DNA from: Moniliophthora roreri
Taxonomy: Eukaryota; Basidiomycota; Agaricomycetes; Agaricales; Marasmiaceae
DNA: 64,000 nucleotides
Assembly (NCBI GenBank): GCA_001466705.2
Contig: LATX02000182.1
Coordinates: 372,001 to 436,000, forward strand
Reading direction: 5' to 3'
A model generated the notes under the pieces. It ran no database searches. It had not been told where the DNA came from and was given only the letters and a program-made list of their open reading frames with translations. Below are positions 1 through 64,000 of the stretch, piece by piece. Numbering within the stretch: position 1 is the stretch's first letter; every line of letters begins with the position of its first letter. Position numbers and translations under genes: made by a program.

Positions 1-3000
1 CAGGATGTTTGCAACAGCAAACATTTTGAGATTAACGGTACAGCTTACCAGTTCGCTCGGAGTAACCAGAGGTAATACCTGCGCACAGAGCGACACTATC
101 AAATTTACCTCTTCCAATAGCGCGAGAGAAGGGTCATCCGTCTCATTCTTCAAGAGTATGACTATAGTAGCACTGTGTCTTGAAAGGAAGTCCAAAACCT
201 GAAAATTCATGAATGGCAATTTCTACCGCGCGAAATATTATGGTAAAACCTGGTTGGAAGCTGTCGCGTGTTTTGCGCTGAGAGTGGCTAATAGAGCGTT
301 GACGAGTTGAAGACTGGGCATGAACAACTGATGATACCGCTGGACCGCAGAGGGTAAAAAGGTGTCACGATCTGAGTAGAGATTTCGTAAGTATGACAAC
401 TAACGAAGTACACTTGCATACGCACCGACGAAGGAAGAGTCAGCTTCTGGCCTAGCATCAAGATAATCACATTGTGCTAACGCAGGGATAAGCCGTGTCT
501 CAAGCAGACGCTCCGCACCAAGCCGCGTTTGTGCCATGCGAATAAACAATGACATCTTAGCCTCATAGACGTAAAGCGGATTAAGGTCGTCTGCAACGCA
601 ACATTGGCCAACAGCGTTTGATTCGAAGAAGTAAACTCACCAGGGTCTGGCTTCAGAACAGATTGTAAGAGGAAATCGGACTCGCTCAGGCCTTGTACAA
701 AGTTCGACAGGATACCATGGCGGACGAGGTGTAACGGCACCGGATGATTCTTGTCCAAGGCAGATAGTTGCACTAACGAGTCCAATAACATGAAGGCGAC
801 AGTCCGCCAAACCTCAGTGCCGTCAATTGCATCTCGAGAAATGATGACAACGAGACGCTCAAGGGAACTCTGCATGAGATTCAGACTGTTCGTCTGGATC
901 AAGTGGATTCCTCCCTGTTTTGATCTGCCCTGACTCCTGTGGGGAACGATAGCCATTGAGTCGCCGAAGGGGCTGTCTTCCCGCTTGCTAGACCATGCCA
1001 AGGCCAGCTTCGAGTCATTGTGAAGCGAAGGTAGGTCGGTAGAGGATGAGATGAGATAAATGTAATTGATGAATGAAGCGTAGAGGTTTCCGCGGACAAG
1101 TTCTACCCCGCTATTGTTGAGGATGCATTCTAGCATACTTCGAAGGATGGCGTACAATCGTTCGGCTGGTAATGCGCCAGAATCGGGATCACCACTCGCA
1201 GATTGAAGGATGATTTGATGCCGTCTGTCTTCGCGCAGCTTGGTAATGGAGGATAATATCACTTCCGAAAGCAGCACAGCAGTCGAGTCGTGTACATTGC
1301 CTGAGTTGATAATGGGAGGAAGGACGTGAAGAATGTCGAAGAGCATGTTTTCACGATGGTCATGGGGTAGTCGGTCAAAACACTTCGTAAGCGTGGTGTC
1401 AAGCAACCTTCGCCATGCTTCAAATCCGGTACTGGTGGCATGTATAACCTGGCGGCGATGGTTTTCGACAGCACAGCTCTCCAGTATGTAGTTTGTCTCC
1501 AGATTAAGCTGTTCCGCTTGGGCGGGGGTGACTATGCTGTTCTGAGCGAAGAGAGAACGACGAGCAGTTGTCAGCAGGGACAATAACTCTGTACGATCAA
1601 TAACGTCGCAACCGGAAGAATCCCTACGGACACAGGAAAGTAGGTTCAGTTGGCCCAGGAGCTGAAGTTCGACCGGTCGAACTTCCAATGTATCCGACCA
1701 ATCAAACGTGAGAGATTGGACAAACTCGATGATCCGTAGATGTGACTGTCCCACTTCCCGGAAAGGCCTCGACATTTCATCCTCCCATATATTTGCTTCT
1801 TCGATAGATGAATCGTTTCCGAAAAGAATGTCGAGTAGTTCTGCCACAGCGCCATGCTGTCCCTTGTTCGTGAGGACATGCAGGTCCAACGCAACAAGAT
1901 TGAAGATCCACGAACGCAAACGTAGGAATGCATTTAAGGTCGCTGTTGTCGTGGTTACACGAGCACCATCCTGGTATTGAACCTGGATGTACGGTGGTTC
2001 TTCGGGTCTCTCAGGAACTTGAGATGGGATGGCGGCTAAATGGCGAGCGAAAAAATCTTCTCTGGTGCGCAAGTACCGCATGGTAAAAGCCGATGTTCGT
2101 GGATGAACGCAGAGCTGGTGTATAACATGATAACACCGCTCCGCGAGCGCAGGAAGGAGTGCGAATAAAGGAGTGCTAGAGAGCTCATGACCGCGGCCCT
2201 TTCCCTTCAGAGTCGGAATACCAATTGATAGCAACTGCAAGATTACGTGAACACATGTTCTTCTCGCGCCTAATGCATGAGGGTCTTGAATGCCTTGTTC
2301 ACTGTTCGTAGAGCCAAACAGCAGGAAGTGCGCGAAGTTGGGATACGAGCGATTCGACTCTGTATTTTGAATGAGAAGGTCTAGAACCGCAAGTCTGATC
2401 GCTTGTTCAAGAGGTGTAGGGGGTTCATCCACGTCAGGTGCACCAGCACCAGTGACTTGCTCTGCAGTGGTTTCCGCTGCAGTAACATCCTCCGACGTTT
2501 CTGTCTCCAGGGCCTGCACGTATCCCATCAATATTCTATCCGATTCGTCACTTCGGTCTATCGATGTCGCCAGGTTGGTAAAGGCAGTGGATTTCGACAG
2601 TATCGTAAGTATCTTAACCGAAAGGAATACCACCTCGAAATGAGTGGGGTATGCCACATATGCTGCCAATGCGGGCACATGCTGAGGAACGAAGGATAGC
2701 GCTTGGTCGAGCCTCGTAAAGAATGATCGGGGGCGAATTGTCCCGACAAGAGGTGTACTATCAAAGTCGGAGAGCGTGGGAATCAGAACATCCAGGAAAA
2801 TATCCTGAATTTCCAACACGCGAAGGACGATTCGCAACACCCTGACGATTGTGCTCTCGAAATACGGCTCCTCCTTGGCAAGACCCTTGTCAAAGCCTTC
2901 AAGGCCTTCAACAACATATGAAATGATGGTCGTTTGCAGAGAGGTGGTGGTGTTGGTCAAAAGTCGTTGCAGGATATCGTAACCAGGATGGATGAGATAC

Positions 3001-5705
3001 GGAGTAATCACATTGTGCTTCAGCTCGCCAGATTCTGCAGCGGCGAGGAAGGACTCCAGGTCGTAACTGGCCAAGGCCCTCTCTATAAAGCAGAGACACA
3101 GGTCGTTCATCTGCCATCGCTCCGAGGGCCGCAAGAAGTCTCGATTGTGGATCTTTGAGAATACGTGATCTACCACAAAAGAAGTGAACGGACCGATTCC
3201 AGGTAGCCTGTACGGTTGACCCAAAGCATCTGGAATGGTATTTATAGGCACGACCTCCGTGACGCGATCTTTGAGAGGGATCCGTTTAGGTGTATGGATG
3301 AGAGTACTGAGCAGCTTCAAGAAGGGTATAGTTGCTGGATAAAGGCCATGGTGACCCTCAATTTCGTCGAGCTCAACTTCAACCCCTTTGCCTGGGCGGA
3401 CAGTCATTGTGTACCCTGCAGATGGTAGAGGTCGAACATTGATAACTTCCAACTTCTCCATCAACGTCCAGACTGCTCTACATATCTCCAAACCGGGGAT
3501 ACCTGCGCCTGGTTGACAGAATGCCGACAGCGTCTCGAAAAGCATTCCCTTGAGCTCCAACGGAACACTGAGTGGAATGAGAGACACCAGGGTAGGAATC
3601 GCTCGGAACTGGGTATGACCAGAGATGGCCACTCGAACTGCCACAGAGTGGGTCACAACTGCAGACATCAAACGAAGGAATGACTGCGCGAGTAAGACAT
3701 CTTTTGGCCCGATCGTCAGTTCAGGATGATGTCGACTCTGATGCTGGTATGTGGACTGATTCACTCCAGACTGTGACAGGGAGTGGTTGGGAGCTGTACG
3801 CACAGTAGCATTCGACGCCCATGCATCCAAAAGCCCAAATATGACATCCCACGACACGGCTGATCCATTTCCGGCATTGGGTAGCGAGCTTCCTGGAATG
3901 ACTTCACCGCCACCTCTGGCCATGAAATTGTAAGCCAGTTCACTGCAGTGTTGGCCTTTCGCTAGTCCAGCCAGCATGTCGAACAGAGCCATGGTCATCG
4001 TGGCATCATGTGCCTGTGTAGACCAAACAGCCCACTGAAGGAATGCAGGTAGGCGTCCCGCACTGGTTTCGAGTAACTCCAGATAGGTTGGAGGAGTTTC
4101 TGCTTGTGGCCCAGCACCCCAGAATTGAAGAGCAGACTCTTCGGGGAGAGAGCTGTACAGGAGGCCAATGAAAGAATACAGTAAGGCTATATCGTTCCGA
4201 GGTGGGGTCCTCTCGCCCTCTTGAGTAACACTGCCACCAAAGCGATTAGGTGCACGAGAGCGATCACGGGCATCGGCGAGAACAAGATCCTCTTGGCGCT
4301 GCTTTATTTTCCGCAATTCCGAAGATGCATGTGTGATCAACAGCCGAATTAGGGTCTCAAACGCAGTGAGAATAGGCATGCGAAAATCGTCCGAAGGTAC
4401 TTCTCGATGTTCCTGCTGTTCCGTTGAGGGAACAAGGTTCACCATCAAGGACGGGATGTTGAAACCACCATACCGCCGCTGCAGCTGAAGAACAGCAACA
4501 CCCAAATACGTGAACAGGTCGCCCTGTACAGCGTTCCATATCTGATTTTCCAGTTCTTCAGTACGAAAACCATCACGGTTCTCGAGCTGAGGATTGTTAT
4601 GGCGATGAGCTGCAAGGAATAGTGTCCATTTGAGAAGAATGGTAGCTTTTAGTCCCTGCTCCCTCCATTGTGACGTAGGTGACAACTTTTGGGTCATGAA
4701 GGTGAGGTTGCCCTGGTCATTCGCAAGCAAGCTCCGGTATTTCCCACTCTGGCTTTGGGGATCCACGGGGTCAAATGCAGCGAGTATAGCGGTGAGCATG
4801 TAGTAGCTCATGGAGTGGTTGGGGTTGGCTTGAAGCCACTCCACAATGACCTTAACTTCGTTTGGTGAGCACCAGCCGAGGCGAGCGAGAATGTAAAGTG
4901 ATGTAGCAAGTGTCCTACGCTCATATTTGAGTGAGTCGTATCGAGCATTGAGGATGTCAGCACCGAGAGATGGTGATCCTGCAATAGGTCAGTTGTCTGA
5001 AAGGTGGTCATACGATGACCACGTACCTTGACCTACTGGAGGTATGAAGGTATCACTCCTCGCATTTTTTCTGGCGGCATCTGCTCTCGAAAGAACATTT
5101 CCTAAGTTCTCTATCTCCCTAAATATCCGGTAGGCTATGGGGATAACGCCACCAGCCTGTCGTTCTGGAGGCAGTATTTCTGTGCGAGCAAAGTGGCCGA
5201 TATGTTGGAATAGTGGAGAGGCATCTTCATATTCCGCCATTTCAGTAGCTTGGAATAGATAACGTAAACAATCGGCCAAGTCTCGTCTCCTCTGGTGGAA
5301 TTCGGAAACCGTCAACTCTATGCAACGAACGGGATCAAGGTTGGGATTTTCACTCATTACTGAGTGAAGCAGCCCTGCAACGTAGCGTTCCGAACATTCG
5401 AGTTGCTGAGAGAGGAAGATGACTTGTCGTGCAAAGTCCGAGTTAATGGCGACCTTCTTGCCATTGATGACCGTTTTACCTTTGGATGAACTTAGCGCAA
5501 TTTGCTGGGTAGAAAGATACATGTTGAGCGCACCGGACTCTATCTCTTTCTGTTGCTCAACATCTCGGATACCCACATCGAATACCTTGACCAAACGCGG
5601 TTTGTGAATGATCAACTCGTCAAACACCTCCTGTTCTGCATACTGCGACCCCCGATTATCCAAAGCATTGATTAGAACTGCACGTAAACGAGAAATTGTC
5701 TCCAT
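1..5705 (-). CDS. NUP192: Nucleoporin Nup192/Nup205, 3' end beyond the window
   Basis: Large inner-ring scaffold nucleoporin of the nuclear pore complex, an all-helical solenoid binding Nic96/Nup93-type partners. The first exon (5705-5027) opens at an ATG and has the family's N-terminal helices. Intron 5026-4979 joins it to one very long exon (4978-641). Then come introns 640-591, 425-372, 249-199 and a donor at 48, each keeping the frame open. The tail after the third intron has the LQLVNALLATLS-type repeat followed by QVLDFLSRHSATI, as in Nup205 C-termini. The start is the first in-frame ATG; an extra upstream exon cannot be excluded. The gene is cut by the left window edge. Identification rests on overall similarity to remembered Nup192/205 features, not on one catalytic motif. 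Confidence 0.9.
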
Positions 5706-6191
5706 TGACCGAGGTCAACCACCGTATAGTCGCCGTATATGAAAGAGAAATAAATGGTCTAAAAGGAACGCGTTCAATGCCCAGCACGCGTGAAGAAGAT
5801 TAATTCGTCATTTTCCATGGAAAATTTCGGTCAAAAGTACTTGACTTACCGCTCTCCGTACCCAATACCTCAACCTAACAGCGAAAAAGTGGAGGCGAAA
5901 CACGAGCTACGGTGGTGGAAGAGGTCAAGGTTGGTTCGGGAAATTGGTGGACCTGGGTCCTTCAGTCCTTGGTCCGCCTGATCATCCAAACAATTCCTTC
6001 AGGCTTCACCTTTCTCCCCAATAATTTTCTAAACCTTTCAATGATAATTCGAAGCTTCTACTAACAGTTCTACCTGGTGTACTAGAAGGAAATCGTGACA
6101 AAAGGACGAAGGAAAAGCTATTCCCGAATCTTCACTTTACAGATTTCAGCGCCCTGCCCTGACTCAATTTGAACTTCTTCCTTCGACGATC
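5706..6191. promoter_or_regulatory. Shared divergent promoter of NUP192 and TCF25
   Basis: 486 bp between two diverging start codons. It has no ORF of note. It contains a 16-bp perfect palindrome at 5810-5825 (ATTTTCCATGGAAAAT). No clear TATA box was seen. Promoter function is inferred from gene arrangement only. Confidence 0.5.
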
Positions 6192-9100
6192 ATGGCTCCA
6201 CGACTTTCTAAACGACAGCAACGAGCTCTTGATGAACTCGAGGACCTGAACCAAGCAGGATCATCATTAACCGACAGTGAAGAGGAGGAATTCACGGTCG
6301 CTAAAAGTAAGAGCGGTTTCGCTGCAGTAGGTTGTCGATATCGTGTCTCTATGGTATGTCTAAAATTGACGTTTCGATTACAGCTTTTTACACTGGATGA
6401 TGAGAACGATGACGACGGTGAAGAGACGCAAGTTAAGTCCTCAAAGAAGAAGGTCCGACTGCAATTATTGTTGCCTTGAGGACACCGTTGGCTGATACTG
6501 GATGGATAGCCCAAGAAGAAAAAGAAGGCCGGTGCGATCTCTTCAGGGATTGGAACCTCGGCGAAAGAGATTAGCGAAGCAACTGCGCCAGTCATCAAGT
6601 CTTCTACAGATGATCAACCAGCGAACCAAGCGGCGAAGAATGATAAAAAAGCAGCAAAGAAAGCTAAAGCCAAGGCAAAGAAGAAAGGCAAGGATGACAA
6701 TGGACTCGATGAGATTGATAGAGCGTTGGAGGAGTTGTCTATCAAGTAAGTACACATGTCGTCTCCTTTTACTGTACATCATTGTCGGTTCCGCGTAATC
6801 AGGCATCCAGAGTTCCAAAAACCACCCACAAGCGAAGGACCATCGTCACAAGCTCAAGACCTCCTCGCGAAACTTTCATCCCACCTTTCCGTCTCGTTTT
6901 CTCACCTCGACTCATCCGCGGAACTCCGTAGATTCTTCGGGTCCAAGGTTGTCAAATCCACCCACACTAGTGATAGTCCTGGCAGCCATGGTAGACGCAC
7001 GAATGCCAAACAGCCGGCCACAGAACGTTCCAATCTGACCCGACCTCAACCAGGTTGGCCCCCTGCGAGGATTAGAGAAGGACTCAGTCTTCGGCCGTTG
7101 AACGAGGAGGAGCTTGCGAGAAAGGGTGCATTTGCCGTCAAGGGGGAACGGTGGTGGACGGTGGAATATGGGAAGAAGTATAAGAGCGTTACGAAAGCAT
7201 TTTTGAGGACAGTGTTTTCAGGAGGTGTGCTTCACTAAAGCTTCCTTCGTACCAACACTCACTACGAATTACAGATCCACAAGGTTTCTTTGATTTACTC
7301 TACCGGACGCCATGGCATGCAGATACCTTACTGCAACTCTCAGAGGTTTACCGACATCGTGACGGTAAGCGCAACTACTTCGACGCATTATAAACTGTTC
7401 TCATTGTTTGCGCTCAATAGAACACGCCCAAGCAATTGACCTCATCGATCGTTCCATCTTCGCATACGAGCGCGCTTTTCTCGGGATGGGATCATTCAAC
7501 TTCACGAGCGGCGTGAACAGGCTCGACTTTGACAGAGTGGAGAATCGTGTCTTCTTTATGGCAGTACATCGAGTTGTCGCTGATTTGACTCGCAGAGGAC
7601 TTACTCGTACTGCCTTTGAGTTTGCAAGGCTGTTATGGGCTTTGGATCCCTGGGCGGATCCTCATGGCGCTCTATTCCATTTAGAGTTTTTAGCTCCTAA
7701 AGGGATGGGAAGCTGGATGGAAGAAGTCTCTCAGGTTTTTGAACAGCGAGAAGCAGACAGCCAGGGAAGAATGAATCCGACAGTGTTACCTGGTTGGACG
7801 TGGAGCCGAGCGGTGGTTCTTAGGCTCAGTATCGATGATTCTGGGAAGGTAGACTTTCGGCATCCCTACTTGGTCTATTCGCTCATTCGGACGACTCACG
7901 CAGGGCAATTTTGAGCGAGAAGAACTTGAGAAGAAAAGTACAGAAGCCCTCATCGAGGCGATCAAATCATTCCCGACTGTTCTCCCGTTATTGGCAGATA
8001 AAGTCGATGTGACCGTCCCTGATTGGGTGAGGAGCCTAAAGGAATGCAGGGTTGAGGTTGATGGAAGGTACGCAGCTTCTTTCTGAGCATCCCTTACCTC
8101 CGAACGACTCACCTACGCCTCTGCAGCTCACTTCCTCTGGAACAAGCTATTCTTCACCTCCTGTCCCACTTATACGTCCAACGCGCATGGTCCCTGTGGA
8201 AAACACCTACCATCTCATCATGGCTGAGCCAGACTATAAAGTCCGTCTTCGGCTCTTCTCCTTCAGGCAAACAACCACTCCCACCCACTCCCCGTCGCAT
8301 CCGCTTCCTAGAACTATACTCTTCAACTTCTCCTGCCGCCAACACCCTCCGACACTCCGTGTGGCGACATGTCATTGGCCTTGAAACAACCTACCGCTCC
8401 CTATTCAAATTCATGCCCAGGTCAATAACGGAAACACGTAGTCTGTCATGTGATCCTCTACCGCCACCCGGTCGTCTTTCAGAATACGACACAACATTCT
8501 TTGCTGATGTAGAGGACGAATCGACATATAACACTGGTAGACGGCGAACGAGAGCTCAGAGGGAAGCGGATGAGCGAAGGCTTGCAAGGCTTGTACCCGA
8601 TGCTGACTTTAGGCAGCAAATACAGGTTAGTCATTGGTTGTCCGAAAACGTATAGCGTATTAACTTGTAAACTTTTCACAAGGCAATATTCGATGCTCAT
8701 CCAATGCTAGCAGAACGCTTTCAGGGAGGAGTGTTTGAGTTTGCGCAACGACTTGCACAAATGCCTCAAGACATGCTCGATGACTTGATGGCAAACGCTG
8801 CTGCCCAGATGGAAGGGAACGGCGATATGGGACAAGATAATATCTTTGTTGCGGACGTTGCTGGGGGTATGCCAGGCGGTTTCGGTGACGATAATCGGGA
8901 AGTGTTTCAGGCACCCCCACTGGCTGCTAACCCACCAAACAACGCAGCACTGGCTAATGTCCCTCCTGCGGAAGGTGAAGATGAGACAGATCGAGATGAA
9001 GATGAAGATGAAGATGAAGATGAAGATATTGCAGTTTGTCTCTTCTGTTGTTCTGCAATTGCTGATCTGACGGGTTCTCCTCTTTAGCCCATGCCAGTAC

Positions 9101-9219
9101 GTATAATCCGCAATTTTATCGGAAGATTTTGGGGCGGAGGTTACGCTCAAGCGGAAGACGCGGACTCCTCAGATGGGGATGAACCTCAAACACAGCGAGA
9201 CAACCAAGGTGTTGATTAG
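6192..9219 (+). CDS. RQC1: TCF25 / Rqc1-family protein (ribosome quality control)
   Basis: Homologue of yeast Rqc1 and vertebrate TCF25 (Nulp1), which acts with the E3 ligase Ltn1 in the complex that ubiquitylates nascent chains on stalled 60S subunits. About ten exons fit the frame: 6192-6326, 6384-6452, 6510-6745, 6803-7224, 7275-7364, 7421-7848, 7904-8067, 8127-8625, 8683-9033 and 9088-9219. The N-terminus is acidic then lysine-rich. The TCF25 core includes FFDLLYRTPWHADTLLQLSE, a tyrosine/arginine-rich segment with FTSGVNRLDFDRVENR, and the helical repeat with RRGLTRTAFEFARLLWALDP. The C-terminal part has an Asp/Glu repeat (about residues 800-815) and ends in a short acidic tail. The start ATG is the first after the divergent promoter. 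Confidence 0.9.
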
Positions 9220-9417
9220 ATACGAGTGCACTGTGATGTAGTATATCCGAAGTATAGGTCAAGGTTTATGGCGTATGCCATTGTAACAAATTAATATGCA
9301 GGCAATTATGTATAGATACAGATGATAGTGCGATGCTTGGTCCAAGAAATACTGTCCCAAAACTATATGGTAATGTGACATACCATCCAAGAAGGATTAA
9401 AGCACGTAGCAGTGCAA

Positions 9418-11172
9418 TCATCGACGTCGCCTCCGTTTGACGCCCTTTTCAAGAAAGTATGTCACAGCTTCTAGAGCGTCCTCCAGTAGATTCTCCTCAG
9501 GCTCCCAAGTAGCATCCTCTGGCCCATATCCTTCCCAGTATACATAAAACCATCGCCCATCAACGCAGTCCACCACATCCCCAATATAGTCGATGATGAA
9601 TTGTTTCTTCTGGTATGCTGCAAGTGCCTCCTTTCCACCCATCGTATCCGATAGTACTTGCTCCGTGAGCCAGGTATCCCGATCCCCACTAGAATCCTGC
9701 CAATGAACAAGGTATTCGTTGCCACCATCGTCGTCGAGTTCCCGGTGTTTGATGATGTCTTCCACAGTACACATGAGACTGCACTCTGGCAGCCGCATGA
9801 GCGAAGATGTCTGCCGGGGATGATCCCATGCCTTGGGTAACACTATCGCAGGCAAAACTCGTGCAAACTCGGGCTTGTAGATGCGACGTATGTGTGTACG
9901 ATCACCTTCACCCTGAATTGTTGGATGGACAAGTCGTGAGTACTTGTCCACTTCACAGACGGAGTGCTCGATGTCCGAAAGATCCATAGGAAGCTGATTG
10001 GGACCAAGTCTCGAGAACTGGATCCCTAAACGACGAAAATGCTCATCCTGCGTCTCCATCATCCATTTCATGATAAGGGCATCTATTTGACGGTTCGACT
10101 TTCTGGCCTCCTTGACACTTTTCCCAAACAGTTTGACGAGGCCTGATGAGGAACCAACACAAGGAACAACGTAGTCGTTCGCTGAGAATTTGTATAGGCT
10201 CGAGTAGGAGAGATTAAGGAGAAGTTGGTATGAGGTGAATGCCCCCATTCCAGGAAGGGTGAGGAGATATGTGTGTAGTTCTGCGGGGTCCTTGGCGTTT
10301 TGCATGCGAGAGGCAAGATCATCGTTCATGATCCTCTCCAACACCTCAAGATGGTTATAAAAGTTCTCCCGCTTTCCGGGAAGGATTTTCATGAATGCCG
10401 GTGTATAGAGAGGCATACCGCCAGCATAAGCGTCGCGAAGCACTTTAACATACGCTTGACGGCGGTATTTCTTCCATGTCAGCGGTCCGAGACGTTCCTC
10501 TAGCATCTCATACGTCTCAATCCTGGTGAAGATGTCGTAGAGCAGAATTCGAAAAATGATCTCCTGAGGTTCTTGGGAGCCCTTCTCGATGACCTCCCGA
10601 ACGAGGAATTGACAACCTCGATCAAGAACCCGGTATGGGTTACAAAAATAGTATTGCTGTAAATACTTGTCTTCGGTCCATCTACGGCAACACAATTAGC
10701 ACCATAAGAGTGAAAGGAAGAGAATGATGACATACGGGTATGATTCTCCTGCACGCCGTCTGTCATCAATGGCCTTTCTCTCGGCGCACCAGTGCCAAAA
10801 TGTATCAAATGCAGCGGTAGGCCGAAGAGTACATCCGGCGATCATAATTTTGGTTAATGACGACGATCTTTGTTCGCGTTTAGGCTTTCGTTTGCGTGCG
10901 AGCGTCACAGAGCTTATGGAAGAACGAAGGAATGTTTTCCGGGATCGAGTTGACGGCGTTGATGCGCCTTCATCATCATCTGATGAAAGACTTGATAAAG
11001 CAGAATTTTGAGCGTCAAGTTGTTCTTTTCGTCGTGTAGTATATCCTGATGTGTTCGTTTCGTGATTGGACAGAGAGGTGGTGGATTGATGGATGAAAGG
11101 GCGTTTGCGAGTGGGTGGCATAACTGTTAAGCCTTCGGAATCGTGAGGACGCGTTCTCTGGCAAGAGTTCAT
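9418..11172 (-). CDS. 5-hmdU-DNA-kinase-type helical domain protein with two chromodomains
   Basis: Two exons (11172-10736 and 10681-9418) give about 566 residues. Residues 1-110 are low-complexity and basic. The central part (about 130-370) begins WTEDKYLQQYYFCNPYRVLDR and has a helix-hairpin-helix-like LPGMGAFTSYQLLLNL followed by NDYVVPCVGSSSGL. This matches my memory of the 'HMUDK helical' / aG-PT-pyrophosphorylase family, a DNA-glycosylase-like fold tied in phages to hypermodified thymines. Two chromodomain-like segments follow: one starts at the VEDIIKHRELDD motif, the last has FYVYWEGYGPEDATWEPEENL. Together they suggest a chromatin-targeted base-recognising protein; the reaction is unknown. 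A downstream in-frame ATG starting MPPTRKRP is an alternative start. The gene ends convergently with TCF25, 198 bp away. Confidence 0.75.
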
Positions 11173-12917
11173 CAGGAGATTGAATTTAGACTCTTATAAA
11201 ATCAAAACTCACCGAGTTGAGCGCCCTTGCCCGCAACGAACCAGCTGGCCAAACACCTACACGTCGACAAGAAAGAGGGGAGAAAAGAGGTCTCGGATTT
11301 ACATTGTTTCTCACGGCATCGGCTGGACGTCGCTGAGCTCAAATTTTCTTTTTGAATTGGTCTTGGTGTAACATGCTTGACGTATGTCGACTGGACGCTG
11401 GATGCGATATTTTCTATATTACTGTAAGTAACCCCGATACAGGATTGATGAAATAGGCTGGTACATCGAGTTGATGGGGTTTGTATAAGTGAAACGGTGT
11501 TCCTGGGAGACACACTAGGGACACATAATCACTTGCGTTGCCGCATCTGTCTAATGACGGTCGCGCAGTGACGCTGATGGACTGGGAAAAAAACTATTTG
11601 TCCAAAGAGAACGTAAAGTTAATCCGGAGGAGCAAACGTGAATGTAAAATTGCCACCTAGCTAAAAGTTTGGGCGACTAGTGATGTCCACGATGTCACTG
11701 GCAACCGAAGATGGATGTCTGGTCGATCGCACGGCCGTCATTAAGAAAGAGGGAGACTGTGGTGGTGGACGAGGATTACGTTCCCCAATTTTCTCCATCA
11801 AGTATCAAACATGTATGAACTGGTTCCTAAAAGTCAGCTGAGATGTTCAAGCCTTCAGGAGTGATGAACTCGAGCTCACCGGCATTCTTAGCAGTTCACG
11901 ATTATATCCCCTTTGGTCACTACTTAGTGACCAAGACTTCATGTCGAGAGATACTTGCACAGATCGCAAAGAGAGCCCAGTAGCGCACAAGGAACTATTC
12001 TAGTTGTTCGTTTGCAGAAAACCAGGAAACTCTGTAAGCCATAGATTGCTGGTCAGTGAGTTACTCGACAGGATGATACGTTCACATTTATTCCTCGCGA
12101 AATACGATGACATCCGTTCCCAGCAACACTCACTGAATGGAGTGCACAATGGCAGTCCCAGCAAAATACCCTCAGTGAGTGAGCGAAACTAATACCTCAG
12201 CCCATATCACAGTGATATATGCTCTCGGACACAGACGATCAACGTCACTCACCAATGACCCACGCCGTAGACTTCTTTATAGTCCCATAGTCAGAGGAAA
12301 TATGTGGTTTTACGATGTTTAGTGGTGAGATGAGTTTCAGCGATGATGAAGGCAGGAGGCAAGGTAATTTCGTGGCCAGGACCCCCCAATAGTAGGTGGC
12401 GGGGCCGTTCTGAAAATTTCCGGTTTGGGGCGGTTTTTGTCCAAACCCGAGAACGGGGTGGTTCCGGACCCCGATTTTTGTCCAAACCAGCATACGGCCC
12501 TTAATAAAATCCAGAAAGCGCAAAACGCATTGTTCCGGCTCCCTGAACCTTCCCAGAACGTTGAGGAGAAAAAAATTCATTATATATGTATTCAATCATG
12601 TAGTATACGAGTCAGAAACTACATTTTCTTTCGTTGCAGTGGTTTGAAGGTTTCTGGCTAGGTCCATGGAGGAATAGACAATTATATTTACGCAGATATT
12701 CTACATAAGAGAAGCATTGTTAATGCCACCAACAATGCTTGACCGGCGACCTTCCTCAGAACGGCCTCTGGGGGTCCTCTCGGCACTCGGCGCCAGCAAC
12801 TTCGGCAATATTTCTTCCCTTCATTTCACCACCATCAAGTACTATGCAAATGTGGCATCTCAGACTTCAACTTTAAATATCAATATTTAGGAGAGAAGCA
12901 GCAGAATTCAAACTACA
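11173..12917. other. Intergenic region, no supported gene
   Basis: 1.7 kb between two divergent genes. Only short ORFs occur, none with recognisable content. It has a perfect 22-bp hyphenated palindrome at 11913-11934, and a 14-bp direct repeat TTTTTGTCCAAACC at 12434-12447 and 12475-12488 inside a G+C-rich patch (about 12390-12490) that could be a decayed mobile element. The start of METTL14 lies at the right end. Confidence 0.6.
11913..11934. repeat. Perfect inverted repeat, 10-bp arms
   Basis: TTGGTCACTA and its exact reverse complement are separated by CT. It could be a protein-binding operator or a hairpin; nothing else identifies its role. Confidence 0.8.
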
Positions 12918-14916
12918 ATGACGGCTGCACAAAACGTGCAGATTATCAGCTCGGCGAACGACTTGCTAGCAGCACACGCAGCACTCATTTCACGCGTTCG
13001 TGAAATCCAGAAGACCCATCGGCGCCAGCTTCAAGGAATATCTAATGACTTGGCCAATCTACCCCTTATTCCATCTCCCCCGCGCTCACCATCACCCAAA
13101 GACTCACCACCAGCATCGCCGACAGAACCTAGAGGTCATAGGACGATACGCCAGGATTTACCCCCCGCGAAACGTGCTCGCACTGCGAGATACAAGAACT
13201 ATGTTCCAGAGGAGGAAACTATACGCAACGACTATTCTCAACGATATGTTGATTCCGGGGAATGGCCACAAAACTGGGTTCTCGGTGCTGAACCAGAACA
13301 CCGATTTGAAGAGTATGTGATACTATCCCGACCCCGTCATCTAGAGTCTTCCTGACTATTTTCTCGGTCATAGATATCCTAAGCAACAGCGTCTGCTGAA
13401 CCTCAAGAAAACGTCGGTCAAGCAATCCTCACTACCGCCATCCTACCTGCCCTTTTCCGAACTCGGCACGCTCGCACCATCCAAGTTCGACGTTATACTC
13501 CTCGACCCGCCATTTTCATCTTCCTTTACTTGGGAGAACCTACAGAGTTTACCAATACCGTCTCTCGCAGCAGATCCCAGTTTCGTGTTCTTATGGGTTG
13601 GGAGCGGCGCGGGAGATGGTCTCGAAAGAGGCAGAGAGGTACTGGCCAAGTGGGGTTATCGACGATGTGAAGACGTCGTATGGGTCAAAACGAACAAAAC
13701 CAGCAATAAAGGACCTGGGGTACGCAAGCATCTCCCAACTCAATAACTCCATTTTAATCATTCGCATTTAGACCGATGCGCCAACGACATCTCTCCTAAC
13801 TCGCACGAAACAACACTGTCTGATAGGAATTCGGGGCACCGTCCGTCGCTCCACCGATAGCTGGTTCGTACATTGCAATGTCGGTATGTGTGCTAGCTGC
13901 CTTATTCGCCCGGAACATCGGTTGATCATTATCATTCCCGATTTTTAGACACCGATGTCATCATTTGGGAAGGGGATCCCATAGACCCGATGAGAAAACC
14001 ACCTGAAATGTACACTCTGATAGAAAACTTTTGCCTCGGCACTCGGCGTTTGGAAGTATTCGGACGAACTTCCTCTTCTTTGCGTCGAGGATGGGTTACC
14101 TTACTCAGCCAGGTCGAAGAAGAAGAATTCCTCCGACAAAAAGGTTCCGAATCCACCATGTTCATTGATGGAGAGGAAGGGGGTGAGGTATTCAAGTGGG
14201 AAAGAGACAAGTGGGATGCTGGAATCAAGGAATTGGCCAATGGGGGGAAGGCTGTTGTCCCATTGACGTCCGATATTGATGCTTTGAGACCGAAATCGCC
14301 TTTCAGACCAGGTAGTAATTCTGGCGGGCCTGGTGCCCAGGGAAATTCAAGTTCCGGTGGAAGTTCTGGAGGCGTTCAGATGGGAATTCCAGGCATGAAT
14401 GTGGGTTCGCGGTTGAATCGAAGCGGATTCGGGAGTCCTGGAATACCGAATCAAGGCCAGAATCCCATGTTAGGGCAGCCTTTCGGAATGGGTATCAACG
14501 CTATGAATATGGGCATGGGGAACGGCATGGGGAACGGGATTAACGGCATGGATGGTATGATGGGAGCTTGGCCTGGTATGATGGGAGGCATGGGCAATGG
14601 GGCGAATATACATATGGCAAATATGGGGATGAATCCAGGTCCCATGGGCAATGCCAATGGCATGGGTATGCCAATGGTCGGAATGGGAGGCGGATTCCAG
14701 CCGCAACAGAATGGAAATTTTGTCGGCATGCCTGCCATGCAGATGTTTAATGGCGGAATGATGGGGACGCCGATGACATGGGGTGATCAAGGTCAGTATG
14801 GTATGGATGGCAACTGGGAAGGTGAGATGGTTGGAATGAATGCACATATGAATGCGAACGGACTTCCTGGTGTGAATATGGGTGGAAACTTTGGCATGGG
14901 CCAATGGGGACAATAA
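12918..14916 (+). CDS. METTL14: METTL14-type MT-A70 family m6A methyltransferase subunit
   Basis: Subunit of the nuclear mRNA N6-adenosine methyltransferase, normally the non-catalytic RNA-binding partner of METTL3/Ime4. Exons 12918-13312, 13374-13719, 13772-13883 and 13949-14916 give about 606 residues. The MT-A70 core is evident: RNDYSQRYVDSGEWPQNW near residue 100, then FDVILLDPPF, FLWVGSGAGDGLERGREVL, KWGYRRCEDVVWVKTNK, RTKQHCLIGIRGTVRRSTD and a KPPEMYTLIENFCLGTRRLE block, followed by the RLRPKSP-like ALRPKSPF end. The 'DPPW' position reads DPPF, not the EPPL of animal METTL14. After the core comes a roughly 200-residue Gly/Met/Asn-rich low-complexity tail, replacing the RGG tail of animal METTL14. 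The assignment is to METTL14 rather than METTL3 because of these flanking blocks. Confidence 0.92.
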
Positions 14917-15181
14917 CAACTCGGACGAGACTCTAAATTATCTCGTGTTGTATTTATGATATTCGTGTATTTCTCCTGTATCTTGCTGTCGCATTTACCT
15001 CTGTACTTGTATATCTCTGAGTATAATATAGATGAAAACGTTCCTCATCGTTTAATGACTACTGAGCGTACTGAACGCTTGAGCGCCTAATACATAACTC
15101 ACGTGCTTGAAAATTTTGGTCGCGTTTTCAATTTGGCACTGGCCTAGCTCACCTCACCAGCCGAACCTCCCTTGCTCAATC

Positions 15182-17824
15182 ATGGGGAAAGCTACGAAAA
15201 AGTCCATGAAGAAGTTTGCATCGAGTGGGCAGCTCAAGAAAACCATAGAGGCCAGGAAAAAACACCAACAGATAAAGAAGAAATTCCAGAATCGGCGGGG
15301 AAATAAGGGTCCCAAGGAGCAGCAGCCAGCTGCTGAGTCTGGTTCGGAAGATGAAGAGAACGACGAAGAGTCTGAAGTAAAGGCAAAGGGGTGCGCTATT
15401 CCTCATCTCGTCCAAGGCATGGGACTGAAGCTTGCGTTATACCCAGTAAGAAAGGCATGTCTGTGGATGACATCCTTGGCGGTGCTTTCATGGACGAGGA
15501 TGACTCCGAGGTAGATGATGAAGACAATGTACGCCATCTGGCTGAATTTGGGTGTCGTATCTTTGTTAAAACGAGTTACAGGCTGAAGAATCGGACGAAG
15601 ATGAAGACCAGGTTGAAGAGGATTTTGATGACAACGCTTCCTTCGGCTCTGTGGATGATTTAGATGGTGTGTATTGAGTGTGCAAGTTATGCCTCTTCAT
15701 CTTACTAACTTAGCTCAAGAACTGGATGAAGGACAAGACCATTTAATGGAACTCTCAAAATTGGCAGAAAAGGACCCAGAGTTCTACAAGTATCTGCAAG
15801 AAAACGATCGTCAACTTCTTGATTTCGATCCTAATGCAATGCAATCTGGAGATGAAGCCGGTGAATCAGATGCAGAAGACGACGTTGATATGGAGGAAGA
15901 ACGACTACCACCGCTTACTACAATTATATTGCGCCAATGGCAAAAGGCTCTTCTGGAGCAGCGGTCACTGCGGGCATTGCGGAAGCTGTTAATTGCATTC
16001 CGGTCGGCGGCGCACATGAATGAGGAGGGCCAGGTTCTAGCATGGAGCATTGATAGTTCCTCAGGTGGGAGAGATTTCACGAATCCCGAGCTCGGCTAAA
16101 AATCTCTCAGTTTATAATAAGCTCTTGTCGACTACTTTCCGATACACGCCAGTCATACTCGGGTACCATGTTCCCTACAAAACTCTCCCTAATGGCAAAT
16201 TGTACGTAGCGCTCGCAGACATCAACACTTCTTCAATGACCTCTATCTCGCAGCAAGGCTCCGACCCAAACACAAAAGTTCAAAACTCTCCAGAAACTCA
16301 TCCTTGCCTACTTCCATAATGTTATACACATACTGGACCAGCTTACCGACAATGAGATAATACAATTAGCGGTGACGGAGAGCGCGAAAATACTCCCGTA
16401 TGTCATCAGTAGTCGCAAGACAATAAAACTCTATCTAAAGGTAAGATTGATACTCCATTTTCTCGACGCTTGCTAAGCATAGTCGATTTAGAAATGTCTG
16501 GAGTTATGGTCAACCGCCGAGGACAGCACCCGGATAGCTGCTTTCCTCGCGATACGAAAGTTGGCTTCTGCGACTGATCAGTCTATCCTCGATAACGTAT
16601 TGAAGGTCTGATGTCCACCTCATGTTTCGTGAATAGGTTGTTGAACCTCGCATAGGGGACTTACATGACTTTGGTCCGGTCGTCAAAGTCGACCAGTGTG
16701 CACACGCTTCCGTCGATAAACCTCATGAAAAACTCCGCATCAGAAGTTTTCTGTCTGGATCAAGCTACATCCTATCAACATGCCTTTGGTTATATCCGTC
16801 AACTCGCGATACATCTCAGGAACAGCATGAAAGTAAAAACAAAGGTGCGCCATTTGCGATGTTCCCATACACCTTTGGTTGGTGCTCACAACGATCATTG
16901 ACAGGAGGCATACCGGCAGGTGTATAACTGGCAGTTCATTCATTCCCTTGACTTTTGGTCTATCGTGCTCGCGCGGGCATGTGATGCAGAATCGGAGGCA
17001 AAAAGCGGAGTTTCCAGTGAACTCAAGGCCTTGATTTATCCTCTGGTCCAGGTGAGCCTCGGATCGATAAAGTGGGTGTTCTGTGGCGTTTCAAATTCGT
17101 TTGGATGGCTACTGATGCCGTGGTTTAAGGCTCGTTTCCAACAGTCGTTCCTATCCGTTCCATTTACACGTCATTCGTTCCCTGCTTCATCTGACAAGGC
17201 ACACCCAAATATATATCCCTATATCCCCTTATCTTCTTCCTGTCCTCACGTCGACCCTCTCGTCATCTTCGCGGCTGAAATCTTCGACACTTCGACCATT
17301 AGATCTCGAGGTTCATATTCGCACGCCTCAACAATATCTAAAGACGCGTGTCTATATCGACGGCCTGATTGAAGAAGCATCATATCTTCTCTCGGAGTGG
17401 CTAGCTGTTAAAGCCGTTCATGGAAGTATTGGTTTCCCGGAAATCACCGTTCCTATTATTGTCGTTTTGCGAAAAGCGATGAAAGGTGCCAAATCTGGAT
17501 CGTCATCAGGCAAAGACGTTGCCCAGATCAAGACGCTTGCGGAGCGTATCGAAGACAGTTCGAAGTGGGTGGCGCAGAAAAGGAAGAGTCTTAGGTTAGC
17601 TCCTGGGAGGATCGCCGAAGTAGAGGAGTGGGAAAGAGAGCTAAAGCAGAAGCTGGACGAGGCGCCGTTGACGAAGTATCTCAAGGTTCAACGTAAAGCT
17701 CGGGAGAAGAGGCGTAAGATGATGGAAAACGTATGTTCAATTAGCTTAGGTTGCATACTCATGATGCTCATTCTACTTTCATCCTTAGGCGCGGCAAGGA
17801 CAAGATGAGGTGATAGAGGATTAG
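15182..17824 (+). CDS. NOC2: Nucleolar complex protein 2 (Noc2)
   Basis: Noc2 works with Noc1 and Noc3 to mature and export pre-60S ribosomal particles. The N-terminus ([12 protein letters not shown]) is basic and followed by acidic stretches. The Noc2 core appears in pieces across several exons: [20 protein letters not shown], the helical repeat with [16 protein letters not shown], the [19 protein letters not shown] segment, [18 protein letters not shown], then [19 protein letters not shown] and a [19 protein letters not shown] block. The C-terminus is a lysine-rich coiled region. An upstream in-frame non-canonical start was rejected in favour of the ATG at 15182. The last intron precedes a short exon ending at 17824. 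Individual internal exon borders in 16100-16700 were not all fixed. Confidence 0.9.
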
Positions 17825-18048
17825 GATAGATATGTCCCGCCGTCTCGCATGTAGTAAACGGACTACCCTAGTCCATTTATTAGCTCTATTATTAAAGTCG
17901 TAACAGTGAACGGAGAACATGTCCTAGAATAATTGACAGCGAGTGGCCTCTGTACAGTACCAGAATTATATATAGATAGACGGGCCTGCATGGATTTGGC
18001 TTCCTTCCAGGGAGCTGGCCAGCCAACATCCAGACTTCTATATCACTC

Positions 18049-18415
18049 CTACCAGATCCCTAACAACCTCTTCCACCACGGCCGGGCAATGCCCTGTGCA
18101 CTCTTTTGGAAACCTTCGACTAAGCGTTCATAGTGCAGAGGCACTGAAGCTGGCCTCGAGATCTTTTCAGATACCGGGTACTGTCGAGGGAAATGCCGGT
18201 CAGACAAATATAGAGCGATGTAAATGGAAACTCACAGTTTTTTTGACGGTGTCTCCTAGGAGATCTTGTGCAGCGCGGACCGCTTCTGGCGTCAGTTTTG
18301 GGTGTTTTGATAAGGATTCCAGAAGGATTGAAAGCTGCAAGTGTGGCCGGTAAGGATCTTTAGGCCATGAGGCAGCAACCTTTTTCAGGTTCTGAGAGAG
18401 TCTTCCAGCACTCAT
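18049..18415 (-). CDS. UQCC2: UQCC2/Cbp6-type cytochrome bc1 assembly factor
   Basis: Small mitochondrial protein needed for translation and assembly of cytochrome b in complex III. Two exons, 18415-18236 and 18180-18049, joined by a GTGAGT...CAG intron, give 103 residues. The start MSAGRLSQNLKKVAASWPKD has the LYR-like/UQCC2 pattern, followed by YRPHLQLSILLESL and a C-terminus ending GIARPWWKRLLGIW. This matches a conserved fungal family as I remember it. A simple ORF scan misses the second exon. It lies tail-to-tail with NOC2, 224 bp away. Confidence 0.75.
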
Positions 18416-19834
18416 TGGAAGTAAGATGAACCAAACGGCTCGGGGTTGACGTTGGCGGTTTAACACAAGAAGCGCAGACCACGAGTGGACGCGTCAAGAG
18501 TTCACGGCATTCGCCGAAAAAAAATCCAGACTCCGACAAGACCACTCGAGTTTCACTCACTCCCACACCCTCATCTCTGACCCTCACTCGAAATTTGGAC
18601 TTAAACTCAAGGCTCAGCATGATTGACGAGGCAAATATAAATTGTTGAAATAGATGCGATTATTGGTGATATGGTAAGTCGGGCATTTCTCACGTCGTGC
18701 TTGCAGTTGTGCGTGTTTACTAAAGCCTAGGGGGCGTGCCTTCCTTTAGCTACCAGTCTCGAATCGGAATCCTCTCGAATCTGCATCTGGCTTGATCTAG
18801 GCTGTCTAAGATTCTGCGACATGCCCTGCTGAACAGGTTCGTTATCCCACTGGCACGAAGACTATCAACCATCACGAAACAGTCGCTCCACTGGACGGGC
18901 TTCATTACCATCTATGTCTTGTATTGTATATGCAAGCTTCACATATACTCCTGGGTCCGCGGTTTCTTATCATCTTGGTCTCCAGCGGCACTGAGGTCGT
19001 AGGCAATGAAACCCATCACTAATTCCGAATCCTACGATCTGGCCCTGGGCTCATGAGTGATTTCGCCTTGAATGAGTCTCGGAATATTCCTTACAACCGC
19101 AACAATTGCGGATCAATATGCCCTCACTATTCCATCCTCTGTGTCGTAAAGCTACTGGGAGACATTACTACGACAATGAGCCGAAAGTTCAAGCTTTTGT
19201 CCCTATGCAGCTCTTTATTCTAGATCTTTTAGAACTGTGTCTAGCGTGGGTAATGCGGAAGATTTGAGGCTGGTTTCTGGTGTAGACTCATCTGTCCGCG
19301 GCTCATTCGCTATCGTGGTTTTCACCGCTGTTTTCCTCCATCTCGGTGATTATTATATCGAAAACGTGCGACGAAGTAATCGTGGGACTCGCTAAACATA
19401 CCCGACACTCCAAGCTCACGGTTTTGACCCTACTCTTAGGTTTTGACTGCGTGGGATCTGGAGGGTCTACTGCAGGTCTCCAGTCCATCGCAATGAAACT
19501 TCATCTGGCTTCATCTGGCTCGTTGAGACGCCTTCATCATCTAATTTCCCTTCCTTGTGCTGTCTTCATTCATGAGTGTGCCAGGTGCGCGGCGGGCGCT
19601 CCCTTTCGTTTCTACTTGCTCGTAGCTTTTGTTGTTTGTAGACAATTCGCCCAAGAATAGAGTCAATCGACCGGATGGCTACTGAAAGCAGCGTTTATAC
19701 GTTAGCGCCCTTTGAGCGCTGCCTCGGGCCATCAAAACGACGCACTGCCATCACAGCGCTTAGTGTGTCATTTGACTGTGACAGACACGACAGCGAGCAT
19801 TACCTCGACCTCCAACCATCCCCCATCCCCCACC
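18416..19834. other. Intergenic region between divergent genes
   Basis: 1.4 kb with only short ORFs and no recognised motif, RNA gene or repeat. It presumably holds promoters for the UQCC2-like and Hsp70-like genes. Confidence 0.6.
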
Positions 19835-22800
19835 ATGCCGAGCTGCTGCGGTGAGCCAGTGTCCTCGAACACGGAGGAAGCGAATAGGCCTGTGCAGCAG
19901 AATGGATTTGTGAACCAGCAGCCCGGCCCGACTGCCGGGCTTGGTCCCGAAAAATATCAAACCCCGCAAATCGAACCTCTTTCACCAGTGCATTTCACTG
20001 GGCAACAAAATGGTTTCGCAAGTCAACAATCAGGCTGGACGAACTCTCCTACTCTGCAATCATCTACACCTACACAATTCGGCACACCACCGCCTGCATT
20101 CAGCCCTCCTTTCGCCCCCAATGCTTCTCCGCCCCCCATGAACCCAATGTCTGCAGAGCCCTTAATGCGACCACCATCTGTCTTCCAGGGACCTGGAAGT
20201 TATCTATCACCTTCTCCAGCTCTTCCTATGTCTCCACAACCTTTAAAAGTTGAGCAGTCACCGCCGGTAAACGAGGGAAAGATGTCGGTTTCAATTGATT
20301 TTGGTGCGTTGCACGTGGTGTTACTATGAACAGTAGACTGACTTTGGTCGCAGGTACGACTTTTTCTGGCGTAGTCAGTTCTTACAATATTATATTCTAC
20401 ATTTACGTGGTTCTAAATATCATGAAGGCGTATGGCACATCACGGATCGCCGGAGGACAAGTGCAGCAGATCTTGAACTGGCCGGGAGCTACGGAGACGT
20501 TCAGGAAGGTCAGTCCAAATGGCAATTGATTGCCACCTCTCTCACTACGCATCTAGATCCCAACTTGTTTATTGTATGATGAGTATGGCCAAGTTCTGGC
20601 CTGGGGACTTGAAGCAAAGAATGCCGGACCAATACCCAATACCTTGGTACGCCGAACGTGTTCCGCGTTTCTGCGCCTGCTGACGACTCATCAGCGATGC
20701 GAATGGTTCAAACTGTTTTTAGAGCCCCATGCTCTTCGAGAAGAATCTGCCATTGACCCTCGTCTTCCACGGCTACCGCCGGGCAAGAAACCTATAGACC
20801 TCATTATTGATTTTCTCAGCTGTCTATGGGAGTATGCAAAAGAACAAATTACCCAGGTAACTGGCGCGGTTGCAGATCTTGGTAGGGATATTTTTGCGCC
20901 CGCTGTTCTGGCCAACTGACGTTGTTGATAGACACGGCTGACGTGTGGTTGACTGTTCCAGCGGCATGGGACGCTCAAGGATGCAGTATCATGAGGGATG
21001 CTGCAATTGTAGCTGGTTTGGTACAGAGTTCTAAAGCTGGTGATAAGGAATGGCGGGATCGGCTCAGGATCATCACAGAGCCCGAGGCAGCCGCAGTTCA
21101 TTGCGCCCATTTGACAGATCTTCATCACTTGAAGCCTTCTCAAAGTTTTGTTGTATGTGATGCCGGTGGTGGCACCGTTGATCTCGCCGTGTACAAGGTA
21201 CGTGTTGGTAACAGTCAACTTGCTTTGAGTGTTGACGTATCCCTTAGATTATTGGGCAAATGGCGAATCTGGAGATTGCAGAAATTGCAGCGCGTTCCGG
21301 TGCCAATTGTGGTAGTTTGTTCCTTGATCTTCGATTCAGAGAACTCGTCAAGACCGTATGAAACCCCTTCTTCGCCTCTTTCCTGAAAAGTGATTTTGAT
21401 ACCCACAGCTTTTGGCCGATCACCCTGCTCATCTAGATGCGGCATCCCTGGCGTACTTTAGTCAGTTTCCCTTTTCCGAGTCCGGAAGCATACACATACT
21501 CATCCGTGTGTTGCAGTGCACTCTTTCAGCGAGTCAGACAAGTTGAGCTATGCCGGAGTACAAGATGATGGTAGATTGAGTCTTGATTAGCTTCAATCAT
21601 GAGGTTGTCTGACCATTCATTCAGAAACTATGTTCCATTTCACATGTTTCAATGTCGAGGATGTAAACGATCCCTCAGTTGGCCTCATCGATGGCCAGCT
21701 ATCGATACCGGGCGTACTTTTACGCAGACAAGTGTATGCTTATCCACCAATTCTCTCCATGCCACAACTAACGTCATTGCGCAGATTTGACCCAGTGGTG
21801 GAACAGGTGAGCGGACGCCGTTGTCATATGTAGATCTTTCTGAAGACCAATGGTTAGGTTTTGACCCTCATTGAAGACCAGCTGAGGAAAGTTAACCAGA
21901 GAGTCGACGCTCTACTTCTGGTCGGGGGGTTCGCCGGAAGCGAATATCTCAAACAGGAAGTCGAGGTTCGCCACCATTCGTCTCGATTTCTTGTACTGCG
22001 TATCAATATTCTCTTCTGAAGGAACAATTTTCTTCTCGAATAAGAATCATTGGTAGGTATCCTTGCTAAATGATCGGTATCTTTCCCGTTGATAATACCT
22101 TTCACCAGCTCGCCCAGCGGATGCCGACACAGCAACCCTAAGAGGAGCTGCGCGATATGGTCTGGCTCAACGACCCCTAGTTTCCAGCGTTATCGCACCG
22201 CGGTCGTATATTATGAAGGTGAGAGTGCTTTAATTGCTTCTTTAGGTAAATTCTAACTCCACGGCAGGTTAAACTGCCAGCCGAGCAAGAAGATTGGCAG
22301 AAGCGTCCCGCCTATATCAAGAACAATGACGCAGGCTATCCTATATGTGAGAATCGGTACGGCTTTCGATCTCCACATTTATAATTGATCATTAATTAAC
22401 TCCCGACGTTCGGTGGTTTTAGACTACAGTATTTGGTGCAAAAGGGTGCTATCATCAGAAAGGGGTAAGTCAAACTTCTTCCCACTAACCATTATCTGAA
22501 AATACTCTTAGTCAACGTCTTTCGACTAAGTTCTGGTGGGTTCGGAGTAATTTTAACGATCTCACGCTCCAGTTTCTGATTCCTAATAGCAAATACTCGC
22601 AGAACGTGCAAGGTCTGATTGCTTCGTTTGCGCAATCGTTGTGTTCTGACCCTTTATTCAAAAAAGATTCGTCGTTTGTTGCCGTCTTGTACACGAGTGA
22701 ATCCGATAAGATCATGCGGTATACTGATGAGGGAGAAACGACCGAGTTATGCAAATGGACAGTCGATCTATCGTCACTTCCTGCTTTCCAGCATAATGCA

Positions 22801-23041
22801 TCCATGGGGCAATCCGGGGGCTTCTATACGGGTGAGAATCCAGGTGTAGCAATGCTTGGCAAAGTTTCTGACTCGTGTTCTCCACCGCAGAGTTTGAGAT
22901 AGGCCTCGAGCTTGACAGTGCTGAAGTCCGAGGGATTCTATTGTATAATAACCAGGAGTGGGGAAGGTATGACTCCCTGGTTATGAACGATCTCTTCATC
23001 TCATTCTTTTTCCTAGGGTTACATTCGATTTCTTGAATTAG
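19835..23041 (+). CDS. HSPA12-like Hsp70/actin-fold ATPase
   Basis: A divergent Hsp70 nucleotide-binding-domain protein of the kind expanded in basidiomycetes. The ATP-binding motifs are all present: phosphate 1 (SIDFGTTFSGVA) split by an intron after the first glycine, phosphate 2 (VVCDAGGGTVDLAVYK) and the adenosine motif (LLLVGGFAGSEYLKQE). No canonical Hsp70 substrate-binding domain or EEVD end is seen. About a dozen short introns were followed to the stop at 23041. Residues 1-150 are a Pro/Gln/Ser-rich extension starting MPSCCGE, with a cysteine pair that could be lipid-modified (inference). The start chosen is the ATG at 19835, since the upstream in-frame part looks like untranslated sequence. 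The client or function is unknown. Confidence 0.82.
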
Positions 23042-23678
23042 GAGGTATGATCTTTCAACTGGATATTCACGTCGGTTACTTCGAGTTTATAGCAACGTAT
23101 GATTCCTTTTACTGCTTATATACAACCTTCTCAGACTGCACATGTCCGATTCCGACCTGGCGGGTTTCCCCAGTTAAGACACCTTGCGGAGTCTCCAGGT
23201 CGTACGTGACGACGAGCTTAACAGGAACTCGCGCCAGTCCCTGGCCCCTTGTACGGTAAACTCCGAAACATCTAGACTTGAGCATTGCCATGTTGCCCCT
23301 GCAATCATAATTGCAAATCGACCTTATTCATCACTCATCATAGCTACATCATGCTCATTCAGATTGAGTTTCGTCTGATTAATCCAAAATCTAGCAACAC
23401 GTCAGGGTTCACGGGAGGCTCGCGGGAGGAAACTGGCTGGGCGTTTGTTTACCGGGGGACTGCGAGCCTGTGAGCACCCGCGATGACCTTATCAAGGTGC
23501 AGGCACCTGTTTGTGTCCTTGCGCTATCCGGGCTGACTGAAATTTCATCATATTGAAATCCGGCTTTTGCCGCAGATCTTGGATCCCCTACAGTGATCGG
23601 AAAGAGGAGGTTCTCGAGGCCTATAAAGCCATCCAGAAAAAATTAGGACGATGGAGTCGATACCGTGTACGTCCTCAT
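23042..23678. other. Intergenic region upstream of ALO1
   Basis: 637 bp with no clear gene. The last about 100 bp are open in the ALO1 frame after an AG at about 23573, so a short upstream exon is possible. Confidence 0.4.
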
Positions 23679-25347
23679 ATGGCGCTCTCATATCGTACCC
23701 CCCTTTCCGATGTTCCTCTTCAAGACTTATACGACACTATTGGCCCCTCCATAATTCCTTCATCCTCTTCCGACTCCAGATTTAACAACTGGGCGCGTAC
23801 TTTCTTCTGCAAGCCTCTCATCGTGTTCGAGCCGGAGAATGAGTCTCAATGCGAAATTATCTTGGAGATAGCTCGACGCGAGGGAAAGGTTGTTCGGGCT
23901 GCTGGAGTCGGACACAGCCCTAGCGACCTTGCATGCACAAACGAATTCATGATTCGGACAAGGAAATTGAATCGCATCTTAAAGGTACCATAAACCTTTT
24001 TCGGTTGCTCATATCGGAGCCTAACCAATCTTGGAATGACGTTGATAGGTGGACGTGGAAAAGCGACGCGTTCTTGCAGAGGGTGGAATTACTCTGAGCG
24101 ATCTCCACGTAGAGCTTGGCAAACACGACCTGGCAATGATGAACGTGGGCTCGATATCAGACCAGACTCTGGCCGGTATCGTTACTACCGCTAGCCATGG
24201 TTCTGGAATCGAATACGGAGTGATGTCAACACATGTTCTTTCACTCAATCTATTGCTCGCGGACGGCTCCCATGTTTATTGCTCTCGCGAAAAGCGCTCA
24301 GATCTATTCATGGCGTCAATATGCGGATTGGGAAGCACAGGGCTTATCATAAGCATAGAGTTGGAGGTTGAGCCAGCGTTTCGTCTGAAGGAAGTACGGC
24401 GCTCTCGGCATTTCGAGGAAGTTATGGCTGACTTGGAGGAAGTCATCCATTCCGCGGAACACGTCAGATTCTGGTGGTTCCCAGCCGCTGATACTATACG
24501 GGAAAGCGTATCGAATCGCACCCGCGAGGTATTTATTTTTGTATCAAAAACAGTATTGCTGTGCAACTAAAACGACCGCCTTTAGGATAAAGTCCTTCCG
24601 TACAATTGGTTTTGGGACACCTTTCTGGGCTATCACACCGTACAGCTCATGTTGTTCCTGGGTAGATACTGGCCATCGTTAAACACCTGGACGACACGGT
24701 TTGCCTGTTGGTTGGCAAATTCCGACACGTTAAACATCGACGACAGCTATCGGATTTTCAATTTCGATTGCCTAGTGAGTTTTAGCTGATCGTTTACACT
24801 ACCGAAGTCTTATACTCTCCAGTACTACCAATATACCACAGAGTGGGCCATCCCGCTCAACAATGCCAAGGCCTGTCTTCGTGATCTACGCACATGGTGG
24901 AACCGAGAGCTAGAAGACCCACAAGGTTTGCGGCCCCACTTCCCTGTAGAAATTCGGTTCTCTGCCGCCGACGACATATGGTTGAGTCCTAGCAACGGCC
25001 AAAAAACCTGTTGGATAGGGATTGTTCAATACAAGTGAGTAATGTCCTTCCCGTAGCTTACGTTCCCGCAGCTCAACAGTGAAAGGCCTTACGGATTCAA
25101 GGTACCATACAGGAACCTTTTTGATGGTTTCGAGCGTATCCTGTCGTCACATCAGGGTCGCCCACACTGGGCAAAGGCACATCGGCTGCGGCCCGAGGAC
25201 CTTCGCCAGATATATCCACGGTTTGACAATTTCGTCCGTGTACTTAATGAGGTCGATCCAAAGGGAATTTTTCGCAATGAATATATTAATAGGCACATAT
25301 TTGGACATCCTGTGGGTGCAAGAGTGTACAAGCTACAGAGACAATAG
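23679..25347 (+). CDS. ALO1: D-arabinono-1,4-lactone oxidase
   Basis: Flavoenzyme of the vanillyl-alcohol-oxidase family that makes D-erythroascorbate in mitochondria. The FAD-binding PCMH domain has the covalent-FAD motif AAGVGHSPSD, then MNVGSISDQTLAGIVTTASH and GSTGLIISIELEVEP. The C-terminal ALO domain has WFPAADTIRES, NFDCLYYQYTTEWAIP, and GRPHWAKAHRL (the conserved HWAK motif). At least four introns interrupt it, at about 23989-24048, 24530-24585, 24776-24823 and 25035-25072. The ATG at 23679 is the first in frame. It ends 47 bp from the stop of UBC7 on the opposite strand. Confidence 0.9.
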
Positions 25348-25394
25348 AACTTATATTACATAGGGGTAATCTCCGCCTATACTGTTCGGTGCAG

Positions 25395-26271
25395 TTATAA
25401 TCCCAGCTGCTCCCTAATAGACTCCCGCACGATTCTTTCGTATTCTGCTCGGTTGTCACGATACAGTTTACAACAATCAATGTTCGCTCCGCTCTCGAGA
25501 TTTGGTTCTGGGGATGCGATGTGATCGGTGCGGGTGCAGTTAGGGATGGCAATATGGAGATACTCACCTGCCAGCATTGATATGACACTAAGAATGACCT
25601 TTTCAACACTTTGTACGGGACTCCACCTCTCCGACGCTTGTTCGTACATTGTGGGATCATCTCCTGGGGTGTGTAGGATCGAGATACAAACGTTGCCATC
25701 CGGGTAGACTGGAGAATTTAACAGATGTCACAATCTTGGACATAATACGGACCGAGTGAAACTTACTATTTGGGTGAAACAAAGGTGGTTCAAACTTCAT
25801 CTTGAAGGGGGACAATGGGTAGTCGGAGGGCTATAGAAATTCCGATGAGCGATATATTTCGGAGATTTATTCGGTCTGCACTCGCAAATGTCAGTTTCGC
25901 AGTAAACACTCCTCCTTCCTGGAAATGGTCTGAGTCAGGAAAGTGATGGGGACAGTAAGAAATGGCATTGTCATAGTCCCTCACAAATGGTGTGTCCTTG
26001 GGACCGCAGATGAGTGCCTCCCATGTGAAAAAGTCTGATTCAGATATCGGGCCTTGTGTAATGAATATGGATCTATGTTATCGGGGTGGCAAAGGGCACC
26101 AGAATGCACGAATATTACCTGCAGTGAACATTCCATCCGGTGAACCTGAGGGTTGCATTAGATACTGAATTAAAAGGACAATACTGTGACCGCACCTCCC
26201 GAAGTAAGCTGTTTATACTCCGTCATAAGCCGACGCAGTGCAGTCGCACTTCCAGATCCACGCGAACTCAT
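25395..26271 (-). CDS. UBC7: Ubiquitin-conjugating enzyme Ubc7/UBE2G2 type
   Basis: E2 of ER-associated degradation, which acts with Hrd1 and Doa10 type ligases. Seven short exons reconstruct a complete UBC fold of about 165 residues: [17 protein letters not shown] at the N-terminus, [11 protein letters not shown], then [20 protein letters not shown], the active-site block [18 protein letters not shown] with its catalytic Cys, and [20 protein letters not shown]. The acidic insertion after the active site marks the Ubc7 class. The end REQLGL matches UBE2G2. One intron (25885-25831) starts with GC rather than GT. It shares a short 3' junction with ALO1. Confidence 0.92.
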
Positions 26272-26439
26272 CTTTGGTTGAGAGAGAGAAGTGGTGAGCG
26301 TTATAGACAAGGGCCTACGTAAAGCCACGTGTGCATTCCAATCCGCTCAGTGCTCAGTCACCGCTTTCCTTTTTACACGTCGAGTTCTGGCACAGCGGTA
26401 GTAATACAATAATTTTATCGCTAAAGATACATTCAATGA

Positions 26440-30615
<4,176 letters not shown>

Positions 30616-31314
30616 TGCAAGGGGGCAACACTGGGGTATATGTATTGCTTTCGGAGGGCGAAGGACGGGAAAGGGCAGAATTGCCAGACGTCCTGGAAAT
30701 TACTAAGACTTCAGCTGGGCGCTAAATTTTCTGACTTGATTTCTTGAGCCTCAGAATTCCTTCCTTTGCCAAGTCCTGCTACATCCATCCGGTCGCGCTG
30801 TGGAAAGCTCAGTACTCAGTCAAGGGGTCGTTCTCGGCGGGTAAAACGGTGAAATGCGCCGATAAAGTTTACTATACTCGTGAATTGTCAGTGCTCCCGG
30901 GCACCCGAAGAACTCGCTGAGTCACTGGTTGTACAGTGAAAATTTTCTGATAGCAAGTCAAAGTAGGTCTTATTCGGAATTCACCTTGTTGAGATCTGAG
31001 CTCAATGAAGGGGCCCGGTATATTCAGTCTATCTCGATTCTCAGCGAAAGCTAGTCACATTTCACATTTCATTTCCGAGAATTCGTATCCTTGTACATGT
31101 CTTCGACAAAACCGGATCATTACTTGGTGTCAAGCTCGAATTAGTCGATTTTTCTTAGTGTACTGAAGCTTGGGGGCGTAAGACAGAGAATCCAGATCAT
31201 GTCTCCCGCGAACACAAGCGAGCGGGTTGAATCTATGTACAAGCTCCCCTTCACAACTTGGCATTCGACTTTTAATAGCTTTCTATCGCCATCCAACGGA
31301 GCTTAATCCTCGTG
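30616..31314. other. Intergenic region downstream of an unrecognised gene and upstream of RPC2
   Basis: About 700 bp. I see nothing in it beyond the likely RPC2 promoter next to 30616. Confidence 0.5.
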
Positions 31315-32400
31315 TCAATCGATCATATACACACTAGATTCATCCGCAGTAGCGCCATCGTTATCGCTGGGCCGGAGCCACCACGCATACGCAAAGCCTA
31401 TCAAGTAATTGTCCCGTATGTACATAGTGGCGCTTGCTAGGGATTCCTCTACCGATGACAGGGAATCCTCAACCAGGAATCCTTCGGGGGATTCCATACG
31501 ATGGGGCTGGTATAATAGTATCTTGATGGGTATGTTCTACCTATCATGGACGTTTTCGCGTGGCGAAATACAGTTGACCTCTTTACCAAAGAAATTAGGG
31601 TGCTGGTCCCAGCCGCTGTCAAACAGCAAGTGATTCTGTTCGCTTGATGTCAAAACCCGGACCTGCTGTAAGATTCTTTCCCCTCTCAATCTCTTACATA
31701 CGCCACTATGTATACGCAGCTCCCTTTTAGCCGGCATATATCTCAGTACTTCCTCTCTCTCTCCGACCCTTCGGCAGCTACACACGGATCTATATAGTCG
31801 ACCTTGCCATCCAAGATGATGCGTAGCACACCTGCTAGTTTTCCGTCTTTCAAACAAAGTAATCCGTTGCTCCAGATTGGTCATTGAGGCATGCGAGATC
31901 GAGCAGTCTCCATGGGCTACCCACGATCTATGTTAGGTGCAGATGCGACTTCTTCCATGCCTTCCGCGCCTTTCAGAACACTGATACATGTGTTCATCCG
32001 TGGGATTCTGAGTTCGGGGAAGTTGGGGTAGCAAAGAATGACTGGTATTTGAGAAGTCTAGCGAATAGGGAGAAATGTACGAGCTCTGGTATCTGGCCCA
32101 CCGCTGGGCTCTTTATACAATACACACTCTCCGGTCCCCAGTACCTCTTCAGTTCTGGGTAAGTATGGAAGGGACCATCCGCGGCAAGGGCTAAGAAAAG
32201 AGGGTTGGCTTCAGCTTTTAATCTTGAGTAATCTAGCACCGACGACCTTCTAGGGAAGCTACATGAGTTTACTGTGGATGAAGATGATGCTATGAGGAGT
32301 TCCCTAGAGGCACTAGGATCGGGCACATTACGCTCAGTCTGAACGTTGTATGGAGGCTGTATTGGGCTGGGGGCGCCGTTTACTGAGTTCACCTTCCGTA
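31315..32400 (-). CDS. Hypothetical protein, exon structure not resolved
   Basis: I do not recognise this gene. Several stretches on the minus strand read like exons: FHTYPELKRYWGPESVYC (about 32180), an open block with SQIPVILCYPNFPELRIP (about 32020), GKLAGVLRIILDGKVDYIDP (about 31800), NHLLFDSGWDQHPNFFGKE (about 31600) and a terminal exon ending DESSVYMID at 31315. They lie in different frames, with plausible GT...AG borders between them, but the exact joins and the start codon are unclear. No known domain was seen. It is divergent from the UBE2G1-type E2 and would share its promoter. A decayed gene is an alternative. Confidence 0.45.
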
Positions 32401-32500
32401 TACTGCTTTATGGGACTCGGAGGAATTCCAATTTCCTACGTCTCTCGAGTTTCTCGTCTTGGACCCGAGTCCATGAGGTAGGTCCGTGGTCCACAAGCAT

Positions 32501-32517
32501 CACGTGTAATCTATAAA
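32501..32517 (+). promoter_or_regulatory. E-box CACGTG and TATA box upstream of the UBE2G1-type E2
   Basis: CACGTG at 32501-32506 and TATAAA at 32512-32517 lie 69-85 bp before the ATG at 32586. TATA boxes are uncommon at the other promoters here. Assignment is by position only. Confidence 0.4.
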
Positions 32518-32585
32518 GGTCCTCCTTTCAATTTCGCTCATCATCATCGTATCCTATCCTTAACCATCGCCACTTACCAGAGGAC

Positions 32586-33505
32586 ATGTCGAAGCCAGGA
32601 ACTCCTAGTCAAGCAAACTCGAATACCCTTCTTCTACGCCGGCAGCTGACCGAGCTCACCAAGCGTCCAGTTGAGGGGTTCTCAGCTGGTCTGTGCAAGG
32701 CTCGATAAACTTCAATCCATCGCACAATCACTCACGTCCTCAAACCAGGTCTTGTCGATGAGAATAACCTCTACGAATGGGAAATATTGGTCATCGGGTG
32801 CGTTTGCTCGACATTACACGCTCTCGGGCTTACTCAAAACGTCCGACAGGCCACCAGACACACTCTAGTGAGAGATTACACGTCCTGACGATGTTCCGGT
32901 ATTGATCAGCTTTCATATCGGGACAGTGAAGGTGGCTTCTTCAAAGCTCGTTTGACATTCCCTCCTGAATTCCCTCTATTGCCACCAAAGATGCGCTTCA
33001 TAACCCCGATGTGGCACCCTAACAGTACGCGACCCTCCAAGTTATGTTTCACAGTTGTACTTATCCAGTTGCATCCAGTTTACCCTGATGGTGTCGTTTG
33101 TGTCTCTATATTGGTATGTGCACGGTTGGCATACCTACCCGATAACTTGTCCTTACTATATCTGCATAGCATGCACCGGGTGACGACCAGTACGGGTACG
33201 AAGATGCAGGAGAAAGATGGATGCCAGTACATACGGTTGAGTCAATTGTGAGTCCGATCTTTGTTTTACATGACCAGGAAGCCTGACTACCCGTTCCAGC
33301 TGATTAGCGTCATCTCGTTGTTATCCTCCGACACCCCGAATCTCGAAAGCCCTGCTAACATCGATGCCGCAAAAGAGGTGCGAACAGATCCGGAAGGTGA
33401 GACCACGAATATTCCGCATGCGGTTCACTACCTGACTGTCATCTAGGTTACAAGAAGAAAGTCCGACGACTGGTGCGCAGAAGCGCCGAGGAAGCCTTTG
33501 ACTGA
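32586..33505 (+). CDS. Ubiquitin-conjugating enzyme, UBE2G1 / Ubc15 type
   Basis: A second E2 of the UBE2G class. Exons reconstruct [76 protein letters not shown] and [18 protein letters not shown]. The catalytic Cys is present, followed by [29 protein letters not shown] and a C-terminus ending RRSAEEAFD. The acidic post-active-site insertion and the long C-terminus match UBE2G1. The first intron uses a weak donor (GTCTGT), chosen because it keeps SAGLVDEN in frame. All other introns are short and canonical. The gene is complete and ends 282 bp before the convergent FAB1 stop. Confidence 0.9.
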
Positions 33506-33787
33506 ATGATCGAATACGTTCATACTTCAGACTGCTTGATAGGCGATTCTCGTCGAAGGTTATGGTTTTCTGTATTAGTTACGACTTGTAGTCTCTTCTC
33601 ATTGTACAACATCCGACCCTTGTACTGCTCTTGCACGCTCACACACGGACTCTTCATTCGTACAATGACGTGTATTGGGATGCTATGCTTTACTTTACAT
33701 CTGACGACAACGAATGCATGGTAGATATAAATTGTACACTGTCCGTGAGATGAAAAAGTCCGTGAGCGTTAAAGGTCATTATAAACG

Positions 33788-36700
33788 TTAGAAGATGTGG
33801 CTGAGTGAATCTAGATCGTTGATAATTCTACTGCTTGGATCCAGCGGCTTGGACCATTTATCTATGAACCTCGTTCAGCGTATACCAATGAAAAATCTCA
33901 CAAGCAACTCACCGGGACAGGCAATAAAATATCTTTCTATAGAATTCACGAAGCGTTCCTGGTATTCTGCAGGGGGGATGACTGTGACTTCCTTTCCTGC
34001 ACTTAGGCCCTTTTTAGCCTTGTGTTCCAAGTTTTTGGCAAATGTGTAACTGCCTACTGGAAATAAGATTGAATGGAGCAGACAGAAGAGTGTATTCCTG
34101 ACCTATGGTATCGACAAGGCCGGTTACGATGAGCTTGTGTTGCGTATCCACACCCAAGAGAAGTCTCAAGGCGAAGACATCAGTATTTCGTAGATAGGAA
34201 GAAAAAATAAACTTACGAATAATCCATGATGTTACTCCTTGCCAAAAACGCGGCGTCATTCCTGATAGCCTCCCTTAGCACTAGCTTTGAGTGTGGCTGA
34301 ACGAGCGTGAGAGTTTGTTGTTGTCCCTCGATCCACTCTCCATCGAAGAGTGTCTTGGACGAGTTGGCACCAGTCTTTACACGACGGCCTTCAATACCCT
34401 TCAAATCGAAAATTTTGTCAATTTTGTCGATTTTGTAGAAGAGATTCTCCATCACAAGCAGATCAGATTTCGCCCGAATGGTCCCAGTTCCCAAGTCGCG
34501 AATTTCGATAGTGTAGAATCCCAAAAGCTTCGCAAGAGCGGTGGCTTTGCATGCCGTGGAGTCCAGGTAACGGAAGTAAGACGGTGCTAAATCGAGTAAG
34601 ACTTGCAGATCCGCCACGTTCCACGCATTTACAAGAGTTTTTATGACAAACCGATCGCTTTAACGAATCGTTAGTTGGCATCATTTTTGGATAGGGACTA
34701 AAAACTTGCTCAGCAGTTTTGAAGAAGTTTGACTTGCTTTTGCCTCCTTCAGCAGACCAGTTTGAGGTATGAGACAAACTCTTTAAGAAAACATCATCAA
34801 CCCCGAACCTCTTTCGCAGAATCTCGAATTCCTTAGCATAGTAAACTGTGACACTAAACTTGAGTTTCTTCCCAATTGTCCAGTCGTATTTAATATGGGG
34901 GCGATCATCTATCGGAGCCATTTCAGCTGAAAGTAGATGATGCTTAGCAGACGGTTGACGTAGTTCAACGGTATTGCTGAGCATTGCTCGCATTACATTC
35001 GTCAGTCCACCTGTCAAAGTCGAAAAGGGGTGCGAGGAAGCGGTCGAGGCGGTCGCGGGCACTGGATGAGCAACATCTTTTGTGGGAACTGGAGGAGGGG
35101 GGAGATATGACCCTTTATTAGCAGCAGCACTATATAGACTGCCAGGGTCACTGGCTCCTGCAGCGGATGCATCATCTGGTTCAAGAGTTGAACTACTCTC
35201 CCCTGCCGAGATCACCGAATTCTTCCCTCTTCTGATATGAACGTCTTCGAAAGATAGCGACATTGCGGACCCCGGTCTGGATGAAGCACCGAGCTCTTGC
35301 AGAATTTTATCCACAGATGCATCACGAGTCGGTAAGCCACTGATCACTTCGCCACCAGCTGAATCTTTGCTGACCTGCACATCTGGCTTCGAGTAGGGTG
35401 ACGTAGGAGTTGCAGTCCTAGGCATACTGAGTCCACCGCTGCCGAGAGCGCTACCCAAGAGACGACTGCTTTCCCTCGCAATACGAGAGCTCATACTTAT
35501 CGTATCGCCTGGCTTTTGGCGCAAAACCTCCCTTATTGACAACAAGCCAGCAACAGGATCCCGAGTTCTGCTGATGACTTCGGAGTACTCTGGTTCGTCC
35601 TCATCAGTTTGGGATTGACCTCGAAACAGTTTGTATCCTGCAGAGGCAAAAAGAGACGACGAGGGAAAAGGCGAATTGGGAGCGGGAGAGGAGGGCCGAA
35701 CAGTGGACTCGGACATAGCGCTCAGCTCTTGTCGGTAAGAAGCAGTGCTCAATGTGAAAGCAATGATACTTCCCCAATCGTCTTCCCGAATAATGGTACT
35801 CCCCTCCGGGACGACATGAGAAGTTTTGTCCCACCACTCGGGTTCTACCACTAGCAAGGAAAGTTTATTGGAATCTTTCCTGGTATTTTCCCGTTCTGAT
35901 TCCTTCGTTTCCTTCTCCTTGCCCTTGCCGTCTGGCCTCAAACCAACAATCTTAAGCCCCAAGCCCAGATGCTTCTTTTGCCATGCCGCCAGCTGCCTCT
36001 CGGCACTTTTCGCTGCCACCCAAAAGGCGCGTCTTACGCGGTTCAACGATCCAGAACTGGTCTCGGCCAATTGGTCATACAGTGACTGCTCCATACGATG
36101 GAACGTCTGCCTCAGATCTGAAAGGACTTGAGTCGGATTAGACCCTTTCTCTTTCGGGGAGAACTGAGAAGACGATGAAGGTGACAACGAGACCGATGCC
36201 TCGGAAGACGACGACAGTGACTCTTTTGAGACTATTGAGTTACTCGATGTGGTGGTAGGTAAGGGTGGACGCTTTAGCTTTGGGGTTCCTTTGGGCGTGG
36301 AGGAGGATGTGGACTCTGCTTCCTCTGCCCCAAATTCTTGCTTGCCAAAATAGTTTGCATGTTTGGCCGTTGGTGTTGAAGGTGAGCCGGGCAAACCTTC
36401 CGGTTTTGGGGTTGGCATTTCAACATCGGATCGTTGATTATCGACATCGCTGTAGGCCTCATCTTCAGATGGTAATCGAGGCAAGGACTTCCTGAATTTC
36501 TCGCGATTCTCACCCGAATCCATTGCGAGTTTGTCTTCCTGTAAACGATTGGCGGTCAGATTCTTCTGTTACTGAGGGATTTGCCTCGTACGTACCAGGG
36601 AATCTATATGATCAGCTACCCCCTCCCTAAAGGTGTGGAGTCAGCAGGACGGCGAGCCTGAAGGTTTAATGTTCTCACCACCAAGTCTTTATCTCTTTTC

Positions 36701-39700
36701 TCAATTTTTTCTTCTCGGCTGCTTCCTGCTGCTCCATCTCGAACTTATCATCTCCCATAGTCCTTATGGTTGGGTCAAGAGAGTGGCCTGTTTGGCCTCC
36801 TAGCACCGACATTCCACGGACGATCTGCACTCTGGGGACCCTGAGCTCGAAGACATCTTCAATCTTACCGATTGAGAACGATACCGTGTGCTTTCGATTT
36901 GTGAAGTGTCGGATTATGTTGAAACGTGAATCAGTTGAGTCTGGATCTTCGGAGCGAGGGAACAGCTGTGTAGATTCTGCCTCCTCACGTTGATTAGGTC
37001 GAGCGCCTATTGTAGAGTCAGGCTTATCAGACGCCTGCTTTGAAGCAGAGACGACTCGAGATGGTGTAGGAGTCACGTCATTACCATCTTCTTCCTCGCT
37101 AGGTACAGGACTCGGATTTCTCAGCGAGCTAGACTTCCTGATTCCTCCTACGCCCGACCAACCCAGACCACGGCTCAGGTTCCGGGCCGCTGTTACTGAG
37201 CCAAGACTTGCTTTGTGTCGCGATTGCCGTGCTACATTGGAGTTGGATACAAGGGATGGCGCTGAGGCTTGATCAAATGATAGTTCAGAAGATGTTGGAC
37301 TGAATGGTGACGTGGCAGACAATGGAGACAAAGGGATTGACTCTGTGCGAGGGTGCGAAGCGGTGGGGGGCGAAAGGATGTGTTCGCATAGCGGTGTTTC
37401 AACTGTGCATATGTGGGGAGAATATATTAGCAGTTCAAGAAACTTTCCGAAAGGAAGTAGGCTGGAAGAGTAAGATCTCGAATCAGAGCACAGCATAGTG
37501 ACCAGACTTGGTACAACTCACTAGGTCCCATCGCTCATTTCCGATCGATCCTCGTCCCAGTTATCCTTTCCACAAATAGCGCAGCTCATCCACATTTCCA
37601 CTCTCCCATCTTCGTTGTCCTCGTCCTCGTCCTCGTCCTCATGCTCACTCGACTTCTTGGTTACTTTAGCATTACTGCCCTGGTCTCCGTTGTCGATAAC
37701 GCCTGTATCACTCTTTGCACGAGTAATAGGCGGTATGACAGGGAGGGTAGCTGTTATCCCAGGGCCCTTTGTATCATTTGTGGTCAACTGAGAAGTTGAG
37801 CCGGACTTGACGGATTGCGACCCTGACCTGACTGGTCGCTTCCTCGAAGCGTCGAACTGAGAAACCGTAACAGTTACCCTCTTAGACCCGTGCATGAAAC
37901 GAGTTTCATGATCCCCGCGTTTTACCTTGCAAGAGCTTCCTGTAACAGGGACCGCAGAGTGTTTTCGCGTTGCTTTATTGACACTACCCGATTGATTCGG
38001 CGCACTCCCTGCAGAAGCTGTGGCCGTTAAATCCGACGTGGAGTGGTGCTTGTCGTGCTCGATTTTATCGGGTTTTCCGTCGTTGACAGGCTTCTCTTTC
38101 TCCTTTCCTTTACGAACTTGGTGTGGAAATCCATGTAGCGGCGAGCACAGACAGCATATGTCTTCAGCACCTTGCAACCACTCTAGCACAATTTCACCGA
38201 CACAAGGACCACCACCATCGCCCTTGCTATCCTTCCCCTTAAAAGGATACGTCTCCCATCGCGGCTGCTGTGCAGGACAAGGTATATACTTCTGATGGGC
38301 TTTGCGTTTCCTCTCAGTTTTCCTTGGTTTCGTCGAAGAAGCGGCAGACACAGAGGTCGAAAATGTGGATGTCGCAGTGACTGATGTGGCCTTTGAAGTT
38401 GAAGTGGACTCCTGCTGTTCCCGAATAGCATGGGCTACAAAGTCTTCATTCGATGAACTGAACTGGCTTGAATTTTCGGTAGTTCCTGTTTCGTTCTCGT
38501 CGTCAGAGCCCTGGAATTCTTCGACAGTATGAGGTCCCGAGGCTTTCGTAGGTACATGGACCGATACCAACATTGACAACGCCTGATGTTTGAGGAATCC
38601 TTTGGTGCCAAGCATGCCCATTCCAAGCATCATACTGATATTTGGACCTGAATTAGTATTGGTATATTTCTTGTCTTTGTCCACAAACTGCGAATCTGTA
38701 CTCCCGTCTTCACCCCAACCAAGGAGCTCCCTGAGTGCCACCCTCTCGTCTCCTCTGACCTTTCCGCCTGTGGCAGATTCACGTTCGCGGTCAGCGAGTC
38801 GTGCGATCAACGTTGGCAGCTCAATGTTTTGTCCTACACCAGGTGAGGTGGACAACAAATCGCGGGTCTCCCTGAGGCGTTCCAGGAGATGAGTGAAAGG
38901 TTTTGAGGGTGTATCGGTAACGATAGTTGATTGAATCGGTGTAGTAGCATCGGGACTAGTTGCAGATAGTGATTTGACTGAGAAAGGCGAGTGTGTAAAT
39001 GAGAAACGCCGAATCCGGCTGCCTATTCCGTCATACCCTGGGTTTTGGAAGGAAGTGGCATCTGTCGAAGGTCTAGAAGGAGCAGTTTCCCCGATACCCG
39101 AGTCTGGTCTTGAGCTACCACGAAGATCCAAGGAACTACCGCGAATTGCGATAGGTAGTTCGGATCCTGCTCCCGCTACAGGACTCCCGGACAGCGAGTT
39201 CGCCCTTCCCAGACTTCGTTGTTTTGAAAAGAACGAAAAAATGCTGTTAGGTATCAAGGACGGTTTACTCGCATATCCTTTCTTCTGTCCATTATAACCT
39301 GAGTTGAACGAATGATTCTGCTCGGCAAGCTTGGGGCGTTCTGGACTTCCTACGGCACCATGACTCACAACTCTATTCCTTGGATGATAGGAGTTGGCAA
39401 GCGATGGCGATGCAAAGACGAGCGGCACTCGTGCGTCTGATAAGAGATGTTGCTCCAGCAAAAGAGAAATATGGTGGTAGATAGTGAGTTTGAGTATCTT
39501 CGCTAAGGATCCGTGGAACGAAGGTGAGCCGGGGACAGAGGTAAATTGAAAGGTGCCCCCGACAAGGCGAAGGTTTAAAGTATTGGTTGAAAGAGTGGCT
39601 GCGCCCAGTGTTATAGCTAGTAGCTGCATATTGAACAAATTTACTCACAATTCCATTCATTATAGCCATACAAAAGACGATCTCCGAGAGATGCAGTACT

Positions 39701-40321
39701 GTCTGGAAAAATGAAGATGTTGGGTTTAAAAATACACCGAATCTGCGACGGTACGATATCGAAACCGGTATCCTCCTCCGGTAAGGCGATTCGACCGCCC
39801 ACGTCAGCCAGGCATAATAGCATATGCTTTGAGATTGGTACCGGTGTGGGCGGGAGAGGATGTGCAGCGATTTGGCGAAGCTGGGCGATGATAGATTCCT
39901 TCTCTTCAATCTCAAGATCTGAACTATATTGAGATTGAGAGTCGAACAGCTCCCTGGCCCTTCTCACCCCAGCCAGCCATCCTCCTTGACCCATACATCT
40001 CCCAAGTTCATCCAAACCATCCTCGATAGCTCCCGACAATTCGTCCTTGTTCCGTTCCAACCATACAGCGTCATTGAGCTCTTGCTCCTTGGCGACTTCG
40101 TCAAGTACAAATTGGATGAACCTCCCCCGATGCACCCGCGCCTGTACACAGAGCGTAGTGAGATCATAGCTATTGGGTGCTTTCCTCGCAGCATTCTTTC
40201 TCGGTTTCGTCTTCTCGATGCTCGCTGGTCCTGATTGGGAATTTGCAGGTGTACTAGGGACTGCAGGGATAGAAACGAAAGGGTTGGGCTGAGGAAGCGC
40301 GGGAAGGGGTTTATCTTCCAT
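33788..40321 (-). CDS. FAB1: 1-phosphatidylinositol-3-phosphate 5-kinase Fab1/PIKfyve
   Basis: Makes PtdIns(3,5)P2 on vacuole/endosome membranes. Main exon blocks are 40321-~39650, 39638-~37527, ~37460-36675, ~36523-34720, 34657-~34210 and smaller 3' exons ending in LSHIF at 33788. The middle has the Cys-rich Fab1 segment (WMSCAICGKDNWDED then MSDGTYLLPFGKFLELLIYS). A long Ser/Pro-rich linker follows. The kinase domain includes IKYDWTIGKKLKFSVTVYYA, SNFFKTADDRFVIKTLVNAW, DLGTGTIRAK-like and FDLKGIEGRRVK, RSNIMDYSLLLGVD and the conserved end KKGLSAGKEVTVIPPAEYQE. No FYVE zinc finger is visible at the N-terminus. One kinase-domain intron (34719-34658) is of GC-AG type. Confidence 0.9.
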
Positions 40322-40538
40322 CGTTTCAATAAAGAGATATAAGATAAGTCATAGAATAGATGAAGAATACTCTTATCGTCGTGGTCAACGGCAAATGCAA
40401 TGGTGTGAAATTTCAAGTCACTTATCACCTGAATGAGTGTTAGAATCATATGATCTTGACGCGTTCGGTGGCAGTGCGCTTCCCCTTGCCTTTTACCACC
40501 ACCAGCAATCCCGGTTCATATCATTCGAATCGACAAAG
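40322..40538. promoter_or_regulatory. Divergent promoter of FAB1 and the SNF2 gene
   Basis: 217 bp between opposite start codons, with no TATA box seen. The role is inferred from arrangement. Confidence 0.45.
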
Positions 40539-43500
40539 ATGGCTCAGGATAAGTCTTCTGTATACGATAAACGTATTTTGGACCTGTATTCGCGCCACTT
40601 GCTGCTCCACGGCTGACTTTATTGTGCAGGGAAGGCTACATCAATACCAGCCCCGCTCGGTATGTACATGCATTTTGCAGCCTCACTTTCGACGTGCTGA
40701 TAGTGGCAACAGAACCTGAATCAGATAGCGACTTCAATCCAGGAGCTTACGAATACGAAACTAAGCCAAAGAAACAACGAGAACTACGCACAAGAAAGTC
40801 CAAGTCTACTGGGGCGCGTAGTAGTGAAGGTCGAAAGAGGCGACGTAAGAGTGATGAGCCAGATGAAGAAGTTCCTGTCCAGAAGCAGATAAGAAGTGAG
40901 TCCTCTTCTGGTCCGCAGGCCTATAACAGGACTTATGAGTGACCAGGAGTTTGGCGGAAAGCATCGGACGTCGGTCCAAATCCCCTGGCAGAATTCTTCG
41001 GTCAATTGCAGATTCTACCTCGGAAGACCTCATCCTAATTAGTTCTTCAGGTCATGAACTAGATCTACATTCTGCATCAGAAGCGGAAGCTGAAGCTGAG
41101 TCAGATGTCGCTGACGACGAAGGAAGTGCTGCTGAGAGTAACTGCGACGAAGAAATGGAGGAACCGATTGTCTTGAAAACAATGCAAGGATTCATACACA
41201 ACGCGTCACGCAAAACGTCACCCCCAATACAAATGAAACCTCCGGAAAATTCTACCAAAAAGCCCGAAACTAATTCCGAAGATCCTTCTGCTCCACATTC
41301 ATCGGAAAACACAGGTATAGTGATTTGTCTCTAAACCGAATAACTACTCAAGCTATGATCTCAGCGGTCGACGATTCAGAGACCGAAGACGAAGACATGT
41401 TCTGTGAAGGTAGTCAACCCACATAAATTTACCCCAAGTCGTACGACATTGAGTCATGCTACAGTGCCAGAAACCAAGCCAGCAACTTCTGATTCCGAAA
41501 CTGACGACGACTTTGATGTCACTCCTTCACTCAAGGTTGTCGAGGTGAGCCATTTAACTCAGTGATATACTTCTATTCATCCTCAATAGGCTCCACGATC
41601 TGGCCCTGCGTCTGATTCGCAATCGCATTCCGACTCTGAGACCGAAGACGAGTATGATGTTGTCATGAAGCCCCCAGACGTGAGAGAGGTACGGTCCTGT
41701 TTTCATACACCGATATCTACTGATTTATCCGCCCAGGATCCACAACCTCGTCCCGGATTCCCACTTTCCTCTTCGCAGACAGAACTAGGACCTCTCGTAT
41801 TGAACGCAGAGCAAGACGTCGAAGTCCCAGGTGCTATTAACACTTATCTTCGTGAATACCAACGGGAGGGAATCAGATTCTTCTGGGACCGATTTCACGA
41901 AAAACGGGGTGGTCTACTGGGTGATGACATGGGTTTAGTGAGTCGCCCTTCGCTCTCATTCACAGGTCGATGCTAATTCGATGACAGGGCAAAACGATAC
42001 AAGTTATATCCTTCTTGTCGGCGATCATGTCGAAGACTGGTACTATCACAGACGAGAACAGGCGATACAACCACGTCAGTCAACTCCAGGACGGGGAAAG
42101 TTGGAAAATGCACAGAAAGCTACCGGCTCCTGATGCAACATGGCCGACATGTCTTGTTATCGCCCCAAGCTCGGTTGTACTCAATTGGGAGCGAGAATTT
42201 CAGACGGTAGGTGAACAGGCCCAGTATAGTATGATTCACGCATGACTGACAGTTGTGCAGTGGGGCTACTTCGAAGTTGGCGTGTACATCGGCAGTGACA
42301 GGAAGGGTGTACTCAAGGACTTTAAGTTGGGACGTTTGGACGTTGGTAAGCACTGTCATTCACCAGTGCAAATGGATCTTTCTTACTAGATGCGGACCCT
42401 CAGTTTTGACTTCGTTTGATATCGCTCGTCGCGATATCGAACTCCTGGACGACCTGTCGTGGTCATGCATCTTCATTGACGAAGTACATCGTCTGAAAAA
42501 TGATAAGTCCAAACTCGCAAAGGCATACGGACGATTCCAATGCACTCAGCGATTTGGGCTCACTGGCACGGCAATTCAAAACTCATATGACGAGTTTTGG
42601 ACCATTCTGGATTGGACGAGTCCCGGCCGTCTTGGAACGCGTAAAGAATGGCAGTATTATGTCACGAAACCGCTACAGAGAGGGCAGTCTGCGAGTGCTG
42701 ACGACGAAGAACGTGTCAAAGCTTTGGTCAGTGCTAATTTCTCGTGAATTCTATGTCGTATCAGTGGCTTACTTCATTTTCCTTACAGGAGGTCGCAAGG
42801 ATTCTGAAGGAGCGACTTCTACCTCGTTTCTTCCTACGCAGGTAACTGGTAGTTTCATTGTGTGTTGCGCGAGAGTGCTTAAGGGAACAGGACCAAGGAC
42901 ATTATCAAAGACCAGGTGACTTTAAATCAGAATTCCCTTTTCATCTGTACTGACTAGCAAGCTTCTTAGCTACCTAAAAAGTTCGACCAAGTCGTTTTTT
43001 GTCCTCTGGCTGAAATGCAAACATACGTATACAAGAAAGTCTTAGCATGCCCCACGGTCCAGGTACGCCCACACTCATTTAAATTCCAGTATCGCGTTCA
43101 AGCAAGGAGGACAGGACATTCTTCACAACACAGGCCCTTGTCGTTGCGGAGAAGATAAAAAGTATGCAACTCAAGTTCACCCTTCTCACGTACTAACATA
43201 TGATGCAGATATAGAGCATGCTGCTTCAAGAGTGACCTTTTTCGATTTCTATCCCTCTTGATCAAGGTGTCCAATCACATTGTTTTGGCACTGCCTAGTG
43301 CGTGTTTATGCCCTGAGGAAACAGCCGTTACTTATTTTTGCACAGGTGACCAGCACACACAAGAACAGGTGAGATTCCCATCTCGGTATAGCTAACCTAT
43401 CTAATTTGTGTCTCAGCGGGACCGTATTCATGAAGTATTAAATGAAGTATTTCCTGAGGGTAACCCTCTGAAGGCTGGCGAAATTGAATTGGTACCTCAA

Positions 43501-45383
43501 TACTGTGGTAAATGGCTTGTAAGTGGTTGTGTTTATTCGCTTTACCCGCTTATCGAGCTTCGTTAGGCATTGCAAGCTCTACTCAAAGAGTGGAAAAAGG
43601 ATCCAACGAACAAGGTGTTGATTTTTACAAAATCAAAACGCCTACTGGTCATGCTGGGGTATTATCTTAAGCTCTCCAGTACGTGACATGCGCCCGCGCT
43701 TCTTTTCGATCTTAAAGGTCTTCGGCAGATTATAAGTCGCTATCACTGAGCGGCGACACGAAGCTTCAGGATCGTAAGCGATTAGGATATTTAGATGGAG
43801 TATTGCCTAACTCTTGTCAAAGGCATGCCACTCATTGACCAGTTCCATTCCGATCCGGAGACGTTCATCTTCCTCATCACCACTATGGCCGGAGGTGTCG
43901 GGCTGAATCTCACAGGCGCTAACAAAGTGGTCATCTTTGGTTTGTGGACGTTCCACGATCTGTATGGCTAATACTAATATTCTCGCTTTTTCAAACAGAT
44001 CCCAACTGGAGTGCGTGCCCTTCCCTTTGATTTGATTCATTGCATAATTGCGTCATCAGATCCTGCCCATGATTTGCAAGCCATGGACAGGTAGGCCACT
44101 CTCGAGTTCATTTTTGATCCAGGTTCATGATCTTCTAGAGCGTTCCGATTTGGTCAGAGGCGCGACGTACATGTCTACCGTCTTCTGGGAGCGGGTGCGT
44201 TGGAGGAGCTAATATACGCTCGTCAACTATACAAGCAGCAGCAGATGGCTATCGGTTACGACGCTAGTATACAAACTCGGTAAGTTTGCCGCATTAATCC
44301 CTCAAAACGAAAACCTTCATGCACTATACTATCCGTTAGATACTTTAAGGGCGTTCAAGGGGACAAGAAAAACAAAGGAGAGCTCTTCGGCGTCACGAAT
44401 ATTTTCAAGCTGCACGAGGGTCCGCTTGCAACACAAATGGCGGTCAGTTTTCAGAAAGGGACGCATGCATCTGATATTGAGAGGGGTGTTGTAGATCGAG
44501 AAAGCTAACGTTGCTCAGTTGGACTGGGCGTTAGCGAACATGAACTCAAAGACAAGACGGCTTTCCACCGAAGGCCGCCAATTCATCGAGGCAGAATCCA
44601 AATTCAAAGACGATGTGAGAGAAGATATCCTCTTCAAACGACCATTGCTTGATACTTTCACTGCAGGAAATTACTGGCCTTGGATCCTTGCTGTTCTCGG
44701 ACGGTATGTGTCTTCAGTCGGAGTCGCCCGTTCATTGTCGGTATTGACTTCTTCGATAGACCTGCCTACTTCTACAGCCGAGCAGCATGAAAATGATATC
44801 GAGAACTTGCTAAGCTCGATTGGGATTTCCTATAGTCATCGCAACGACGAAGTTCTCGTATCGAGCCGCATCGAGGAGGAGCGCGTGAAGAATATGATTG
44901 ATGTACGTGATCATCGGCTCTATGTTCCCACTGACGTCTCATAAATTCTACAGAAAGTCCGCCGTAAAAAGGCCGCTAGGCGCTCCGAACGTTCGTCGTC
45001 TAAACCGGTGAAGGCGAGGGTCAAGACGGAGGAAATCCCTCCTGCGCCTCAATGGCCACCCATCCGAAAGCATCATAAACTGAAACCTAAACTCGCGCCG
45101 GAAGAGATGTATATCCGCCACCTCGTTCCTCATCGCTCATGATTGATGGTATTTTTCAGTCTTTGTAGTCGTCTAGATGCCTTAAAGGCACTGGATATGA
45201 TCAAGTCCGATGGCGAACTTCCTCAATTTGCGGAGCGGTTGTATGTTTGAGTTCTTTTTTTTTTTTACGATATATTCACTTTGAAAAACTTTTTCCAGCG
45301 CTCGACAGACAATAGAGGAACAGCGGACAGTCTTGAAGAGCCTTGACGAATTCATCAGGGAGAACAAGATCGAACGCTCGTAA
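40539..45383 (+). CDS. ERCC6L2: SNF2-family ATPase, ERCC6L2 / Rad26-like
   Basis: Chromatin/DNA translocase of the Rad26-ERCC6L2 branch, implicated in DNA repair. After an acidic, Ser-rich N-terminal third (40539-41800, several exons not fully resolved) come the helicase motifs: Q-like [15 protein letters not shown], Walker A GDDMGLGKT spanning an intron, motif Ia [13 protein letters not shown], Walker [11 protein letters not shown] (DEVH, as in ERCC6L2), motif [28 protein letters not shown], and the C-terminal lobe with [20 protein letters not shown] and [20 protein letters not shown]. The tail is basic, ending in a short coiled segment ([11 protein letters not shown]). ERCC6L2 rather than CSB is chosen for the DEVH box and the following DWTSPGRLG block. 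Confidence 0.85.
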
Positions 45384-45703
45384 TGAAAAGCCGTCACTTT
45401 CCACTCGCCACTTGGGTCTCGTTTACTGTTGTTCACTCCCTATTTTACTGTCGCATCGCTTTTCTGCATGTATACCTTATAGCGCACCTGTATGCTATGT
45501 ACACCAGGGCTCTTATCTGTACACTACCCATTGGAGTATTTGGATTCTTTTTGAATGAAGACAGCCTTCGAGCGCTTGGTGAACGCTAAACTCGGGTAAT
45601 GGGCCGAAGAGGCCTAGCTTCAGGCTTCAGGAACCGTGACCCGCTGTGACGTTCTGCCTACTCTTCTGTCTTCATTGCCAGCTATCATCGTCTGTAGACG
45701 GCT
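45384..45703. other. Intergenic spacer
   Basis: 320 bp holding the ERCC6L2 3' end and the OTUB1 promoter. Nothing else was seen. Confidence 0.5.
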
Positions 45704-47037
45704 ATGGAACCCAGGAAGAGTTCCGACCCCTCTCCAGATAACCAGCCTCAAGGCGGTGCTCCTGTGACCATCAACGAGGATACAGGTTTCATCCTCTCCC
45801 AGTAATAGTGGTTTGGCACTGACTGTTCTTGGCAGATCTTTCAACACTTTCGGCAGCTCAGGTGTACGATCTCAACCAAGTACGCGATATCCATCTCATG
45901 CTATTGTATACTGATGCAGTTTTAGCGCGTCCTGGACTCCATATCGGATGTTCAGCGACCGTTGATTGCTGATCTTGCAAACATTTCCGATTTGCGGGCC
46001 GAATACGAGCGAGGATCGCCTTCATTTGTGCAGCAAATTGATTATTTGGAGAAGCGAGGGTATCACTCGATTCGAAGGACGAGAGGTGCGTGTGCAACAA
46101 TGTTTTCCTGCCGGATGACTCGACTCACGTCGGGTACAGGTGATGGCGATTGTTTCTACAGATGTGAAGTCAAAGATTCTTTTTGCAAGTGGATCCGGAT
46201 TCACTGACCTTGTATAGGCGCTGCGTAGCTGTTGCATTCGCCTTTGTCGAAAACCTCCTACACTCCCCAGATCGTGGCAAAGCAGTAGAGACCGCATTGG
46301 CCATCTTGTCCGCGACACCTAAGATGTTGGAGAATGTTGGTTTTGAGAAGCTCGTATTTGAAGACTTTTACGAGGTTTTGGAGACCCTGGCGGGCAACAT
46401 TGTAACGCCAGGTCCTGCTGGCACGACCTTGGACGACACGACGCTCTTGGCCGTGTTTCAGAATAACACAAGTGCGAATTTTATTTTTGGGCTGTATGAC
46501 TGTCTTGTTACTGAACTATTGGCTTATAGCATCCAATTCTATTGTAATGTATCTACGGATGTTGACAGTGAGTTTCTTAATCATGCAAGCTCAATTCGTT
46601 CTCATCTTCTGCAAAGTCCGCTCAACTCCGTTTGGACCCCGATTCATACGCACCGTTTCTCTTCCATCCTGAACTAGGCGAGCCTATGGAAGTCCGCGAA
46701 TTTTGCGAACATTTTGTCGAGGCTACAGGAAAGGAAGCCGGTGCGTGATCATGGAATCGTTAACTACAATGGCACCTTTGACGAGGATTCCACACAGATC
46801 ACGTCCAGATGACTGCTCTTTCTCGAGCATTGCAGATCAACATTGACATTGCTTATCTGGATGGACGGGGCGTGAATGGAGCGGTCGAGTTTGTCAAGTT
46901 CCAAGACGCGAAAACCAAATTGAAACCGATTTGTTTGTTATATAGGTCAGCTAGGATTTCTTTGAGAGTTGACAAATTGCTCACTTCACGGTCGTACTAG
47001 ACCTGGTCATTATGATATCCTGGTGAAAGACGTTTAA
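45704..47037 (+). CDS. OTUB1: OTU deubiquitinase, OTUB1 type
   Basis: Cysteine protease that cleaves ubiquitin chains. Exons from ATG 45704 give an N-terminal helical part (NEDTDLSTLSAAQ, DLRAEYERGSPSFVQQIDYL) and the OTU active site GDGDCFYR, with Asp and Cys present. The next exon starts at the AG after GCGT (donor GTGAAG), giving FYRSVAFAFVENLLHSPD as in otubains. Then come NTSANFIFGLYDCLVTELLA, GEPMEVREFCEHFVEATGKE, ALSRALQINIDIAYLDG and the terminal RPGHYDILVKDV with the catalytic His. The catalytic triad looks intact. There are about seven introns. The length is normal for the family. Confidence 0.9.
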
Positions 47038-48361
47038 AAATTGTCATCTTCGGGGTAAAATTTGTAGTATCAGAAAACAAGTGTGCGCATGGAAAAGCAA
47101 TGTACCAACAATGTACCTTTGAATTGATTGTTTACTATGCACCTATGGTGCCCAGGTAAAACGTCATAGTAGAAGGCACGGTCCGGGTGGTTTCCGCCCT
47201 CTGATGAGAACGCTTTCCGCATCAAAGGCCTGTACGCGAATATCTATCCTTTATCTCCTCGAATATGCTAATATCTTCCTCTCAGAAACTCCAAGTCGCG
47301 TCAGCCGTCCTTCCTGAGTCGCTTTCCTTTTTGGATCGTCCACATTTCACCTTCCCTTTCAAGAAAATACAAAATCACGCCATTGCTTGTTGTCGTCTCC
47401 CACAACCGTACTGACCATCCTCCGTTTCGCCCTCAATCCGGCTACAATCTGCTCATCTCGGATCATTTAGCCAGCAAACTGAGCCTATACAGGATAATGT
47501 CTGTGATTTTCAGTTGAATGTAGCCAGTACACTTCAGTCTCTGGTACATCTGCATCACTACTGCCCATGACTCATGTATTAATTTCTCATTCTTTTTCGG
47601 CCGAGATTGTTTTTGCCTATCTCCTCAATATCTTTCCACTAGTGCTCCTCTGCACTACCTCCCTTCAGGTAGTCTCTTTCCTCAAGTTGTCCCAAGGTGA
47701 ATTTGGCCACAGCCCTGCCCTTACCTGTCTGAAATAATTGCATCATGAGCAGGGTGCCATCTCCTCGCCTTTGAGATCTTGAAGAATGAAAAAGATGGTC
47801 AGACAGACGGCATGCCAGTGTCCAACTCCGTTTGTATGTTGTCGTTGTGGTCGTCGAAGAAGGTTCGACCCAAACTTTCTTTCCCATTGTTTCCTGTGAC
47901 ACCAGACTTTTGTTTTCTTCCCGATCACCACCATCCCTGACACCATGCCCTATACCCTACCCGCCCGTGAGCGCATCCTTCAGTGCACCTTTCCCCACAT
48001 TTTCAGTCTCAGCTTTCTGATGTATTCTAGGCTAAAATCGCTCTTGAACGTCGGGTCAAGTCAGTTGGGAAAAGAACACAAAGGAGCGGGTGAAAAGAGA
48101 AGGATTTTGAATATATCCAGATGACTCGTCAAGGTGAGCGGCATAGTCATATCGTCGCTTACTTTTTTTACTGATGTGATGATCAACAGGCTCATGATAT
48201 CTAGTCACCTCATGCCATGGCAAGCACTGGCACAACTACATAGGAATCCCGCTTTGGTTTGAGCAAGTTGCAAAGTTCTCTTGACCCCAATATCACCACC
48301 GATTATCATTCTTACAGATACTGCACTATGGACATGAACAGGGCAGAGTTGGGGCAGAAGG
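47038..48361. other. Intergenic region before the transposon block
   Basis: 1.3 kb with no convincing gene. Short ORFs near 47640-48020 lack recognisable content. Confidence 0.5.
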
Positions 48362-48736
48362 TGTTACGTCACTTGCACAGCAATGTCAACACTCTAACAA
48401 TACCAACAAGGTAAAGTCAGATTCAGGTTCAAGTTCAAGTTCACTCAGATGTTCTTCTGAGGTTCTGAGTTCCAAAGTCTTTGCTAAACACAAGTTATGA
48501 TTAACCAGGTCAAGCTGAAGAGCTAAGACCCAGTCTTGCAGTCCTTAAATACATACAAAGTATGTGCTTGTTTGTATCTACTAGAACATCATAGAACTTG
48601 AGAGAATGTTTAGTAATACTACATCAGAGCCGTTTTACAGTCATATAGAAAGGAAAAGAACATGATAGAAGAAACGTGGTCACATGGTAATACAGAGTTC
48701 ATTGACAGACAGGAAAGAAAAACAGTGTTTGTAACA
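48362..48736 (-). mobile_element. Solo LTR with 5-bp target-site duplication
   Basis: 375 bp beginning TGTTACG and ending GTAACA, inverted termini shared with all other LTRs here. It is flanked on both sides by GAAGG (48357-48361 and 48737-48741), a perfect target-site duplication. Inside, AGGTCAAGCTGA (48507-48518) and a TATTTAAG box (48551-48544, minus) show the same layout as element B's LTRs. Confidence 0.9.
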
Positions 48737-48762
48737 GAAGGTATTGGGTAGCCAGGGCAGAG

Positions 48763-49184
48763 TGTTACGTTACTTGCACAGCAACATCAACTTCAACCAC
48801 CTATGAAAGGAAGAGCCCTTCACGAGTAGTTTCTAAGTTCAAGTTTGAGTTCGTTCAGCCGATGCTGAAGTTCAGAGATCCGTCTCGTTGTGTTGACACA
48901 AGCTTAGATTAACCAGGTCAAGCTGGAGACTTAGAGTCTCAGCTTGAGCGCTTAAATACATTACAGGATTCAACTACTAAGTAGACGGTAACAGTCGGCT
49001 AAATAGTAATTTGTCTTGAGTAATGTCTATCGGTATCGGCACGAAATACTACATGGTCATGGAATGGGATGGGAAAAGAAGGTAAGAAGGCATATGAGTT
49101 TGATGACACGAACGGCGTCTGAGAAAAGAGAAGGAAAGAAGAGAAAAAGAATCAGATATGACAGTAAGTAAGAAAAACGTAACA
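48763..49184 (-). mobile_element. 3' LTR of element A
   Basis: 422 bp, TGTTACG...GTAACA. On the element's sense (minus) strand it is preceded by a purine-rich tract (GGAACGGGGCTAA) ending at 49185, the position of a polypurine tract. It carries AGGTCAAGCTGG (48915-48926) with a TATTTAAG box 32 nt upstream on the minus strand. The 5-bp left flank is CAGAG; the right end of element A is outside the window. Confidence 0.85.
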
Positions 49185-49246
49185 TTAGCCCCGTTCCATG
49201 GTCAGAAGTCCACTTCTGATGAACTGCAATCCTTGGTCATGAGCGA

Positions 49247-49924
49247 TTACTCTGTCGACGTATCTGATTTCGGAGTTAGGCCATTTTCCTTGTTCCACTT
49301 TGCCCATTCTGCCGCATCTGCCCACCAGTTCTTCTCCCAAGGGTTCTCGTCCCAACAAGGGCCCCAAGGTTTGGTGGCTTGATCCTCTACCTTCCATTCA
49401 GTCTCTTCGTCGATCCTTGGCCACGGCTGCTCTATCTTTCTCCGCTCCATGATGTCCATCCTGCAGAATCGGTGTTTGAGCCCATAACATGTTCGGCAGA
49501 CATAGTACTTGATGTACTCTCCAACGACGTCTGGGTGATGACATCGTACTATGCCTACTGGCCTCCTATTCGAAGTCTTCAGTGTATAGCAACATGGCGC
49601 TTCGCACGACTCTGGGCTTTCAATGGCGTCATCTACGACTTCCTTGACTATCAGAGGGGTCCATATCTTGAACCAGTCATCGATGGTCGTCGGTGTGGTT
49701 GAATAAGGGAAATTGCAAAGGGTTTCCACTGGAATGGCATGGACAGGGATCGGGTTTTTGAGGCATAATCGGTCTTCGTTAAGACGATGAGGTAAACGAA
49801 TGTGGGTGGGTTCTGTCGATTGGTAGGGAGGAGGAGAGTTGCTGATGGAATTGAGGGTGAGGGTTGCCTGAGCGTTGGTCAATTCGGTATCGAGATTCTG
49901 AGTGGGGGAAGTGATGTTCAACAT
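49247..49924 (-). CDS. Element A accessory ORF in the env position
   Basis: A 225-residue ORF between the chromodomain end of pol and the 3' LTR. It is Cys-rich in the middle (CEAPCCYTLK, YVCRTCYGLKHRFCR), which suggests metal binding, and Trp-rich at the C-terminus. It has no signal peptide or membrane segment that would suggest an envelope protein. I do not recognise a family. Its start lies 3 bp after the pol end. Confidence 0.6.
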   Translation of the reverse strand: MLNITSPTQNLDTELTNAQATLTLNSISNSPPPYQSTEPTHIRLPHRLNEDRLCLKNPIPVHAIPVETLCNFPYSTTPTTIDDWFKIWTPLIVKEVVDDAIESPESCEAPCCYTLKTSNRRPVGIVRCHHPDVVGEYIKYYVCRTCYGLKHRFCRMDIMERRKIEQPWPRIDEETEWKVEDQATKPWGPCWDENPWEKNWWADAAEWAKWNKENGLTPKSDTSTE

Positions 49925-49926
49925 GA

Positions 49927-50485
49927 TTAATCTGACGAGATGGGGATGGGGTCTCTGGGTCTTATCTGATGTCTTTTTATGTAGTCTCTAAGGAGGTCTA
50001 GGCAATTAGCCATTCCCTCCATTCGGATCCATTGATTGTGGGACGAGTCATACCCAGTGTACGAGACTAAGAATTCTCGTGGTCTTTTCTTCGGTCTATG
50101 CCCTACTACCGCTTCCACTTCGTATTCTTCGAATCCTTCAATAAGGTCCGGGGGTGGTTCCATGAAGCTCAGTCCGTGGGCTTTGGTCTGTTTGAACGGC
50201 AATAGAAGGGCTGCGTGGAAAACAGGGTGGATCTTCCATTGATGTGGTAATTCCAACTTGTACGTCACCGGTCCTAGAACCTCGAGTATTTTGAACGGCC
50301 CTTCTCATTTTGGGGCTAGCTTCTTCGATGGGTACTCTGTGGCTAGATTCTTTGCTTCTAGCCATACCTTCTGCCCTTCTTCGAATACATCTAGCTTCTG
50401 CTTTTCTCTTTGAATCATTTGTTGTCTTGCGAGTTCCAATAGACTCGCAGTTTCTTCCCTAATTCGCTTCAGCTCCTGGAGCCAT
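49927..50485 (-). pseudogene. Element A pol, C-terminal integrase tail and chromodomain
   Basis: 3' end of a Ty3/Gypsy chromovirus polyprotein: a coiled linker, WLEAKNL, the GPFKILEVLGPVTYKLELP segment, HPVFHAALLLPFK, then a chromodomain (EVEAVVGHRPKKRPREFLVS with YTGYDSSHNQW). A TGA stop at 50307-50305 replaces an expected Arg codon. The frame breaks at 50486, where element B's LTR begins, and resumes at 62351. Confidence 0.85.
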
Positions 50486-51104
50486 TGTTACGTTACTTGC
50501 GCAGCAATGACAACAACTCAACAACCACTATTATGTAGCGGCGCTAAGTTGACAAAAGGAGCAAGTTCAAGTTTGAGTTCTTCAGCTTGCGCTAAAGTTC
50601 TCAGAGTTCAGTCGAGATGAGCAAGGAGTCCAAAGGGTTAACTAGGTCAAGCTGAGGTAGCTTAGACCTACAAACTATCTACTTATACAACAATTGTAGC
50701 TATTAGTTTGTGTACAAACTGCTAGATCGACATTGTTTGTTTAGCAAATAGAATGTACCTTTGACAACATGATAAATAAGAGAATGACATCAGAAGTGAT
50801 GTCGAGGAAACAAAAATAAATATGATGATACAATAAGCGACGTCAGAAATGACATCACATCATAAATAGAAAGGAAAAGAATCGAATAGAATAATGACGT
50901 CAACTTGATGTCATGAATGACACAATGATGATGTCTTAAATATGAAGATAGGCATAAAATTGGAAAGGGGAACCGGGAATGTGGATGTGTCCAGATGTTA
51001 ATAAGAAGCATAGGTAAAAAAAGGAAAATAGCGCCTAAGAGCGCTAAAGTGTCCAAGCAGTGATTTTGAAAGAAAAGATAGCCTGTAAACATACAATTGT
51101 AACA
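50486..51104 (-). mobile_element. Element B LTR 1 (leftmost, 3' LTR)
   Basis: 619 bp, TGTTAC...GTAACA. The sense strand is minus, with the polypurine tract ACAGGGGGTAA just right of 51104. It contains a bZIP-type CRE palindrome TGACGTCA at 50895-50902 and several imperfect copies between 50780 and 50945. It is 619 bp in LTR 2 also, and 618 bp in LTR 3. Confidence 0.92.
50644..50687 (-). promoter_or_regulatory. LTR TATA box and self-primer box
   Basis: On the minus strand TATAAG starts at 50687. 32 nt later (50655) begins TCAGCTTGACCT, the exact complement of the element's primer-binding site. The distance fits Pol II initiation, so the box would be the 5' end of the transcript, as in Tf1 self-priming. 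The same arrangement occurs in the other LTRs with 32-33 nt spacing. Confidence 0.75.
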
Positions 51105-51127
51105 TTACCCCCTGTTCATGTTCGAAC

Positions 51128-52092
51128 TTACACGTTCGAAGCTATCAGTTGTCCTTCTACGAGCCATTCTCCTCCCCATTGCGCTTCTCTTACCACTGTC
51201 TCTCGGTCCAAACACCTAAAAATTCTTGGTCCCTCTGGGGATCCCATGTCGACGACGATCCCGTCTCCCAATGGCGGGTCTTGCGGCCTCTCACTGCTCT
51301 CCATTTCCATAGTCGGGGTCGTCCCATGTGGTATCATCTCTCCAATCGTGGTCAAGAGTCAATGTACCGCCGGTATCGTTTCGTCTTGCAGTTCTCGTAG
51401 ACCTTCTTCTGTCCCTACAATATCCAGGGAGATGGCCAGCTTTAGCAGTGTTGCAAACCGGGCAGACATAGTCCACACAGTCGACGGCGCAGTGCTCTCC
51501 CAATTTGCACACAGGACATTCAACTCCTCCTGGACTTCGTCAAGCAGCGCTGTAGTATGCGTTATACGATCGCTTGACGTCAAGCCGACTGGCGAAGCCG
51601 TGTCGTCCGGCTCCGCGTCCTCGTCGTCCCACACCGATACGGTAGGGACGTTGGGTGTCTGGATTGATTGGGATAACAGGGGAGGGGAGGCGTACGGGGT
51701 TCGGGAGTTCCGGAGAAAGTCGTGCTCTCTGGAAGGTGGTGCTGGAAGGTTCGGTCGTACTGAAAGTGGTGGGGGGGAGTTCATGGCCGGCAGACATTGC
51801 GGGCGGGGTAGTAGGAGGGGAGACATCGGGGAATTTTCCAGCCCTTCTGCTGGCGTCGGAGACGTCGGACTCGTCACTTCTGGAATCGTCGACAATGGGG
51901 AATGGATTGGGGAAGAGTAGGGTTCGCTGGTCGGCAGGTAGACTGCTGACCCCAGCGATAGGAGTCGGGCTTCTTCGGCTGGTAGATGCATCCACGCGTC
52001 TGGATGGGTTGGTCTGGGAGAAAGAGGAGAAGGGGATTGGGGTCTGAATCGTTCCAATGCAGCGCTGTCTAAGTTGGAGGAGGTGCTGGCCT
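51128..52092 (-). pseudogene. Element B copy 1 accessory ORF, cut at an N
   Basis: Same sequence as the 3' part of the accessory ORF in copy 2: a Pro/Ser-rich region followed by a segment with ALLDEVQEELNVLCANW, a TGA at 51361-51359, then the end at 51128 with WGGEWLVEGQLIASNV. The upstream half is lost at the N junction. Any ORF reading through that N into integrase is artificial. Confidence 0.6.
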
Positions 52093-52093
52093 N
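52093..52093. other. Single-N assembly junction
   Basis: The left side matches copy 2 up to 58199, the right side matches it from 59104. The N therefore hides a roughly 904-bp jump. Confidence 0.9.
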
Positions 52094-53360
52094 ATTTTGG
52101 AGATGGGTATCCTAGCGACAAGTTCTTTCCTTCTAGCCAGACTTTCTGGCCCTTCTCGAACCTGTCTAAGTCTTTTCTGCTTCTTTCTTTCACCCTTCTT
52201 GCGGCAATGTCTAGTAAGGCTGATGTTTCTTCTCTCAGCTTCTTCAATTCAGCCACTCTTTTCTCCACAGAAGGAATGGTCGTCTTTTCGAAAATAGTGG
52301 GGAGAGGTCGGGGATGATATCCCATCGTGAGATAGAAAGGGGAATTTTTTGTAACTGAATGCGTTCGGGTATTGTGTGCAAATTTGGCAAAGTGGAGGAG
52401 ATCTTTCCATTTCGTTTGTTCCTTGGCGCAAAAGAATCGAAGAAAGATTTCTACTTCTTGATTGACCCTTTCAGTTTCTCCATCCGTTTGAGGATGATAA
52501 GTGGTACTTAGCATTTGTTTAATCCCCAATAACTTTCCCATTTCTTTGAAGACTTCGGCTGCTAATTGCGGGTCTCGATCTGAAATAATCTTGTCGGGTA
52601 ATCCAAAGCGCTTGTAGACATGTTGAAAAAGTAGCTCTGCTGTATCTGTGGCGTTGATCTTTTTGTGGCATGGGATGAAAATCACCCCCTTCATAGCCAC
52701 GTGGTCGACCACGACCAATATGGAATCATAATCTGCAACCTTGGGTAGATCTGTGATTAAATCCATCGATATGATCTGGAACGGCAACACATCTTTATGA
52801 CCCCCAATGGGTTGTAGAGGCGTCCACGTTGGATGTGTGTTCACTTTCATTTGTTGGCATGCAGCGCACCCATCAACAAATGATTTGATGAACTTTGTCA
52901 TTCCTGGCCACCAATAGTCTCTTTGCACCTGATCAACTGTGTTCCATTGTCCAGGGTGTCCATAAGGTAAGGCTTCATGGATGGTCTTGACGACCAATTG
53001 TCGTAACATTGGGTCGTTCGGAACATAGACTCTGTCTTTGTAAAACAATAGGTTTCCCTCGGTTCTCCAGTCTTGTAGAGATGATTTGATCAGTGGCATT
53101 CCTTTCTCAATGAGGCTTTCTATTGTCATTTGAAGGAATTCATCTCCTGGCAAGGCATCCTCCAATATGGTTTTGAGTTCTGCATCAATCACGTTAACAA
53201 ATAACTTATCTGGTAGCATGACGATGTCATCGTTGTCGTTTTCTTCTTTGTCTATTAGATCCAGTTGTCTTGAAAGTGCATCGGATTGAACCATTTTCGT
53301 TCCTGGAACATGCACTAGTCGCAGGTCAAATTGAGTCAGGTATAGGCTCAATCTAGCTTG
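52094..53360 (-). pseudogene. Element B copy 1 integrase and end of RNase H
   Basis: From the RNase H end (YLTQFDLRLVHVPG) through the HHCC zinc-binding region (HEALPYGHPGQWNTVDQVQ, CAACQQMK) and the DDE core: SMDLITDLP, IISDRDPQLAAEVF and HPQTDGETERVN. The catalytic D, D and E are all present. It is separated from RT by a TGA at 53363-53361, and truncated by the N at 52093 before its chromodomain. Confidence 0.88.
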
Positions 53361-54371
53361 TCATTGATTCAACTTCTGTGCAGTCCAGAAGTAAGTCAAG
53401 TTCTTGTGATCAGATAGGACGGTCACCGGGTGAGCTCCTCCCAGGAGATAGTGTTCCCAGGCCTTCAGGGCGTTCGTGATGGCCAAAAGTTCGCGGTCGT
53501 AGATTCCGTAGTTCCGTTCAGTTGCGGTGAACACATGGGAGATATATCTGCATGGGTGCAATTCGCCGTCGGAACCCTGTTGTTTCAATACCGCTCCTGT
53601 GGCCCATTTCGAGGTGTCTGCTTCAATTATGAAGGGCTTCTCGTCGTCCGGCATTTGTAAAATTGGTCGCTGTGAAAATTTTGCTTTGAGAACATTGAAC
53701 GCAGTGTCTCGCACTTTCGTCCATTCAAATTTCATGTCTTTCTTTGTTAACTCGTGTAAAGGTTGCACCAATTCCACGTATTTTCCTATGAACTTGCGAT
53801 AGAAATTCGTGAATCCAAGGAACGATTGCACACCTTTGATTGTTTTAGGCACTTCCCAATCCTTTATTCCGGCTAATTTCGTTTCGTCCATCAAGATGTG
53901 TCCAGGTGTGATGACCATACCCAAGAATAACATCTTCGTGACTTCGAATTCGCATTTCTTCGGTTTGAGATATAGATCGTTTTCCTGCAACTGTTCTAGA
54001 ACGTGTCTCATGCGAAGTTGATGGATATTGATCTCGTCAGAGAATATCAAGATGTCGTCCATGTAGACCATGCACCAGCCTTCATTGATGAAGTCTTTGA
54101 GGATGTCGTTCATGAATGCTTGGAACGTTGCCAGGGAATTCATTAAACCGAAGAACATAACCATAGGTTCGAAGAGACCTCGAGGCGTTTTGAACATGGC
54201 TTTCCATTGGTCTCCGTCTTTGATCCGTATATTGTTGTATCCGTTTCGTAAGTCCAACTTCGTAAAGATCTTGGCTGTCTTTAGTTTGTCCATGAGGTCT
54301 GTGACCAATGGTAAAGGATAACGGTTCTTGATCGTTCCGTTATTCAGATCTCGGTAATCTTGGCAGGGTCA
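53361..54371 (-). pseudogene. Element B copy 1 reverse transcriptase / RNase H
   Basis: RT palm with [30 protein letters not shown] (catalytic YMDD intact), [12 protein letters not shown] and the RNase H start [20 protein letters not shown] and [12 protein letters not shown]. Interrupted by stops at 54371-54369 (before [10 protein letters not shown]) and 53363-53361. Both look like CGA to TGA changes. Confidence 0.9.
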
Positions 54372-54566
54372 TAATGCTCCTGCTTCTTTCTTGGCTACAA
54401 AGAAAAAAGAGGATGCCATCGGGGATTTCGAGGGTCAAATGTATCCTTTTCGTAAATTCTCGTCCAGGAACTTGTCTTGTTCGATCCGCTCCTTTGGTGA
54501 TAAAGAGTAGATTTTACAGTCCCGTGGCTTAAAATCTGGTTTGAGGTCGATTGCATGATCGTATGG

Positions 54567-55304
54567 TCATGAAGGTGGAAATCGTTCAGCTTTCTTCTTT
54601 TCAAATCGATCCGCATAATCGGAAAGATAGGCGGGAAGAAGTTCTTCCAATGGTTTCACTTTGACCTCATGAGCCTGTGCCAATACCTGAGAAGCGGATA
54701 ACTTAGCGTTGATTCGAACTTCATCGCTGTCTTCTTCTCCTTTGATGAAAGACCGAATTAAGACTTCATCGTCTTCAACTTTATCCAATATTCCAGTGTC
54801 CAATTCCTTCGTTTCATCGAGGATTCCAATAAATGGTTTCACCGGTCGTCTAACCATAATCTTTCGCCTAGGTCAGAAGTGGACTACTCCGGTGACCCAA
54901 TCAATATCTGGATTGTGATCTTGAAGCCAAGGTAATCCCAAAATGACTCTTTCCAGTCCTAATCCTGAGATCAACAAAGTTTCCTTCATTGATTTATCCC
55001 CGATTGTGATGTCGATTGTGATGGAGTGAGTGATCCAACCAATTTTGTTCCGGGTTCCATCAACGTTGAAGACCTTGATGGGTTTTTCTAGTCTTGTCCA
55101 GGGTTTCTTGAGCTTCCGTGCTTCTTCTTCACAGATGAAGCGTCCTCCAGCACCTGAATTGATCAGGGCTTTTGTTTCGATGATCTCTGTCCTGACGTTG
55201 TATTGAATAGGTATTTGCATAGAGTTTCGATTTAACTTAGCTAGTACAACGTTCGAGATCGTAATTGCAGGTGGTAAGAGCATCGGCCTCTTCCACCTCT
55301 TCAA
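54567..55304 (-). pseudogene. Element B copy 1 protease region, inactivated
   Basis: Retropepsin-like segment IIETKALINSGAGGRFI, followed by LERVILGLPWLQDHNPDIDW. The catalytic Asp-Ser-Gly reads Asn-Ser-Gly, and the following Thr of DSGAT is Gly. A TGA at 54875-54873 separates it from a linker running to 54567. It overlaps gag by 4 nt. Confidence 0.82.
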
Positions 55305-56560
55305 AAACCCTCCTTTCCCATGAGATCAAAGATCTCCTCTTGTTCTCCTTCTCCTTGTTCGGCAATAAGCGCTCTGATCTTTGTGAAAGCTTCTCGCAGT
55401 GAGAGCTTCTTTGGTTTGTATTTCGGTGGTGGGGTTTGTGCTTGTCCTTTGGTGGGACAATCTCGTGAGATTTGACCAGTCTTCGCGCAACGGAAACACT
55501 TCCCTGCAACCATGTAGTCCTTTCTATCAGATTCAGACAACATTTGTCCAACTGTTACTTCTTTCTCCTTCCGGGTGATCTTCGGCTTGATCGGCTCTTT
55601 CTTCTTTCTATTAGCCATGACCAACTTGTACTGGTTGTTGTATCTGATCGCCAGTTTGTACCATTCGTCCAAGGTTTCAGGTTCTCCATCCGTTTGGAGC
55701 ATGATCTTGTTTTGTAGAGATTCTGGGAGTCCTTCTCTAAAAAATCTCATCAGAGCTTCGTCATCATATTTGGTGTCCATCGCAATGAGGCGGAATTGAT
55801 TGACATATTCGTCGGCTCTGTCCGTCATCTTGATTTGTTCGATTTTCGCCTGTGCTTCTCTGACAACGTTGACGGATTGCCATTCGTTTCGAAATCTCTG
55901 TTTGAAACTGCTCCACGTTTCTTTGGCAGCCTTCTTCTTCTCCACGGGGTCGTCGTCTTCAGGGAATAATTTCATCGTCTCCCTCTGCTTCCATTCACTG
56001 GTGTTTCCCTTTACCAGCAATAAAAGAAGCATCTTCTTCTTCTCATCAGTGTTCGCCTTGACTGGGTTCATTGCGAAATATAATTCGAGGTCGAGGAGGA
56101 ATTGGCGGGTGTCTGATTGTTTTCCTAAAAAGGGGTCCGGAGTTGGCCCTTTACTGGCTTCGTCCTTCTTGTCATCGATTGTCTGGAGTACGGCCGTGGA
56201 AATAGTCCAGGCCCATTGTTCGTCGGCATCGTCGACTTCTACCTTCAGTTTGACATCTAAAGCTGCAGCGGCGCTTTCACTAGGAGTCGTCATTTCTGGA
56301 GTCGGGGTATGGAATAAATTCCGAAATTCGTCAAATAAATCTGGTTTGGAAGACTCAGCTTCAGGTTCTGTTCTTTCTTGTTGGAGACTTTCGACTGCTC
56401 CTCTCCGCTGACTACGAGTAATTCAGCACAGGGTCTGTTCGGGGTCGGGGTTCAATAGCTGTTTGGCTACTTCGAGTTGATCGTCAAGATCGGCTTCTTC
56501 GGCTGCCGTAAAGGGAGCCCTCGGGGGAGTTGTGTTTCGATAAGCGGTGATGCCTAAACC
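55301..56560 (-). pseudogene. Element B copy 1 gag
   Basis: Capsid-like helical region (LELYFAMNPVKANTDEKKKM, TWSSFKQRFRNEW, RADEYVNQFRLIAM), then a C-terminal zinc knuckle CFRCAKTGQISRDC in which the expected His is Gln. A TGA at 56425-56423 breaks the N-terminal part. The first in-frame ATG of the intact part is at 56293; no ATG is obvious near the primer-binding site. Confidence 0.85.
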
Positions 56561-56578
56561 TGGATAGGTTGGCAACGA

Positions 56579-56590
56579 TCAGCTTGACCT
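56579..56590 (-). other. Primer-binding site, complementary to the LTR
   Basis: AGGTCAAGCTGA on the minus strand, 2 nt inside LTR 2. It is the reverse complement of the TCAGCTTGACCT box in the LTR (12 of 12). There is no TGG start typical of a tRNA-Met primer site. The same site lies at 61112-61123 and 61719-61730. Confidence 0.8.
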
Positions 56591-56592
56591 TT

Positions 56593-57211
56593 TGTTACGT
56601 TACTTGCGCAGCAACGACAACAACTCAACAACCACTATTACGTAGCGGTGCTAAGTTGACAAAAGGAGCAAGTTCAAGTTTGAGTTCTTCAGCTCGCGCT
56701 AAAGTTCTCAGAGTTCGGTCGAGATGAGCAAGGAGTCCAAAGGGTTAACTAGGTCAAGCTGAGGTAGCTTAGACCTACAAACTATCTACTTATACAACAA
56801 TTGTAGCTATTAGTTTGTGTACAAACTGCTAGATCGACATTGTTTCAAATCGTTTATCTTACATGGAAACTGTTGTACTATTTATTCTCTTACTGTAGTC
56901 TTCACTACAGCTCCTTTGTTTTTATTTATACTACTATGTTATTCGCTGCAGTCTTTACTGTACACATCATAAATAGAAAGGAAAAGAATCGAATAGAATA
57001 ATGACGTCAACTTGATGTCATGAATGACACAATGATGATGTCTTAAATATGAAGATAGGCATAAAATTGGAAAGGGGAACCGGGAATGTGGATGTGTCCA
57101 GATGTTAATAAGAAGCATAGGTAAAAAAAGGAAAATAGCGCCTAAGAGCGCTAAAGTGTCCAAGCAGTGATTTTGAAAGAAAAGATAGCCTGTAAACATA
57201 CAATTGTAACA
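56593..57211 (-). mobile_element. Element B LTR 2 (shared, mosaic, altered)
   Basis: 619 bp, same ends. It serves as 5' LTR of copy 1 and 3' LTR of copy 2. Left of 56720 it shares variants with LTR 3, right of about 57000 with LTR 1. Between these lies a 117-bp block of base-complemented sequence. Confidence 0.92.
56846..56962. other. 117-bp block that is the unreversed complement of the sister LTRs
   Basis: Every base from 56846 to 56962 is the Watson-Crick partner of the base at the same position in LTR 1 (50739-50855, constant offset 6107) and in LTR 3 (61986-62102). Order is preserved. Flanks on both sides align normally with no gained or lost base. The reverse complement does not match. 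Confidence 0.97.
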
Positions 57212-57234
57212 TTACCCCCTGTTCATGTTCGAAC

Positions 57235-58711
57235 TTACACGTTCGAAGCTATCAGTTGTCCTTCTACGAGCCATTCTCCTCCCCATTGCGCTTCTCTTAC
57301 CACTGTCTCTCGGTCCAAACACCTAAAAATTCTTGGTCCCTCTGGGGATCCCATGTCGACGACGATCCCGTCTCCCAATGGCGGGTCTTGCGGCCTCTCA
57401 CTGCTCTCCATTTCCATAGTCGGGGTCGTCCCATGTGGTATCATCTCTCCAATCGTGGTCAAGAGTCAATGTACCGCCGGTATCGTTTCGTCTTGCAGTT
57501 CTCGTAGACCTTCTTCTGTCCCTACAATATCCAGGGAGATGGCCAGCTTTAGCAGTGTTGCAAACCGGGCAGACATAGTCCACACAGTCGACGGCGCAGT
57601 GCTCTCCCAATTTGCACACAGGACATTCAACTCCTCCTGGACTTCGTCAAGCAGCGCTGTAGTATGCGTTATACGATCGCTTGACGTCAAGCCGACTGGC
57701 GAAGCCGTGTCGTCCGGCTCCGCGTCCTCGTCGTCCCACACCGATACGGTAGGGACGTTGGGTGTCTGGATTGATTGGGATAACAGGGGAGGGGAGGCGT
57801 ACGGGGTTCGGGAGTTCCGGAGAAAGTCGTGCTCTCTGGAAGGTGGTGCTGGAAGGTTCGGTCGTACTGAAAGTGGTGGGGGGGAGTTCATGGCCGGCAG
57901 ACATTGCGGGCGGGGTAGTAGGAGGGGAGACATCGGGGAATTTTCCAGCCCTTCTGCTGGCGTCGGAGACGTCGGACTCGTCACTTCTGGAATCGTCGAC
58001 AATGGGGAATGGATTGGGGAAGAGTAGGGTTCGCTGGTCGGCAGGTAGACTGCTGACCCCAGCGATAGGAGTCGGGCTTCTTCGGCTGGTAGATGCATCC
58101 ACGCGTCTGGATGGGTTGGTCTGGGAGAAAGAGGAGAAGGGGATTGGGGTCTGAATCGTTCCAATGCAGCGCTGTCTAAGTTGGAGGAGGTGCTGGCCTT
58201 TGGAGACCTCAGTTGCTTGTTTGAGACCTCTTCGATGGGCGATAACCTTCCGGAGGAAGGCTGGGTCGTTGGGGCTGACGTCGTCGTCCATAGCGAAGCG
58301 ATCTCCATTGGGATCTGTGTCTGGGAGTACTATATGAAGCGGTAAGTTTGCTATATCAAGAGTAGGACGTGGTACTGCTATAGCCCCAGTGACAGTGAAA
58401 GTCTCGTCGTCCATAATGTGTTGGGCCAACATGCCCATGTGTCGATCCATTCTGGTTACGTTTTATAGAAGTTGTCGTCGCTGTCCACGAAGGAAGACTA
58501 GGCTACTGTAAAGCGCACGGTTCCTCTCACTGCTGGCGTTGATAGCAGTTGTCAGTTCCTCGTCGTCATGTTTGCAGTTCATAAGATAAAGGAGTTTGAA
58601 CGTAGAGGGGTGAAAAGGTTCAGTGTGGACAGCGTTGTCCAGGAAAACTTGAGCTGGAGGGTCGAAGGGGGGTAGGCCAGTTTGGACAGAAGGGTTCATG
58701 TAGGAAGACAT
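57235..58711 (-). pseudogene. Element B copy 2 post-pol accessory ORFs
   Basis: Starts 21 bp after the pol stop with MSSYMNPSVQTGLPPFDPPA. One frame runs from 58711, with a TAA at 58465-58463, to 57647. A second frame is open from 58308 to 57235 with a TGA at 57468-57466. The two overlap by about 660 nt, and both are Pro/Ser-rich. The first ends in a Gly/Arg-rich tail (GRRGRGAGRHGF), the second in WGGEWLVEGQLIASNV just before the polypurine tract. A frameshift or intron could join the first part to the second frame. No known domain was recognised. Confidence 0.6.
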
Positions 58712-58732
58712 GTTTCGATGAGGAATGGAGAA

Positions 58733-60293
58733 TCAACACAGGTTGTACTTGATTTTATATTTCAAGTACAACTCCATCGAATGCTTTAAGCCGGCTGGCT
58801 TCAGCCATTGATTGTGTGATGAGTTGTATCCTTTCCAGGAAACAAGGTATTCCTTTGGGGGTTGATTTTTCCTCTTTGGTCGATGTCCGATGATAGCTTC
58901 GACTTCGTATTCTTCTTGTCCTTCAACTATGTCTGGTGGTGGTTCCAGAAAGTTGGGTCCGTGGACGTCGGTTTCCTTGAATGGCGACAAAAGTCCAGCG
59001 TGGAAAACAGGGTGGATTCTCCATTGAAATGGGAGTTTCAGCCTGTACGTCACGGGTCCAAGGACTTCTGTGATTTCGAAAGGTCCTTTGCGTTTTGGGG
59101 ATAATTTTGGAGATGGGTATCCTAGCGACAAGTTCTTTCCTTCTAGCCAGACTTTCTGGCCCTTCTCGAACCTGTCTAAGTCTTTTCTGCTTCTTTCTTT
59201 CACCCTTCTTGCGGCAATGTCTAGTAAGGCTGATGTTTCTTCTCTCAGCTTCTTCAATTCAGCCACTCTTTTCTCCACAGAAGGAATGGTCGTCTTTTCG
59301 AAAATAGTGGGGAGAGGTCGGGGATGATATCCCATCGTGAGATAGAAAGGGGAATTTTTTGTAACTGAATGCGTTCGGGTATTGTGTGCAAATTTGGCAA
59401 AGTGGAGGAGATCTTTCCATTTCGTTTGTTCCTTGGCGCAAAAGAATCGAAGAAAGATTTCTACTTCTTGATTGACCCTTTCAGTTTCTCCATCCGTTTG
59501 AGGATGATAAGTGGTACTTAGCATTTGTTTAATCCCCAATAACTTTCCCATTTCTTTGAAGACTTCGGCTGCTAATTGCGGGTCTCGATCTGAAATAATC
59601 TTGTCGGGTAATCCAAAGCGCTTGTAGACATGTTGAAAAAGTAGCTCTGCTGTATCTGTGGCGTTGATCTTTTTGTGGCATGGGATGAAAATCACCCCCT
59701 TCATAGCCACGTGGTCGACCACGACCAATATGGAATCATAATCTGCAACCTTGGGTAGATCTGTGATTAAATCCATCGATATGATCTGGAACGGCAACAC
59801 ATCTTTATGACCCCCAATGGGTTGTAGAGGCGTCCACGTTGGATGTGTGTTCACTTTCATTTGTTGGCATGCAGCGCACCCATCAACAAATGATTTGATG
59901 AACTTTGTCATTCCTGGCCACCAATAGTCTCTTTGCACCTGATCAACTGTGTTCCATTGTCCAGGGTGTCCATAAGGTAAGGCTTCATGGATGGTCTTGA
60001 CGACCAATTGTCGTAACATTGGGTCGTTCGGAACATAGACTCTGTCTTTGTAAAACAATAGGTTTCCCTCGGTTCTCCAGTCTTGTAGAGATGATTTGAT
60101 CAGTGGCATTCCTTTCTCAATGAGGCTTTCTATTGTCATTTGAAGGAATTCATCTCCTGGCAAGGCATCCTCCAATATGGTTTTGAGTTCTGCATCAATC
60201 ACGTTAACAAATAACTTATCTGGTAGCATGACGATGTCATCGTTGTCGTTTTCTTCTTTGTCTATTAGATCCAGTTGTCTTGAAAGTGCATCG
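58733..60293 (-). pseudogene. Element B copy 2 integrase with chromodomain, cut at an N
   Basis: Complete integrase: zinc-binding and DDE regions identical to copy 1, KLSPKRKGPFEITEVLGPVT, HPVFHAGLLSPFKETD and a C-terminal chromodomain (EYEVEAIIGHRPKRKNQPPK, YLVSWKGYNSSHNQW), ending KIKYNLC. RT, RNase H and protease are missing at the N at 60294, where the reading frame jumps into gag. Confidence 0.9.
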
Positions 60294-60294
60294 N
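60294..60294. other. Single-N assembly junction
   Basis: The left side corresponds to copy 1 at 53283, the right side to about 55761. About 2.5 kb (RT, protease, gag C-terminus) is jumped. Confidence 0.9.
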
Positions 60295-61108
60295 CGTCGT
60301 ACTTTGTGTCCATCGCGATAAGGCGGAATCGATTGACGTATTCATCGGCTCTGTCCGTCATTTTGATCTGTTCGATTTTGGCCTGCGCTTCTCTGACAAC
60401 ATTGACGGGTTGCCATTCGTTTCGGAATCTCTGTTTGAAACTGCTCCACGTTTCTTCGGCAGCCTTTTTCTTCTCTTCAGGATCGTCGTCTTCGGGAAAT
60501 AACTTCATCGTCTCCCTCTGCTTCCATTCACTGGTGTTTCCCTTTACTAGCGACAAGAGAAGCATCTTCTTCTTCTCATCGGTGTTCGCCTTGACTGGGT
60601 TCATTGCGAAATATAATTCGAGGTTGAGGAGGAATCGGCGGGTGTCTGATTGTTTTCCCAAAAAGGGATCAGGAATTGGCCCTTTGCTGGCTTCGTCCTT
60701 CTTGTCATTGATTGTCTGTAATACGGCCATGGAAATTGTCTGGGCCCATTGTTCGTCGGTATCGTCGAGTTCTACTTTCGGTTTGACATCCGAAGCTGCA
60801 ACAGCGCTTCCACTCGGAGTCGTCATTTCTGGAGTCGGGGTATGGAATAAATTCTGAAATTCGTCAAATAAATCTGGTTCGGAAGACTCAGCTTCGGGTT
60901 CTGTTCTTTCTTGTTGGAGACTTTCAACTGCTCCTCTCCGCTGGCTATGAGTAATTCGGCGCGGGGTTTGTTCGGGGTCGGGGTTCAATAGCTGTTCGGC
61001 TACTTCGAGTTGATCGTCGAGATCTGCTTCTTTGGCTGCCGTAAAGGGAGCCCTCGGGGGAGTCGTGTTTCGATAAGCGGTGGTGCCTAAACCTGGGTAG
61101 GTCGGCAA
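60295..61108 (-). pseudogene. Element B gag N-terminal part, second variant
   Basis: Gag without the zinc knuckle, open to 61108 (a TTG, not ATG). It differs from copy 1 at many silent and some coding sites and lacks the TGA that breaks copy 1. It therefore comes from a different, less damaged element. Confidence 0.8.
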
Positions 61109-61125
61109 CGATCAGCTTGACCTTT

Positions 61126-61200
61126 TGTTATGTTACTTGCGCAGCAACAACAACAACTTGTCAACCACTATGACGTAGCGGCGCTAAGTTGACAAAAGGA
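61126..61200 (-). mobile_element. Fragment of an element B-type LTR
   Basis: First 75 bp (left end) of a divergent LTR, TGTTATGTTACTTGCGCAGC..., next to a primer-binding site at 61112-61123. It stops at the N at 61201. Confidence 0.8.
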
Positions 61201-61201
61201 N
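61201..61201. other. Single-N assembly junction
   Basis: Joins an LTR fragment to mid-gag sequence, which cannot be contiguous in an intact element. Confidence 0.9.
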
Positions 61202-61714
61202 CTGGGTTCATTGCAAAATATAATTCGAGGTTGAGGAGGAATTGGCGGGTGTCTGATTGTTTTCCTAAAAAGGGGTCCGGAGTTGGCCCTTTACTGGCTT
61301 CGTCCTTCTTGTCATCGATTGTCTGGAGTACGGCCGTGGAAATAGTCCAGGCCCATTGTTCGTCGGCATCGTCGACTTCTACCTTCAGTTTGACATCTAA
61401 AGCTGCAGCGGCGCTTTCACTAGGAGTCGTCATTTCTGGAGTCGGGGTATGGAATAAATTCCGAAATTCGTCAAATAAATCTGGTTTGGAAGACTCAGCT
61501 TCAGGTTCTGTTCTTTCTTGTTGGAGACTTTCGACTGCTCCTCTCCGCTGACTACGAGTAATTCAGCACAGGGTCTGTTCGGGGTCGGGGTTCAATAGCT
61601 GTTTGGCTACTTCGAGTTGATCGTCAAGATCGGCTTCTTCGGCTGCCGTAAAGGGAGCCCTCGGGGGAGTTGTGTTTCGATAAGCGGTGATGCCTAAACC
61701 TGGATAGGTTGGCA
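61202..61714 (-). pseudogene. Element B gag N-terminal fragment, third copy
   Basis: Nearly identical to 56070-56580 of copy 1, including its TGA in the N-terminal part. It is followed by the primer-binding site at 61719-61730 and LTR 3. Confidence 0.8.
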
Positions 61715-61732
61715 ACGATCAGCTTGACCTTT

Positions 61733-62350
61733 TGTTACGTTACTTGCGCAGCAACGACAACAACTCAACAACCACTATTACGTAGCGGTGCTAAGTTGAC
61801 AAAAGGAGCAAGTTCAAGTTTGAGTTCTTCAGCTCGCGCTAAAGTTCTCAGAGTTCGGTCGAGATGAGCAAGGAGTCCAAAGGGTTAACTAGGTCAAGCT
61901 GAGGTAGCTTAGACCTACAAACTATCTACTTATACAACAATTGTAGCTATTAGTTTGTGTACAAACTGCTAGATCGACATTGTTTGTTTAGCAAATAGAA
62001 TGTACCTTTGACAACATGATAAATAAGAGAATGACATCAGAAGTGATGTCGAGGAAACAAAAATAAATATGATGATACAATAAGCGACGTCAGAAATGAC
62101 ATCACATCATAAATAGAAAGGAAAAGAATCGAATAGAATAATGACTCAACTTGATGTCATGAATGACACAATGATGATGTCTTAAATATGAAGATAGGCA
62201 TAAAATTGGAAAGAGGAACCGGGAATGTGGATGTGTCCAGATGTTAATAAGAAGCATAGGTAAAAAAAGGAAAATAGCGCCTAAGAGCGCTAAAGTGTCC
62301 AAGCAGTGATTTTGAAAGAAAAGATAGTCTGTAAACATACGATTGTAACA
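61733..62350 (-). mobile_element. Element B LTR 3 (rightmost, 5' LTR)
   Basis: 618 bp. It lacks one G of the CRE (TGACTCA instead of TGACGTCA). Its right end GTAACA abuts element A pol. The first bases of A after it and before LTR 1 form an imperfect 5-bp duplication (ACAGC/ATGGC on the minus strand). Confidence 0.9.
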
Positions 62351-64000
62351 GCTGTTCTTCTACTGACAGGATTGTTGTCTTTTCGAAAACAGTTGGGAGT
62401 GGGTGAGGGTGGTATCCCATCATCATAAAGAATGGGGATTTTTTGAGAACGGAGTGAGTTCGGTTGTTATGTGCAAACTCTGCCAGTGGGAGGTATTCCT
62501 TCCATTGAGTCTGTTCTTTCGAGCAGAATGCTCTGAGATACACTTCAATTTCTTAATTGACCCGTTCCGTTTCTCCGTCAGTCTGTGGGTGAAATGCTGT
62601 GCTCATTGAATGTTTGATGGACAGCTGTTTCCCCATCTCTTGGAACACTTCGGCAGCAAATCTGGGGTCGCAATCGGATATGATACGATCCGGTAATCTG
62701 AATCTTTTGTATAGGTGTTGAATTAATAATTCCGCTATCTTGGTGGCGTCCGTCGTTTTAGTGCATGGGATAAAAATTACCCCCTTCATAGAGGAGTGGT
62801 CCACCACGACAAGAATACTATCCATACTATCACATTCTGGTAGATCCGTAATCAGATCCATTGTGCATACTTGAAATGGGAAGGCGTTCGGTGTAGCATG
62901 GATCGGTTGTATGGGTGTTCTCGTTGGATGAGTATTGATTTTTGATTGTTGGCATACGACACAGCCATCAACAAATGATCTGACGAATTTCGCTATTCCT
63001 GGCCACCAGAAGTCCCACTGTACTTGTTCGACCGTATTCCATTGACCTGGGTGTCCTACACCTGGCGTCTTATGTATTCCTTGCACTACGTGACGGTGGA
63101 GATCAGTATTGTTGGGTACATAGACCCGATCTTGGAAGAAAAGGAGTCCCCCTTCAATTCTCCAGTCCGATAGAGCGGATTTGATTGGCGGCACACCTTG
63201 TTCCAACAGTTGCTCCAAGGCCGACTTATGAAAGTTATCTGGGCCCAATCGCTCTATGATGTCGTCCTTCATTCCTAGATCAATTCTTTTGATGAATAAT
63301 CAATCTGGTAACATGACGATATCCTCGTTATCGGTGTCTACTTCGTCCTGTTCGTTACTGCGTCGTGACAAGGCATCAGCTTGGGTGATTGACTTCCCTG
63401 GAACGTGAACTAGTCCTAAATCAAATTCTGATAGGAAAAGGCTCCACCTGGCCTGTCGTCGATTCAGCTTCTGAGCCGTTCAGAAGTACGTCAGATTCTT
63501 GTGATCTGACAGGATTACGACTTTAAACTTCCCTCCCATGAGGTAGTGTTGCCATTCCATTAATGCTCTGTAGATGGCCAAAAGCTCGCGATCGTATATT
63601 TCGTAGTTCCGTTCCGGGGGTGATAGAGACTTCGAAAGATACCCGCATGGGTGCCATTCGCCATCTGTTCCCTTCTGTCTGAGGACCGCTCCCGTAGCCC
63701 ATTTGGAAGCATCAGCTTCAATGATAAAGGGCTTGTCAACATCTGGCATGACAAGTATTGGTTCAGATAGGAATTTCGCCTTCAGAAGGTCAAAGGCTAT
63801 TTGACATTCCCTAGTCCATTTGAACTTCCAGTTCTTCTGCAATAGGTTGTTCAAGGGTCTCGTCAGCTGCGCGTACTTCCCTATGAACTTCCTATAGAAA
63901 TTCCCGAATCCTAAGAACGTGCAAACTCCCTTCACAGTCTGCGGAGGTTCCCATTCTGCTATTCCTGCCAGCTTTACGGGATCCATCGCAATGTAACCGG
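62351..64000 (-). pseudogene. Element A pol: RT thumb, RNase H and integrase, continues right
   Basis: From the right: [20 protein letters not shown], RNase H with [16 protein letters not shown] and [13 protein letters not shown], then a stop (TGA for Trp, 63482-63480). Next come [10 protein letters not shown], a TGA at 63302-63300, the integrase zinc region (HKTPGVGHPGQWNTVEQ, CVVCQQSK) and DDE core CTMDLITDLPE, IISDCDPRFAAEVF, HPQTDGETERVN. Then a TAA at 62555-62553 and the frame ends at 62351, where element B is inserted. Catalytic residues remain but four or more stops make it inactive. Confidence 0.9.

What the first reader, a model, noticed from the sequence alone, without database searches (positions are those of the whole stretch)
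56846..56962. 117-bp LTR segment replaced by its base-by-base complement without reversal
Aligned at a constant offset to LTR 1 (50739-50855) and LTR 3 (61986-62102), every A is T, T is A, G is C and C is G, in the same 5'-3' order. Flanks match normally on both sides with no indel. Inversion would give the reverse complement, which does not fit, and no known replication, repair or recombination route gives an unreversed complement. It also lies where LTR 2 changes from LTR 3-like to LTR 1-like, so it may be a contig-joining or gap-filling error, or a deliberate edit.
Basis: seen in the sequence. Interest (0 to 1): 0.95.

Follow-up and report, generated by a model that had tools for sequence, protein, structure and literature searches.

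The report
Assembly blocks complemented but not reversed

Summary
56846-56962 is the unreversed complement of 50739-50855 and of 61986-62102, 117/117, with 0/117 plain identity and colinear near flanks.

It is not alone. The window lies in a 59.4-Mb, 154-contig genome of Moniliophthora roreri. An all-against-all scan of 258,884 bases gave five such blocks, and complement-letter queries with four repeat stretches gave six more. That makes 11 blocks of 22-117 bp on 10 contigs, in a Ty3/gypsy element and in other repeated DNA. Ten have colinear flanks on both sides; one has only its left flank.

Within the limits of these queries no two copies share a block position. Two other base swaps gave no case, and neither did in-place reversal or true small inversion once palindromic matches were dropped. 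A complement query of E. coli 23S DNA matched nothing in 5,426 genomes.

Best reading: a sequence-handling fault, complement without reversal, in assembly, filling or finishing. Program and step are unknown; no reads or second assembly could be checked. A deliberate edit of this window alone is refuted. Real parallel-strand copying is very unlikely.

The parts
56846..56962 (.). 117-bp block that is the unreversed complement of the matching LTR segment
50486..51104 (-). LTR 1, TGTTAC...GTAACA ends, normal letters
56593..57211 (-). LTR 2, contains the block; left part identical to LTR 3, right part identical to LTR 1
61733..62350 (-). LTR 3, normal letters
50739..50855 (.). normal partner segment in LTR 1
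61986..62102 (.). normal partner segment in LTR 3
51540..53351 (-). open frame with the integrase part of element 1 (Integrase_H2C2; rve below its cut-off), crosses the N at 52093
53361..54308 (-). open frame with reverse transcriptase and RNase H of element 1
55301..56293 (-). open frame with gag of element 1
58733..61108 (-). open frame of element 2 with Integrase_H2C2, SH3_Tf2-1, Chromo and Retrotrans_gag matches, crosses the N at 60294
52093..52093 (.). single N; compared with element 2 about 0.9 kb is missing here
60294..60294 (.). single N at the end of an exact 1,190-bp duplicate
61201..61201 (.). single N between two stretches that overlap by 606 bp at 91.9%
56963..58199 (.). exact duplicate (1,237 bp) of 50856-52092
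59104..60293 (.). exact duplicate (1,190 bp) of 52094-53283
60295..61200 (.). 906-bp piece between two Ns, 100% identical to C122:139627-140532

Best explanation
The block is an artefact of how this genome sequence was built. Somewhere in assembly, gap filling, patching or consensus making, short blocks (22-117 bp in the 11 seen) were written as the complement of the right sequence without being reversed. That is what results if a minus-strand patch is complemented but not reversed, or is reversed twice. Shown: the exact complement relation, its recurrence on 10 contigs, normal letters in the sister copies compared, and the specificity for this one transform. Inferred: that it happened in software and at which step. 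Unknown: the program, and whether single-copy DNA is affected.
For: 117/117 against 0/117. Eleven blocks of one kind on contigs C84, C145, C69, C122, C127, C7, C128, C92 (two), C75 and C109. They lie in a Ty3/gypsy element (8 of 11), in another high-copy repeat (2) and in a three-copy sequence (1), so they follow no single element. No shared position was seen: complement queries of the LTR, gag, RT and repeat stretches hit each block position once, and for C127 both other copies are normal. Where a sister copy is nearly identical there is no later mutation: C145 41/41 with flanks 500/500 and 499/500, C127 22/22 with flanks 500/500 on both sides, C84 117/117 with LTR 3 500/500 on the left and LTR 1 500/500 on the right. 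At C122 the block brings a stop into the gag frame; at C69 the gag match begins only beyond the block. Two other base swaps gave 0 pairs against 146 for complement. In-place reversal and true small inversion gave 6 and 230 pairs, and 0 after matches with plain identity of 0.6 or more on the diagonal (palindromes and mirrors) were dropped. Signs of patchwork assembly nearby: exact duplicates that end at single Ns and a 906-bp piece used twice. E. coli control: no match in 20,395 records.
Against: No reads, no deposited record and no second assembly could be compared. Blocks at C69 (L028) and C128 (L034) lie in copies about 10% diverged from the relatives held, with no N in the held flank, and the C122 (L030) block lies 5.6 kb from the nearest N, so a gap at the block is not shown. 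Of 11 blocks 7 have an N in the held stretch, at 0.6-5.6 kb, and 4 have none: no proof of a link to gaps. Two blocks in different copies (C122, C128) meet at the same element position, 55620|55621, which a random fault would not favour. Only repeats could be tested, and the complement queries are not fully sensitive (one search missed the known C122 block).
Confidence: 0.92

Rival explanations
1. The letters were altered after deposition, in a later copy of the file, by accident or as a genome-wide alteration, and the deposited record is normal.
For: The deposited record could not be seen; the window and G000 carry the same letters, but they come from one source.
Against: No positive sign. Known blocks per stretch differ: 6 in the gag stretch (158 first-look candidates) against 1 in RT (457), 1 in the LTR (329 for a 401-bp LTR query) and 2 in the other repeat (474). 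A uniform alteration would not favour gag, but sensitivity differs between queries and only 40 candidates were scored in each, so this is weak.
Confidence: 0.06
2. A real, unknown process copies or rewrites short DNA blocks in parallel orientation, giving an unreversed complement in the chromosome.
For: Eleven sharp blocks in one genome, in several kinds of repeat, and one shared edge position in two copies.
Against: No polymerase or recombination route known to me makes it (recalled). No block was seen in a second copy, although first-look candidates number 158 to 474 for four of the stretches. No decay against nearly identical sisters. None in E. coli 23S DNA of 5,426 genomes.
Confidence: 0.015
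3. A local contig-joining or gap-filling error at this locus only.
For: The block lies in the stretch where LTR 2 changes from LTR 3-like to LTR 1-like, and exact duplicates and single Ns surround it.
Against: Ten other blocks lie elsewhere, so the cause is not local.
Confidence: 0.005

Closest known systems
Complement (C) matches in the sense of REPuter, reported in organelle genome papers
   Same: Same formal relation: one copy is the unreversed complement of another.
   Different: What I recall of those reports are free-standing short matches. Here the block replaces a colinear segment inside a longer repeat. Of such papers I saw only a search listing with abstract starts.
Assembly or gap-filling patch errors
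   Same: Private to one copy, no decay, and at the window's locus single Ns and reused pieces.
   Different: The strand errors I recall give a reverse complement; six phrases for an unreversed one found no paper in the library searched.
Small chromosomal inversion
   Same: A short block differs from its sisters between colinear flanks.
   Different: An inversion gives the reverse complement, which fits only 45/117.

Membership tests
Ty3/gypsy chromovirus (the element that carries the block) | gag, reverse transcriptase with RNase H, integrase with H2C2, chromodomain | tested here: met
   over elements 1 and 2 together; the Chromo match is in element 2; rve is below Pfam's cut-off
Ty3/gypsy chromovirus (the element that carries the block) | long terminal repeats with TG...CA ends | tested here: met
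   LTR edges read (TGTTAC...GTAACA)
Ty3/gypsy chromovirus (the element that carries the block) | short target-site duplication at the outer ends of the array | tested here: not met
   the five letters outside LTR 1 and LTR 3 differ (GCCAT and GCTGT), as can be expected for a rearranged or wrongly assembled array; element membership rests on the genes and LTRs
Small inversion | block equals the reverse complement of the sister copy | tested here: not met
   45/117; 0 non-palindromic cases in the 272,878 bases
Complement repeat (formal class) | block equals the unreversed complement of the other copy | tested here: met
   117/117
Gap-fill or join error | block coincides with a contig join or former gap | tested here: inconclusive
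   nearest N 3.3 kb away; no assembly history available
Sequence-record artefact | absent from raw reads and independent assemblies | not testable with these tools
   no reads or second assembly on hand
Sequence-record artefact | not inherited by sister copies | tested here: met
   each block position hit once by complement queries; sensitivity is limited, since the known C122 block was missed

The most novel reading that the evidence does not exclude
Short chromosomal blocks in Moniliophthora roreri are really rewritten as parallel complements by an unknown process acting on repeated DNA.
Probability: 0.015. Interest if true: 1.

Novelty: not a real feature. Interest (0 to 1): 0.3.

Why it matters
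If it is an artefact, this assembly carries a recurrent kind of error that can break frames, invents divergence between repeats and is missed by tools that look only for inversions. The scan used here (find colinear flanks, then test complement letters) would detect it in any genome with repeats. If it were real, it would contradict the antiparallel rule of DNA copying.

Tried and rejected
Chance match: rejected, 117/117. Inversion or reversal: rejected. Edit of the window only: rejected, 11 blocks on 10 contigs. Retrotransposon-specific cause: rejected, since three of the 11 blocks lie in other repeated DNA: C145 and C109 in one high-copy repeat and C127 in a three-copy sequence. A second copy carrying the C84 block: none found; L005, which first looked like one, is normal. 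Blocks at N gaps: not supported. Finding the program: Minio et al. 2023 (PMC10468315; outline with abstract, passages, and sections 8 and 27 seen) describes M. roreri long-read assemblies of 11-21 contigs and short-read ones of about 4,200, so the source of this 154-contig assembly stayed unknown; searches were seen as listings with abstract starts only, and the 2014 M. roreri genome paper listed (PMC3948071) was not read. Literature for an unreversed complement: one search found 0 papers for six phrases; the listings showed nothing that fits. Single-copy genes: only the part of Nup192 held (window 43-5705) was compared with a second M. roreri sequence and showed no block; at the rates seen this has almost no power. 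In one search a guessed place in L035 (1657-1682) was normal; the second block there is at 1345-1370. The E. coli query had no positive control with normal letters. Two slips stand in notebook entry 3: searches gave five new blocks, not six, and the 26-bp C92 block is at C92:623257-623282.

Full report
What is there. Window 56846-56962 is the letter-by-letter complement, in the same order, of 50739-50855 and 61986-62102: 117 of 117, with 0 of 117 plain matches, 45 of 117 for the reverse complement and 22 of 117 for reversal. Edges are sharp. The scan with exact seeds of 16 listed no other unreversed-complement match inside the window.

The locus. The three repeats are LTRs with TGTTAC...GTAACA ends of a Ty3/gypsy chromovirus on the minus strand: gag, RT/RNase H, integrase and, in element 2, a chromodomain. 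They form a chain LTR 1 - inside - LTR 2 - inside - LTR 3. LTR 2 equals LTR 3 on the left and LTR 1 on the right, and the block lies in the stretch between the separating bases 56717 and 57006. That pattern is what an unequal exchange between LTRs gives, and also what an assembler gives that walks an LTR loop twice; I cannot tell these apart. The second reading gains from the surroundings: the only three Ns of the window are single letters at 52093, 60294 and 61201. Exact duplicates of 1,237 and 1,190 bp end at the first two, and the 906-bp piece between the last two is identical to C122:139627-140532.

The genome. The window is C84:372001-436000 of a genome of 59,427,881 bases in 154 contigs. 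In the part of the Nup192 alignment that was printed (residues from about 60 to 1802 of the Moniliophthora roreri MCA 2997 protein) one residue differs, intron and exon edges aside, so the species is M. roreri. Which assembly it is stayed unknown.

Recurrence. The block itself is found once in the genome. But an all-against-all scan of the window and loci L012-L032 (258,884 bases; seeds of 16, low-complexity seeds and spans over 400 bp left out) for unreversed complements with colinear flanks gave 64 pairs that come down to five distinct blocks. Queries with the complement letters of four stretches (LTR, gag, RT, another repeat) gave 1, 5, 1 and 2 matches, six of them new. The full list, with edges set by the majority of colinear relatives where there were several, is: C84 117 bp; C145:204056-204096 41; C69:32598-32651 54; C122:140674-140709 36; C127:268117-268138 22; C7:11232-11285 54 (one colinear relative only); C128 from 192410, 54; C92:623413-623464 52 (right edge uncertain by one base) and C92:623257-623282 26; C75:2722-2776 55 (one position inside equals the relatives); C109:425029-425075 47. 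For C109 the script found no relative colinear on both sides. Against L025 the block is 46 of 47 by complement and 0 of 47 plain, the left flank is 48 of 60 and the right 14 of 40, so only the left flank fits. The gag query missed the known C122 block, so these counts are lower bounds.

Controls. The same scan on 272,878 bases with the two other base swaps gave 0 pairs against 146 pairs for complement. In-place reversal and true small inversion gave 6 and 230 pairs at first, and 0 once matches with plain identity of 0.6 or more on the same diagonal, that is palindromes and mirrors, were removed. A 1000-base complement query of E. coli 23S DNA found no match at E <= 1 in 20,395 records of 5,426 genomes; these are finished bacterial genomes and no positive control was run, so this speaks for rarity in general and not for fungal drafts.

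Artefact or biology. No shared block position was seen, although first-look candidates number 329 (a 401-bp LTR query), 158 (gag), 457 (RT) and 474 (repeat) (only 40 were scored in each). Blocks whose sisters are nearly identical are themselves perfect complements. In C122 the block puts a stop in a gag frame that shows no other stop in the match; in C69 the gag match begins only beyond the block, and that copy has another stop outside it. Copies without a block exist. Blocks lie in the retroelement (8 of 11), in a different high-copy repeat (2) and in a three-copy sequence (1). A process that made and kept such blocks in the living genome should have left some that are shared and some that have decayed; none was seen. 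Together with the lack of any route known to me (recalled), this makes a fault in sequence handling by far the best reading. Which program, and at which step, is inference only.

Against this reading. No reads or second assembly could be consulted. Blocks are not at Ns: 7 of 11 have an N in the held stretch, 0.6-5.6 kb away, and 4 have none. Some lie in diverged copies that should assemble uniquely (L028, L034). Two blocks in different copies meet exactly at element position 55620|55621, for which I have no explanation; among a dozen edges in 1 kb of gag a chance coincidence of this kind is of the order of several percent (my estimate).

Verdict.

Noticed in passing
window 55620/55621 (element coordinates): The edge of the C122 block and the edge of the C128 block fall on the same element position, one block to each side; near-palindromic letters surround it.
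   Followed up: partly
window 60295-61200: A 906-bp piece between two single Ns is 100% identical to C122:139627-140532, as if one contig had been used twice.
   Followed up: partly
window 52093, 60294, 61201: The gaps seen are single letters: 27 N runs in loci L010-L032, the longest 1 base (L010 and L011 include the three of the window). At 52093 and 60294 exact duplicates end right at the N.
   Followed up: partly
window 56718-56845: The left flank of the block is identical to LTR 1 for exactly 128 bp after the last separating base, a length that may be a word size of an assembler.
   Followed up: no
L035 1345-1370 and 1501-1552 (C92): Two complement blocks lie 130 bp apart in one gag copy.
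   Followed up: partly
L040 1501-1547 (C109): A complement block 234 bp from the end of the held stretch; its right flank does not match the relative L025.
   Followed up: partly
window 43-5705: Part of a Nup192 gene (minus strand, with introns, running off the window), nearly identical to the M. roreri MCA 2997 protein.
   Followed up: yes
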